Source of the DNA: Utricularia gibba
Taxonomy: Eukaryota; Streptophyta; Magnoliopsida; Lamiales; Lentibulariaceae
Length of the DNA stretch: 64,000 nucleotides
Direction of reading: 5' to 3'
NCBI GenBank assembly: GCA_002189035.1
Contig: NEEC01000002.1
Span: 1,922,001 to 1,986,000, forward strand
Shown: positions 1-64,000 of the stretch, in pieces
Layout of the letters: every line of letters starts with the position of its first letter
Position numbering within the stretch: the first letter of the stretch is position 1
Translations under genes and position numbers: made by a program
Notes under the pieces: model-generated
Told to the model about the DNA's origin: nothing
Database searches by the model: none
The model's input: the letters and a program-made list of their open reading frames with translations, nothing else

Positions 1-1412
1 TGTATAAAATATATCAGTTATAACATTCGAGAATTATCAATATAACTTGGGATTCCTGGCCAAGCATGTAAAACAAAAAAAAAAAAATCCGGTTTCATGG
101 ACAAAGTCAGAGATAACCTCTCAGGAGAATTTAAGATCTCATAGTAGAAGACAGAGAAGTTGAGTGCCACACCAAGTCGGATGGGATGCGTTGGAGGTAG
201 ATCATTAGTGGCACTAGTGGCAGCCTGCAACATAAAATATCGATGATGTGGATAAAATATTTCTGATGTCTGTCAAGCCAGGGATGGAGAAAAGTCTTCA
301 GGGGAATGCAACCCCAAACCACGTGGGACTGGGAAAAAAATAAAATGCACGCAAACCTCATATGCCTTGAGGGACTTTTCTGCTACCTCTTTTCGATCAT
401 CTCCTGTTTTGAACTCAGCTAAATATCGATAGTAGTCCCCCATCCTATATTAGCATTTGGAAAAACGAAAACAAAAATGTTTTCTTAAAGGACAATAGAG
501 CAAAAAAATTAAGAGCAGGAACACTGAAGTGATGCACAAAACCAACTGCATGAAAAAACCCTTTGTTCAGAAGCAAATGCAGTGCGGATGTAATATTGAA
601 TGCGATAATGAAATCTTTTAACAACCACCACAAAGCAATAATGCATTGCCTTTGGAAGTCGTTTTAGCCAGTATCTATGCCAGAACTTACATTTTGTAGT
701 AAAAAACAGACGATTCCCCGGATGATGAAGGAAGGAGGTGCTCATCAATCACTGATAATATATCCAGGCATATCTTAGTAAGCTCATCTTCAACACTCTG
801 TCTGTACGTCTTAATTCTCTTCACATTCAGTTCATGGCCCCTGGTTTCCTCTTTTTGCTCAATCGATGACAAGATGCGCCATGATGCCCTTCTGCCTCCA
901 ATTACATGCTTGTAGCCAACGGAGACTAGATTTCGTTCTTCAACTGTCAGCTCAACACCAAATCTAGCCACTTGTTTCATAGCTTCAACCATCTCTGAAA
1001 TTAGAACTCCGTAAATGAAAAGTGAAGACTTCACCCAAAGCAAACCACAAATCATATTGAAAGCTGCTTAATACTTTTCATTTGTACACACTACAAAAAA
1101 AAAAAATTGAACAAAAAGGGAAAACACACACACAGACACACATATTCCTGAGGAGTGCAATTCTAACATCAGAATGAACACCACAAAATCAGAAATAAGT
1201 GAACTTGTATGTACGAACAAAGCCCAAAGGAAAATCGAAGAACAAGTTTTCTCGAGTACCCAGATCATGTTCTTTCTCAACTAAAAATGACCCCCACTTT
1301 CAAACCCATAAATGCCCAGGGGATTTGTCAAAGATAATGGTGCACCTTCATATCTCTCGGCCTGCTCTGCAAGCCTGGCCAAGTAAACTTGCTGCTCTCT
1401 CTCCCTCTCCAT
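1..1412 (-). CDS. 14-3-3 protein, epsilon-type (GF14), 3' end outside the window
   Basis: Phosphoserine/phosphothreonine-binding dimeric adaptor of the cytosol and nucleus. Exons read right to left: 1346-1412 (ATG at 1412), 691-994, 357-444, 118-224, all with GT-AG borders and matching phases. The last 14-3-3 exon or exons (helices 8-9) lie beyond the left edge. Visible family blocks are [38 protein letters not shown] (phosphate-contact region), [13 protein letters not shown], and THPIRLG followed by [16 protein letters not shown]. The short N-terminus with a [11 protein letters not shown]-like start places it in the epsilon group (like Arabidopsis GRF10) rather than the longer non-epsilon group; that grouping is from memory. 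One oddity is KMMGDYY where most members have KMKGDYY. No frame break is seen in this part. Confidence 0.93.
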
Positions 1413-2071
1413 TGCTGCCTCTGATGGAGGATGATGGGTTCTCTCTCAAGTTTTAAACTGTAAAATCGGAAACTGTGCCGGCTAAGGGGTAGAAGAATCT
1501 GCATCCCCCCTAGAATCTCTAGATCGACGGGTAAAGTCTTGGTGGATGAAATGGGTGGGCACAGGACAGCCGTTGGATCATCTCATCCTCCACAACTGCA
1601 ACGCGACGGGTATGGAGTGATCAGTTTCTCTCCTGTGTTTTTTATATTATTTACACGAAAAGCCATGAGCCGCCAACTCAACTCAACCCAATGACGCAGA
1701 CAGCGGTTTATCCTTGAAGCATTTCCGATGCGGACACAAAACAAGAAAAAGCTCATACATACAAATGGGAATATGCTTTGGGGCCTTACGGATTCTTTCC
1801 TTTTTCTGTACATGCAACGCTTATCGTTCTTATTGGACACCTCCGCCATGTCCTTGCAACAATCTGCCAACAGGGGTCCTCCTTTACCTATTCTCTACCT
1901 GCGTACACGGTCGCTGCATGCCCCCCATGTTCGCCTTGCGGCTCCACAGGAAAGGAATACCACATTGCCATCTTGTCCTTGAAAAAAGTTTTCACCTTCA
2001 CTGGTTTTAGTGAAGTAGTCTTCTGTCTGAAAATGAAACGAACCAAGCTGGAGGCTTTCCTTTATGATTAA
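1413..2071. other. Spacer between the 14-3-3 promoter and the QUA2 3' end
   Basis: It holds the 14-3-3 leader and promoter and the 3' flank of the methyltransferase gene. Small ORFs on both strands show no family resemblance and no splice-consistent exon. I see no further gene. Confidence 0.6.
1638..1647 (-). promoter_or_regulatory. Probable TATA box of the 14-3-3 gene
   Basis: The minus strand reads ATATAAAAAA about 230 bases upstream of the 14-3-3 start codon. The position suits a transcript with a leader of roughly 200 bases. This is a motif match only. Confidence 0.4.
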
Positions 2072-5000
2072 TCAGTTCGACTGTTGCTTCAAGAAGGGCT
2101 TTTGGCAGATGAGGAGCCTCTCATCACTGTTGTTCTCGATCTCGATGATGCGTGCATCCCACTTCAGGTGGGTCGCCAGGGACCGTGCAAGCTCGATCAC
2201 ATGGGTGATGTCTTTCAGAACCACCCATCCCTGAGGTGCATGTACCATCAGCTCGACAGCATGAAAGGGGAAGGCAAACCCGAAAATAATACCTCTGGGC
2301 GAAGAATGCGGTCTATCTCAATGAACAAATCCATCATTTGGCATCTTGGCTTCTCACCAAATTCAAGAGACAGGAGCCCTTGAGCATGAATCAGATCATA
2401 GGTTCTTGGGTAAGTTGGAAATGGCTCACACCTGCAACACAGGGAACACTTGTATTCACTTTGATCCAGAGTAATTCAAGCAACACATTTCATACCAGTC
2501 ATGAAGGACTCCTAACAACCCCCGGTCCACTATCAATGGTAGTGTATTAGGACCCCGAGTAGGTACAACATTCATAACCCATATGGACTTGCCGGTTTGT
2601 AACAAGGCAGCATTGAACCCACCAAGATGAGCATTCATATCCAAAACATTCCTGAGCATGTTATAAGGTGGAGAAGGGTCCTCATCTCCGGGTCTTTTAG
2701 GGTGATCAGAAAATATAACAGGTGATAACAGAGACCAATAGTTGACAACAGCAGCATTCCAGTTGAGACTATCTTCAGTGAACTCTTCCGGAGACAAACC
2801 TATAAACATAAATAATAAATGAGTTGTGTTCGACGGTTGCAGAAAAACAGTATCTTAATTCTGTATAAATGTACATGGAACAAACTTCAAAAAGTAAGAA
2901 GCCAAAAGCTTGTAGGAGTAGAGAATATGAACCATGAATTCCAAGTTCAGCAGAGTTGAGCTGTGCTTGAGTCGGCCACTTTCTCCGTACATCAATAGGA
3001 ACCCATCGTCGGCTATGAGTTCCTCCAATGCAGGGTTGGAGGTTGCGATAGTATGGGGACTCAACATCGTTGTCCTTGCTACAGAGAGAGGGAGAGGAAC
3101 TTTTCCTAGAAGCAAAACAATTGGCAATTTCAGAAGGTTGAAGTGCTCAAGGCTTCGGCCATTGTCCGATTACACAGTATTAAAGTGAATTCACATATTC
3201 TGTTAACTGTGCAAAATCAATTGCCTGGATAACCCAAAAAAAAACGGCAGTCTTGTTTAGAAGCCAGTAAAAGCAGTATTACCCATACCTAGTGGCGTAG
3301 CAGTTAATCTTAGTAGTCTTCTTCCAAACAACAGTTTCATCTTGTTGAGGCAACATCTCCCAGCACAGACTTTCTGTAAGCAACTTTACAGCATTCCATT
3401 TCTTAAGGTTATCTTTTTTACGAAGGGTACGTTGAGAATTTACAAGAGCATCCGTCCAGACAAAATATCCACCAGGCCGCAACAGTCTATCAACTTCAAC
3501 CAGATATAGACCACCTGTTAAGCATGAAACAGAACAAGAAGATTTTCAGCAAATGCCTAGAATGTAACATATCAGACTCCTATAGATGCTATTTTATGAA
3601 ATGATAACCTAAGGATCAAGAATACCTTTTTTATCCCAGTCAACATGACATCTCGCACAGTGTACCATATCAAATGAAAAAGATGGATACGGCAGCTGCT
3701 TTGTTTTGAATGAACCAATCATAGCAGGAACGCCTCTTTCAAGTGTTAACTGAACTTGACTGCCTGATGCTTCATAGTTTGCTAGGCACATGGTGAGTAG
3801 TTGATGCGAAGATAGATGAGCACCAAAACTACCATAACCACACTCTATGTCTAAGATGGTTCTAATCTGAGACAAAAAAAAAAGGAAGAACTCAGCAACG
3901 AACCATTGGTAAGTAGTCGTATCTTGATAAGAATCAGTTATATTCGGAAGAAACTTCATGCACCAATTATGAAGGTCATTTCATACAAAAGTATAGTGCT
4001 CTGGAACTTTCTGAAATCATTGATGAATTGATGAAAGGGCAAGATTAAAAGCAAAGTTACCCCAGCTACGGGTAAAAGGCAGAAAAACTAGCGTGTAATT
4101 AAAAACTAAGTGAGAAACAGAATATAGGTCATTTTTCCACTCACCCCAGCTTGTGTAAAGTAAGATGCATTTCTTTCACCAATAATTTGAGCAATTTGAT
4201 GGGAGTAGTCTTCGACATCAAAGTATGATGCAGAATAAAAAGAAACCTGATCTGCATCCAACCTCATCATTCTGCAATTATGGGAAATAAAAGTAAGCAT
4301 GGAGACAAGCGGTGGCATTAAGCGCCTTGTAAACAATTGTAAAGTTTTTCTTTGCACCTTTTGAATAAACTTCCAGAGGAGAGCACCTCCTGTGCAGTAA
4401 TTTTAACATTATCTAACCAAATCACATCCCTCCCAGTTGGCCATCGAAGAGGAATTCTATAATTGGCAGGAGGAAGTACCAAGCAATTTTGCTTAGGGGC
4501 ATGCTCACAATGCCGATCATATTCTTTACCATCAGAAAATCCATGATCAAGATTTTCTGAAATGTTGAAGCAAGGAACATAGTTTTCATACTCCTCCAAG
4601 CAATAGCCTAATTCTCTTGACCTTGAAAAACCAAGAGAAAGCTCCCCAATTTCATAAAGATCTGAAACCAGAAGCTCTTGAAGTCGCCTATAGCCACGAA
4701 AGACTTTGCCTCTCGAGGCAGAGGTTATGGACAGGGTCCACCAGAAGGAACCAATAAGAGCAACAACAACAATTACTGCTAAAGTATACCTCAGCAACGA
4801 AAAAATTATTCTTTGCCGACTCCTCATAAGCCCTGTGCTAGAGGGATCAGACATAAAACTATTTTCCTTCAGACTGTGTTTTGTACATAAACTACCGTAA
4901 AAAGATATCCAAAGGGAAGCTTTACAGATGAATGCATATCATCAGCATCATTTTTTCGAATTCGCTCCACACATTCTTTATCAACCCTTTCCTTCTTCTG

Positions 5001-5081
5001 AGAATCTTCCCAAAAATCCTTGCTATCCTGTGAAAATCTCCCACCTCCACTATAAACCCCTCGATGAAGGGTCCTGGACAT
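2072..5081 (-). CDS. QUA2: QUASIMODO2-like pectin methyltransferase (DUF248/PMT family), with one frame break
   Basis: Type II Golgi membrane protein of the plant putative methyltransferase family; QUA2/TSD2 is needed for homogalacturonan synthesis and cell adhesion. Exons right to left: 4358-5081, 4145-4271, 3626-3866, 3289-3514, 2933-3105, 2496-2799, 2293-2431, 2072-2230. An upstream non-coding exon near 5578-5770 is likely. Features are a cytosolic N-terminus starting MSRTLHRG, one membrane segment ([15 protein letters not shown]), CGYGSFGAH (SAM motif I region), LRPGGYFVW, the conserved [20 protein letters not shown] and VLDMNA. About 697 residues if the break is ignored, close to the family length. 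Oddities: the frame shifts in a five-base T run (plus strand 4899-4903), where one base is missing. Motif I reads DIECGYG instead of DIGCGYG. Without repair, translation could start at the downstream Met at 4854 and still keep the membrane segment and methyltransferase domain. Confidence 0.9.
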
Positions 5082-5796
5082 TATACAGCCTAAATAAAAG
5101 GAATCACCACATTAACTGGACATACATACACTTTCTAAGGGAGCACATAATCAGAGTAAAGAAAGACTTGGATTGGATCCGCAAGTGTTATAATAAATAC
5201 TAATCAGCAAGCTAGCGAGCTGTAACTTAGAAAAAAGAAAGCAAGATGCAATCTACATAAAGACCTTTACAGCGAACACGGCGCTTTTGCTTAAAGCGCA
5301 AATCAGAGAAACTACTTTCCAGAGGGAATGACGCCCACATTTACATATATTGACTTGCATCATATAACCATCCTGTGCTCGCGAGTCCTAATACCCAACA
5401 AACTACATATAGCCCCAAGCAAGATTTACCCTCAACTAAATCCAAAGGAGTGGGAAAACAGAAAGCCAGGAAAAGAATACACATTTGGAGAAGAGGAAAG
5501 AAAACCCAGAAAAAAAGGGATCACCCAATCAGCGAATCAAGAAAATACAAGGTTAAACAAAGATGAAGCACTCCATACCTGAGAAAAAAATAACAGAACC
5601 AGACCCACAATGGAAACAACAGATTCCCCCTACAGCAGAGCCAATCCAGCTGTGTTTCCCATAAAATTCCCACCCCTTTTTCTCCCCACCACTCTGCAGT
5701 TCGAAATCACATCAGTTGCCCATTCACTCAATTCCCTTTTCCAGTGTCTTTCAGATACGGGGAAAGAGTGAGTTAATGTGCGAGAATCATACGGTG

Positions 5797-5810
5797 CATT
5801 TATATATATC
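5797..5810 (-). promoter_or_regulatory. TATA box of the QUA2-like gene
   Basis: The minus strand reads GATATATATAAATG. It lies about 30 bases upstream of the inferred 5' non-coding exon (donor near 5578, acceptor near 5090). Strong motif, position inferred. Confidence 0.5.
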
Positions 5811-7187
5811 CTCCAACGCGGATTCATTCATGGAGTCGGTGGGAGAGGGTGAACGAGGACGAGTGAATTACAGCAGGCAGCAGCAGCAGCAGCAGCGCCT
5901 GCCTCACCAGCAGTTAAGAGAATTAAGCAACTTACTTAAATCGCAACTCCATTGTTATCATGCATTAATCGTCCGATCCGACCACCATGAAAGCAATTAT
6001 TATGCCCTAATACAAAAGAAATAGCAAAATCAGACCAGCTTCGCTATCGTGCGCATTGAATTCCGGTAGGGCCCACCCACCGTCACCAAGGAGATCCCAA
6101 TACCCCAACCGTAATGCCAATGACCAAATTTATTGCGACCCCCCCGCCCCCTTCCCCGAAGTTCACTCCAACAAAATTTTTTTTTTATTTATTTTACATG
6201 ATATTTGGAAAATAATATTATCGAATTACATCTTCATATTATACAATATTCACATATCAAACAAAATACAGTTCTATAAAATTCCCAGAATTACCCTCTA
6301 CCGAGCACCCATTATTTAATTAGATGTTTAGGGGTACTATCGGAATTGTACGCCACCAAGCGGACCCCCACACGGACCCCGACCTCTGCGTGCTGCGGCT
6401 GTCTTGGACTCCAACACAGAAACTGTGGATGTGCCCTGACGGAAGTACCCCCTTCAACATACCAAAACCTGAAAACCGTCAAGTAAATAGTCAGGACAAA
6501 TTTGTAATAATTCAAATAAAGTGACGTAAAAATAAACAATCTAAAAAGATATTAGATTTCAATAATTTTATAATTTTTTGAAAAAAGGAAGCATCCCTCC
6601 TGAATATTAGGATATCAAAAATTTAATTACTTAGGTTTAGATAAATATGATATAAAAGAATTAATTTTTAAATTAATTAGTTAAAAAGTGAATGTATGAT
6701 AGAACTATTTAATTGTGATTTTCTTTAAATTCACTCATTAAACACGTCATAATTCCATCAATCAAACATCCACTAACTAATTCTCTTGTGATTAGTTAGG
6801 GATGTGGTTTTCAAATTACTTTTCAGTCCCTACAATAATAATAATCATTATTATGATAGATTTATTTAATTTTCAAGGGGTTTTTGTCCTCCATTATTAA
6901 TAATATTATTAAAATAACAATAATTTGTAGCTACCTACTTTGGATTCCCCGCATCTCCCATTAAAACTAGGGATAAATTAAAAATGTAATCATTTTTTAA
7001 TTGACGATTTTACATTAATATGTCACATAAATAGGGAAGGTGGGAAACTAACACATAATTCGAAATAAAATGCATTAAATCGATTACAATTAGAATAATG
7101 AATTATGCGTACTGTACAATTGGAATGATTAATTATTGGAGGGGATTGAGTAGTGTAATAATTATAAGTGTAGATGAATTAGGGACG

Positions 7188-7209
7188 CCTTCCTTCCTTC
7201 CTTCCTTCC
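7188..7209. repeat. (CCTT)n microsatellite
   Basis: About five tandem CCTT units in spacer DNA. Confidence 0.9.
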
Positions 7210-7459
7210 GTATAGACTCATTATGCGTTGCCGGAATTCACAAAGTGGGTGTGTCGGCAGGCGACAAGCTTCATCACCTTCCATGTGGCGACGTACCAGA
7301 CACGCGTACCGAAACGTCTCATTCCATTCCATACAAGATCATGCATTTGTACTCACTCCTCCACATGCATGCTGCTTTTGGGCACTTAGATGGATCCCCA
7401 CTCTCAAAACCAAAATATTATATGTTTTGAACATTTAGTTTATAGTATGTATTATTTTA

Positions 7460-7678
7460 CAACTTATAATTTAAAGTAAAAGTAAAAAGGAGTTTTTTAC
7501 AGAATAATTCTATTTGTTTTAAAATTAACTTCTACTTCTATTTATTCATAACTTATTTCAATTTTAATTATTTCAACAATTTATCACATAAGTTGATAAA
7601 ATGTGATTTATTCAATAAGTAGATTACTTAATTTCAAATAGACTACTTCTACTTATTTTACATTTACTTGTAAGTTGT
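7460..7678. repeat. Possible MITE-like AT-rich element with imperfect terminal inverted repeats
   Basis: CAACTTATAA at the left end and its near-complement TTGTAAGTTG at the right end extend to arms of about 25 bases with mismatches and a small gap. They enclose about 170 bases of AT-rich, non-coding DNA. Size and composition suit a MITE. Target-site duplications are not clear, so AT-rich chance pairing cannot be excluded. Confidence 0.35.
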
Positions 7679-8481
7679 TGATTTAGTCACACAAACTATA
7701 CCCTTAATCTTATAGAGCTAACTTATTGAATTTGCTCAAGAAAACTCTCATTAACCGATCTCCATCCACAACCCATGTGATTTTCTTAGGATACTTCCGT
7801 CCTTGGGCGAGGCATCACACACCGGGTCCTATTTCCATCTCCGCCTCTCGTGACCGGACAACACGATCACATGCAGAAAGGAGGAGGCGCGGGTTACCTG
7901 GATCGGGCATGCCACGTGCCACATTAATTGCATGCTTCAACCGCTGAAAGGGAACAAACCCTCCTGCATCCGCTCGCCTCGCCACAACACCGGCTGAGTG
8001 AGTGTCTTCTCTCTGCAAGAATCACCGCCAGTTGCGGAACTCGGAGTACTTTTTTAAGGGGGGCCGCATACTGGGGTTGAATAAAATAGAAGATTCAATT
8101 GAAAATTTAACTCTTCATTTTTTTATAGGCGAACCAAGATTCAGTTTGACCAACCCTAAGTTCCGTCCCTAGTTACCACCAAAAGAAATAATATTCCATT
8201 TGTGACATGTGTGAGACATCCACCGGGTTCGGCTACTTCAAGTCGTGGCTCAAGTTACTACACGGTAATCTAAGACGGTTGTGGTTGGAGGCTTTTTTGT
8301 ATGTTCCTCATTCTAATACTGGTTGATAAATCATGTTAATATACTAAGAAAAAGGTTCTAAATCTTTCAAAGAAATTAGCAATTTGCCTGCTGCAAATCG
8401 ACCGAATGAATCCGGGATTTAGGAGTAGTTCATTTCAGATTTTGATGAGTTTGAGAGTAAAGAATAGGGTCGGAAAACAGT

Positions 8482-8572
8482 GGGGCATCAGATCTCCAAG
8501 GTGTTTTCAGCATCAACCATGTGCTTCAGACGCAAATTACCCATTGTTAACATTAGATTCATCCTCTGCCCC
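8482..8572 (-). ncRNA. C/D-box snoRNA guiding 18S 2'-O-methylation in the CGCAAAUUACCC segment
   Basis: Third and last unit of the cluster. The ends pair as GGGGCA with TGCCCC. The C box is AGGATGA (minus strand, 8559-8565, one change from RUGAUGA), the D box CTGA (8488-8491), the internal D' box CTGA (8526-8529), with a C'-like TTGATGC near 8512. The guide next to D' is complementary to about 13 bases of the invariant 18S segment CGCAAAUUACCCA. The base paired five nucleotides from D' is the first A of CGCAAAU, equivalent, as I recall, to yeast 18S Am420 (snR52). The guide next to D (complement of ATCTCCAAGGTG) has a target I cannot place. About 91 nt, normal for the class. Confidence 0.8.
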
Positions 8573-8632
8573 AAAAACCATCGCAATTTGTCACAAAATT
8601 TTCCAAAAGCAAGCACTAGAATGCTTAGGTAA

Positions 8633-8721
8633 GGGCGATCAGAACCTGTCGAGATTCATCGTAAACATCACAATCAATCAGTGGATTGACAGACCTGATG
8701 AAAGTCATCGTCACCTCGCCC
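8633..8721 (-). ncRNA. C/D-box snoRNA, U33/snR55-like, guiding 18S Um in GGAUUGACAG
   Basis: Middle unit of the cluster. The ends pair as GGGCGA with TCGCCC. The C box is within TGACGATGA (8705-8712), the D box CTGA (8639-8642), the internal D' box CTGA (8678-8681), followed by a C'-like GTGATGT. The guide next to D' is complementary to GGAUUGACAGAC of 18S rRNA, with a final G-U pair. The fifth-nucleotide rule points to the first U of GGAUUG, which I recall as yeast Um1269 (snR55) and human Um1326 (U33). The second guide, complementary to AACCTGTCGAGATTC, has no target I can place. About 89 nt. Confidence 0.82.
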
Positions 8722-8812
8722 ACTGATAAGAAAAAAAATGAATAGAAGCAAAGTAAATAACTAAACTCGATTCAAAAGAAAACAAATCGGAGAAATTCAT
8801 CCAAAACCAAAG

Positions 8813-8892
8813 TGCTCAGAACTTCTTAGAGGTATTTAGCGCCATCATCGGCGGTAGCGCCTCCGGCACGTTAATCTGAGATCATCATAGCA
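8813..8892 (-). ncRNA. C/D-box snoRNA with guide to 18S CUUCUUAGAGG
   Basis: First unit of the cluster, nearest the promoter. The C box ATGATGA (8882-8888) is a perfect RUGAUGA. The D box is CTGA (8816-8819), and the ends pair through TGCT/AGCA. The guide next to D is complementary to 11-13 bases of the conserved 18S segment CUUCUUAGAGG; the fifth-nucleotide rule points to the second U of CUUC. A C'-like CGATGATG lies near 8848, but no clear D' box was found. About 80 nt. Read as protein it gives only a 37-residue ORF of no known family. Confidence 0.75.
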
Positions 8893-8975
8893 GTATGTTG
8901 AGAAAAAAAAAAAACAAACAAACAAACAAATGCAGCAACCACGCTCCGCCAGTTCCACATGAAACGAATCCCCAA

Positions 8976-8985
8976 GATTTATAGA
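8976..8985 (-). promoter_or_regulatory. TATA box of the snoRNA cluster
   Basis: The minus strand reads TCTATAAATC about 85 bases upstream of the first snoRNA, so a transcript would begin near 8950 and leave a short leader. Plant snoRNA clusters of this kind are read by RNA polymerase II. Confidence 0.5.
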
Positions 8986-8996
8986 GGCGGAAATCG

Positions 8997-9120
8997 AAAC
9001 CCTAATCGAAAAACCATACAATTTGGACCGCCCTTTTAAAATTTATAGAATGCGGCCCATTTACAGTGGGCATGACGTATTAGTTTCGGCCCATTTATAG
9101 TGGGTCCAGCCGATGGGCCC
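8997..9120. promoter_or_regulatory. Telo-box and Site II elements between the snoRNA cluster and JMJ21
   Basis: A telo-box AAACCCTAA lies at 8997-9005, and GGCCCA/TGGGCC Site II motifs (TCP-binding) lie near 9054, 9088 and 9114. Two of the Site II motifs sit in a near-duplicate CGGCCCATTTA(C/T)AGTGGG unit. Telo-box plus Site II is the known promoter signature of plant snoRNA and ribosomal-protein genes. The block lies between the minus-strand snoRNA genes and the plus-strand JMJ21 gene, so it may serve both. Confidence 0.6.
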
Positions 9121-9377
9121 ACGCAGCCTCTTCAATTATCTATATTAAAAATGAACATACGATTTCCTTTATTGGGGAATGACTTAACAAGCACGATCTT
9201 GTGTAATGAAAGCCGAAGGAAGCCGGCGGGCGTTTACCGGTTTCTTGCTTTGGCGCGTCATCTCAGAGGGCATGGAATATCCGCCATTGCTGAAATTCTA
9301 CGCGTAGTTGGTCGCCTTTTTACAGATAACAATTACGAAATTCCATTTCCGCTTCACTCCAGGTTCACCGACTTACC

Positions 9378-12300
9378 ATGGACTCCGCTACGCAATATCC
9401 CTCTCCACCGGAAAACTACCGTAGGACGGCGGCGCTTGGCCATGCCCACGTTATTCCAGATGAAATCTTGTGTACGATATTGGCTAAACTCGCACCTCGC
9501 GATGTCGCTCGTCTATCTTGTGTCAGCAGGTCCCTTTCTTGATTGCCTATTGGAAATGAAATTGACTCAAATCCCTTTCCGTTAGTGATTGTTCTTTTTA
9601 TTTTCTGCGTGTAGCGTGATGTATGTGCTATGCAACGAGGAACCACTATGGATGAGTTTGTGCCTAAGCATCATCAATCGTCCCCTGGAGTATATGGGGT
9701 CGTGGAAAAGGACAACCTTGCATCAGTATGGTTGCTTTAGTTAGATTATTCTGATCATGTTCTGTTGGCTTGATTCGTTAAACCTTCGAAAGATCCTAGC
9801 CTACTTATTCATTAAATTTCTTGGATTCCAGACTAGGCTTTCTAGAGAAATATGATGAGACGCACAAAAGGACTTTATACTTTGAAGGTATTGAATTTCG
9901 TCTTCAAGATTCTTCGTCTTCTGAATTTTAGTCGAGGATCACTTTCTTACCAATGTCATGCAGGGTTTAGTTCATTATTTCTCTATAGGAGGTTATACCG
10001 ATGTCATACATCATTGAGTGGGTTTTCATTTGACGATGGAAATGTTAGGAGAAGGGACAGGCTTTCGGTTGAAGAGTTTGACAACGAATATGATGGTAAA
10101 TGCCCGGTAAGCCATTGAAATCAATTGCGCAAGTCTATTTTTCTTTTACGTCATCGTTGTAGATACCTCAAGTAATTCATATACTCTTATCATTGCCTAT
10201 ATTTATTGGATTGTGATTTTTATTTTTCTCACCTTCAATGATCAAGCATGCCTGTTGATCAAGCTATTATAATTTATAACACTACATATAACCTCAAGTA
10301 ATTCATATACTCTTATCATTGCCTACATTTATGGATTGTGATTTTTGTTTTTCTCACCTTCAATGATCAAGCATGCCTGGTGATCAAGCTATTATAATTT
10401 ATAACACTACGTATTCTTTTACAGGTTTTGATAAACGGATTGGCTGACAGCTGGGCTGCTAGTAAAACATGGACCTGTAAACAACTTTTACTCAAGTATC
10501 CAGAAACAAAATTCCGGATCTCACAAAGGAGTCCAAAGAAGTTAAACATGAAGTTCAAGGACTATGTACACTACATGCAAGTACAACGTGATGAAGATCC
10601 TTTGTACATATTTGATGACAAGGTGTGATTACCTGTTTTAATTTCATGTTGAAGGTTCAATCTTTTAGGCTTACGATCTTTCTGATAATGTAGTTTGGGG
10701 AATCTGCACCAGACTTGCTGAAGGATTACGCCGTTCCCAATTTATTTCAAGAAGATTATTTCAATGTACTGGACATAGATCAACGGCCTCCTTTTAGATG
10801 GCTTATAATTGGCCCAGAAAGATCTGGGGCATCGTGGCATGTGGATCCAGGCTTGACAAGTGCATGGAATACTCTTCTCTGTGGTCGCAAGCGGTAAGAT
10901 TAGATTTAAATATTAATTGTTGGCTTTAGGGCAACCAACATGTTAAATGTTAAATTGCACTGTTGTTGATAGAGGTTTATTTGGAAGTTGGGTCTTTCAA
11001 GATCATGGTTTTAATGTACGAGAGGAGAAAAGTTTTAATTTGTCAATTTGGACCACAAAGTATTAGTCAAAATTGTATCACTTATTTTGGATACAAATTT
11101 TCCCTACAAACTCATGTTTTTTTTTCATACCATCCTAAAGTTCTTCATAATGATGCTTTAAAAAAAGTCCGTCATAATACTATCCCTCAGTTGCACACTC
11201 TCAGTTTCTTAACATATAGCATCATTTCTTGGACAGATGGGCATTGTATCCCCAGGACGTGTTCCTCTAGGTGTGACAGTACATGTTAATGAAGATGACG
11301 GTGATGTTGATATTGAAACCCCATCATCGCTGCAGGTACTTAGTTGCACATAGCCATTTGCAATAACTGAAAAGAGTTCTTGGATTTCATGTCCTCTAAC
11401 CTCCAATTATGTTTTTCCTACATTCATTTTCTAGTGGTGGCTGGATTTTTATCCACTTCTTTCTGAAAGGGATAAGCCTATCGAGTGCACCCAACTTCCA
11501 GGCGAGACAATATATGTTCCAAGTGGATGGTGGCACTGTGTATTAAATTTGGAGACAAGCATAGCTGTGACACAAAATTATGTTAATTCGAGAAACTTTG
11601 AATTTGTATGTTTAGACATGGCTCCAGGGTATCAACATAAAGGCATATCCCGTGCTGGGCTCCTTGCTCTTGATGGAGACCTAAAAATTTCTGAAAATAC
11701 TACGGTATGTGCCTCAAGACTCCCTGCAAGGGAAAATAGGGTAACAATACACAGGTCTCCGGAGGATATGACCCAAGCCAACAACAACACAGTGGGTTTG
11801 GAATATTCTTATGATATAAACTTCCTTGCTATGTTTCTTGATAAAGAAAGAGATCATTACACATTTCCATGGAGCCCCGGTAACTGCATAGGACAACGTG
11901 AAATGCGGGACTGGTTATCTAAACTTTGGGTGAGAAGACCTGAACTTAAGGATCTTGTGTGGAAGGTATCTCATCACTTCCCCTGATTCACCTGTGTTGG
12001 ATGCTTTGGTATTTCACAGAAACACTATTTCCTATTAGTTTTATAGCATGAAATGGAATATTGTCTGATCTTATTAAATGAATCCTGATTTGATTTGCTA
12101 TAACTTAAATTTATTTTCATGTGGCATTGCATGCATACTTCATAGTTGATTTCAATTTCTTCACATTTAACTTTAGGGAGCATGTCTTGCCCTCAATGTT
12201 GAAAAATGGTGTGAAATTGCTGGAGAAATTTGTTCTTTTCATGGCCTCTCCTATCCTCTGGATGATGAGAAACTTCCGGTTGGCACTGGCAGCAATCCTG

Positions 12301-14291
12301 TAAGTTTTATTCTCCTCCACATGCATTCATAAAATATTGTTTTAATGTCTTTTGTGTGTCAAGGAATCTAAAAAGAAAACAATGTTTTGGACAGGTTTTC
12401 CTAGTAGGTGATTATGTGATTAAAATATTTGCTGAAGGAGGGCTAGAAAATTCTCTTTTTGGCCTTGGCACCGAGGTATTATTTTCTTGAAAGCTCCTGT
12501 AATGCTGCTTAACTTTCCCATTATTAACCCTTGAATGTTTTCTCCGCTACCAGCTTGAGTTCCACAATCTGCTTAATAATTCAAAGTCCTCCTTGAAAAA
12601 TTGCGTTCCTTCTATCTTGGCAAGTGGTATTGTCCATTTTGAGATTGGATCATACAGAATATTTCCCTGGGATGGAAAAGGTGTACCTGAAGGAATTTTT
12701 AGCAAGCTCACCTCGATGAGCAGTTGCAAAGATGGTGACATTGATCACCCGTTTGGTGTGTGGGGGAAAAAACTGTTTGAATACCGAAATTCTGGAAAGA
12801 TATCACACACTTTAGGGGATAGTGAAAGCAATTTGATGTGGCCGTACCTAGTGACAAGAAGATGCACTGGAAAAATATTTGCTAATGTGTAAGCAATTTT
12901 TTGTCCTGGTAGTACAATTATGTTCTGTCTCAGATCATTTGATTGCATTCTCAGCTGGATTTCGCTTTTTTTCATATGCAGAAGAAACACTCTTTCGCGT
13001 GAAAATCTACTTGCTCTGGCTTCATTTTTGGGAGAACAAGTTCATAACCTTCATGCTTTGCCTTTGCCGAAGCCACCTGTAAATTACTGCTTACTTGGTA
13101 GAGATACCATACAGCATTCTATTGGCAATGGTCACCTAAAGTGCGAGGAAAATGAGGTTGACTATCGGGCTTGTAGGGAAGTATTTGTCAGCATTCTTAA
13201 TCGGAGAAGGGAATATGTGACACGCCGTTTGACTGAATGGTTAGGTTTAGGTTCTCTTATTTATTCTTTTTCTCATTGCTTGGCCCTTACTATCAACTTC
13301 CCTTACACTCGCTTGATAATTAATAAAGTTGGTAGGACTAATCATGATAGATGGAAAATGTGAGAAGAAGACTGCTTGTTGTTGAACAAAAGAAGTTGCT
13401 TATGTTCTTGGAATCGTTCAGTTTTGCAGACATTAGTAATCTTTTTTTTTTAACATTTTTCAGGGGCGAACCAATTCCTCACGAATTGATCAAGAAAGTC
13501 GACGAATATCTTCCCATTAACTTAGCTTCACTTTTTCAGGTAATTACTGATTCTGCACAAATATCGTTTTAAAGTGTGTTAAGGTTCATCGTTGTTTCAT
13601 CTTTGCTAATGCAGGGCGATAGTGAGGTTCTCAAACCCTTTACTTGGATACACTCTGATATTATGGATGATAACATCTACATGGAACCATGTTGCTCCTC
13701 TGCTTTTTTAGCAGAAGATGGTTCCGATCCTGATCTGGCAACTGACAAGGAGATTAGGTTCAAAAGCTGCAGAAGGCAAAAGCATTCATGGAATCCCAGC
13801 TATATCCTGGACTTCAGCGATTTGTCAATCGGTGATTTTCCTCTGCCCACGCTTTGCTTTCAAAAACCATGCTTCTCCGCCACCGTGGTCTAATCTAAAT
13901 ATGTTATTTAAATGTGAACTCATGCAGGGGATCCACTTCTTGACTTGATTCCTATCTACATTGACGTCTTCCGTGGTGATTCTGGTCTCTTGGAACAGTT
14001 CCTTGACAGTTACAGAGTTCCAGTTGAAACAAACCATCATATTAAGCCTCACACGTCGACTCGACCCTCATACCGGGCAATGTGAGCTGAGCCACCTTCA
14101 CCCATCTCCATCTCTTGCATTTTGACTAAATGGGCTGTCATTTTTCATTTCGTCATAGGTGTTACTGTATTTTGCATGAGGAGAACCTTCTAGGGGCCAT
14201 TTTCAGCCTATGGAAAGAACTGAGGAACGCATCATCTTGGCAGGACGTTGAGGACAAACTATGGGGTGATCTGAACAAATATTCACTATGA
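9378..14291 (+). CDS. JMJ21: F-box and JmjC-domain protein JMJ21 with C-terminal kinase-like domain, one frame break
   Basis: Orthologue of Arabidopsis At1g78280. Sixteen exons: 9378-9529, 9615-9725, 9832-9887, 9964-10106, 10425-10622, 10694-10893, 11237-11335, 11435-11965, 12177-12299, 12395-12475, 12554-12888, 12982-13239, 13464-13539, 13615-13831, 13928-14081, 14159-14291. About 955 residues if the break is ignored. Domains: an N-terminal F-box ([11 protein letters not shown]), a JmjC fold with the metal triad HVD (SWHVDPGL) and the distal H in GWWHCVLN, then an aminoglycoside-phosphotransferase-like region with [17 protein letters not shown] and ILDFSDLS. The predicted role is a JmjC-type Fe(II)/2-oxoglutarate oxygenase linked to an SCF adaptor; the substrate is unknown. 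Exon 7 lacks one C in a C run (11250-11253, WALYP then shift), which would stop translation within the JmjC domain. All other borders and phases are regular. Confidence 0.92.
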
Positions 14292-14538
14292 CCAGTGTAC
14301 TATTTTAACCTCTGTGTGTTCACCATTGTTCTGTTGCATGATAATTACTATGGAGATGAGCCATTGACTGTAAACTGAACATCGTGTTTTCAGAGTTGTT
14401 TATATTCTAACTTGAAAAAAAAGGAGACATCCCCCTCTTTATCACTTCACAGTTGACACCATGAAGATCATCAAAGAGGGTGGGTGGGATTAGTGGCCCG
14501 CCGCTTTCACGTCATTGAATGCAGTAGTAGACTGTGCG

Positions 14539-14544
14539 TATAAG
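14539..14544 (+). promoter_or_regulatory. Possible TATA box of the arabinogalactan protein gene
   Basis: TATAAG lies about 85 bases before the ATG, in a 335-base gap that also holds the JMJ21 3' flank. The motif is weak. Confidence 0.35.
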
Positions 14545-14626
14545 TGAGGGAGGGCTCCTCCCATTCCCATTCCCCTCAGAGAAGCAGCAATTCCCTCCCC
14601 TGGTAGCAGCAGCAGCAGCAACAACA

Positions 14627-15087
14627 ATGCTCCTTTTTCTCCTGTTGTGTGCTCTGTTTGCATCCTCCGCCGCCTCTCAGGCTCCGGCATCCTCCCCCAA
14701 AGTTGCGCCGACCGCAGCTCCTCTGCCCCACCACCCCGTAGCTTCTCCCGTCTCTCCGCCACCCAGCCACCCAGTAACTTCTTCCCCGTCGCTCCACGGC
14801 CAGCTCCACCGCCCAGCCACGCGGGAACCTCTCCCGTGACCCCTGCCTCCCCGCCAGCAGTCGCGACGCCGAAGCAGCCGTCTCCGCCGGTAAACACAAC
14901 GCCTCCGCCCACAGCCTCCCTGCCGCCGCCAGCCTCAGTAGCTGCAGGTGCGAGCAATTCTCCTCCGATCGCGGCCGCACCTGCGAGCCATGCTCATAGC
15001 GCGGCAGCCAGGGGAAGGGGATGGGGATCCAGCGTTGTGCATGTGCTCGTGTTCTGTTGGGGGGTGACGACGCCGATGCTGCTCTAG
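14627..15087 (+). CDS. Classical arabinogalactan protein, single exon, one frame break
   Basis: Extracellular, heavily O-glycosylated GPI-anchored proteoglycan. The ATG at 14627 opens a signal peptide (LLFLLLCALFASSAASQ), followed by a Pro/Ala/Ser/Thr-rich body with repeated AP, SP, TP and PPP motifs (APASSPKVAPTAAP, SPPVNTTPPPTAS) that serve as hydroxyproline arabinogalactosylation sites. The C-terminus (VVHVLVFCWGV) is hydrophobic and suits a GPI signal. The first frame closes at about 71 residues; the Pro-rich and anchor parts continue in another frame to the stop at 15085. The shift fits one missing C in the run 14784-14787. Ignoring it gives 153 residues, a usual length. A CAG/CAA run precedes the ATG. 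Confidence 0.75.
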
Positions 15088-16236
15088 AACGAGGCCACGA
15101 CGCGCTGATGTCATCATTATCTCCTCGTTATACACTTGTTTATTACAACTGTAGTAACCACTCCACTGATTGTTGAAATTCTCCTTTTCCATTTTCGCCC
15201 TAACCTTGAAATCCTTGCCTTGGCTTATTACTTACTTATCGTCACATTCACTTAATAACAACATTAAATACTTTTTTATTAAGTGAATACGTGAATGTGA
15301 CCATTAGTAATTTTTCACTTAATAACATTATATTTTGTTATTAAATATTTAGAGGTCGATGGAAAATAGTAAAATTAAATTAGTTAAAAAAAAATTATAT
15401 TGAAGATTGCTCTTTAGGTAAATAATAATGTAATTTTCCCGAATTCAAAAACATGTATTATTTTAAAAAATATGAATAATTTTAATTATATTTTCTTAGA
15501 ATTCTTTTTTGATAAATAATACACTATTAAACCAAAGGTTAGAAAACATATGATTTTTAGATTCGATTTAATAATTTTTATAAAAAAAGTAAAAAAATTC
15601 TAAATTTCAGAAATATTAGATTATATATGACTAATTTTTTTTTTACAATATATTTTTAGAAGACATTAAAATTTTAATCCATATTTAAAAAAAAGGTCAA
15701 TTCAAAATCTTTAATAGAAACTCAATTTTGGCATATCTATTCTGATAGTTCCAGCGGAGACCAAGTGGTTACCCATTTCGTCTTCCATTTTAGGGTATCA
15801 TGGCATCAATTCTTTCGACGTCGCCATTAAAATCCAGAATGGAATTCACGGCGAGGGGTCACCGTCGGTGGAATTCAAATTTATTCCCCATCCCCAACAT
15901 CACGATCTGAATTTACACTCGGCCACCACACAAGGAATGTAGAGTCGGTCATCGTGCCGTCTCGCCATCAGGCCCTCCGTGTCTGCATTCTGTTGTTGTT
16001 TCTATTTGGGTTTCACCTACGCCGCTCCCATCCCATTGCCGGCTTCTTTTTCGGGATGACAGTCATTGTATGACGGTGGAGGTCTGTGTTTGGAAATCAC
16101 CGGACACCGTATCTGAATCCGGGAAGCAGAATAAACTGAACCTGGACCAGTGGATCGATACTGGTAATAGTAAAAGAAAACAATTTTAGCAGATGGGTTG
16201 TGGCTAAAGAGATAGATAGATGTGACGTCAATCCCA
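15088..16236. other. AT-rich spacer downstream of the arabinogalactan gene
   Basis: It contains the 3' flank of the AGP gene and the inverted repeat at 15241-15301, then very AT-rich DNA to about 15730 and more balanced DNA beyond. No ORF shows a recognisable family. Confidence 0.6.
15241..15301. repeat. Short inverted repeat (hairpin)
   Basis: GTCACATTCAC at the left end is matched by its exact complement GTGAATGTGAC at the right end, and TTCACTTAATAA pairs with TTATTAAGTGAA inside. The 61-base palindrome lies in AT-rich spacer. It could be a tiny foldback element or the relic of a larger one. Confidence 0.7.
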
Positions 16237-16571
16237 TTAACGTCTCCGATTAAGCGAGCGTAGCAGTCCCTGGACCTTCAACTTAACTGCGTGAAAACGA
16301 AGCAAAAAGGGAATCACAAAGGTGACGCCCAACGCCTCCGTGAAAAAAAGCGCTTTTAATAGTGAGGGGCCGGAGCGGTTGCTGGAGAAACGAGGGGTAG
16401 TACTCGTCGGCGGGGCGTTCCCGGTGGTGGGATGGGGTGGTCGACGAACCTCATTCCTCGGGTGCAATGACCCGGGACGCCGCTGCGGATGAAGTAGTGG
16501 GTGGTTATGGAGTTGCCCAGGTTGCGCGCACTGTAATGAGTAGTCAATCCTTGGTCGGCGTACTCGAACAC
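16237..16571 (-). pseudogene. Phytocyanin-like (blue copper family) gene fragment
   Basis: The minus strand encodes THYFIRSGVPGHCTRGMRF, which resembles the copper-site end of phytocyanins (YFICGVPGHC-x2-GM). A Pro/Ser/Thr-rich stretch and a hydrophobic GPI-like tail (FFTEALGVTFVIPFLL) follow in the next frame. The upstream cupredoxin exon with signal peptide is not visible to 16980, the expected Cys before GVPGHC is replaced, and a frame change separates domain from tail. I read it as a decayed or truncated copy. The match rests on a short motif, so the family call is tentative. Confidence 0.4.
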
Positions 16572-16979
16572 TCCGGCGCCCCTAGTCCCATGCTATGCTT
16601 AATGAAGCTGATGAAATGATGATGCATCCATATACAGAGACTGCTCACTGGCCCTCAATCTCATTCCAGTCCCTTCCTTAATCATCTAGTGGTGGCAGGT
16701 TCTCAGATCCCACAGTCTGTGCTGTGTCATTGAATTAGGTTTACTTCAAATATATCAAGTATGGAGACTGGGAGATATGCCTCCACACACCGGTTTTTGT
16801 TCTGCAATTAGGCACACCGGATTTTGTGGGAGGATCTAACAATTTCACGGGATCCAGTCCGGTGTGCTTCTTTATTAAGGTTTTCACGGGGAAAAAAAAA
16901 AGAGTTGTAGTGGCGATTAGGCAATTAGGGAGCCCTAGCGCAGCAGCCACAGACGAGATAAGCTGCTCTAAGAAGGTTA
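16572..16979. other. Upstream region of the tryptophan synthase gene
   Basis: No coding exon supported on either strand. It holds repeated ACACCGG motifs (near 16787, 16813 and inverted near 16858) and presumably the promoter and leader of the next gene. Confidence 0.5.
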
Positions 16980-18805
16980 ATGGCCGGCGCGCTGTCCATA
17001 ACATTTTGTTGTTTACGTTTGAAGTCAGACTCCGACCTCCGGAAGCCTCCCCAATTGATCCCACCCTTCGCTGTTTCTAACTCGGCAGTGGCTACCATGG
17101 CGGTGGTCCCCAAGGTTGGGATCTCTGAAACATTTTCCAGATTGAAGCAACAGGGGAAAGTAAGTGGCCATTCCTTTGGGTTTCTCAAGGGTTTTTATTC
17201 AATCTTGGCGATATAAGTTCGCCATCATTTCGAAATCCTAAGGAAACCAGTCGCTGCTCATTTTGATGCAAGGTGGCGCTCATTCCGTATATCACAGCCG
17301 GTGATCCTGATCTCTCAATCACCGCAGAAGCTCTGAAAGTCCTCAGTGATTGTGGCTCAGACATTATAGAATTAGGCGTCCCGTATTCGGACCCTTTAGC
17401 GGATGGCCCTGTCATCCAGGTCTAAATTTCTTTGAACTTTCTTTCATTCGCCGCTGAAAAAATTCCGGAGTTCCGTATTCATGTTTGAATTCTTGATATC
17501 AATCCATTTTCGTGTATTGATTTCACAGGCTGCTGCTACCCGTTCCCTCTCCAGAGGAACCAATTTCGATAAAATCATTGCCATGTTGAAGGAGGTATGT
17601 ATTTGCTGCATTCTCCCTTTCATGAAGAATGGGATTATGGATTTACCTCTTTGTCTTGGACACCCTTGTTTGTCTTCCTTTGAAGATGTTATTGTTAATT
17701 TTTCTACCGGATGATATATACACTCTATATTGTGACTCTTTGAATATTTAGACTTGTAATAGCCATTTTTTATTGTTTTTGATTGCCTTTCTTTCATGTG
17801 ACGCACAGATTACACCCCAAATATCATGCCCAATTGCATTATTCTCGTATTACAACCCCATACTTAAGCGTGGGCCGGAGAAGTTCATGGCCACACTAAG
17901 AGAGACTGGAATTCATGGTATTTGTTTCTAAAAGTATCAAGTTTCCAAATTTTGACCACAAAGTTATCTGTCCGTTTGAACATTTTGTTAAATCCTGAAG
18001 CTCATGATGTTACCGAATCCTGACAAGGGTTCTTGTTTTTCCAGGACTTGTAGTTCCAGACGTCCCTCTTGAAGAGACTGAGATTTTAAGAAATGAAGCA
18101 GTGAATAATCACATTGAACTGGTATTCGTCTTCAATTGCATCTGATATATCAATGCATCTGCCTTCTGCTGAACATATTTTGGTCTATTTTAGGTCCTTC
18201 TTACAACACCAACCACTCCAACTGCACGAATGAGAGCTATAGTTGAAGCTTCTCAAGGATTCGTGTACCTTGTAAGATTGTTATACCTTTCTAGATGCTC
18301 CTGCACGCATTTGAGATATAAGACATTGCCACAACAAGTGTCTCCTATGATGTTGACTTCTTACATTGTCACAGGTGAGCACTGTTGGAGTGACGGGTGC
18401 CAGGGCGTCTGTCAGTGAAAACGTGAAATCTCTGATTCAGGAAATTAAGCAGGTCCTGTTCTATGATCTTCACCCTCAACTGGATCCAATTGCATGTGTT
18501 ATCCAGCCCCTAACGAGTATAACCTCTAACGCTTCCAACAGGAGACAAACAAGGCAGTGGCTGTGGGCTTTGGCATCTCTAAACCCGAACATGTGAAACA
18601 GGTAAATGGTATTCCAAATCAACTACTAATATGAAGTTGGTTCACAGTGTTTGCATATATGTCCTTGAAGATTGCCCGATGGGGCGCCGATGGAGTCATC
18701 GTTGGTAGCGCCATGGTGAAGATACTCGGCGAAGCCAAGTCCGGCGAACAAGGCCTGAAGCAGCTGCGGATGTTCACTGAGAGCTTAAAAGCAGAGCTGG
18801 TATAG
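16980..18805 (+). CDS. TSA1: Tryptophan synthase alpha chain, chloroplastic
   Basis: Cleaves indole-3-glycerol phosphate to indole and glyceraldehyde-3-phosphate and hands indole to the beta subunit in the plastid. Nine exons: 16980-17159, 17273-17419, 17529-17594, 17809-17917, 18045-18121, 18194-18271, 18375-18452, 18542-18601, 18671-18805; all GT-AG with consistent phase, 309 residues. A transit peptide of about 40 residues precedes [21 protein letters not shown]. The catalytic Glu lies in [11 protein letters not shown] and the catalytic Asp in [10 protein letters not shown]. The phosphate-loop segments [11 protein letters not shown] and [12 protein letters not shown] are intact. It could alternatively be the plant indole-producing paralogue (IGL type); the transit peptide favours TSA. 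The upstream Met at 16980 is preferred over the Met near 17098 because only it gives a transit peptide. Confidence 0.94.
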
Positions 18806-19780
18806 AGCTCAGGGCATGAGCTCTTCATTCACAATGCCTGGTAATAAACAAAAAGGAAGGAAGCAGGTGGGGGGGTATCAGTTTCACTTTTAGCACTTCA
18901 TGGTGCCGATTCTCTTAGCGGTCTTTGTCTAGAGCGCTTTTCAATCGGTGATCTGTCTCCATTTTCGTTTGGATCTGGAGAGACTTTTCTAGAGAAATAA
19001 GGCTCTGTTCGCTACAGACTACAGCATCACATGTGCACACTGTTCAGCATTCAGCATTCCATTGAAATATTAATAAGTTTAGAATATTAAAATAAAAAAG
19101 GAGATCATGTGAAAAAAACGATTAAATAGGAGTTTAGTAGAATATCAAAGCTAAAGTTTGATATATAGGACAAAATTATTATTTTTTAATTTCTGTATAA
19201 CTATTAATCCAATAAAAGTTAAGAGCAGGATTTTGTTGTGCCAGCTTCTCTAAATTCCAAGGTGTGGCGTCAGCAAGAGGAAAAGATATTCCAAGCGTGC
19301 CGCTGCTGTTCTCCACTTTCCTCGATTGCACTTTTGTTTCTTGTAGGGTTTCGTGTGGGTGGATTGGATTTGTCCACCGGCACCCAGTTAGTGGCGGAGG
19401 AGGGTTGGGGAATGAGTTGCTCTGGGGAGTAATGATGGATGCCATAATGCCCAACTGAAAAACACCGTTGGTAATTAAAAGGGGGCAATGCAAATATAAA
19501 AATGTGTTGCTGGTTGCAGAATCACATCTTGAGGCGCTGGCATTAGGTGGTGGTCCTGGTCCTCCCCTGTTTACCGTTAAGCTCCTCAGCTTAGCAGTCC
19601 GCATCACCTAAACCACTCGGTACCTAACAATCATGAAGTTCACACTCATAAATTGCTGCTCTGGATCTATGGGATTTTGAATGAACTCGCCTTCATTCTG
19701 AATCTCGATTTGCATTACTTATTACTGACAATTTCTTTATTGGTGGAAGATTTAGAGGGGTTTCTTTGTACTGAAGCTCA
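18806..19780. other. Spacer between TSA and pectin acetylesterase
   Basis: TSA 3' flank, AT-rich DNA (19070-19200), then a more GC-balanced promoter region for the next gene. The ORFs near 19180-19600 show no family resemblance. Confidence 0.55.
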
Positions 19781-22313
19781 ATGGTGGGCTTCTGGATGTG
19801 GACTTGTGCTTTGCTGCTGTTGAGCAAATGGGGTGTTGCAAGTCTACCAGTCGACGAATTGTTTCGTGGGAACAGCTCAAATTTGGAAACTATGTCTCTT
19901 ATGGAGTCTATGTTTGGAGTGTCTGCTGCAGCTGCTCCGCCAAATGCGCTCTTGGTTGGTCTCACTCTTATTCAAGGCGCTGGTGCTAAAGGGGCTGGTA
20001 CTCTTTCGCTTTCCTTTTCTATTTGCGTTCTAGATTCGATCTACCTCTCCTTATTTTATGCAGTTTTGATGAAATGTATCGCGCCTGTTGGCTGTTTTTT
20101 GTACCTTGTGGTCCGCTTCTTATCTTCTACTATGTTAATCTACCTAAATCGGGTGAACTATCGTCACATCGATGAAATTGGTTACATCAAAGTCACTTCC
20201 TGGACAACATATTGTTGATGGTGATGCTATTTTTTTTTTTTTTCCACTGATGTGCATCTTCCTCTGGGGCTAATCTTTTTGGTCACAGCATGAAAATTTC
20301 GACTGACAAATCACTCTCCAGATTTTGTTTGATGTTTTCTTTTCTGATCGAGGCTGAGATTTCTCATAATATGTTTATTCACCTTGATTACTGTATAACA
20401 TTCTTAGTTTGCTTGGACGGAACATTGCCTGGTTATCACTTGCATCGTGGGTACGGAAGTGGAGGAAATAGTTGGCTCATACAATTAGAGGTTTGGAAAA
20501 AATGTATTCCTTTGATTAATTGTTCTTGGCTTTCTTCTTTGCTGATTAAAAAAAAAGTTCTTGGCTTTCCGTAGACTCGCTTTCTGGTTATCTGAAATTA
20601 TTCTTAAGAACTTCAGATACATCCTATATAAACTGTTCGTATACAGGGAGGAGGATGGTGCAACAATCTTAGGTCCTGCATTTTCCGAAAAACAACTCAT
20701 CGTGGATCATCAAATTATTTTGAGAAAGTAATTCCTTTTACAGGGATACTCAGCAACAAGGCTGAAGAGAATCCAGGTTCAAACTTTAGAAAATTTTTTC
20801 AAATCGTAAAAAAAAAAGCTTGACTACCATGTATCTTCACTCTATTTCATTTACATATTCAGATTTTTTCAATTGGAATAGAGTGAAGATACGTTATTGT
20901 GATGGTGCTTCTTTTGCGGGGGATAGTGAGAATAAGGTTTGCACTCTAATGTTCATTTCATTTTCTTCTACCTAACCATGGTCTTCCATAATCATTGTTC
21001 TTTTGCAGGCTGCTGGTTTGCAGTTTAGAGGGCAACGAATATGGGAAGCTGCAATGGAGGAACTCATGAGGATCGGGATGCGCAACGCTAACCAAGTATA
21101 AGCCATTGCAATTTACAGTTGGTTTTATCAGATTGTAGTAAGAGTATCATTGTTGTTATGGTATTCATTGCTTTCAGGCCCTTCTATCTGGTTGCTCTGC
21201 CGGTGGTCTAGCTTCCATACTGCACTGTGATGAGTTTCGTAGCTTATTTCCTGGTAACACAAGAGTCAAGTGCTTGAGTGATGCTGGGCTGTTTCTGGAT
21301 GCGTAAGCATCAAATTTCACTTGACACACAAATTTACAACTCGCCTGAAGACCTGGGACTAATTGTTTCATTTCTGGCAGTGTTGATGTGTCTGGCCAAC
21401 GGAGTCTTCGCAATTTCTTTAACGGGGTTGTGAGCTTGCAGGTACTCATTCACTGAGAAAAAAACAAGAACTGTTCAACTTGTGTTGGTCCTGTTGTCTT
21501 CTATCCCTGATGAATAACTTGAACTCTAACAGGGTGTTGCAAGGACCCTACCAACATCCTGCACCAGTCGTCTGGATGCAACTTCGGTAACTATCGGTGT
21601 CATTTACATTGGTGGCTAGACTGCAAATCAATTTAGAGTTCCATTGTTTTTTTGGTGGCAGTGTTTCTTCCCCAGAATTTGATTGGCAGCATCAGAACTC
21701 CCCTCTTCATTCTCAATGCTGCCTATGATTCATGGCAGGTATGTAAGAACCACAGTGATCCAGTTGCGCATGTAGAATAGCAGTAACATATGTATCTTTC
21801 CATTGCTGTAGCTACAAGAAAGCTTGGCACCCCGAATGCCGATCCTCGTGGGTATTGGCGAGGGTGCAAGCTGAACAATGCACGGTGCTCAACATCGCAG
21901 ATCCAGTTTCTGCAAGGTGCTGATCAATCTACATGTACACATGAGACACAGTTGATGGAGATGATGTGTATTCTGTGGTTCGGTTGCAGGGTTCAGAAAC
22001 AGCATGGTGAATGCGGTCAGGGGTTTTTCATTCTCGAGGCAGAACGGACTCTTCATAAATTCGTGCTTCGCCCACTGCCAGTCGGAGCGGCAAGACACTT
22101 GGTTTGCTGATAATTCTCCGACCCTCGGAAACAAGGCATGTCTCCCTCTCTCTGTCTCTTTTAGCTGCTGCTTCCATGACCTCCGACCAACCTTGGGCTT
22201 TTCAGGCGGTGGCGATCGCCGTGGGGGACTGGTACTTGGATCGTGCGCTGGTGAAGGCGATCGACTGCGCTTACCCGTGCGACAACACGTGCCATAATCT
22301 GGTATTCGGTTAG
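19781..22313 (+). CDS. Pectin acetylesterase (CE13, Notum-like), two frame breaks
   Basis: Secreted esterase that removes acetyl groups from homogalacturonan in the wall. Twelve exons: 19781-19997, 20408-20490, 20647-20776, 20863-20936, 21009-21095, 21178-21302, 21381-21441, 21533-21586, 21662-21738, 21812-21916, 21990-22135, 22206-22313; about 422 residues. A signal peptide ([20 protein letters not shown]) starts it. The catalytic Ser lies in LLSGCSAGG, the Asp in AAYDSWQ and the His in [17 protein letters not shown] forms the oxyanion region. Exons 9 and 10 each lack one C in a C run (21670-21673 and about 21833-21836). Either break could be skipped in frame by a downstream acceptor (CCCCAG before AATTTG at 21675; GAAAG before CTTGGC near 21823). 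Intron 11 has a GC donor. Confidence 0.9.
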
Positions 22314-23244
22314 TTAGTGGGGGGATATGTTGACGAGTGTGATAAAAGAGTGAGCAGCACACACACAGATACACACACTCGCACACAGCGTCACAGAAAT
22401 GAAATTATGTAATTTGAATTTCAAACTCATTTTGGTTTTGGGTTCTTGATAGCTCAATTCATGATATGTCAATTATGCGCGTGCATTAGCGGTGCAGTTG
22501 GTTTGTTAATTAATTTAGGGTTGTCCGAATGCAAGCACAAAATTATCATTGGAATCTACAAATTCTAGGCATCAATTTTCAATAATACTGATAGATGGAA
22601 TATCTAATTCCACACGGAAGTGAATTGGTCAGAGTCTGATACAATAATTAATGTTGACAGCAACCACACAATGTGCAAATTAAAACTGCTAATAAGCCCA
22701 AATGTGGTCAGTGTCTAATACATTAACTAAAGAAAGGACAATTGTATAATACATGATAGAGGTTTCTCTAAATTCTATAAATATTCTTCGATGCACATTT
22801 TTGATACTAGAATTGGCAGGGGCCGCGCGAACGCAGGCCCCCTCTACCACAAATTATGACGTAGGCTCGACCCATTGGGCCGACCTTAAGCGGGCGCCCC
22901 TCCTAAGTGCAATGGAGGTCGCCAACTTAGGCCATAGGCCGGCTTGATCGCCCATCGACCCCGTCCAGGTAAGTATGGAGCTTGGTGCCACCCCGTATGT
23001 TTTTATACCCAACACCTCGCCCAAATCTGTTCTCTTTCCCGATGTGGGTGTAGAACACCCCGCTAAGAGGGTGGTTTTAAACCACTAGTTCACCGCATCT
23101 GTGTCCTTACAGCAGCTAGAGATTGGACTTTGGAGTTTCGTTTTGCTGTTGTTGTTTTTGGAGGATACGCATTTCTTGCTACTCCGTTTAAGGGCCACAC
23201 GAACAGGGGAAAGTTCGTTCTTTTGCGACAGTCGGATATTTAGC
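22314..23244. other. Spacer between pectin acetylesterase and GSTZ
   Basis: A CA-rich tract (about 22353-22388), AT-rich DNA, then a GC-rich island (about 22820-23050) of unknown origin, possibly an old repeat fragment. No supported gene. Confidence 0.5.
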
Positions 23245-24767
23245 ATGGTAAAGAATCGCGCATTTCTGCTCCTTTCCTGTTGATTTTAGGGTTATGGTGA
23301 TGGGTTTCAGGAAAGTCTTGGAGGCGAGGATCCTAAGAAGCTGAAGCTCTACTCCTACTGGCGGAGCACTTGCTCGTGGCGCGTGCGAATTGCTCTGAAT
23401 TTTAAAGGTATGCCTTTATGATTATTCTCTATTCTTTGTTGTTCATGACAATAATTAGGAACTTGGGTGCTTTGAACTTTTCAGGATTGGATTATGAGTA
23501 CATACCTGTTAACCTTCTCAAGGGGGAACAAAAAGCTCCTGGTTTGAGTCTCTTATCGGTGCTTTTGTTTCTTAGCTCCATGCACTAGATTCAGCAATTG
23601 TTATTTGCTCTACGTATCAGAATTTTTGAAGCTTAATCCGTCTGGATACGTACCAGTGCTAGTTGATGGCGACATTGTTATTGCGGATTCCTTGGCAATT
23701 ATATTGGCAAGTTTCTTTACGAACAGTCTGTCTGGGATTCTTTGGTTTCACAAGCTTGACTTGATGATTGGTTTAATTAATCAGTATTTAGAAGAGAAGT
23801 ATCCTCAGCACCCGTTGCTACCTCAGGATCCTCAGATGAAAGCTCTGAATTTCCAGGTTAATAAACTTCATTTAACAGTATAATTAACCAGGCCTTCTGG
23901 TTTGCTACTTCCTCGTGCATTCTGCATTGGGGAATATGTCAGTTCGAACTCCTCATGAATGCAATGCTGTTGTGTTCTTGTTTTTTCTTGTTGTAGGCGG
24001 CTACTCTCATCGGTGCAAACACACAGCCGTACCAGAATATGCCAATAATTGTGAGTTCCTACTTCCTGTGTTTCTAGCCGTTTCAGTGCAGTGTCGGAAG
24101 GTGTAATGCTATGGTAATGAAACCAGAATAATCCAACCTTGCACGTTCTCAGGCTTATATTAAGGAAAAACTTGGGCAAGAAGAGATGCTTGCTTGGATC
24201 CATCGTCATGCAAACAATGCATTTGATGGTGAGTGCTCGTAGTGATTCTTTTCCTGATCATGGAATTTTTTGATGATAAGTGCTTATGAACCACTTGCAA
24301 TTTCAGATACCTCTATGAACCACTTGCAATTTCAGACTCTTCGCATTTTTTGTATTAAAAAAAAGACCAAATAACCAAGCTGTTGAATTTGCAGCATTGG
24401 AGAATCTTTTGAGAAGTTATTCTGGGATGTATGCGACGGGAGATGAACCCTTGCTGGTTAGCAATCCTTTTTCTCTGTCAAATGCATGCTGCATTCTACT
24501 CTGCATAAATGATGAAAAACATGGGCTTCTGTAGGCTGATGTGTTCTTGGCACCTCAGATCGATGCAACAGTGACAAGATTCAATTTTGACTTGGTATCA
24601 TTATACACGCAAATTGCAAATGCATTCTTGCTCATTTGATAACCGAGAAGCTTGTGTTATTGCAGAGCAAATATGAGAAGCTATCGAAGCTCTACGAATC
24701 ATACAAAGAGCATCCTGCTTTCCTGAAGGCCATGCCTGCAAACCAGCCAGACGCACCTACCACCTGA
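23245..24767 (+). CDS. GSTZ1: Zeta-class glutathione S-transferase / maleylacetoacetate isomerase
   Basis: Isomerises maleylacetoacetate to fumarylacetoacetate in tyrosine breakdown, using glutathione. Ten coding exons: 23245-23247 (ATG only), 23311-23407, 23485-23541, 23621-23706, 23785-23856, 23997-24050, 24153-24228, 24395-24456, 24535-24594, 24666-24767; 222 residues, the family length. The N-terminal thioredoxin fold carries the zeta motif as [14 protein letters not shown] (usual form SSC-x-[WH]-RVRIAL, so Thr replaces the second Ser). [15 protein letters not shown] contains the Ser that binds the glutathione gamma-glutamate, and [13 protein letters not shown] follows. Intron 4 uses a GC donor (TTG|GCAAGT), at the place where the Arabidopsis gene also has an intron. 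The start is inferred: the frame of exon 2 has a stop just upstream, and ATG|GTAAAG is the nearest in-phase donor. Convergent with eL8, stops 290 bases apart. Confidence 0.93.
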
Positions 24768-25056
24768 ATTCAATAAAGCCTAATGTGCCAGTTCTAGTGG
24801 AGTGAACCACATATTGTTCCCATGGAAACTGCGATTCTACTTCCCAATAAAAGGCTTCATGTTACCTAATTTGCAGAAATTAAATGAATGGTTTACTGCG
24901 GATGCAAAGGAAAAGATAAGAGCACATCATTGGGCAACAAAGATGAATAGCACTGCTATCCTCCACAACGAAGTCGCTTAAGATATGCAACGAAAAGGAA
25001 AAAAATGAAGAATCTTTCGAGCAGAGCACAAAACGAACACGAGTGACACCATTTCA

Positions 25057-26400
<1,344 letters not shown>

Positions 26401-26442
26401 TGCTCTCTTCTCCCAGGAACGATGACTGCGATCTGCTACAAG

Positions 26443-26451
26443 AAACCCTAG
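26443..26451. promoter_or_regulatory. Telo-box in the eL8 promoter
   Basis: AAACCCTAG on the plus strand, just upstream of the minus-strand eL8 start. GGGCT/AGCCC motifs resembling Site II follow between 26480 and 26585. This pair of elements is typical of plant translation-machinery genes. Confidence 0.6.
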
Positions 26452-27171
26452 TTGCGACATGTACAAGCTAATATACCGGCCAGGTATTGGGCTTTTACCC
26501 TCAAGCGTTGCTTAGCTCAGCCCTACAAATTTGGGCTTAGATACTCTTGGGCTTTTTTACATATCCAATACGCGGAAGCCCATGATTTGATTTCAAATAA
26601 AAAATAAGATGAAATTTGATTTAATTGATATTTATAAATAAAATGTGTCATTTGAGTATTATACTAAAAAATATGAAAAATAAATGATTCATCATAATAT
26701 TACAAAGAAGAGAAATCACCAAAATTTATCTTTATGATAATTTTAATCCTTGATAAATAATACATTATAAATTTCAATCTGCATATTAAATCAAATATTT
26801 CATTTACAATTCTCTCAAATCCCTACGACTATCTCATACCAAACACGTGCTGAAAGTCTATGAAAGTACAAAGAAGGGGCAAGACATGACATGCTTGTTT
26901 GTATTCTGGTTTACTGATGGCTTGCCATAAAAAAAAAAATATCCAATTTGTGGTATAATCTGATCATATTAAAACAACACAGGAGTGAAACATGAATTAT
27001 ACAATAAAAATCTCTCGTATCCAGTACCCAAAACTCTAAACCCTAAACCCTGAAACTGATCTGCTCACAATTGAAACCTTTTGAAGAAGAACTCAAAGTC
27101 CTCTGAATACTTGCTCAGCTAGCTGCTGTTCTGGTGTATGATGGGATGTTTCCCCCCATTGAGATGGTCTC
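26452..27171. other. Spacer between eL8 and NOL9
   Basis: The eL8 promoter occupies the first 150 bases; then AT-rich DNA without ORFs to about 26830, and the NOL9 3' flank from about 27060. No additional gene seen. Confidence 0.6.
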
Positions 27172-29491
27172 CTAGTACGTGGGGAGTACTTGCGTGGCCA
27201 TGTATGGCGAAACGCAGCCTTGTACCTGGAAGATAAGAAGATGAAAACTTCCATGTATCACAGCAAACTCAGGTTCCACAAATCACAGGCATAGTTTACG
27301 ATAACCATCCTTCCATGTAGAAGAATGATGATGGCCATGATGGGAGTGAATGGATGAGTGGGTACGCTTGAGTGGTAACGAAGGAAAAGCTTACCTGCAG
27401 CAAGGATGATGGAATTTGAATAAATCCCTGAAGCAGCAAATCCACGCCATTGAGAATTGATTGTGGTACAGGGGTTAGGAGGAGAAGCACTCCTTTGGAT
27501 GTGTCAATGCTTCTTACAATCCCTGGATAACAGAGCACTGGATGCCGTGAGGAAGCTGAAGGAGCTTATTACAGTGAAAAAATGAAGTGATTACTGGAGA
27601 ATGAAACATGTACAACTGCTTCAAGACTCACCCAAGCCAACACACTGGGGGAAATTCTTGGAAGATGCACTGTCGGCCAGGCCAACTATGGTCGCATTTA
27701 AACTGTAGAATGTTTCTGTCACAGGAAACTGAGACACGAAAGAAATTGAGCAATCATTAAAAAAGTACAAGTATTGCTTAATATTTATGATGCAATCAAA
27801 AGTAGCTCAACAACACATGGTAAATCGACAGTGTAATCTGATCAACCTGGCAATGGAGGTGCTGGATTTTTACACTTGATATTGGAACCTCGTAAGGAGG
27901 ATGAGCACTCAATGCACGGGCAAGTTCCTTATATGTGTAGAAAGATTTGTAACTTGGAAAAATCTGACGAAAGTAAGTCATGAGATGTAAATCTCGCTGA
28001 AAGCGTGCATCTTTTTGCTCCAAAAGCCTGCGAAAGTAGTGGTTATCAGAGTAAATTATACTTATCATGTTCATTCCGAGGATCAGATTGAGATTTTAAC
28101 AGCTTCTTCCCAAGAAATGCATGAACTCAAAATACGAAAGTAGTAATTAGAGCAAGAGGTCGTACGATCTCCCGAGATGGTCTTGACGAGCAGCATTGAT
28201 CTCTATGATTGTCACAGCATTTGTGGCTGGACTATGCAACCAAAATGGCCCTATTGGTAAATTCTTGTTCTTAAAAGACGTCTGGATCTTGACAACATGG
28301 GTCGGAGAAATATGGTTTAGCATATCAACTAACAGTTCGTAACCAATACCTGTGGAGCAAAAATAGAAGAAAAACTAAGGCATGAAGAATAACTTTACTA
28401 AAAGAAAACACGGATAGAAGAAGTAACCAATACCTGTGGAGCAAAAATAGAAGAAAAACTAAGGCATGAAGAATAACTTTACTAAAAGAAAACACGGATA
28501 GAAGAAGTACCTTTCACCCAGCCACAAGTATTTATGACAAGTGGAAGGCCAGAGCTGAACATGTCCTTCATATAGTCTTCATACAATGATAAAAAGTACG
28601 ACAGAAACATGGTTGGGTCTCTCTTTGGGGATATGTCTCCGAAAAACAGGCATCTGTATCAAAAACCATATTGAATAGTTGGACATATCAATCTCTGAAA
28701 GCTCTTATGCGGATACTTACAAAGGACAACTGAATTTTCAATCCATACCTTTCAGGTGTTTTCAAGCAGGCGATGGTCAAGTCTAAACATAAACCAGACA
28801 AACGCAATCAGAGGAAATGTACCAAAGATAAAAATAGGGAATAAAATGAAACCAACGGCAGCCTCACAAATGTGGCTAGCTTTCAATCACCTGGATTTAT
28901 TTTGTCAATAACAGTCAGTGATAAGAGCCCGGGAGGAGTAAACTCTGTTTGGCCAACATCAGTTTCAAGGAAAGCCACCTTCTTGTGCCTGATATCAAGA
29001 AGAACCAAGTCTGTGGATCATCTGACTACTAATCTGCCGCTGTGTATGATCTATTTTTCTCATAAAAGTCTAGAATTTGCAGGGAACGACAAATGAATCC
29101 TATCTTCAATTTGTGCACATTAACAAAAGCACAAAAAAACAGAACAATGCTCATATCCATAAACACAGAAACAAAAGGCAAAACATACTCTAGGAAACTC
29201 TGAAGATAATTAGCAATTGCAAGTCCGAAAACAACAAAAGAAACGATTTTGAGCAATCACATCCAAGCCTGACACCATGGAATAAGATAAAAAACGAATT
29301 AATAGATTATTTTAGGCACCTCTGGAGAAGAATATTGACGAGATAGCGTGCGAAACTAGATTTCCCACAGTTTTTCGGGCCGCAGATAAAAGCAATCGGA
29401 GTAGCATCGGATATTGCTTCCGCTGCATCAGACCACTCCCGGGTATGAAGATTTTACCAGATGGGCTCACAGTTCCAGGAGAAGCCGCCAT
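27172..29491 (-). CDS. NOL9: NOL9/Grc3-type polynucleotide 5'-hydroxyl kinase, one frame break
   Basis: Nucleolar RNA kinase of the Clp1/Grc3 group, expected in pre-rRNA (ITS2) processing. Exons right to left: 29320-29491, 28891-28988, 28749-28782, 28511-28653, 28166-28349, 27847-28027, 27632-27728, 27395-27522, 27172-27225; about 363 residues. The Walker A motif is ICGPKNCGKSS. TDVGQTEFTPPG (Clp1-type metal/phosphate loop), LVINTCGWVKGIGYELL and FYSLNATIVGLAD follow. The reading frame changes in exon 1 at IFIP|EWSDAAEA: one G or C is missing within CCCGGG (29438-29443). An in-frame stop lies just upstream in the second frame, so no alternative start rescues it. Intron 4 contains an 84-base tandem duplication that copies the splice acceptor of exon 5. 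Confidence 0.88.
28339..28506. repeat. 84-base tandem duplication spanning a NOL9 splice acceptor
   Basis: Two near-identical 84-base copies lie head to tail (unit from about 28339; second copy from about 28423), with no difference seen over the unit. Each includes, on the minus strand, the acceptor CTCCACAG and the first 12 or so bases of exon 5, then intron sequence. Absence of divergence points to a recent event or an assembly artefact. Confidence 0.9.
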
Positions 29492-30017
29492 ATCCACGGC
29501 CTAAGTAATTTGCACTTGAGTTATTTCCCTGCACTTCCCAGAGTCGTTTCCTGTTTGTAAAGAGCGGGTACTCAATCTTTTTTTTTTTTTAATGCAACTC
29601 TTATGCAAATTACGCATTAATTTTTATTAATGTTAAAATGTTAATAATTATTTAAAAATTCAAAAACCTTTGATTAAATTCGATTGCTTGAATCTTTAAT
29701 TAAAAATGTTAATATTTCTTTAAAAAGTTGTTTTGTAAATTGTTAAAATTGTTAATAATTAAAAACAAATATATTAAAATTATATTAATCTTAATTTTAA
29801 TGATCCGGGCAGAAGTTTTATGATCACTCTGCTAACATTGAACAAGAAGGCATATCCAACCCCTTAGTAAAGAATCCAGCATGCTGTTTAACATCACTAT
29901 TGTTATCAAAATGGAGGATGAAGTTTACATGAATTAATGATGCTCCAAGTATAATACAACTTTAAAAGTACGCTTCCATTTCCATTGATCGAAGGGATAT
30001 CTATGATGCTTTCGGTT
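29492..30017. other. Spacer between NOL9 and glutaredoxin
   Basis: NOL9 promoter and an AT-rich stretch (29575-29810) with poly-T; the glutaredoxin 3' flank begins about 29950. No ORF or RNA gene supported. Confidence 0.6.
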
Positions 30018-31150
30018 TCAGGAACAGATGGCTCTCTCTAGTGCTTCCTGCAGCTCTCCGTTCTTGAATGCTTCTGCATCAAAGCTCAAGATTTCCCAGT
30101 GAGTCTTTTCAAACAACTTGTGCGCATAAGATCAAACGAAAATAGTATTTCTAGCTCCCACACAAGTAACATGGGGAGCCACATCCAGAAGTATTCATAT
30201 TTTTTTCCCTTCACAAAGAAGGTAACACAAATGGAACCTAACGTCTTTAAGCCTCAACAAAGAACATGGATCTCATTTACTCAAATATAATCTAGCCAAA
30301 GGTTAAGGAGATGCACTCACCAACGGTAATGTCACAGCCACCAAAGAATTCTCCATCGATGTATAGTTGTGGGAATGTAGGCCATGATGAATATTCCTTC
30401 AGACCCTGACGCAGAGCTTCATTTTCAAGAATGTTGATGGCTTCAAAAGGGATGTTCAAGGACTTCAATATCTGCACCATGGTATTTGAAAATCCACAAA
30501 GAGGAAACTCCTTGGTTCCTTTCATGAAGACGACTACTTTGTGTGCAGAGATAACTTTATCTAAGGTGTCCTTCAGCTGAGGGGTCAGAGCTGTCCACAC
30601 ACACACACACAAAAAAAGCAATAAAGATCAGCTACTGAAGGGTTCATTTCATTTGTGGCATCGTAGTTTGAATTCTGTCGCCTAAAAGTAGAATAAAAAA
30701 AACCCATAAAAACGGAATGAAATAGCAAAGAAGCAAAACAGCATTCTGTCTCCTAGAAGCACAATCATGAGAAACCAAGGGAACGCAATGACCAAGAAGT
30801 TACATGAACCACATAATCTCTGCACATCGCTACGCTACATCTCTCATACAAGGGAGAAAGGTTGGGAACTGGTCTCCCGGCAACCTAGAGGGCTTAATAC
30901 AGTTACAGCTGCAGATGTACAAATATAAACAAAAAAATTAAGGCACCCAAGTACCTGAAAAACATCGGAAGGAGCTGGTTTTATAGCTCCTAGAAAAAGA
31001 AATCCTCGAGGAAATTTTCAGTTTCGAAATCTGGTCTGCGGTCCGACCCGCTCTGTGAACTGGGATTAGCGTACAGAGAGGGGAATGAGCGAAAGGTGAA
31101 ATAGAAGTCGCCGAAGGGAAGGAGGCCGAGAATCGAGAGCTCACAGCCAT
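30018..31150 (-). CDS. GRXS14: Monothiol CGFS glutaredoxin S14, chloroplastic
   Basis: Plastid iron-sulfur cluster carrier and redox protein (class II glutaredoxin; Arabidopsis CXIP1). Exons right to left: 30955-31150, 30321-30590, 30018-30073; 173 residues, the same length as I recall for the Arabidopsis protein. Exon 1 is a Ser/Arg-rich transit peptide beginning MAVSSRFSASF. The mature domain has KVVVFMKGTKEFPLCGFSN with the single active-site Cys of CGFS, then WPTFPQLYIDGEFFGGCDI (TFPQ cis-Pro and the GGCD glutathione-binding motif), and ends RAICS. Intron 1 ends in a UG-rich tract before its acceptor. The gene is divergent from the 5-phosphatase gene across 555 bases. Confidence 0.95.
30596..30611. 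repeat. (CA)n tract at the GRXS14 intron 1 acceptor
   Basis: About eight CA units; on the gene's strand this is (TG)n ending in TGGACAG, so it takes the place of the usual pyrimidine tract. Confidence 0.9.
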
Positions 31151-31705
31151 CTCCCAACCACAACACTTCGACTGGAACCCCACCTTCCGCCTTGATAAAA
31201 AATTTTGACCAATTATCTTTTTTTTCAAATAATTAGAAATTTAGACTATACTTTATGCATAATGTATAAATTAATTTCATAATTCATTTAATCCTATTCC
31301 TTTAGATAATTTTTTTCGTTTATTCTAATTAAATATATTAAATAATTTTAAAATAAAAAAAAAAAACAGTTTTAAAATGAGAGCCAAAGCATTGGGAATA
31401 GTTGAGGTATGCAAATAGTAATAATAAAAAAGAGAATTGAGAATTATATATATATTTTAATGGAAAAAGAAGGGTGACGTTGTCGTCCGTAGAATGCCAG
31501 TTTTCCCCGCCATCCTCCCCGCTGCGTTGATTTCCTTCTTTCCACTCCTCCGAGAATGCCACTTTCCGATCTCCTCCGTTGCATTTTCTGCACGATCTAT
31601 GTGTTTTCTTGTTTCTTTCTTCTGCAGTTGAATCCGAGGACGAGTAGTTGTGTTTCTCGTCGGCATTTTCGTCCATAGACGAAAACACAACACATTGGGG
31701 AGAAA
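31151..31705. promoter_or_regulatory. Divergent promoter region between GRXS14 and the 5-phosphatase gene
   Basis: 555 bases, AT-rich in the middle, separate the two start codons. A TATATATATAT motif (31445-31456) suits a TATA box for the plus-strand gene. No clear TATA for GRXS14. No ORF supported. Confidence 0.45.
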
Positions 31706-34700
31706 ATGAACGATAGATTGGAAGAGGAACACCGAGCGGCGTTGGATTCCATGGCGCCGTCAGCTCCGCCTCGGAAGTCGCACTCTTACAGCCAGCAGCT
31801 AAGAGCCAACACCGGGAATCATCATCAAAAGCGGCATGAGCTCCGGAAACATAGCCTCGACGAGAATCGCATTCTCAACAGCCATCATCCTAAAAAGATC
31901 ACCGCTTATTATTCCTCCGATGAGGATGATGAATTTCATCCCTATGCCATGGTGACCGGCAGCGTTAGTGATCACCATGTCGATTATCTTCAGCTTGGTG
32001 AGAAGATTGCGAATGCGGATGGTGTGGGAAGTGAAGGCTTTGATGATTCCCAAAATTGGCCTCAGCAACCGTTGCCAGAGTTCACCGCCGCGGGTGGTGG
32101 AGCGGAATATTTGAGGTTCCAAACAGGGCCCCTGTGAATCCCACTCGTCCTCCTTGCCTTGAGCTTCGTCCTCATCCTTTGAGGGAAACACAAGTAGGAT
32201 TTTCATGAAATATACTAGAGTGTGCATGTGATTGTCCTTGAACAATTTAAAAGTAGAATTTATGTTTCTTAAAAGAACAATGTTCATGCCTATTTCCTTT
32301 GTTGATTTGCAATCCCACTTATTTATGCATCTAAATTGGAAGCTGAATTCTCGCAACTAGGTAAAATTTAGTTTATTTTCTTATAAGATACGAAATGCTA
32401 TTTTCCTTCAGGTTGGAAAGTTCTTGAGGACTTTTGCCACTACAGAGACCCAACTTTGGTGTGGGGAAGAATCGTGTGTGAGAGTATGGAACTATACTGA
32501 TGCATATATGCCTGGGACTGGGGTAGGAGGAAGAGCCAGGAGAGGTGACGAGGACTCAGCTCCATTTTATGAGTCGATCACTACGCCAGCGACCCTATGC
32601 TTAACTGTTGATCAAGGAAGCCAGCTAGTTTGGAGTGGGCATAAAGATGGTAAAATTCGATCTTGGAGGATGGGTGATTCTTTTTCTTCCGAAGATGGTT
32701 TCAAGGAGGGTCTTTCTTGGCAGGCACATCGTGGTCCTGTTCTCTCCATGGAAATGTCATCTTATGGTATATCTTCTTTAAGATTTCTGAAATTTCCATT
32801 AGACTGATATACCTGCATTGTAGAAAAACCAATGCGACTATTCATCAAGAAATGAACTTTTTGATTTTTTTTTTTTTTTTTTTTTTTTGCTGGATTTAGG
32901 TGATCTGTGGTCAGGATCAGAGGGTGGTGTAATAAGAGTTTGGCCATGGGAAGTTGTGGAGAAGTCTTTGTCTTTATCACCAGAAGAAAAACACATGGCT
33001 ACTTTATTGGTGGAAAGATCACTTATTGAGCTCAAAAACCAAGTGACAGTTAATGGAGTATGCCAAATCCCTTCTACAGATGTCAAGATTTTGCTATCAG
33101 ATACTGCACGAGCCAAAGTTTGGGCTGCTGGTTCTTGTACATTCTCTCTCTGGTACGCCTATACCATTCTGATACATTTTTTTTACCATTGGCAGTTAAT
33201 TTTCTTTGCTTTTAGGAGAGTGTCTTACAGTTGAAGTTGAAGGAATATTTGGCTATTATGAGGATATCGTTTTATACCTATTAGTGATGAATAATCATGT
33301 CGATGCAACAGGGATGCTCGTACGAGAGAACTTTTAAAAGTATTTAACATAGAAGGTCAGATAGAGAATCGTGTTGATGTTCCATCATCACAAGAACAGC
33401 AAGTGGAGGATGAGATCAATGTTAAGTTTGTATCCAAGTCTAAAAAGGAGAAATCTTCAGGCTTCTTGCAGCGCTCTCGTAATGCAATACTAGGGGCAGC
33501 TGATGCTGTTCGGCGTGTAGCATCAAAGGGAGGTAATGAAGATGGGAAAAGAACCGAAGCTATAGTCCTTGCTGCTAATGGAATGATTTGGACAGGATGT
33601 TCGAATGGTTTGTTAATCCAGTGGGATGAAAATGGAAAGCGTGTAAAAGATATCACTCATGATGCTTGCGCTGTTTTGTGCTTTTGCTGTCATGGTTCAC
33701 GGATATGGGTAGGATACGTAAGTGGAATGATGTTGGTGATGGACCTTGAAGGAAATACGGTTGCCACTTGGCTTGCCCATTACGGCCCAGTTATAAAGTT
33801 AGTAATAGGAAATGGTACAGTTTTTAGCTTAGCAACACATGGTGGAGTAAGGGGATGGAACATTTCATCTCCGGCACCTATCGACGAAATATTAAGATAT
33901 GAGATATCTGAAAGAGAAATCATGTATACGAGGTTGCAAAATCTCAAAATTTTAGTTGGAACATGGAATGTTGGCCAGGGAAGGGCTTCTCATGATGCCA
34001 TAAGACTCTGGCTAGGTTCAGGCTTATCAGATGTTGATATCGTAGTTGTTGGGTTACAAGAAGTAGAAATGGGTGCTGGCTTTCTTGCAATGTCTGCTGC
34101 AAAAGAAACTGTATGTTTTCCAACAATTTTAGCTTCCATTACAGTTGTTATAACTTCTAACTACTCATGTCCTTTTAGGTAGGGATAGAAGGAAGTGCAG
34201 CTGGTCAATGGTGGCAAGATAATATTGGCAAGACATTAGATGAAGAATCAACTTTTGAACGAGTGGGTTCTCGTCAGTTGGCTGGTTTGATGATTGCAAT
34301 ATGGTACGTATAACCCTGCTATGAATCTTGCTTTGCAATTTTCAAAGTTCTAAAGGCTGTCGTTGGCTAAATTTCAGGGTGAGAAAGACTCTCAGATCTC
34401 ATGTTGGTGACCTTGATGTAGCAGCAGTTGCATGTGGTTTAGGCCGTGCGATTGGTAATAAGGTGCCCACATAGAGTCTTGCCTTTTGTTATTGACTAGA
34501 TGTTTTTCTGTACACTAAGAATGTAAGATCATTACTTGCAGGGAGGCGTAGGATTAAGGTTGAGGGTATTTGATCGGATTATGTGCTTTGTAAATTGTCA
34601 CTTGGCTGCTCATTTGGAAGCTGTTAATCGACGGAACGCTGATTTTGATCATATATATCGGACTATGTCTTTCACAAGGTCATCTAACTTCGTAAATAAT

Positions 34701-36241
34701 GCTGCTGGTATGCTGCGATACCTGTACTTGTGTTGCTCTATAGTCATCTCCACATATTTATTATGGATACTTCATTCTTGTGGCTTGTCATGGATTCTGT
34801 GTATTGCAGCCGGTGTTTCTGCAAACGCTCAGATGCTTCGTGGTGGTCCAAATGTATGTGCCCACATCTATTCATGCCATTTTTCTCTTGTGACTTTCAT
34901 GTTATTATTTCATATAATTTTGACAGGCCTCAACGTCTAAACATGATGAAGGAAAGCCTGATCTTGCTGAAGCTGATATGGTCATAATCTTCGGTGATTT
35001 CAACTATCGTCTCTTTGGAATATCATATGATGAAGCTCGGGATTTTGTTTCCCAAAGAAGCTTTGACTGGCTTCGAGAAAAAGACCAACTGAGAGCTGAA
35101 ATGAAAGCTGGAAAAGTTTTTCAAGGAATGCGTGAGGCACTCATCAGGTTCCCTCCTACTTACAAGTTTGAAAGGGGAAAACCAGGACTGGGAGGTATTG
35201 TGTTCTTGAGCAATAGCTTCAATAATGCTTCATAAATTTACTGTTAACGTTTTCTTTACTGGGGTTGATTAGGCTATGATTCGGGCGAGAAGAAGCGAAT
35301 CCCAGCTTGGTGTGACAGGATATTATATCGAGATAATAAGACATCTCCCAACCAAGAATGCAGTTTAGAATGCCCCATGGTTGCCTCTGTAGTACTGTAA
35401 GAAGTCACCACTAACTTTCATGTATATCTGCAGTCTTTTCATGCAAATTTTTATGATTCTTCAGCTTTGCTTAATGGTTTTTCCTTCCTTTTCGTGTGTC
35501 CATTGAAGATATGATGCCCGTATGGATGTGATCGAGAGTGATCATAAGCCGGTGCGATGCAAGATCAATGTGGATATTGCCCATGTTGACAGATCTATAA
35601 GGAGACGAGAGCTGGGAAAAATACTCAACATGAATGCAGAGATTCGGCGTCATCTACAAGCACTTAGGTTCACCCCAGAAACAGCAATCAACACAAACAG
35701 GGTAATGTTGCAACTACAGGACACCTTCACTTTGAACATCACAAATAGAAGTGCCCAGGAGAGTGTGTTTTTCCACATTACATGTGGTGGACAATCAACT
35801 TTGATGGAGAATCCCAGCTACCGTCCCAGAGGTTCGCTTGGTCTTCCTCATTGGTTGCAGGTACAGCTTACACTATATCAATGCGTTTTCTTCTATCTAT
35901 GGCGATGTGAAGCGATAATAGTTTCAATGTAGGTCACTCCTGCAGCCGGTGTGATCAACCCTGCACAAGCCGCAGAAGTAAGCATACACCATGAAGAGTT
36001 TCACACACAAGAGGAGTTCATCGATGGGATTCCACAAAGTTGGTGGTCCGAAGACACCAGAGATAAAGAGGTTGTTTTGTTTTTGAACATGAGGGGAAGT
36101 TGCTCCGTTGAGTTGAAAACTCATGAAGTATACGTACGGCTTGCCTTATCCAGAAACTCAGTCTCTAACGAGACAAGAAGAAGCATCTCGCACAGAGAGC
36201 AAGGAGTAAGTAGTCACATTCAAAAGCCTGCCTTGATGTAA
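31706..36241 (+). CDS. Type II inositol polyphosphate 5-phosphatase with WD40 repeats, one frame break
   Basis: Removes the 5-phosphate from inositol phosphates/phosphoinositides; closest to Arabidopsis 5PTase12/13/14 (FRA3 group). Twelve exons: 31706-32193, 32412-32766, 32900-33152, 33312-34110, 34179-34303, 34378-34462, 34542-34707, 34810-34853, 34927-35194, 35273-35396, 35509-35860, 35933-36241; about 1122 residues. The N-terminal third has WD40 blades ([33 protein letters not shown]). The phosphatase domain has [66 protein letters not shown] and ESDHKPVR. One G is missing in exon 1 near 32104 ([16 protein letters not shown]), which would cut the ORF at about 143 residues. The C-terminus is shorter than in Arabidopsis. 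Convergent with the ALS subunit gene. Confidence 0.93.
32866..32889. repeat. Long poly(T) tract in 5-phosphatase intron 2
   Basis: An uninterrupted T run of over 20 bases just before the acceptor of exon 3. It can act as the pyrimidine tract and is a likely place for length miscalls. Confidence 0.9.
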
Positions 36242-36568
36242 TATCATTCATGCAAATGCTGGCTGCTCTTGTAACTTCCGTTCTCCACTGTAAAGAAGAA
36301 GCTCTTTTGTTTGCAAGTGTAAGCTTTGAACTAATTCATCATATCCCAGTTTGCTCATCATCACAACCACACAAAAGAGGTGCCCTCACCGGTCATAAGA
36401 ATATGTTTTTAGATTGATTGGTGCAAGTTTTCCAACAAGATGATCAACTAGAAAGTCGCATTGTGAACATAAAAAAAAAAAAAAACCACAGCGTGACAGC
36501 ACAGAGCACCATACAACTACACGATCAGCAAAAACTTCTCTGAATTTGATGGTGCAAGGTTTTTCAGG
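36242..36568. other. Tail-to-tail gap between 5-phosphatase and ALS subunit genes
   Basis: 327 bases between two stop codons, holding both 3' untranslated regions, which may overlap. An A14 run lies near 36473. No gene. Confidence 0.7.
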
Positions 36569-39500
36569 TTAGAGTTGGGTATGCATACCACGAAGGTAAC
36601 GCGAATCAACTCCTGATTCCCTTGCAAGTGCTACTCTTCCTGTCCGTGCAACCTGAAACCACAGATCTACCATTTCAACTAAAAACAAATGGACTGGATC
36701 AATTTTGTAATGTCGTAGTCTATTTGCCAAAAAAATCACGCCTGTACTTGGGGTAAGCTTTTTTTTTGTAATGAAGGCTAGTTACTATCTAAGTAAGTCT
36801 TCAACGAACTCCCCTACTTTTTCAATTACTTTAGCTTCAAGGTTTCAGAACAAGCATGAATAAATTCCTTGCATGAACCCCACAAAGGACCTGCTACTTG
36901 GAAACTTTTACTATCAAGATGTCACCAAATTTTATGATAGGTTCTTCTAATTCCTTAACACTGGATTGAGCTCAAGTTAAGTAGAAAAATCAAGCGTACC
37001 TCACAGATTCCGTAGGGGTCCAACAGTCTTTGCAGGGCAACCATTTTGTCCAAGTCTCCCGTGAGCTGGGAAGATGAGAATGGAGGAATCATGATGTATC
37101 CAGCAAGTGGAATGAATTACATACACTTGATGGATCAAACCTCCAGGGTAATTGTGTGATCAGAGACATCAACGGTTTTGGCTCTAAATATGCTAGCAAT
37201 ATCAAGAACATCACGACGTGCAGAGGCATTAACAGCAACCTTGATTAACATCAATTCTCGCTCAGCAAATGGGAAGTGCGTTAGATCGTGAACCTAAAAA
37301 ATCACATAGTTGCAGTTTCATGTATTTTCTAAAGAAAACAATAAAATGGACAATTAATCAGGGATAAAAAAAAACTGACGGTCACATGCAGCAGAAATTT
37401 ACTAAAATTTAAAGACAAGAAAATGATCATATCTTTGTCTGCTATGGCTATCAGTGTTTATCCCTTAAAAGCAGTAAGAAACCTGAAAATCCAAGAACGC
37501 CTACGAATGGACTAATCAGTGAATACAGCCCTACAATTCATAACATTAACCCCACCTGGTGAAGATCAACCAGCTTCTCAAGTTGCTTCAGCAACTTGCT
37601 GATGGATTCATCTGTGCCAGGAACAACAGTAGTAATGCGAGAAAGTCCTTCACTTTCAGCACGCCCTACGGCTAAACTCTTAACAAAAAAAAAAAAAAAA
37701 TTCCACTACAATGACTAAGTTGAGAATAGTCAAAGTTGGAAAGATAGCTAAACTTCTTGAGCAAAACTTCAAGAACCTGAATATTATATCCTCTTCGAGC
37801 AAAAACTGCTGTAACCAGGTTAAGAACTCCAGGAGCATCATTGACAAGCATTGATAATGTGTGGGACCGAATGCCACTAGTCTGTAGGACGACTATAATG
37901 CATTAGGAAGAATAACAAGAGGGTGATATTTAACAACCTCACCTTACTGCAATAACCAAAAACAAACATTCAATTAATAATCTATGGTTAAGAAAGATGT
38001 AAGCAGATGAAGGTGTTTTACAAAATCATTTTCAGGCTATTGCAATGCATGAACGATGATCCAAGGCAACATCAACTTTATTTAGAAGCTAAAGAAATCA
38101 CAATCACTTACATCTTCATCATTCAACACTCCCCAATGAGCATCAAGAACTTGATTGAAAGAAATGGTATCACTTGTTTCAACAGGGTAAACGTCTCCCT
38201 TCATGCAACAAATGCACACGTTAAAGCATCAAATCTAACAAATCATACATAACTGTTTTGTTAACAAGCACAGTGAGCAAGTGTACTTCGGAAGGAATGT
38301 CTTGAACAGGAGATTTTAGAGTGGGTGGCATCCTACGAAGTGGCATTTTGACATCCAGATCAGGATACGATGCAGCTGAGAACCGCCAAAAGGGAGCTGA
38401 TTGACCCATCCTTTCTCTTCGCAAGGCAATCTAGCTTAATAAAAAAAATGAGAGGGAAACAGACTTCTAAATACTGACTTGATTCCTCATGAAATTTACC
38501 TTTCCTGTCCTAGCAATCTCTCTTATTCCAAATTTACTTAGATTTCTCTGCAAAGCAACCATCTTTCCAGGATCTCCAGTAACCTATGTAGCATAAAATA
38601 CCGACAATGCAAACAAAGTTGATTGAACTTTTTAGTTAACGAGTGAAACTAGACTGTCCTGAGATCCACTGTTGCAACAAGAAAAGAAGAACCCTTAAGA
38701 TGGTGACTGGTAAGGAAAATTGTTATCTGCAACATATTGCAATAGACATGCATATGAAATATGTTTATAAATGTAACTTCTAAAAGCAGAATTAACTCTC
38801 ACCTCAATAGTCAGTGAGTCATCAGAGATATCAACAATTTTTGCCCTGAAAATGTCGACTAACCACATCACCTGGAGATTAATCAAAGAAAAATAATGAC
38901 AATAAGAACAGTGGATGGAAACGGTTAAATTCAACAAGCTCCTAATGAATTATCAAACACAGCCCCTTCTGAAGTTGATGACAGATTCATAATGACGTAA
39001 TGTATTAACAGTGTAGCAAAACTGTTCAAAGCATTACCTCCGCTCTGCAATTTGGATCAGCATTGATCTTGATAAGCATCAATTCACGTTCCACATGAGG
39101 CTCCTTTGATATATCATCAACCTGATTTCCAAAAAAAGTGAGATGTTTTCTTTCAAAAACCCCTTTAAAAAAATACGTGCCAATCATAGCTGTCACATCC
39201 AACAAAAGGAATGGATTTTGCTTATTAGAAGCAATATGATACAGAACTGGAGCATTCTGTGGATTATCCTCTTCAAGAGGCAACCAATTACTTATCATAG
39301 AAAAGGAAGCAACTAGAACAGGCATCCATGATACATAGAACATGAGAGCGGGATTTTTCTGGGCAGAGACTTTAGTTTTGTAATCTTTTTATGTAGTATC
39401 ATTAGGCTTAAGTCTTTCCTTATTCTTGTCCTTTGGAAACGTTTCTGGGTTTTTTTTTTCAACTATCAACTAGAACACATCTCTAGTCATTTTCATCCTT

Positions 39501-40712
39501 GCTCCTCTCATAGCTATTGCCAAGTTTGGGGACCATCCACCCTCACAGATTTTCGTTTTTTCTATACCTTACACTTCAAAAAAAGGCCTCAATTTGTGCC
39601 GATAATGTTATGTCTAGGGACTTCACATCTCCCCTCTGAAAACAACATGGGATTTTCCTAAACGCCGTACACAATGAGATTAGCTAAATAACAGAAGGCA
39701 ATGGTTTGAATCAAACTGCGTTTAGCCAAGCAAGATTTACAGAAGCTACGGGCCCTATATGGTTAATCTTTTTCCATCCATTCTTTCTCAGATTTCAGGA
39801 GATTATACTATTTAACACAATTTCAACATAGGAACCACCTAATCTGAGAAAAAACTGTTTTTTATTGCATTACCACATACCACAAACGAGGTAAGAATAA
39901 ATGATCAAGAGTAAGATGGTCACCTTTAGTACGTTCACAAGCTTCTTCAGCTGTTCCATAACTTGGTGTAGCACCTTTTCAGTTCCAGATACAACTATAG
40001 TAAAGAGAGCCTTATCCTTGTTTAGTCCAACTGCCAGAGATTCAATGTTGTACCCTCTCCGAGCAAAAACTCCAGCTATTCGGTTGATCATTCCACTTTC
40101 ATCACCAACAAATACAGAGATGGCGTGGCGTTTCACCCTGATTCATAATCATTGTCGAATACATACTGTTCAGATGCCTTAGGAGGGATTGCAGCATTAG
40201 GAAAGATTGAACAGAACAATTAAAAAACAATTCAAGGCAAATGGGCAAAATCTACCGTAGACAGCGAGAAGAACTCAGAACGTGAGTTTTAAGTTCATTT
40301 TGGACCACGGATGATACGGCTATGAAAATTTCATATAAAAAATTTGAACAGTACCAGCCATGAAACCCAGGTGCTAAAAATTTCTTGTGTACGAAACGCG
40401 GAATCATTTGCTCCTACTTCGAATCCAAACAACATAAAAACCAACAGCAGATACTGAAATATTTAATGATGACCAGTGTGTGTACTTTGAGCTTCCTGTA
40501 GAACCAGAGGACGGGGCGGCCAGAGATGTTCCCGAAACTGAAAGAGCAGCATTCTGTGGCTGCTTGTGATTGTCGCTTGAACTGTGAGCACAAATAGCTA
40601 AGCCATTTGCGGGTTTTGAAGGTAAGTTTGGAGAACTAAGATTATGGGAAATCATGTTCCTGGAGTGCCAGGAAGTGGCAAACGCTGTAGAATAGAAGGG
40701 CATGGATGCCAT
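36569..40712 (-). CDS. Acetolactate synthase regulatory (small) subunit, chloroplastic
   Basis: Activates the catalytic subunit of acetohydroxyacid synthase and gives feedback control by branched-chain amino acids in the plastid (Arabidopsis AIP1/AIP3 family). Twelve exons right to left: 40486-40712, 39924-40137, 39038-39121, 38803-38871, 38500-38583, 38287-38430, 38112-38198, 37777-37881, 37556-37678, 37141-37293, 37000-37065, 36569-36652; 479 residues, all phases regular. A Ser-rich transit peptide precedes two copies of ACT plus ALS C-terminal domain. Copy one has [19 protein letters not shown] and [14 protein letters not shown]; copy two has [19 protein letters not shown] and [14 protein letters not shown]. 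Each ends in a GD-x2-KMVALQR segment and a GKIAL or GRVAL motif. Intron 2 is about 800 bases and holds no supported ORF. Confidence 0.95.
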
Positions 40713-42758
40713 TGCTGGATTTAAGCGCTTAACCCTTCTTTCAGGCTATGGGGTGGCACCTCATATGAAATGAGTGCAGTTTACCTACTCCATTACAAAT
40801 AAAGGAAGAAACCGAACCTTCCAGCAACAAAATTACGCACTTAGACAAACAAAAAAAAGTTCTTTTTTTTTTAACCCCGTAGAAGAGGAGGCGAATCAGT
40901 AGGCATAATGCACAAGAAATCAAGAAATTCGTGACAGAATGGGCTGTGTCCGAAACCACTGAAAGAAGAACACGAAGATTGTGATCCATACAATCGATAA
41001 AAAGTTGGCCCAAGGAGAAGCCAGTAATCTACCACGTGTTCACAGTTCTCGAGGTGAAGTAAAAAACACCAATGTCTTCACGATTGTAACTCCGAAGAAC
41101 TGGCTTCTATCCTGATGAGCGTTGTTCGAAGGTATGGAATGATGATGTCGAGCCTTCTAAAACCTTGTCCTCATCATGGAGACATAACCCAGATTTTTGT
41201 GGTTCTTTTTATCCCCCTTTGGGAAGTCTTCCGTTCTGAGCCTTCTATTCAATCGCATGGCAACAAAACCGCGACGACAACAGATCATAGAGAAATCAGA
41301 CGGCGGAGGTATGAGTTGAACGAAGAAGATGATTTCAACTAGCCCAAAACCTCTCTCAAAAACATCCACCTACTTGTGCATGGGATCTATAAATAAAAGA
41401 ATGCAGTTGGATGAGGGGATTTTAACACCATCTTTATTTCTTTTATTAAATGTTGATATGGTATTTTTTAATTGAATTATTAAGTTTTGGTTAGATTTGT
41501 ATATATTTTCGAAAACCGTAATATTAAAATAAATATTATAAACTATATTTTAAACCATTTTCAAAAGAAAATTAAGTTTCTTCATTTTCGTTTCCAAAAA
41601 AAAATTAAAAAACAAGATTAATCATTTCCGAAATATTTACCTCATTTCCGGAAATGATACATCAGCATTTGCGGAAACGAATAAATATACTCTAATCGAA
41701 CTATGAATTATAAAAAGATAAAACCCTAAAATCATAACAATTGTATTGTTCAAAATGAATGACATTATAGAAATAAAATATGAATCATGATAAATAAAAG
41801 CGACAAAACATGAAATGGAAACAATGAAAAAATTAGAGATTTAAATATGGCTATTATAATTAAATAAAATATAATTTATATTATATTTAAATAGTCTTAA
41901 TTTTTAAAATTAACTTTGTTTTAATTAAAATATAAGATAATTATATATTAATCTGAAAGTAAAAAATGAAAATCTAGAAATGAAATAAAATATATTATTT
42001 AATTTTATGTTTTGTAAAGGAAGACAGGAGGGGTTGAGTTTGGGAGTTAAAAACCGCCTGTTTTGAATTTAGGGTTGGAATGAATATTCACTAAACCCAA
42101 TTGAAATCAATTTGGATGGCAACAAAACAGGATCAGAAGAGAATGTCGGCTCTCCAGTCCCAAGGAAGAAGATACGGAGGGAGAGTGTCTTCTCTGCATG
42201 GTCATGTGCCGGCAATGTCAACAAGGTTACCGTAGAGATAGATAGCTATTTTTACTCTCGGGCAAATTGGAATTTTCTTTTTTTTGCGTTAAAGACTAAA
42301 AACGGATGTCGGTTCTTGAGTGCAGCGACGGCATTCGCGGCCCACCGGTTACATCAATGCAGCAAGAGAATCCTTGTTTTCGTCCCCTCATCATCTCCTT
42401 TTTTGATCCTTCATTTTCTTTTTTTTTTCTGAGAAGAAGAGATGTGGGAAATCGTAGCTGCAAATTTTCTGCTTTTCTAGGTCTTTGTCTCCAATCAATG
42501 CCACCCCTTTCAAGCGTAAGCGTCTTATTTTCTGGATTCTGATACGCCAGCAACCCAAAAACTACCTGCATTACTGATTTTAATTTTCTGGGGTAAGGCA
42601 GTTATTTCTGAAAGTACCCATTGATATTGATCTCATGAATCATGTAAAGCTATTGTTTTGGTTTCAGAAAACAAGAATCCCATATTTATAGGTTGAAATC
42701 TGGTTGGGAAACGACCTCTGCCTGGTGTTATTTTGGAGGAAAAATAGAAACAAGAGCG
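40713..42758. other. Divergent intergenic region between ALS subunit and ILK-type kinase
   Basis: ALS leader and promoter on the left; AT-rich DNA at 41400-42010; likely 5' leader of the kinase gene from about 42050, perhaps with a leader intron. ORFs at 41115-41342 and 42112-42432 show no family resemblance. Confidence 0.55.
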
Positions 42759-45585
42759 ATGGACGTTGCCTCTCAGTTGAAGCGCGGAATATCACGGCAG
42801 TTCTCAACGGGGTCGTTGAGAATGCGTGGGATGAGTTTCCGGCGCCAAAATTCGCTTGATCCTCGGCGGAACAATTTCAGATTTAGCTTCGGGCGCCAAT
42901 CATCGATGGACCCAATTAGGCGTAGCCCCATAGATGATGGAGAGGAATGCTCTGGCAGGCTTACAGTGCCTGAGAATCTTGATAGCACAATGCAGCTTTT
43001 GTTTTTGGCGTGCCAAGGGGACGTAGAAGGGTTGAAGGACTTATTGGATAAAGGTGTTGATGTGAATAGTATTGATTTGGATGGAAGGACAGCGCTACAC
43101 ATTGCAGCTTGTGAGGGACATGTGGAGGTCGTCACGCTTTTGTTGAGTAGGAAAGCGAATATTGATGCTAGAGATCGATGGGGCAGCACGGTAGTTAATT
43201 CTGCTAATTGCTGTTTTCATATTGTTTGTTATAATCTAGTATCATGGCATGCGTTTAATTCTGCTAATCACTGGTGTTTCCTGTTGCTTGATGCATCAGT
43301 TTTTTGTTATCTTCCTGTGTGATAGGCTGTCGCCGATGCCAAATATTATGGGAATACAGCTGTTTACAATATTTTGAAGGCGCGTGGAGCCAAGATACCA
43401 GTGAGTGTGAATTCTGATTCCTTTGTAATAAGTAATTCGTTTATATTTGTGTTGGTAATAGTGATTTTTTGTTGGGTAATCCTAGAAAACCAGGAAGACA
43501 CCCATGGCTGTCGCTAATCCACGTGAAGTTCCGGAGTATGAGCTTAATCCTTCGGATATTCAAATACGTCGAAGTGATGGCATCTCCAAGGTAAGCATAT
43601 ATATGTAGAACATTCCGCAAATATTTTTGGTATTCAAGTTCTGTTAGGCGCGTAGCATGGGTGATCATTAAATATGTCTGTAGGTGGTTCTTTTCTTAAA
43701 TAATAAAAGTGAGATCATATGCCCAGATCATATTATCTTCATCTTTGATGCTAGGGATGCTATCAAGTTGCGAAGTGGAATGGGACAAAAGTTTCTGTAA
43801 AAATTCTAGATAAAGATGCTCATCTTGACCCTGAATCAATGTATGTGATATATTATGTTTTTGTATTTGTTTCTTAATGAGATATTGTCATCTGATAACA
43901 GAAATTTGATGAAAGATTACTTGCATTGCAATGCAGAAATATTTTCAGGCAGGAACTTACCTTGTTAGAAAAGGTTCGGCATCCAAATGTAGTTCAGTTT
44001 ATTGGCGCTGTCACACAAAATACACCCATGATGATTGTTTTGGAATATCATTCAAAAGTAATTATCTTTCTCTTCTTTTTAAGTGCACCTGCTCTATGTA
44101 TCTTTCTTTTTCCCTGTGTACCTTGATCCAATCTCTAGAGCTTTATGCACGTTCACATCCATGCCTCCTACATTATTTCAGTTTCCGTATGTGCTATCTC
44201 AGTTAATTAATTATTTATGGCTGTGACTGGGCTCCCTGATGATCATCCATCGGGGAGCACTCTTTATCTTATGTTTTGCTACAAGCGAGATTAGCCACCC
44301 CTCACTTGCATTACTGGCAATCTCTAGGGGGACCTGGCAGGCTACCTTCAGAAAAAGGGACGTTTGTCTCCTTCAAAGGCAATAAGATTTGCATTGGAAA
44401 TCGCCAGGTTTTCCCCATTTCAAATGTCTTGCCATCTTCAATTTAAGTTACATTTTGCGTAACCCCGTTTGCTTACACTAGTTTTATCTAGGGGTATGAA
44501 TTATCTCCATGAATGCAAGCCTGAACCGATTATACATTGTGACTTAAAGCCAAAGTAAGGCAACTGGAATATTTTGAGATACTTCAGTGTATTATCACTT
44601 GGAATGCCTTTTTAATATTTGCACTCCTGGTAAGGTGCCAGAAATATTTTGCTAGGTTTTGGAGGACAGCTGAAAGTTTCTGGATTTGGAGTTCTTCGGA
44701 TGTCCACCATCTCACCTGATAAAGCACAAATCATGCAACCAGAGGCCATAGACATCACCAGTGAGTTTCAGAAAACTGCTGAGTCGTTTCTTTACCGTAG
44801 CCAGTTTTTACTAATGCGCATTTTCTGTATAACCCATTGCTAAAAGCCACCCATCCTTATGCTGCAATTGACTTTTTCCCCCTTTTTTTATAAAATGAAG
44901 GTTACTATGTTGCTCCTGAACTCTACAAAAACGAAATATTTGACAGAAGCGTCGATGTGCATTCGTTTGCTATCATGCTGTATGAGGTACCATACCAAGA
45001 GGAGGAAGAATTATGCTATTTACTTACCTCCAAGTTCCTCCAAGAGGAGGAAGAATCATGCAGCATGAGTTCCCTAACCATTGGATCCTGATGTCTTAGA
45101 TGATGGAGGGATCCGCTCCATTTTCCTCCAAGTCTCCAGAAGAGGCCACTAAATTAATATGCTTGGAAGAACGAAGACCCACAATCAAATCAAAATCAAA
45201 ATCTTTTCCAGCAGAGCTAAAAGAGTGAGTGATTCTCTTATGTAATGCATGTGCACTGTTTCCCAGTTTTTCAATCATTCATTGCCTCCACCTGACCATA
45301 ACAGCTTGATCGAAGAATGCTGGAACCCGGATCCAGCAAAGAGGCCATCATTTGCAGAGATCATCACAGGGCTGGATAAAATCGTCGTGAACTGCACCAA
45401 ACAAGGATGGTGGAAAGACACCTTCAGGCTCCCATGGTACGTTCATCATCATCCTAACAATACTCCACCCATCAATCTGCATGAGACAGATTTAGCTATT
45501 TTCCTAGCAACATCGAATATGTGAATGGGGGCCTCACTAAATGGCTGCTGATCTGTTGCAAATGCTTATGGTTTGCAGGAAGTAG
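42759..45585 (+). CDS. Ankyrin-repeat integrin-linked-kinase-like (Raf-like C1) protein, probable pseudokinase
   Basis: Cytosolic/plasma-membrane signalling protein of the plant ILK group. Twelve exons: 42759-43190, 43326-43400, 43486-43590, 43755-43840, 43937-44057, 44328-44407, 44492-44554, 44642-44760, 44901-44986, 45100-45224, 45305-45436, 45579-45585; 476 residues. The N-terminus is Arg/Ser-rich (LKRGISRQFSTGS). Ankyrin repeats follow (GVDVNSIDLDGRTALHIAAC, ANIDARDRWGST). In the kinase domain the Lys of VSVKILD is kept, but the HRD motif is HCD (IIHCDLKPKN) and DFG is GFG (VSGFGVL), so catalysis is doubtful unless Mn-dependent or atypical, as reported for some ILKs. The end is TFRLPW plus K from a 7-base last exon. 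The intron-retained reading would give an unrelated tail. The start was chosen because it matches the family N-terminus. Confidence 0.93.
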
Positions 45586-46802
45586 AAGTGATGGGTGACG
45601 ACACACATACTATGTACTGCTACTAGTTAAAAGGGAAGTAGATTTACTGTGCTGCATGTCGCTTGTTACAGTGGAAGCAACACACACAAAGCCTATATTT
45701 GTCCATTAGAGACGCCATTTCCCCTCTCGTCCAATGCACCCTCCTTTTGAACACGCTTATCCGTTTCCGTTACAATTCGTTGGGCAATAACAACTGCTCG
45801 ACCCGACCCCCAGCAACCAAAACTGTTCTGTTCCAAAGCTTGTGGAGGTGGGCTCGGGCACGGTTCAACTCCTTAACCCAGCGAGTTGACCTACCTCTGA
45901 CCCGGGTCTCGGCTCCAGATTTTTCCCATTTAGTGATAGAATTTTTATCATCAAATTGACACCATTAAAAATGAAAATGGTTTAACATAAAATAATATTT
46001 TATATGCTTTTTATCAGATGAAACCTCACTTTCTTTTAGAAAAAAAAAAGAAATGGACACTAGTGACGATAAACGGGGCCCCACAACACAACCTAAGCTT
46101 ATATAAATTTACACTTTGGATAAAAAAAGGAAAGGTGCAATGGAGGTGGGACGTGACGCGTGGATGACATAAAGGGGAAGCCACTTTAGCTTTAGGGATG
46201 CTGAATGCGTTCATCGTCTTTGTTGGCTTGGAGCAGTCCACATGGTGCGGTGAATGTTGATGATGATAAGGAAAAGCCAGCCGGCGTCCGCTTTCCCTTT
46301 TGGATTGGGATTGTGTTGAATAGATGCCACCACCAGCCAGCCAGCCTTTTTCTCTCCATCCCAATGCTGCTCCTACTCTTCCTGTACAATGTTCCAAAAA
46401 AATTTCAATTTTGGATTCGATTCAAAAAAATGAAATTTCGTTTTGATCCAACACATGCAAGATAATGCATTGCTTCAGCACATGAGGCTACCTTGTAGTG
46501 TAGAGATTTCAAAAATATGCTTACTGAATTTCTCAATACACAAACGAACTTTTCCATTATGGGTTTGAAGAAGATGATGCAAGATAATGAAAAGTGGTTT
46601 TTGGTGTTAGTATTAGAGGATTCAAATCTTGAAAAGTACCTTCAAGGCAAAGCAAGAGGGAGCACTTGCAGTGTGGCGTTGCCAATAGTAGGGGGGGTGA
46701 TGCACTCTGCTTTTTGTTCTTTCGTTGGATTGCTCCACAGTTTGAAGGATCTTTGAATCCGCCTGCTTCCCTTTCGTCGCTCCTTTCTTTCCGGTTCTTG
46801 TA
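45586..46802. other. Spacer between kinase and X8 protein genes
   Basis: Kinase 3' flank, then mixed-composition DNA without recognisable ORFs; the last few hundred bases should hold the X8 gene promoter. Overlapping ORFs near 46020-46470 on both strands look like chance frames. Confidence 0.55.
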
Positions 46803-47968
46803 ATGGATCCTCCGACCGTGTCATCCTCAGACTCCAAGCTTCTTTTCATGTTTCTTCTCCTTGCCTCACTCTCTCCTGGTGAGTTCCATGCCTTGTCGCG
46901 GCTGCTGCCTCTGCCCATGTAACTAACTCAACTTCATTGTCAGTGCTAGATGGTTTAGGCTCATTGGATTCGGGCTCCAGCGTTAATACATTCAATCCTG
47001 CCACGGCGGGCTCCGGTGCATACCCATCCAATCCGGCGGCGGCTGGCTCCGGTGGGTATCCATTCAGTCCTGGGATGGCGGGTTCCGGTGGTTATCCATC
47101 GAATCCAGTGACGCCTGGCTCTGGTGCATACCCATCTAATAATCCTGTGATGGCACCAACAGTAGTCACAGTGCCGATTCCATCAAGCACAGCGGGGAGC
47201 GGGAGCGGGAGCTGGTGCGTAGCCGTAGCGATGAGCGGGGCGACGGAAGCAGCGCTGCAAGCGGCACTCGACTACGCGTGCGGAATCGGTGGCGTCGACT
47301 GCTCGGTTCTTCAGCCCGGAGCTAACTGCTTTTATCCAGACACTTTGCAGAACCATGCGTCGGTAGCTTTCAACGCTTACTATCAGAGGAATCCCCTGCC
47401 CAGCAGCTGTGACTTTGGAGGCACTGCATTCATTACGAACGTCAACCCAAGTCCTCCCTCGCTCACCACCTTGAACTTCTCCCTGTTTAAAAATCATTCT
47501 GCTTAATCTTGAATGGTTGATCGAATTGTAGGCTTCGGATCTTGCATTTTCACGACATGGTCACCGTCCACGGTGTCGCCAGGGATGGCCTCTCCCATCA
47601 CAGTGAACCCGCAACCAACTCCAGCTATACAGCCACTACCACCTACAGGGTAAGGAAACCTCGACTCTGTATTCAACTAGTCATTCTTACCGAATAAGGC
47701 TTTTCGGGTGTGCAGGGGGTATGGAGCCCCACCAACCATCTTGAACATCACCAACCCTGCAATGGGAAGCAGCATCAACAACGGCTATGGTGAAAATCCC
47801 CCCATCCTGAACATCACCAACCCTGCCATGGGAAACAGTATCAACAACGGCTATGGTGAAACCCCCCAGATCAGCAACTCATGCCCAGCTTCAACGTTTA
47901 ACATCATGTCACAGCCCTATTCTGGGCTTATCTTCACTTTGTTGGCATTTGCTGCACGGATTTATTAA
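46803..47968 (+). CDS. X8-domain (CBM43) GPI-anchored cell-wall protein
   Basis: Predicted secreted beta-1,3-glucan (callose)-binding protein of the plasmodesmata callose-binding-like group, lacking any glucanase domain. Exons 46803-46878, 46944-47450, 47532-47649, 47716-47968; 317 residues. A signal peptide (LLFMFLLLASLSP) is followed by four imperfect 12-residue repeats (GSGAYPSNP, GSGGYPFSP and relatives). The X8 domain runs from GSWCVAV to GSCIF with its six Cys in WC, YACG, DCS, NCF, SCDFGG and SCIF. After it come a Pro-rich linker, two 22-residue repeats (LNITNPAMG, INNGYG) and a hydrophobic GPI tail (GLIFTLLAFAARIY). The exon 2/3 junction inside the X8 domain is at the usual family position. 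Confidence 0.9.
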
Positions 47969-48136
47969 TCAGATGAAGCTGGCTCACTGGGATGTATAGC
48001 TTTCTGTGATGGAATAGGTTTCCTGACTCCAAAATATCTTGTACTAGCACCTCACAAAAGAATACATGACACAGGAATAGTTGCTGGCAAAATGCACCAG
48101 AATGAAAGCATGAAAGAATGAAAACTTCTCCACAGT

Positions 48137-48340
48137 TCATACAGAGGGGTGAAGCTCTTTGTTCACAAAACCAAGATCAACATAGACATCGAAATCCCTA
48201 TCTCGAAACCTGCGTCCAATCAGAGGCAGCGAAAGTCTCTGAAACAGAGAAAACAGTGAAATGAACCAAGAATCAGTGCATACAAAAATACCACGGCGGA
48301 GAATCAGAAGCCGTCTCCCTGAGTTGCCGCCGGATTTCAT
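48137..48340 (-). CDS. Small unknown ORF with promoter-like flank
   Basis: A 67-residue ORF from the ATG at 48340 to the stop at 48137: a basic start (MKSGGNSGRRLLILRR), a hydrophobic middle (WFISLFSLFQ) and a charged end (RFRDRDFDVYVDL). I do not recognise it. Several GGCCCA/TGGGCC Site II motifs stand just upstream at 48413-48500, as in promoters of housekeeping genes. The middle part could instead be an intron of about 50 bases (GTATTT to TTTCAG), which would change the C-terminus. It is convergent with the X8 gene. Confidence 0.35.
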   Translation of the reverse strand: MKSGGNSGRRLLILRRGIFVCTDSWFISLFSLFQRLSLPLIGRRFRDRDFDVYVDLGFVNKELHPSV

Positions 48341-49614
48341 TTCAGCAGACCCTTCCAAAAACCAAACTTACTGCGAGTGTTGAATATAAAAAATAAATAA
48401 TAATAATAATAATTGGGCCATCCTCTAGCCCATTAATAGCAAACTGGATTGATCAAAGCTCATCAAAATGGGCCTCTTCTTAGGCCCACTCCAATTACAC
48501 CAATAAGCGTAAATATTAAAACTAAAATTAATATTTTCATATGGTATGAGATTCCATTAATATTTTTTTAAAAAAATATTATTAATTATATATAATAAAT
48601 TCATACTGTCAGCTGAATTATATATTATATATTACATTCAAAGACCAATTATTAGTTGTAAAAATGGTTTGGTTAGGCGTTGGCGATGCGTGAGCGGAGC
48701 GTGGACAGCTCAGCCATGTGGTGGAACTGAGTGTTTGTCACCACGCGCGCCAAAAAGCGCGTGATCAGGATGTCTATTCCCGGTAGTTTTCATTCCGGAC
48801 TGCCACCTCATCAGTGTTTTCCCAACACGACAAGTCATCCTCGTGGAGTCCTCCGAATTGTTATTATGTCATTAAATTGATTTCTTTAATTAATTGTATC
48901 TCACCCACCTCCCCTAACTCATCTTTCGATACCCTTTTGGGAGCCTTCGCCCACCACTCCAACAAATAAAAAAATGAATTTTTATATTTTTTTAAAAATT
49001 AAAAATTAATTCACTTTTTCTAATAAAATTACTTTTGAAACGTTTTTTTTATATCATTTAATGAACCAAAATTTTCACTATTCAGATATAGAAATCAAGT
49101 CAATTCTAGAATACGACAAACGCTTGTAGATGAGGATGATGATCAAGTTAATCAGCCCCAATGTCACCATCAATAGACCCTCCATCCGATCCAATCCCAC
49201 CCCCTAAGTCAATAAAAACTCATCTAATTTTACTTGAAACTTATCTTCATCCAAGCCAACGAAATTCGACTAATCCTTCACGTTTCTAGATTTATGGTAT
49301 ATTATCCGTTTCGATCATACAATTCTCATTATTTAAAAAAGATTGTCTATAAAATTTAGCATAATCTATCTATTTAAACACATTCTTTCTTTCCTGTCTG
49401 TCTGCGGTATACCTTCACAATGAGTTTCACCACTATTCATGAATTTGTGTATAATGAATGTTTATTATAGAATCATCCATGATTTCAAACAAAAAAACGA
49501 AACCGTTATCAAACCGGGGCGGATGAGCCGGGTTGCCATCGGAAGCGGACCCCTGACCGGTTAACCGGATTTGACAGCGTAGCTTAACACTGCATGTTGT
49601 ATTAGGTGTGTGTC

Positions 49615-49628
49615 GGGGGGGGGGGGGG
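49615..49628. repeat. Poly(G) run of 14
   Basis: An unbroken run of 14 G, rare in plant DNA and able to form a G-quadruplex; its exact length is doubtful in any assembly. Confidence 0.85.
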
Positions 49629-50300
49629 CGATGGATCCTCCCAAATCAGGGCAGCACGTGGGCAGTCATCAGAATCCCGGTTGATGGCACAATAAGGGAG
49701 TGGGTTACCCTGAGAACCGAGCCCCAGCTCCTAAAGGTGACATACTACTACAGGTAACCAGTTTCAGATGACTGGTAACTGCGGTGGGATGAAGAATTTG
49801 GAAGTTTTGTGGTCACGTGGGTGGACGGAAAAGGGCGGTGGGAGCACCAATCTGGCATCTCCGAGGAGTCTGATGGTTTCCGGCGTGGACTCCGGCACCA
49901 GGATCTGATACCCGGCTCCTGGTTTATTGTGTTCACAGTTGTATCTTGAAGGATGATGAATGGTTTTTGTGGGAGGTGTAATATGTACACTTTTAACCCC
50001 TGCAGACCTCCCAAAAGAAAGATACTGGAATATGGAAATTGACATAGCAGACAAGCCCAAAGGTGCTGAATTTATTGTAGCACATGATTCCTTCACCTGC
50101 GAGGCTCACATGGGGTTCCCCCCAAATGTGGTACCTGTGCCAGTTTGCAGCGCAGAGATGGCAAAGAAGGAAAGGGAGAAAGAATGGAGGGTGTGTGTGT
50201 ATGCACAAAGCGCAATCAATTCAAATGAATAATAGTTTGTTCCATGCTTACAAGTAACCATTCAAACCAATTCAAGAACCAGACTATAGAGACAAAGCAG

Positions 50301-50331
50301 AGGGAAAGGAAAGGGAAGGGAAGGGAAGGAA
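50301..50331. repeat. (GGGAA)n-like purine microsatellite
   Basis: Purine-only run of AGGGA/GGGAA units downstream of the 50497-50966 gene. Confidence 0.85.
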
Positions 50332-50496
50332 TGAAGACACCAGCGCAGCGCAGCATAGTATAGTATCTTCCTCTTGTCTTGCGCCTTCCTGCCACACCGT
50401 GATCATACAACAGCATGCATAGAATTCATACATACATCAACAAATGGAACTGGAAAAGATGCAACATATTTCAGACATGAACCAAATCCTTCCTCA

Positions 50497-50966
50497 TCAT
50501 TTTGTTTCCACAGGGGGGACTTCAGGGGCTGGAGCTGCTTCAGCTGCTGGGGCGGGATCCGGTGCTGCTGCGGTGGGTTCCGGAGCCGGAGGAGACGGCT
50601 TCGGCTTTCTAGCGAACACCTTCTTGGCCTTGACGATGGATTGCTTGAAGGCAGCGATGATGTTCTTGGTTGGCTTGGATTTCTTCACTTCCTCAACAAC
50701 CTTCACTTCCTCTACTTTGGCTTCCTCCACCTGCTCCTTCACAGTCTCCTCCACAGCAACTTCAGCTTTCTCAGCAGCAGCTTCAACCACCGGTGCTGCC
50801 TCGGATTTGGCCTCCTCAACAGCAGCTGCAACAGCTGCAACCACAGGCTCTGCCTCAGCTTTCTTCACCTCTTCCTGAAACAGAAGCCAACAGATTCACC
50901 AAAGCCCAGAACACAAGATTACTGAAGCTGAAAGAAGTGTAGCAGATAGCATACCTCACCGGCCAT
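50497..50966 (-). CDS. Glu/Ala/Val-rich unknown protein with Pro-rich tail
   Basis: Two exons right to left: 50955-50966 (four codons, MAGE) and 50497-50874; 129 residues. The first two thirds are low-complexity and acidic (VVEAAAEKAEVAVEE, EEAKVEEVKVVEEVKK), probably helical or coiled coil. A basic helix-like segment follows (NIIAAFKQSIVKAKKVFARK), then a Pro/Ala tail (PAPEPTAAAPDPAPAAEAAP). No signal peptide or membrane span. I do not recognise the family. The single ORF, clean GT-AG intron and codon use make it a credible gene. The basic segment could bind membrane or nucleic acid, which is a guess. Confidence 0.65.
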
Positions 50967-53203
50967 GGATGCTCTGTAGAGGGACCGAAGGTGAGAGCAC
51001 TGGGGGAGGGAAAAAAAAACAAGTGGGAGACGTGAGGGAATGAGTGACCGTGAATGTTGATAAACCACAGAGAATGGAAAAACAAAACACAAAAAAAAAT
51101 CTCAGCGCAGCTCACAGATTTGAAAAATAAAGAAGACAAATAATGGGAAAAAAAGGGGGTGTCGTTTTCCGGGAGAGAACAGCGGGGCTGGGCAGGGACG
51201 CCTCCCTCCCCCCGCTCCTTGGCCGAACCCAATGTTACTTTCACATGATATGATCTGTCACCAGACCCACCATCCATCCAAATGACAAACACCAAGAAAT
51301 TTCATTATTTTTTATTTTCCAACAAATAAAAGAAAAAATAATAAAATATCTCATGAACACCACCACAGAATCCCATTCATGCTTATCTCATCATCACTGT
51401 CATGTTGCCCACTTGGATCAAACTTCACCATTTTTAATCCTCCACCCTTTAGGTAACTTATTACTATTTTAATTTATAAAAAATTAAATCCATCAAACTT
51501 TATAAAAAAAAATTAGAAATTGGGAAATTTCAATTTAGAGAATGATTGTTTTTAAATAGGTTATATTTTATCATAAAAATATAATTAAAAATTAATAAAA
51601 GTAATTCAGTTCAAAATTATAATTAAATTAAATCGAATAATAAGTTGAGTCCTCTTTTAAAACATTTAAAATGTATTTGAGAGATAGATTAGGTATGTTA
51701 TATTTAATAATAAAAAGATATTTTGGATTATACTTTTAAATAATTAAATTTATATTGATAACGTAAAAATGGATAAATTAGAAATAAATAAGTAGTTTAA
51801 TATAAAATATACTAGTTTTCTTATTATGTGTTAGGTTATCTTAAAACAACTTTAAATTAAATCGATTAAAATATTAAATTTGCATAATAAATGAAAACAT
51901 CCTTAAAAATCATCTTTAATCCATCAATCAAACATAACCTAATACTCTGTTTGATTATGTTTCTTGAAAAATAACTTTCAATATTAAAAATACGAATTAT
52001 TTTTAAATTTTTATTATTTTTGAAACAATAATCATTTGTATTTGACAACAAAATTAATTTATACCATTTTGGTGGTCGATACATGTGAAAACCCCTACTT
52101 CTTGATCAATTTTTTAGAATCTTCAAAATCGAACAAACCCTAGATTTTGTCACTTGTGGCGAATTTTCAAAATCGAACAATCCATGGATTTGGCCACTTT
52201 TGGATTCAGAATTCATAGATATCTATAGAGACGACACTCGTAGTTGATTTGTTGGAATAATTCGCCGTGTCATGTCATAAAACACTTAGCCTCTACCCAT
52301 AAGATTCTGAATTAATCAATTCCATGGCACTGTGTGATATTTGTGCAATTGTCATAGCACTGTGTGTGATATTACAAATTAGCAAGTACCCACAAATCTG
52401 TAGGAGAAGAAGGAAAGATGGGTGGGTGCATAGGGGAAGCAGCAAGATTATCATCATCATTATTATATTCTCTCCCAACCGATTAATGAGCAACAAGGTT
52501 CACAAGACAGCATTAAAGGATGCAGATACACTAAAAGCTATTCCATGGCAGCACGCCATCCTGCAGATGGGTCCCCATCACATGTTTGGCATAACAATTG
52601 TCCACTAGAGAGCATGTGATACCCCCCCAACATTAGGGCAACTAACCACTTCGCTTAAACTTGTAACACATCCCTCTGGGAACCAGGGAAAACCCACACC
52701 TACTCAAGTAAATAGCATGTGAACAGAACTCAAGGAGTATCAACCCTTGTACCAAATAAAGACCTTTGCAGGGTTGATATCAGTTTATGTCTCTTTTCGA
52801 TGGATGCTTTCCGGTTATCTCACTATATTTCAGGATTTATGTCCAAATGCATGATCAATTCTCTGCAACCACGCCAGAAATTCATTCACTTATGGAATCT
52901 AGGTTGTTATCAGATATTTAAACGCATGATCAATTCTCCACAGCCACAAAATCATTAGGCAAACCAATTCAAAGACAAGTGCACAGTATTGAACTCAACT
53001 ATTTAATAAATATGCATGAAACTACTAATAAGTATGCAATCTCACTCCCCTGTGGATGAAAGCCACTGATCCAAGTAAATAAGCTCAAACATATCAACCG
53101 ACATCAATAAAGCAACACCGCATGTCAAAATTTGCACCGTGCATCAAATACTTTCCATCCCTCCTTACAAACGATAATGGAGCAAGAAGCACAGGGATTT
53201 CAT
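50967..53203. other. AT-rich spacer
   Basis: Promoter of the preceding gene to about 51300, then strongly AT-rich DNA (51300-52080) without coding signal. From 52100 to 53200 composition is more even, but no spliced or unspliced ORF resembles a known family. Confidence 0.6.
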
Positions 53204-54167
53204 CTAGGGTTTGGTGGCAGCATTTGATGAATCTGTGCGAGGTTTAACGATGCTCAACTGACCACCATCCTTACTAGCAAACGTAGCAGCTTTTACTTCG
53301 TTGCAATGGTTTATAAATTTCCTCAGCTCCTGAAACAGAGAGGAGATGACAACAAATGCAGGTATCATTAGTAGAACTAAATACCATCCATATGATCTGA
53401 CTTCTTGCTAAAAAAAACTCATTCACACTTGTCGCTGTTCTATCAGTATCTATATCAAGGAAAATTTTCTCTAATGAGGCTCATAAGCCCCTGCAAACAT
53501 ACGCAGATAACTAACATGACACAATATAACAGTGGCTAGTTCAACCGAGACGCAAATCGAACCCAATCCTCCGAATTTGATGACATGCACTACTAGAAAG
53601 CAATTATAATCACGGAATCATCTTCATGTTGCTCCAACCTATGAGTTCTCTGTGCAGTTTTAAAAGGGGGTGGTGCACATTGTGGTGTGTATTTGTAAGA
53701 GCTAACATTGTAGGCAGCGGCAACCAAATCAAAACTTGAATAGGTGATCGCGGGATATTGTGAATTTTCCAAAGGGGGTTGTCAACACTCTGTTTATGCC
53801 TTAGAAGTTCACTTTCTTGATCACCATATAATAACAACAAACCCATAAACACTAATCTACAGATTCATATTCTACATCAAAACTCAATCCTAAACAAATG
53901 TAGGGGAATTTGTGGGAAGGAAACTGCATGCTTACGTTATCAACGTCCATCTCCTTGGTAACCTTGGATGACTTTATTGCCCTCTTACCTTTTGAGAAGC
54001 AAGACAAGAAGAGCTGAGTTAGCAAGATTCAATGATAAAGCATGACGAGAGATATGCTCTGCAAATCGGAAACCTTTTTTTGTATGCGGAATTTTTCCAT
54101 GACGATTGGGAGGAATAGCTTTCTTCTTCTTCTTCTGTCCCTTAAACAAATCCCCCTTCTGCGTCAT
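53204..54167 (-). CDS. Small basic UPF0390/DUF2462-type protein
   Basis: Nucleolar/nuclear small basic protein family (animal Leydig cell tumour 10 kDa homologue), thought to act in ribosome biogenesis; the function in plants is unproven. Exons right to left: 54074-54167, 53936-53988, 53204-53329; 90 residues. The start MTQKGDLFKGQKKKKKAIP and NRHGKIPHTKKG, then KSSKVTKEMDVDN, and the tail ELRKFINHCNEVKAATFA match the plant family as I recall it. All borders are GT-AG with consistent phase. A telo-box lies about 30 bases upstream of the ATG. Confidence 0.85.
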
Positions 54168-54194
54168 CTTCCCAAACCACACCCGGAAGTTCGA

Positions 54195-54204
54195 TTTAGG
54201 GTTT
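54195..54204 (-). promoter_or_regulatory. Telo-box upstream of the UPF0390 gene
   Basis: AAACCCTAAA on the gene's own strand, about 28 bases before the start codon, typical of plant genes for ribosome production. Confidence 0.6.
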
Positions 54205-55313
54205 ATCGCACAGCTGGAATAGTCCGTCCACGGCCGAGTAGGGTTCACAGAAAACGTAACCGGGTCATACTTTCCATTTTCCAACCGGTGACCCGCGGGT
54301 CGGTGGCACGAATATCTAAATGGGCCACTAACCTCAGACACCGGCCCAAAATCTACAAATGTTAGTAGTCCCCACTGTTGGGCTCAATAACAAGCCCAAT
54401 TTGATGGCCCATAATACAGCAATAAGATGGAACTTCCATATGAAAAGCAAGAGGATGATAGATCTGGGTCTGTATTTAAATAAACATGTATCATATGGTT
54501 AAAATTAAAAATATATCATATGTAAACATTTTATAAATTTCTACTTAAAATGATATTATGTTTGATAAATATATTTAAAATAAAAAACAAATCCATTTCG
54601 TTTCGAAAAATCATGTAACATGAAAATTTTACAAAACATAGTTGAAAGGCACTGGCCTAACCAGGAGTCAGTATAAGAGGTACCATTTGCATTGTTATAT
54701 TAATATTTTTTTTAATAAATTTTAACTACAAAATTTTATAATATATTTAGTAAATATTTTTAAATGATGATATTAGACACCATTCAAATACATATGGCTC
54801 CCTCTGATTGAAAAAATTATAGAACTATTGTATAACTTATACATATATCGAATAGTATATTTATTAAATAGATATAATTCTCAATAAACGCATGTTCGCA
54901 GTCAAAACAAATATGTAAAATACGGGATAAATATAATCTTTTTAAAATATTTTATTTTTTAAAAAATAATATTAATGTAAAATGTAAGTTTAATGGGTTC
55001 CAAAAGTATTTTGTTAATTAGGAAATTATATTAAAAATTCATTTCAATTAGGAATATTGAATGCGTTTATGGGAGAGAGAAAAGGGGAAGGGGGAAGAGG
55101 AAAGAGGGGCGGAGACCAAATCAATTTGCTTTGAAAAACCTAGCCGGGCGCTGCCCCCGCCTCCTTCCTCTCTCTCTGTCTTCCCTCCCCGAACACCCGA
55201 ATCAACTAATACAAATTTTAATTTTATTTGCTGCGAGCCCAAAATCCAGATACAGCCCTCTGGTTAAACTTCCATTAAAAAAAAATTCAATTTTTTTCCC
55301 CTCTCGCGTCGGG
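54205..55313. other. AT-rich divergent spacer between UPF0390 and PHD genes
   Basis: Contains GGCCCA-type motifs near 54320-54410, AT-rich DNA at 54480-55040 and a CT/GA-rich leader for the PHD gene at 55060-55310. No other gene supported. Confidence 0.6.
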
Positions 55314-58300
55314 ATGGCTTTTCATGTCGCTTGCCCAATTACCTGGTAACCCATGTCCAATTACCTGAATTATTTGGAGTGTGCGTCTGTTATTTGGATG
55401 CGTAACTGTTGTGTTTCTTCCCTTTCCTCTGTGTTTCTGTCGCGAGGGCGCGTTGGTGGAGTGTGGTTTGTTGCTGTGGTAGTGGTTTGGATTTTGGGTT
55501 TTTGGAGGATTCATGGATTTCTTGTGTGCTTGCAGTCGCAAGGTATGCTTTTGTCAAATGGGTTTTACTGGGAGCCTGCGGACCCAGGAGGGTCGGAAGG
55601 AGTTTATGCAGGAGGTAGCGAGGATCGTGCAGTTTTTGAATGATCCTTGGCTGATTAAGTCGTCGGAAAATGCTATGGTTCATGTTCTGGTTCCCAAAGT
55701 TGTTGTTAATCCTGCGCCTCCGGCTCCTCCCGTGATTAATGGGCCAGTGTTAAAGGTAACTGGGAGCGAAGGAGAAGGGACAGCCGTGAAGCCTGCAGCG
55801 TTGGCACACACTAAGAGGATTGTGCTGCAGAAGCAATTGGTCGCTGCTGAGGCTCCAGTGAAAAAAATTGATTATGGTGACTTAGTGGTAAGGCGTGGGT
55901 CACAGTGCATGCTCCTTAGTGTTCTGATACTTTCAGGAGTAATCGTTGTCTCTTTGATGCTTCAATTCCTCGTTTGGATTGTCTGTCCTGGTTAACTCTT
56001 CTCCATCCTTGATGGCATCATTTCATTTCACCTTGTTACATGTGAGAACATATGTGTGGATCCTGCAAATTGTGTGTCACATTCATGCGCTACTGATTTC
56101 TTGAGTGGTTTATAGTATCATTTCCTTGCAGAGAGATGCTGATGGAGGGGAGCAACGCCATTCAAATTCTAAAGGAATGTGTCGAATGTGCTTTACTGGT
56201 GAAAATGAGGGAGGCGAGAAGGTAAGACAGATGCTTTCCTGCAATGCTTGTGGAAAGAAGTATCATCAGAATTGTCTGAAACGTTGGTCCCAAAATAGAG
56301 GTACTGTAGGCCTTGTCACAGGCAATCAATTTTATGATTTGACAAATTTCCTCATGAAATTTTTTGGCTCAGATCTTTTCCACTGGAGTTCTTGGACGTG
56401 TCCCTCCTGTCGTACATGTGAGGTAATGATGTTGGAGAAAGCATCTTTTTCTGTTGATATCCTCTTGGTTGGTAGTAACATTTTAGGTAATCACTATGTT
56501 TTTTTTTCTGAAATGATGACTTCTTTATTGCTTTATTTCTGGGAGTATGTTATGCTGATCGGACAAGCTTTTGTGATGTTTTTGTGAAGGCATCGAACTT
56601 TTCTGTTATCTTGAAGTCACATAGAACATTGAATTCATTCGTATGAGTAACATTAACATTTTTATACGTTGATTTACATTTTATGGATGTTAGATGAAGC
56701 CATAACTCAAATAGGCAACTCCTGTATGGAAATTTTTATCTGTGACCTGGTATTTCCGGCAATTTATTTTCTGTAGGAGAAGAATCTAAGTAACTTTTCA
56801 GTAGCGTTTGGCATTTCCTTAAATGAGAGCAAACTATTTCCTTCGCTAGAATTTGAGTTTGATGGTTTAAGTGCATTGTTTCATGTCATAAATTCGATTA
56901 CATCAGGTGTGTCTAAAAACTGGAGATCCAAGCAAGTTTATGTTCTGTAAAAGGTGTGATGGTGCATATCACTGTTACTGTCAGCAACCTCCACACAAGG
57001 TTATCCATGACCTTTCCCTCATTTTTTTTTAACATGCCAATTGGCTGAACTATTTTCCAATTGGAGCGAAATGCAGAATGTTGGCCATGGGCCTTATCTA
57101 TGTCCAAAGCACACCAGGTGCCACAGCTGCGGTTCTTCTGTCCCTGGGAATGGGCTGAGTGTGAGGTTTGAAATATTTTCGATTGGGAAATCTATCTGAG
57201 CATTTTGCGTTTCAGTGTGTTTCCTCTTGATGCTCTTTCCACATTTCTCATTGTAAATAAATGTCAAGTGTTCAAGAATTTTCTATATTTGTCTCAATTT
57301 TTAAAATAGTTCGATCAAAATTTCATCTTTTGTACTGGCAAGGAAAAATTGTAATTGGCTGGCTAGTTCACATGATCTTTTATTCATACTTCATTACTAT
57401 TTTCCACTATTAATTGTGAGGATTTGAAGTTGTGAAAAGCATGCCATGGATGCTTTTCAAAATTATCATATTCAATGGTCATAGGTAGTTGAATGATTTA
57501 TTTTATTCATATCGGTTTTCGTAGTTTTAGAAGAATGGTTGACTACACGTTGATCCATAAGTTTCCTGTTTTTGTAGGAGAGGCCAGAAATTTGTTATTG
57601 CAATTCAAAACTCCTGCCTGAACATTTCCATACTCATTCACCCTTCAGAGTACAATAATTATAGGCTTTTAATTCCACAGGTGGTTTCTGGGCTATACTT
57701 GCTGTGATGCTTGTGGAAGACTGTTTGTGAAGGGCAATTTTTGCCCCGTTTGCCTTAAGGTGAAGATTGTTCCGTGTATATTTAATTATCTATTGGAGCA
57801 CTTTTACATGAAGTTAATAGCCACTCTATTAGACTCACTGAATACTGAAATGCTCCATCGGGAAAATAAAGTATTGTGTATTAATTTATTTTCAACTGCA
57901 GGTTTATAGAGACTCTGAATCCACTCCTATGGTATGCTGTGATGTATGTCAGCGTTGGGTGCATTGTCCCTGTGATGGGATCAGGTTTCCTTTGTGCCAC
58001 TTTTGGAAACTTTCATGATCGCTTTACTGTGTATCGTTTCTGCAATTATCCTTATGATTTCAAAACTTTTGTGCCAACAAAAATTCAGTGATTCAAAGTA
58101 TATGGAATTTCAAGTGGATGGCAATCTTCAATATGTCTGTCCCACATGCCGTGGAGAATGCTCCCAGGTGGTGTCATGGATGTTATCCTTGAAGGGATGC
58201 TTGCTGCCTATTTTAGGTTTTCAGATTTAACATGAGACATATTTCCCTCCTTTCAGATTGGAACATTTGAAGATGCTGTGCAGGAGCTTTGGAGACGAAG

Positions 58301-60353
58301 AGATGAAGCTGACAAAGAGTTGATATTGCGCTTGAAAACAGATGCTGGTTTACCCACCCAAGAAGAAATTTTTGACAACTTAACTTTTTCAGAAGATGAA
58401 GATAGTAGTCCTCTATCAAAAGTTGAGTATGGCCGTTCTTTGAAGTTCTCCCTTAAAGGATTCACTGAAAAGTCACCGAAAAAGAGCAAAGAGAATGCGA
58501 AAAGTTCTCTGAATAAGGTGCATGTCAAGAAGAAGGGAGGCGAAGCTTCTTTAACAAGTGGAACTAATGCATCCCAGAGTTTTGGGATACAAACGGATTT
58601 GGTATATCGTGCTGATGTTGTCCATCAAAAGAATGAAAAGGTTCAGTTTTCTGGTGAACAGACTGCTCTTTCTCCTGTTACTGGAAGTTTTGCTGACGCC
58701 ATAGGTGCACTGAATGAGACAGCTGTCAGCTATAATAGGCATGTTGATGAAGCAGCTGCTAACAGTGCAAGTAATCCGTCAAAAACAATTAAAATAAAGA
58801 GCAAAAAATCAACTGTGGAGGAAGTTGCAGCTAATAGTGGTGCCGCTATGACAGCATCAGGAAGAAAGCTTGTAATACATTTGGGTGGGCGAAGTAGAAC
58901 TACTAGTAGTCCTACAAAATCTGAAGCTGTGAGCGTCAGGACAGATCAAGATTTTATTTCAAGTGGTAAGGCGTATTTCAAGCGTTTGTTGCACATGTGT
59001 GCTACTTACTTCAACTCTAGTCCATGGTTGAATATGATTCTATGATCATTGAATGGTTAGATTTTCCTCTTTGAGGTTCATGCATAATGGTTTGGAGTGG
59101 GTTTGGGCATGTAATGCTGTCTGCCTGATTATTCTCTTCTCCTTTATGTTGTTTATTTCAAGGATTGTCTAATTTCCTTCAAGACTATGGTATTCGTAGT
59201 TTAGACTCCCTGGAAATCTATCCCTTACCTGATCAACTTGTATCCCGGTGATAATGTGCTGAGGAAATGCTGAGTATTGTCTTGAGCAGGCACAGAGGAC
59301 TCAAGTAAACTGAAGCACATTGAGCGCATCGACAGAACTGTTGCTGCATCAGATAAGAAAGGTAATGCTTGTCAGTGTGGATGCTCTCTGATACTCTTTT
59401 TTCAGAAAAATTTCATTGAAACGCATGATATTCTTTTGGATTCAGTTTCTAAGAAAGTGCATACTGATCAAGTGAAAAGTTCAAAGTCGCGAGGCAAAGA
59501 AGGCCAGGTGGTAAAGCTTAGGAAAGTTAATTCAGGGGCATCTGGCATTCGCTTGAATCCTGCTGCAGAATTATCAGAAGAGGATCCTGTGTCTCAAAGA
59601 AATGCGAACTCCGTCTCTAGAAAGGGCGCATCCATAGCAGTGGTCAACTTCAGAAACAAATCTTCAAAGTATGCTGAAGATTCTAGTGACACCATTAACG
59701 GAACTGATGCTCTGCTTCCTGTTTCCCGTGGTTCAACAAAGGATCAGAAGCCATATCTGAAGATTAAAATACCCAAGAGTTCTAATGAAGGGAACCAAAC
59801 CGGCCCTGTGAGCTCTGGAACCCTGGATATATTTCCTCTTCATGGGAAGGATGAGTTGATTTACACCAGGGGTCAAAGATCAAAGAGGAAGAGGCCTGCA
59901 TTAGCCGAGGACGAGAATCCGTCGCAGTTGGGTGATGAGAACACGATGAGATTGAACGATCTCACAGATGCCAACTGGGTACTACAAAAATTGGGAAAGG
60001 ATGCAGTTGGAAAGAGAGTGGAAGTCCATCAGCCATCCAGTGACTCTTGGTTAGTAGCGATCAAGCTTTTGTATTACTGCTTGGGACTTGCATTGTACTT
60101 GTGTGTGGGAGTAATTAGCTTTTGAGATGAGTAATGTTTCCATATTTTCGCACAGAACAAGGTTGGTATCCCATGTGGTCTTCTCATCATACTAGTTTAT
60201 CGGATTTCATTGATCTGCAGGCGCAGGGGAACCGTAGTAGAAGTGGTGGAGGATTCTTCAACTGTATCAGTTGCCCTGGAGGAAGGAATGACCAAGAGTT
60301 TTCAACTGGGGAAGCAAGGAATCCGCTTTGTCTCTAAGAAACGAAAGCAATAG
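55314..60353 (+). CDS. Multi-PHD-finger nuclear protein (At3g08020/At3g52100-like)
   Basis: Probable chromatin reader. Thirteen exons: 55314-55345, 55536-55887, 56132-56300, 56373-56422, 56907-56999, 57077-57165, 57681-57759, 57902-57984, 58089-58167, 58257-58965, 59290-59361, 59446-60049, 60221-60353; 847 residues, all phases regular. An N-terminal block (MAFHVACPIT, CRKVCFCQMGF) leads to a run of Cys/His fingers: CRMCFTGEN to CPSCRTC, a second finger (FMFCKRCDGAYHCYC to CPKHTRCHSC) and a third (PMVCCDVCQRWVHCPCDGI to CPTCRGEC). A long Ser/Lys-rich region follows (SLKFSLKGFTEKSPKK, KLVIHLGGRSR, YLKIKIPKSS). The C-terminal module WVLQKLGKDAVGKRVEV and GKQGIRFVSKKRK resembles a Tudor-like/DUF end of this family. 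Family naming is from memory. Confidence 0.9.
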
Positions 60354-60892
60354 CAGCAGTACCTTGCCTCTGGTTGGATTCCTTGGCTGCAATGTTAGAT
60401 TCTCCTTGCCAGGCACCATGTATGATGCTGCGTTTCCATTCTTGAACAATGGGTTAAGAAGAATGCTGCTGTACTCCTGCTAGTTCTGTTTGTTTATAGT
60501 AGAAGCTAGAATTGTCTTGTAGCCTCATGCACTTTGTCCAACAACTGTGCATTGCTGATGCATGTGATTCAAATGTGATGTAGGTGAGTGGTACTTCAAT
60601 TGTGTATCCATTAGGGGATGTTAAGGGGCTATTCAATTCATGATTTAGTTAACCAATAAGATCGATCAACTAACTGATGAGTGTAATCAGATGACAAAAT
60701 AAATCAACCCTTCATGATTTCCACCTAAACAATAGAGAATGAATTCAAGTGAAACCACAAAATGTTCATTTCACAGAGAGCAGCTTACCACTGTTCGCAA
60801 GTATCTTATTACAAGAAACAGTCTTCCATGGTTGACGCCAAAGAAATACTTAGTTTATGAAAGGTGACGAACCTTGGCCGATGGCAGACCAA
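60354..60892. other. Tail-to-tail gap between the PHD and ATP synthase genes
   Basis: About 540 bases with both 3' untranslated regions. No ORF with support. Confidence 0.7.
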
Positions 60893-62829
60893 TTAGAATT
60901 CATCGTCCGCGTTAATGGGCTGGCGTAGGAACCGCTCCATCTGTTGTGCTCTAGTCTTTATGGACATGTCAAAAACTTTTTGGCTGAATTCCACCACCAG
61001 TCCTCCGAGAATGCTTGGATTAATCTACAGATTTGTTGGAACATTTTAATGCAAACACATGCCATCTACTCAACACTATGATAGTCTTTGGTTGCTAAAA
61101 GGCATACCTTCTGCACGATTTTAGCTTTCTTTCCTTCCCCGAGTACATCTTCGAGTGCTTCTTTCAGCTCTTTCTCTTCTTCCGGAGGTAATGGCTGCAG
61201 AGAAAAGCCAGTGAGAACAAGGATAATTAAATGGTACATGTTAACGCTTCATTTTGTATCAGTCAAGAATTTGGGCGTCTGTGGTAACAGAACTTACAAT
61301 GACAGTTGTCACTGTAACTTTAACTTCCCCTCTATGGGCCATGGTTAACTCAGAAAACCGTTGCACAATGCGCTCTAGTTGTCCAAGCCTCGCATTTTCA
61401 GCAGCAACAACTGTTGCAAAGGTAAGTACAGCCCATAATTAAATTAAACCAGAGACAAAAGACAATGGAAAGCTCAAGAGAACATACAAAAAATGATAGA
61501 TAAGATAATTAGCAATGACAATAATGCATAAAGGCAGATTGCAGTAGCCTATAGACATTTCCTTGAGTTTCATCCACGTTATTTGATCCGATTAAAGTAC
61601 AATCCCACATGGAGACTTTTGTTTTTCCTTGTATCTAACTCATCCAGAATTGAATTAAAAAATGATAATTAAATAAAATAATCCCAAGAAAAAATAGGGA
61701 AAACTAACGCAGGAAGTTCTTTGTAATATCTGCAAATTGAGCTGCTGTACAAATATCTTCGATCGCTTTAAACCTCGTATCAGCAGTAACTGACAGATCC
61801 TTCATAAACTGTGAAAATACAGGGCTATGTTTTGAAGCCTCGACCAGATTAAGAAGCTCAGATTCAACCCTCTCTAACACATTGGCTTTAACTGCAGCCA
61901 AATACAATGCGGATGCATAGTTTCCAGAGAACCCAAACATTTGCAAGGGAACCTGAAAAATGTTCAGCAAATAGTAATTCCTCAGCTTATGCAACATAAT
62001 GAATCTTCCATTAAAATATAAGGTTTCTAAGGTGGTTTAAACGCCAAAGCATCACAAATTACAATTTTACATGACCTAAGGAATCAAGCAAAACTGATAA
62101 CCACCACTTCATCAGATAATCGGTTCATAGAATCTCGCAATGGACTTTTTATAAAATAATACTTACTTTTTTATTGAAAAAGGGGTGCATAATTTAAACA
62201 TGATGAAAGCGAAATCTGCACCGGGCATGACCAAGACATGGAAAGACTACAGGCTACTAAAAAAACAAAATTTAGGTTACAAATTAAACCATGGCTAAGG
62301 AAGACGCCAGCAGACGCAAAACGTAACTTTAATAACCTTAAAACCTAGCGCGAAATTCATATTTTTAAACATTTCCTCTCACTCTGGACACAAAAATCGA
62401 AGGCTGGACAAAGATGGGGTATGCACCTTGATCTTCTGCTGTTCAGGGGCAGAACTTGCGTAGTTCCTCGAAAACTGAAAAACAAATCGCAACAATTATA
62501 GCAATAAATTCCCATAAGACCATGAAAAACCGAAACGTCCACACGAGAACTCAGCTTGAAACCACAAATTGGAAGAAGAAAAAACCTCCAATTACTCATA
62601 TATTTGAGGGCTTAACCCCGTCATGGGATACAGAGAAAACCAAAGCCATATGAAAAAGAAAAATAATAAATAAAGGAATACGCCACAGTTGTACCCCGCT
62701 GGAGATCGGAGATCCGACCAAGGTTCTCCGACCAAAAGACGTCTCAGCATTGGGCATATTTGCCGCAGCGGCGGCCACCGCCTTGCGCAGCACTGGGAAA
62801 CCAGACCTCAAACGCGCTGCGATCGCCAT
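60893..62829 (-). CDS. ATP5: Mitochondrial ATP synthase subunit O (OSCP)
   Basis: Stalk protein joining F1 to the peripheral stator of F1Fo-ATP synthase in the inner mitochondrial membrane. Exons right to left: 62695-62829, 62427-62474, 61709-61952, 61298-61410, 61108-61194, 60893-61024; 252 residues. An Arg/Ala-rich presequence (MAIAARLRSGFPVLRKAVA) precedes RNYASSAPEQQ. The OSCP/delta domain shows GNYASALYLAAVKANVLERV, FMKDLSV, NARLGQLERIVQRFSELT and VTVTTVI, then PLPPEEEKELKEAL and the signature ILGGLVVEFSQKVFDMSIKT. All introns GT-AG with matching phase. No frame break. Confidence 0.95.
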
Positions 62830-63607
62830 TTTCAGATTCGCAGAAACCCCAATCTCTCTATCGGAGCTTTTATTTCCAAATTTTCGATACCCCAAAAGCG
62901 TTACTCTATAAACGCTGCTTCGTACTAACACCTAAATTAAAAAAAAAAAATCACTCAATTTATCGTTGAAATGGGACTCAAAAATTATTTTAAAATGGAA
63001 TTCAATCCTTTTGGATTGAACTGTTCAACTTAAGTTATTATTATAAAATAAAAATAATAATTTATATTTATATTTGTAAATTTCAAAAAAAATTATTTTT
63101 TATAAAAACTATTAAATAGAATCCAAAAAATCATACATTTAAATTAAACGGAATGCAAGATTTCTTGCGAATGGCAACTGGCAATAACCTTATTCGATAA
63201 TTGGTCGATTTATTTCAGGGAAAAATTTTGCGAAACTGAAACCCAATGGAATAACCAGCAACTTCCATTTACGCCATGCCGAGCCTACTGGTCATCTTCT
63301 CAGCAGAAGATGCAAACTTTCTGAAGTTCCAATGCAATAAGACTACACCAACACGAACCTCTCCCCTCCTTTCAGAGCAAATGCCTCTGAAAGGCGGGGC
63401 CGAACTGGGATCAGTTTTTGGTTCTGTGGCGCAAGGAGTGAAAAAAAGATCCAACTTGGCTAAGGAGGTTACGCGAACAATCATTTCTGCGGTGGATTGC
63501 GGTGGCCATTTTGGGATTGATTGAAAGGAAGCAATGGAACCATCTTCTTTGGCTGAATCTCCCACCACCCTCACGCCCCATCTGGCTGGATGAAAGGATT
63601 TGCGATC
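62830..63607. other. ATP5 promoter and spacer
   Basis: AT-rich from 62930 to 63150. Overlapping ORFs on both strands at 63269-63620 include a minus-strand frame with a presequence-like start, but none can be tied to a family or a splice pattern, so I leave them uncalled. Confidence 0.45.
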
Positions 63608-63925
63608 TCATCCGTCCCATCTGTTGGGGAGACGAGCATCACGGCCGTCCCTCGGCAGACCTGGAGAAGGATGGGTCAGTGTCATAGCACCAAGAAAAGC
63701 TTAGGCTTCTGCATATAATGAAATGTGCGAAGGAAATGCATACTATTAGACCAAGGCGGCGAGTCACATCAGTAGTTTTTAGTGGGTCTTCAGGGTCTGC
63801 AAAGTGCAAACAGCCATCCCATGTATGAGAATTGGACGTACAAGAACAGATTAGAGGAAATGCACCCACCCTTTAAAGACCACGGCGAAGAAAAGATTAC
63901 CGAAAGTGATCAGGAATAAGACCAT
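63608..63925 (-). CDS. Last exons of an unknown gene running off the right edge
   Basis: Three minus-strand exons with fitting phases: 63901-63925 (MVLFLITF plus one base), 63752-63796 (DPEDPLKTTDVTRRLG) and 63608-63660 (LPRDGRDARLPNRWDG, stop). Each is bordered by good acceptor and donor sites (TGCAG, CCTTCTCCAG; GTAATC, GTCTAA). I do not recognise the protein. Upstream exons would lie beyond 64000, or the Met at 63925 could be the start. The call rests only on splice logic. Confidence 0.35.
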
Positions 63926-64000
63926 CTACTGAATCACAAATCACAATCTGTTCTTATACAACACAGACTCAGGACTAACCTCTGAGAAATTCTATGGCTT

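Follow-up and report, generated by a model that had tools for sequence, protein, structure and literature searches.

The window analysed in this study, a 64-kb stretch (64,000 nucleotides) of the Utricularia gibba genome, carries three tandem box C/D snoRNA genes on the minus strand at positions 8480–8893. All of them belong to known families, as revealed by the Rfam covariance models: snoU61, snoR14, and the SnoR15-like snoZ101 (Table 1). A first-pass annotation had claimed three minus-strand C/D units in this region and had named an Rfam covariance search as a check; that search matched RF01170, RF01280, and RF00358 and, together with the stems and boxes, confirmed all three units.

Table 1. 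Features of the snoRNA cluster, its upstream region, and related copies (window coordinates unless stated otherwise)
Feature	Position	Strand	Basis
snoU61 box C/D snoRNA gene	8812..8893	-	RF01170, 51.7 bits, E 7.5e-11
snoU61 C box, ATGATGA	8888-8882	-	sequence
snoU61 D guide	8832-8820	-	13-bp duplex with 18S, U1384-equivalent
snoU61 D box, CTGA	8819-8816	-	sequence
snoR14 box C/D snoRNA gene	8635..8719	-	RF01280, 83.1 bits, E 6.2e-16
snoR14 C box, GTGACGA	8714-8708	-	sequence
snoR14 D' guide	8695-8683	-	13-bp duplex with 18S, U1235-equivalent
snoR14 D' box, CTGA	8681-8678	-	sequence
snoR14 D guide, CUCGACAGG	8654-8644	-	fits 25S CC[U]GUCGGGA; weaker than the 18S assignments
snoR14 D box, CTGA	8642-8639	-	sequence
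snoZ101 (SnoR15-like) box C/D snoRNA gene	8480..8574	-	RF00358, 75.1 bits, E 5.5e-13
snoZ101 terminal stem	8573-8567/8487-8481	-	7 bp, UGGGGCA/UGCCCCA
snoZ101 C box, AGGATGA	8565-8559	-	sequence
snoZ101 D' guide	8543-8530	-	14-bp duplex with 18S, A440-equivalent
snoZ101 D' box, CTGA	8529-8526	-	sequence
snoZ101 D guide, CACCUUGGAGA	8503-8493	-	fits 25S UCU[C]CAAGGUG; weaker than the 18S assignments
snoZ101 D box, CTGA	8491-8488	-	sequence
TATA box, TATAAA	8978..8983	-	sequence; 90 nt upstream of U61
Telo-box, TAGGGTTT (reverse complement of AAACCCTA)	8997..9004	-	sequence; element defined in PMC4660826
Site II elements, TGGGCC	9054..9121 (starts 9059, 9093, 9121)	-	sequence
Site II element, other strand	9114-9119	+	sequence
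Intronic Z101 copies, uS11/RPS14 paralogues	L004 1501-1591; L006 1501-1587 (outside the window)		

Family assignment, boxes, and closing stems

When all Rfam families were compared with the 64-kb window at gathering thresholds, snoR14 and snoZ101 were detected above their thresholds (40 and 44 bits, respectively), along with an unrelated U1 snRNA. snoU61 was recovered with permissive thresholds, its E-value being that of a 0.9-kb search; it scores approximately 3 bits under the RF01170 gathering score of 55. The middle part of this gene is diverged. In the guide and the D box, it agrees with the model consensus at every position. The matches run end to end in all three units, and no additional snoRNA was detected in the spacers by Rfam at permissive thresholds.

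According to the first-pass annotation, each unit has a closing stem, C and D boxes, and a guide. All of these are present, but not all are perfect. D boxes of the CUGA type lie near the 3' ends, and the C boxes follow RUGAUGA or, in the case of snoR14, the consensus of its own family (GTGACGA), with the exception of snoZ101, whose AGGATGA contains one deviation from RTGATGA. RNA folding and inspection identified closing stems of 4 bp in snoU61 (UGCU/AGCA, one pair of which extends into the D box) and 6 bp in snoR14 (GGGCGA/UCGCCC), which, like the 7-bp stem of snoZ101, bring the C and D boxes together. The fold energies of the three units are unremarkable (z of -1.0 to -1.7). Since C/D snoRNAs contain little pairing, this is the expected outcome.

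Guides and predicted target sites in rRNA

The 18S reference used for the guides, NZ_CP050525.1, is that of another eukaryote and not of the host itself, and the record lacks the 5' end. According to cmscan, the entire record is eukaryotic SSU rRNA (RF01960, 1657 bits). In the host assembly, no match to the 18S segment patterns or to RF00002 (5.8S) was found. A 13-base 18S pattern gave two matches in the genome and was discarded, being no commoner than its reversed control.

On this reference, the snoU61 D guide and the D' guides of snoR14 and snoZ101 form duplexes of 13, 13, and 14 bp, respectively, each including one G-U pair and separated by 0–1 nt from its D or D' box. The claim that the 18S guides are placed by the five-nucleotide rule is thus borne out on a genuine eukaryotic 18S rRNA: each duplex exceeds 10 bp upstream of its box, and the nucleotides paired to the fifth position are U1372 (U61), U1223 (snoR14), and A427 (Z101) in the numbering of NZ_CP050525.1. 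These positions are 12, 12, and 13 nt below U1384, U1235, and A440 of Arabidopsis 18S rRNA, a nearly constant offset on a reference that is truncated at the 5' end. The three Arabidopsis sites are methylated according to RiboMeth-seq and have been assigned to U61.1, SnoR14, and SnoR15/U16, respectively (PMC8053127 Table 1). When guides were shuffled, a comparable run (at least 11 bp with G-U pairs discounted) occurred anywhere in the reference 18S in just 5 of 900 cases, in agreement with the earlier statement that chance is an unlikely source of such guides. The accompanying statement that the guides abut CTGA boxes holds for U61 D, snoR14 D', and Z101 D'; snoU61 has no CTGA-type D' box, and its D guide is its sole guide.

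Two further guides, which were overlooked in the first-pass annotation, precede the D boxes of snoR14 and snoZ101 and fit 25S rRNA. The 25S assignment is weaker than that for 18S. The target nucleotides in the 25S segments (Table 1) are U for the snoR14 D guide and C for the Z101 D guide, as U803 and C1860 require. 25S U803 has been assigned to SnoR14 and 25S C1860 to SnoR15/U55 (PMC8053127 Table 1).

A 25S reference was sought among plasmids and Escherichia coli genomes, and none was found there. The search for rRNA references yielded two incidental observations. Positions 1–1764 of NZ_CP050525.1, deposited as Acinetobacter baumannii plasmid pVB7036_2, are eukaryotic 18S rRNA, and the end of the record resembles an Illumina adapter (AGATCGGAAGAG); this record is a contaminant. 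In scans of IMG/VR for eukaryotic rRNA, nothing usable was found; contig IMGVR_UViG_3300019274_000101 has no more than a short eukaryotic LSU rRNA-like end (~100 nt, at about 3330–3430). This contig gave no Rfam match, and its LSU-like end suggests a chimeric assembly.

Promoter, neighbouring genes, and copies elsewhere in the genome

The Telo-box and the Site II elements lie upstream of the TATA box and within 500 nt of the snoRNA genes, the arrangement termed TeloSII. In Arabidopsis and rice, this set of elements marks polycistronic snoRNA genes and ribosomal protein genes (PMC4660826). Its neighbours are a methyltransferase gene on the minus strand to the left (Methyltransf_29 exons at 3609–4938) and a JmjC gene on the plus strand to the right (exon at 11435–11986). 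The location of the cluster outside any recognisable protein gene makes it most likely to be an independent Pol II gene. The earlier reading of a polycistronic Pol II C/D cluster is supported by the Rfam models, the register of the guides on 18S rRNA, and the Telo-box/Site II/TATA promoter.

Other genes and promoter elements were observed in the window. The U1 snRNA gene (22816–22976, minus strand; RF00003, 138.4 bits) is preceded by an upstream-element-like sequence, CACCCACATCG (23050–23040), and a TATA box (23007–23001), which are located ~32 nt apart, as in plant snRNA genes of the Pol II type. A gene for ribosomal protein eL8 (L7Ae family; ~25400–26600, minus strand) was identified by visual inspection of its exons; the N-terminal exon, when searched singly, gave no Pfam match. 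A separate Telo-box (26443) accompanies this gene, together with four Site II motifs, and no snoRNA was detected by Rfam in its introns or near its promoter at 26.4 kb. A third Telo-box and four Site II motifs occur within 200 nt at 54197–54393 and are likely to be the promoter of a ribosome-related gene.

In the 100-Mb assembly, at least one match was found for U61, for snoR14, and for the whole cluster as DNA, and at least three were found for Z101, including the cluster copy; all of these counts are lower bounds. The two other Z101 copies are located in introns of two RPS14 paralogues, just upstream of the uS11 exons (Pfam Ribosomal_S11). One of them (C414, positions 3202960–3203050) retains the boxes and the 25S guide, but its 18S guide is mismatched (AACTTGCAT for AATTTGCGT) and falls below the 18S threshold. 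In the other (C3), a 12-bp 18S run persists, but the C box and the CTGA boxes are gone. Among the Z101 copies found, only the cluster copy combines both guides with usable boxes, its C box having the one deviation.

This distribution can reasonably be read as a division of labour among Z101 copies or as migration between intron host and cluster; that snoRNAs can be mobile within genomes is an established theme (PMC3511168). We tentatively suggest, while leaning against it on balance, that the cluster copy supplies the 18S A440 and 25S guides, that one uS11 intron copy serves only 25S C1860, and that the other is dying. If this were true, a single snoRNA family would have undergone subfunctionalisation, with its roles divided between an intron host and a Pol II cluster.

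Interpretation and comparison with known snoRNA clusters

We regard it as almost certain that the locus is a conserved angiosperm C/D cluster, U61-snoR14-Z101, which is transcribed by Pol II and guides 2'-O-methylation of 18S and 25S rRNAs. Pol II would transcribe the cluster from the Telo-box/Site II/TATA promoter as one precursor, which would be cut and trimmed into three snoRNAs of about 80–95 nt. Together with fibrillarin and the other usual C/D proteins, which would bind them, these RNAs would direct methylation of 18S rRNA at the equivalents of Arabidopsis U1384 (U61), U1235 (snoR14 D'), and A440 (Z101 D'), and probably of 25S rRNA at U803 (snoR14 D) and C1860 (Z101 D).

A decayed, pseudogene-like cluster that has kept its similarity but lost its expression could also account for the non-consensus C box of Z101 and for a U61 that is diverged in its middle part and scores under the gathering threshold. 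We consider this very improbable, because every closing stem, D box, guide, and promoter element is intact, and the C box of the intronic C414 copy is non-consensus at the same position. Furthermore, no second U61 or snoR14 is present among the genome matches listed, so that conserved sites would be without a guide if these genes were lost. The notion that the sequence resembles snoRNAs by chance draws on nothing other than the commonness of short boxes; with no unit having an E-value above 1e-10, it is already refuted by the covariance-model matches, and the rarity of comparable 18S runs among shuffled guides likewise leaves it a negligible probability.

The conserved angiosperm cluster favoured here is ordinary for a plant C/D snoRNA locus, in its families and targets as well as in its promoter. 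The importance suggested for it earlier is not supported, since the snoRNA families, their target sites, and the linkage of U61 with snoR14 have already been described (PMC5122169, PMC8053127), and only this genome's copy is new. A literature search found no paper on bladderwort snoRNAs. The value of the finding lies mainly in annotation, as it adds three genes whose guide RNAs correspond to conserved sites of rRNA methylation. In addition, U61 and snoR14 are apparently single-copy in this compact plant genome, and the cluster would be a clean knock-out target for studying the function of rRNA methylations, whose role can be obscured by duplicated snoRNA copies in other plants.

U61-snoR14 corresponds to rice cluster 49, which belongs to a set of ten clusters shared by rice with other plants; it is conserved between rice and Arabidopsis, where the counterpart is given as 'U61-U14.1-U56' (PMC5122169). 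U61 and snoR14 have also been among the candidate qPCR references in barley (PMC4368757). The U. gibba locus resembles the angiosperm U61-snoR14 cluster in that U61 adjoins snoR14 in an independent cluster, and may differ in its third gene, Z101, a SnoR15-like guide. Compared with Rfam snoZ101 and Arabidopsis SnoR15, the Z101 guides fit both SnoR15 sites (18S A440 by D' and 25S C1860 by D), whereas the C box is AGGATGA and not ATGATGA; Z101 may thus be equated with SnoR15 on the basis of target sites, not sequence comparison. Finally, the locus shares with the plant Telo-box/Site II polycistronic snoRNA genes (PMC4660826) the immediately upstream combination of a TATA box with a Telo-box and multiple Site II elements, and differs from them in nothing notable.
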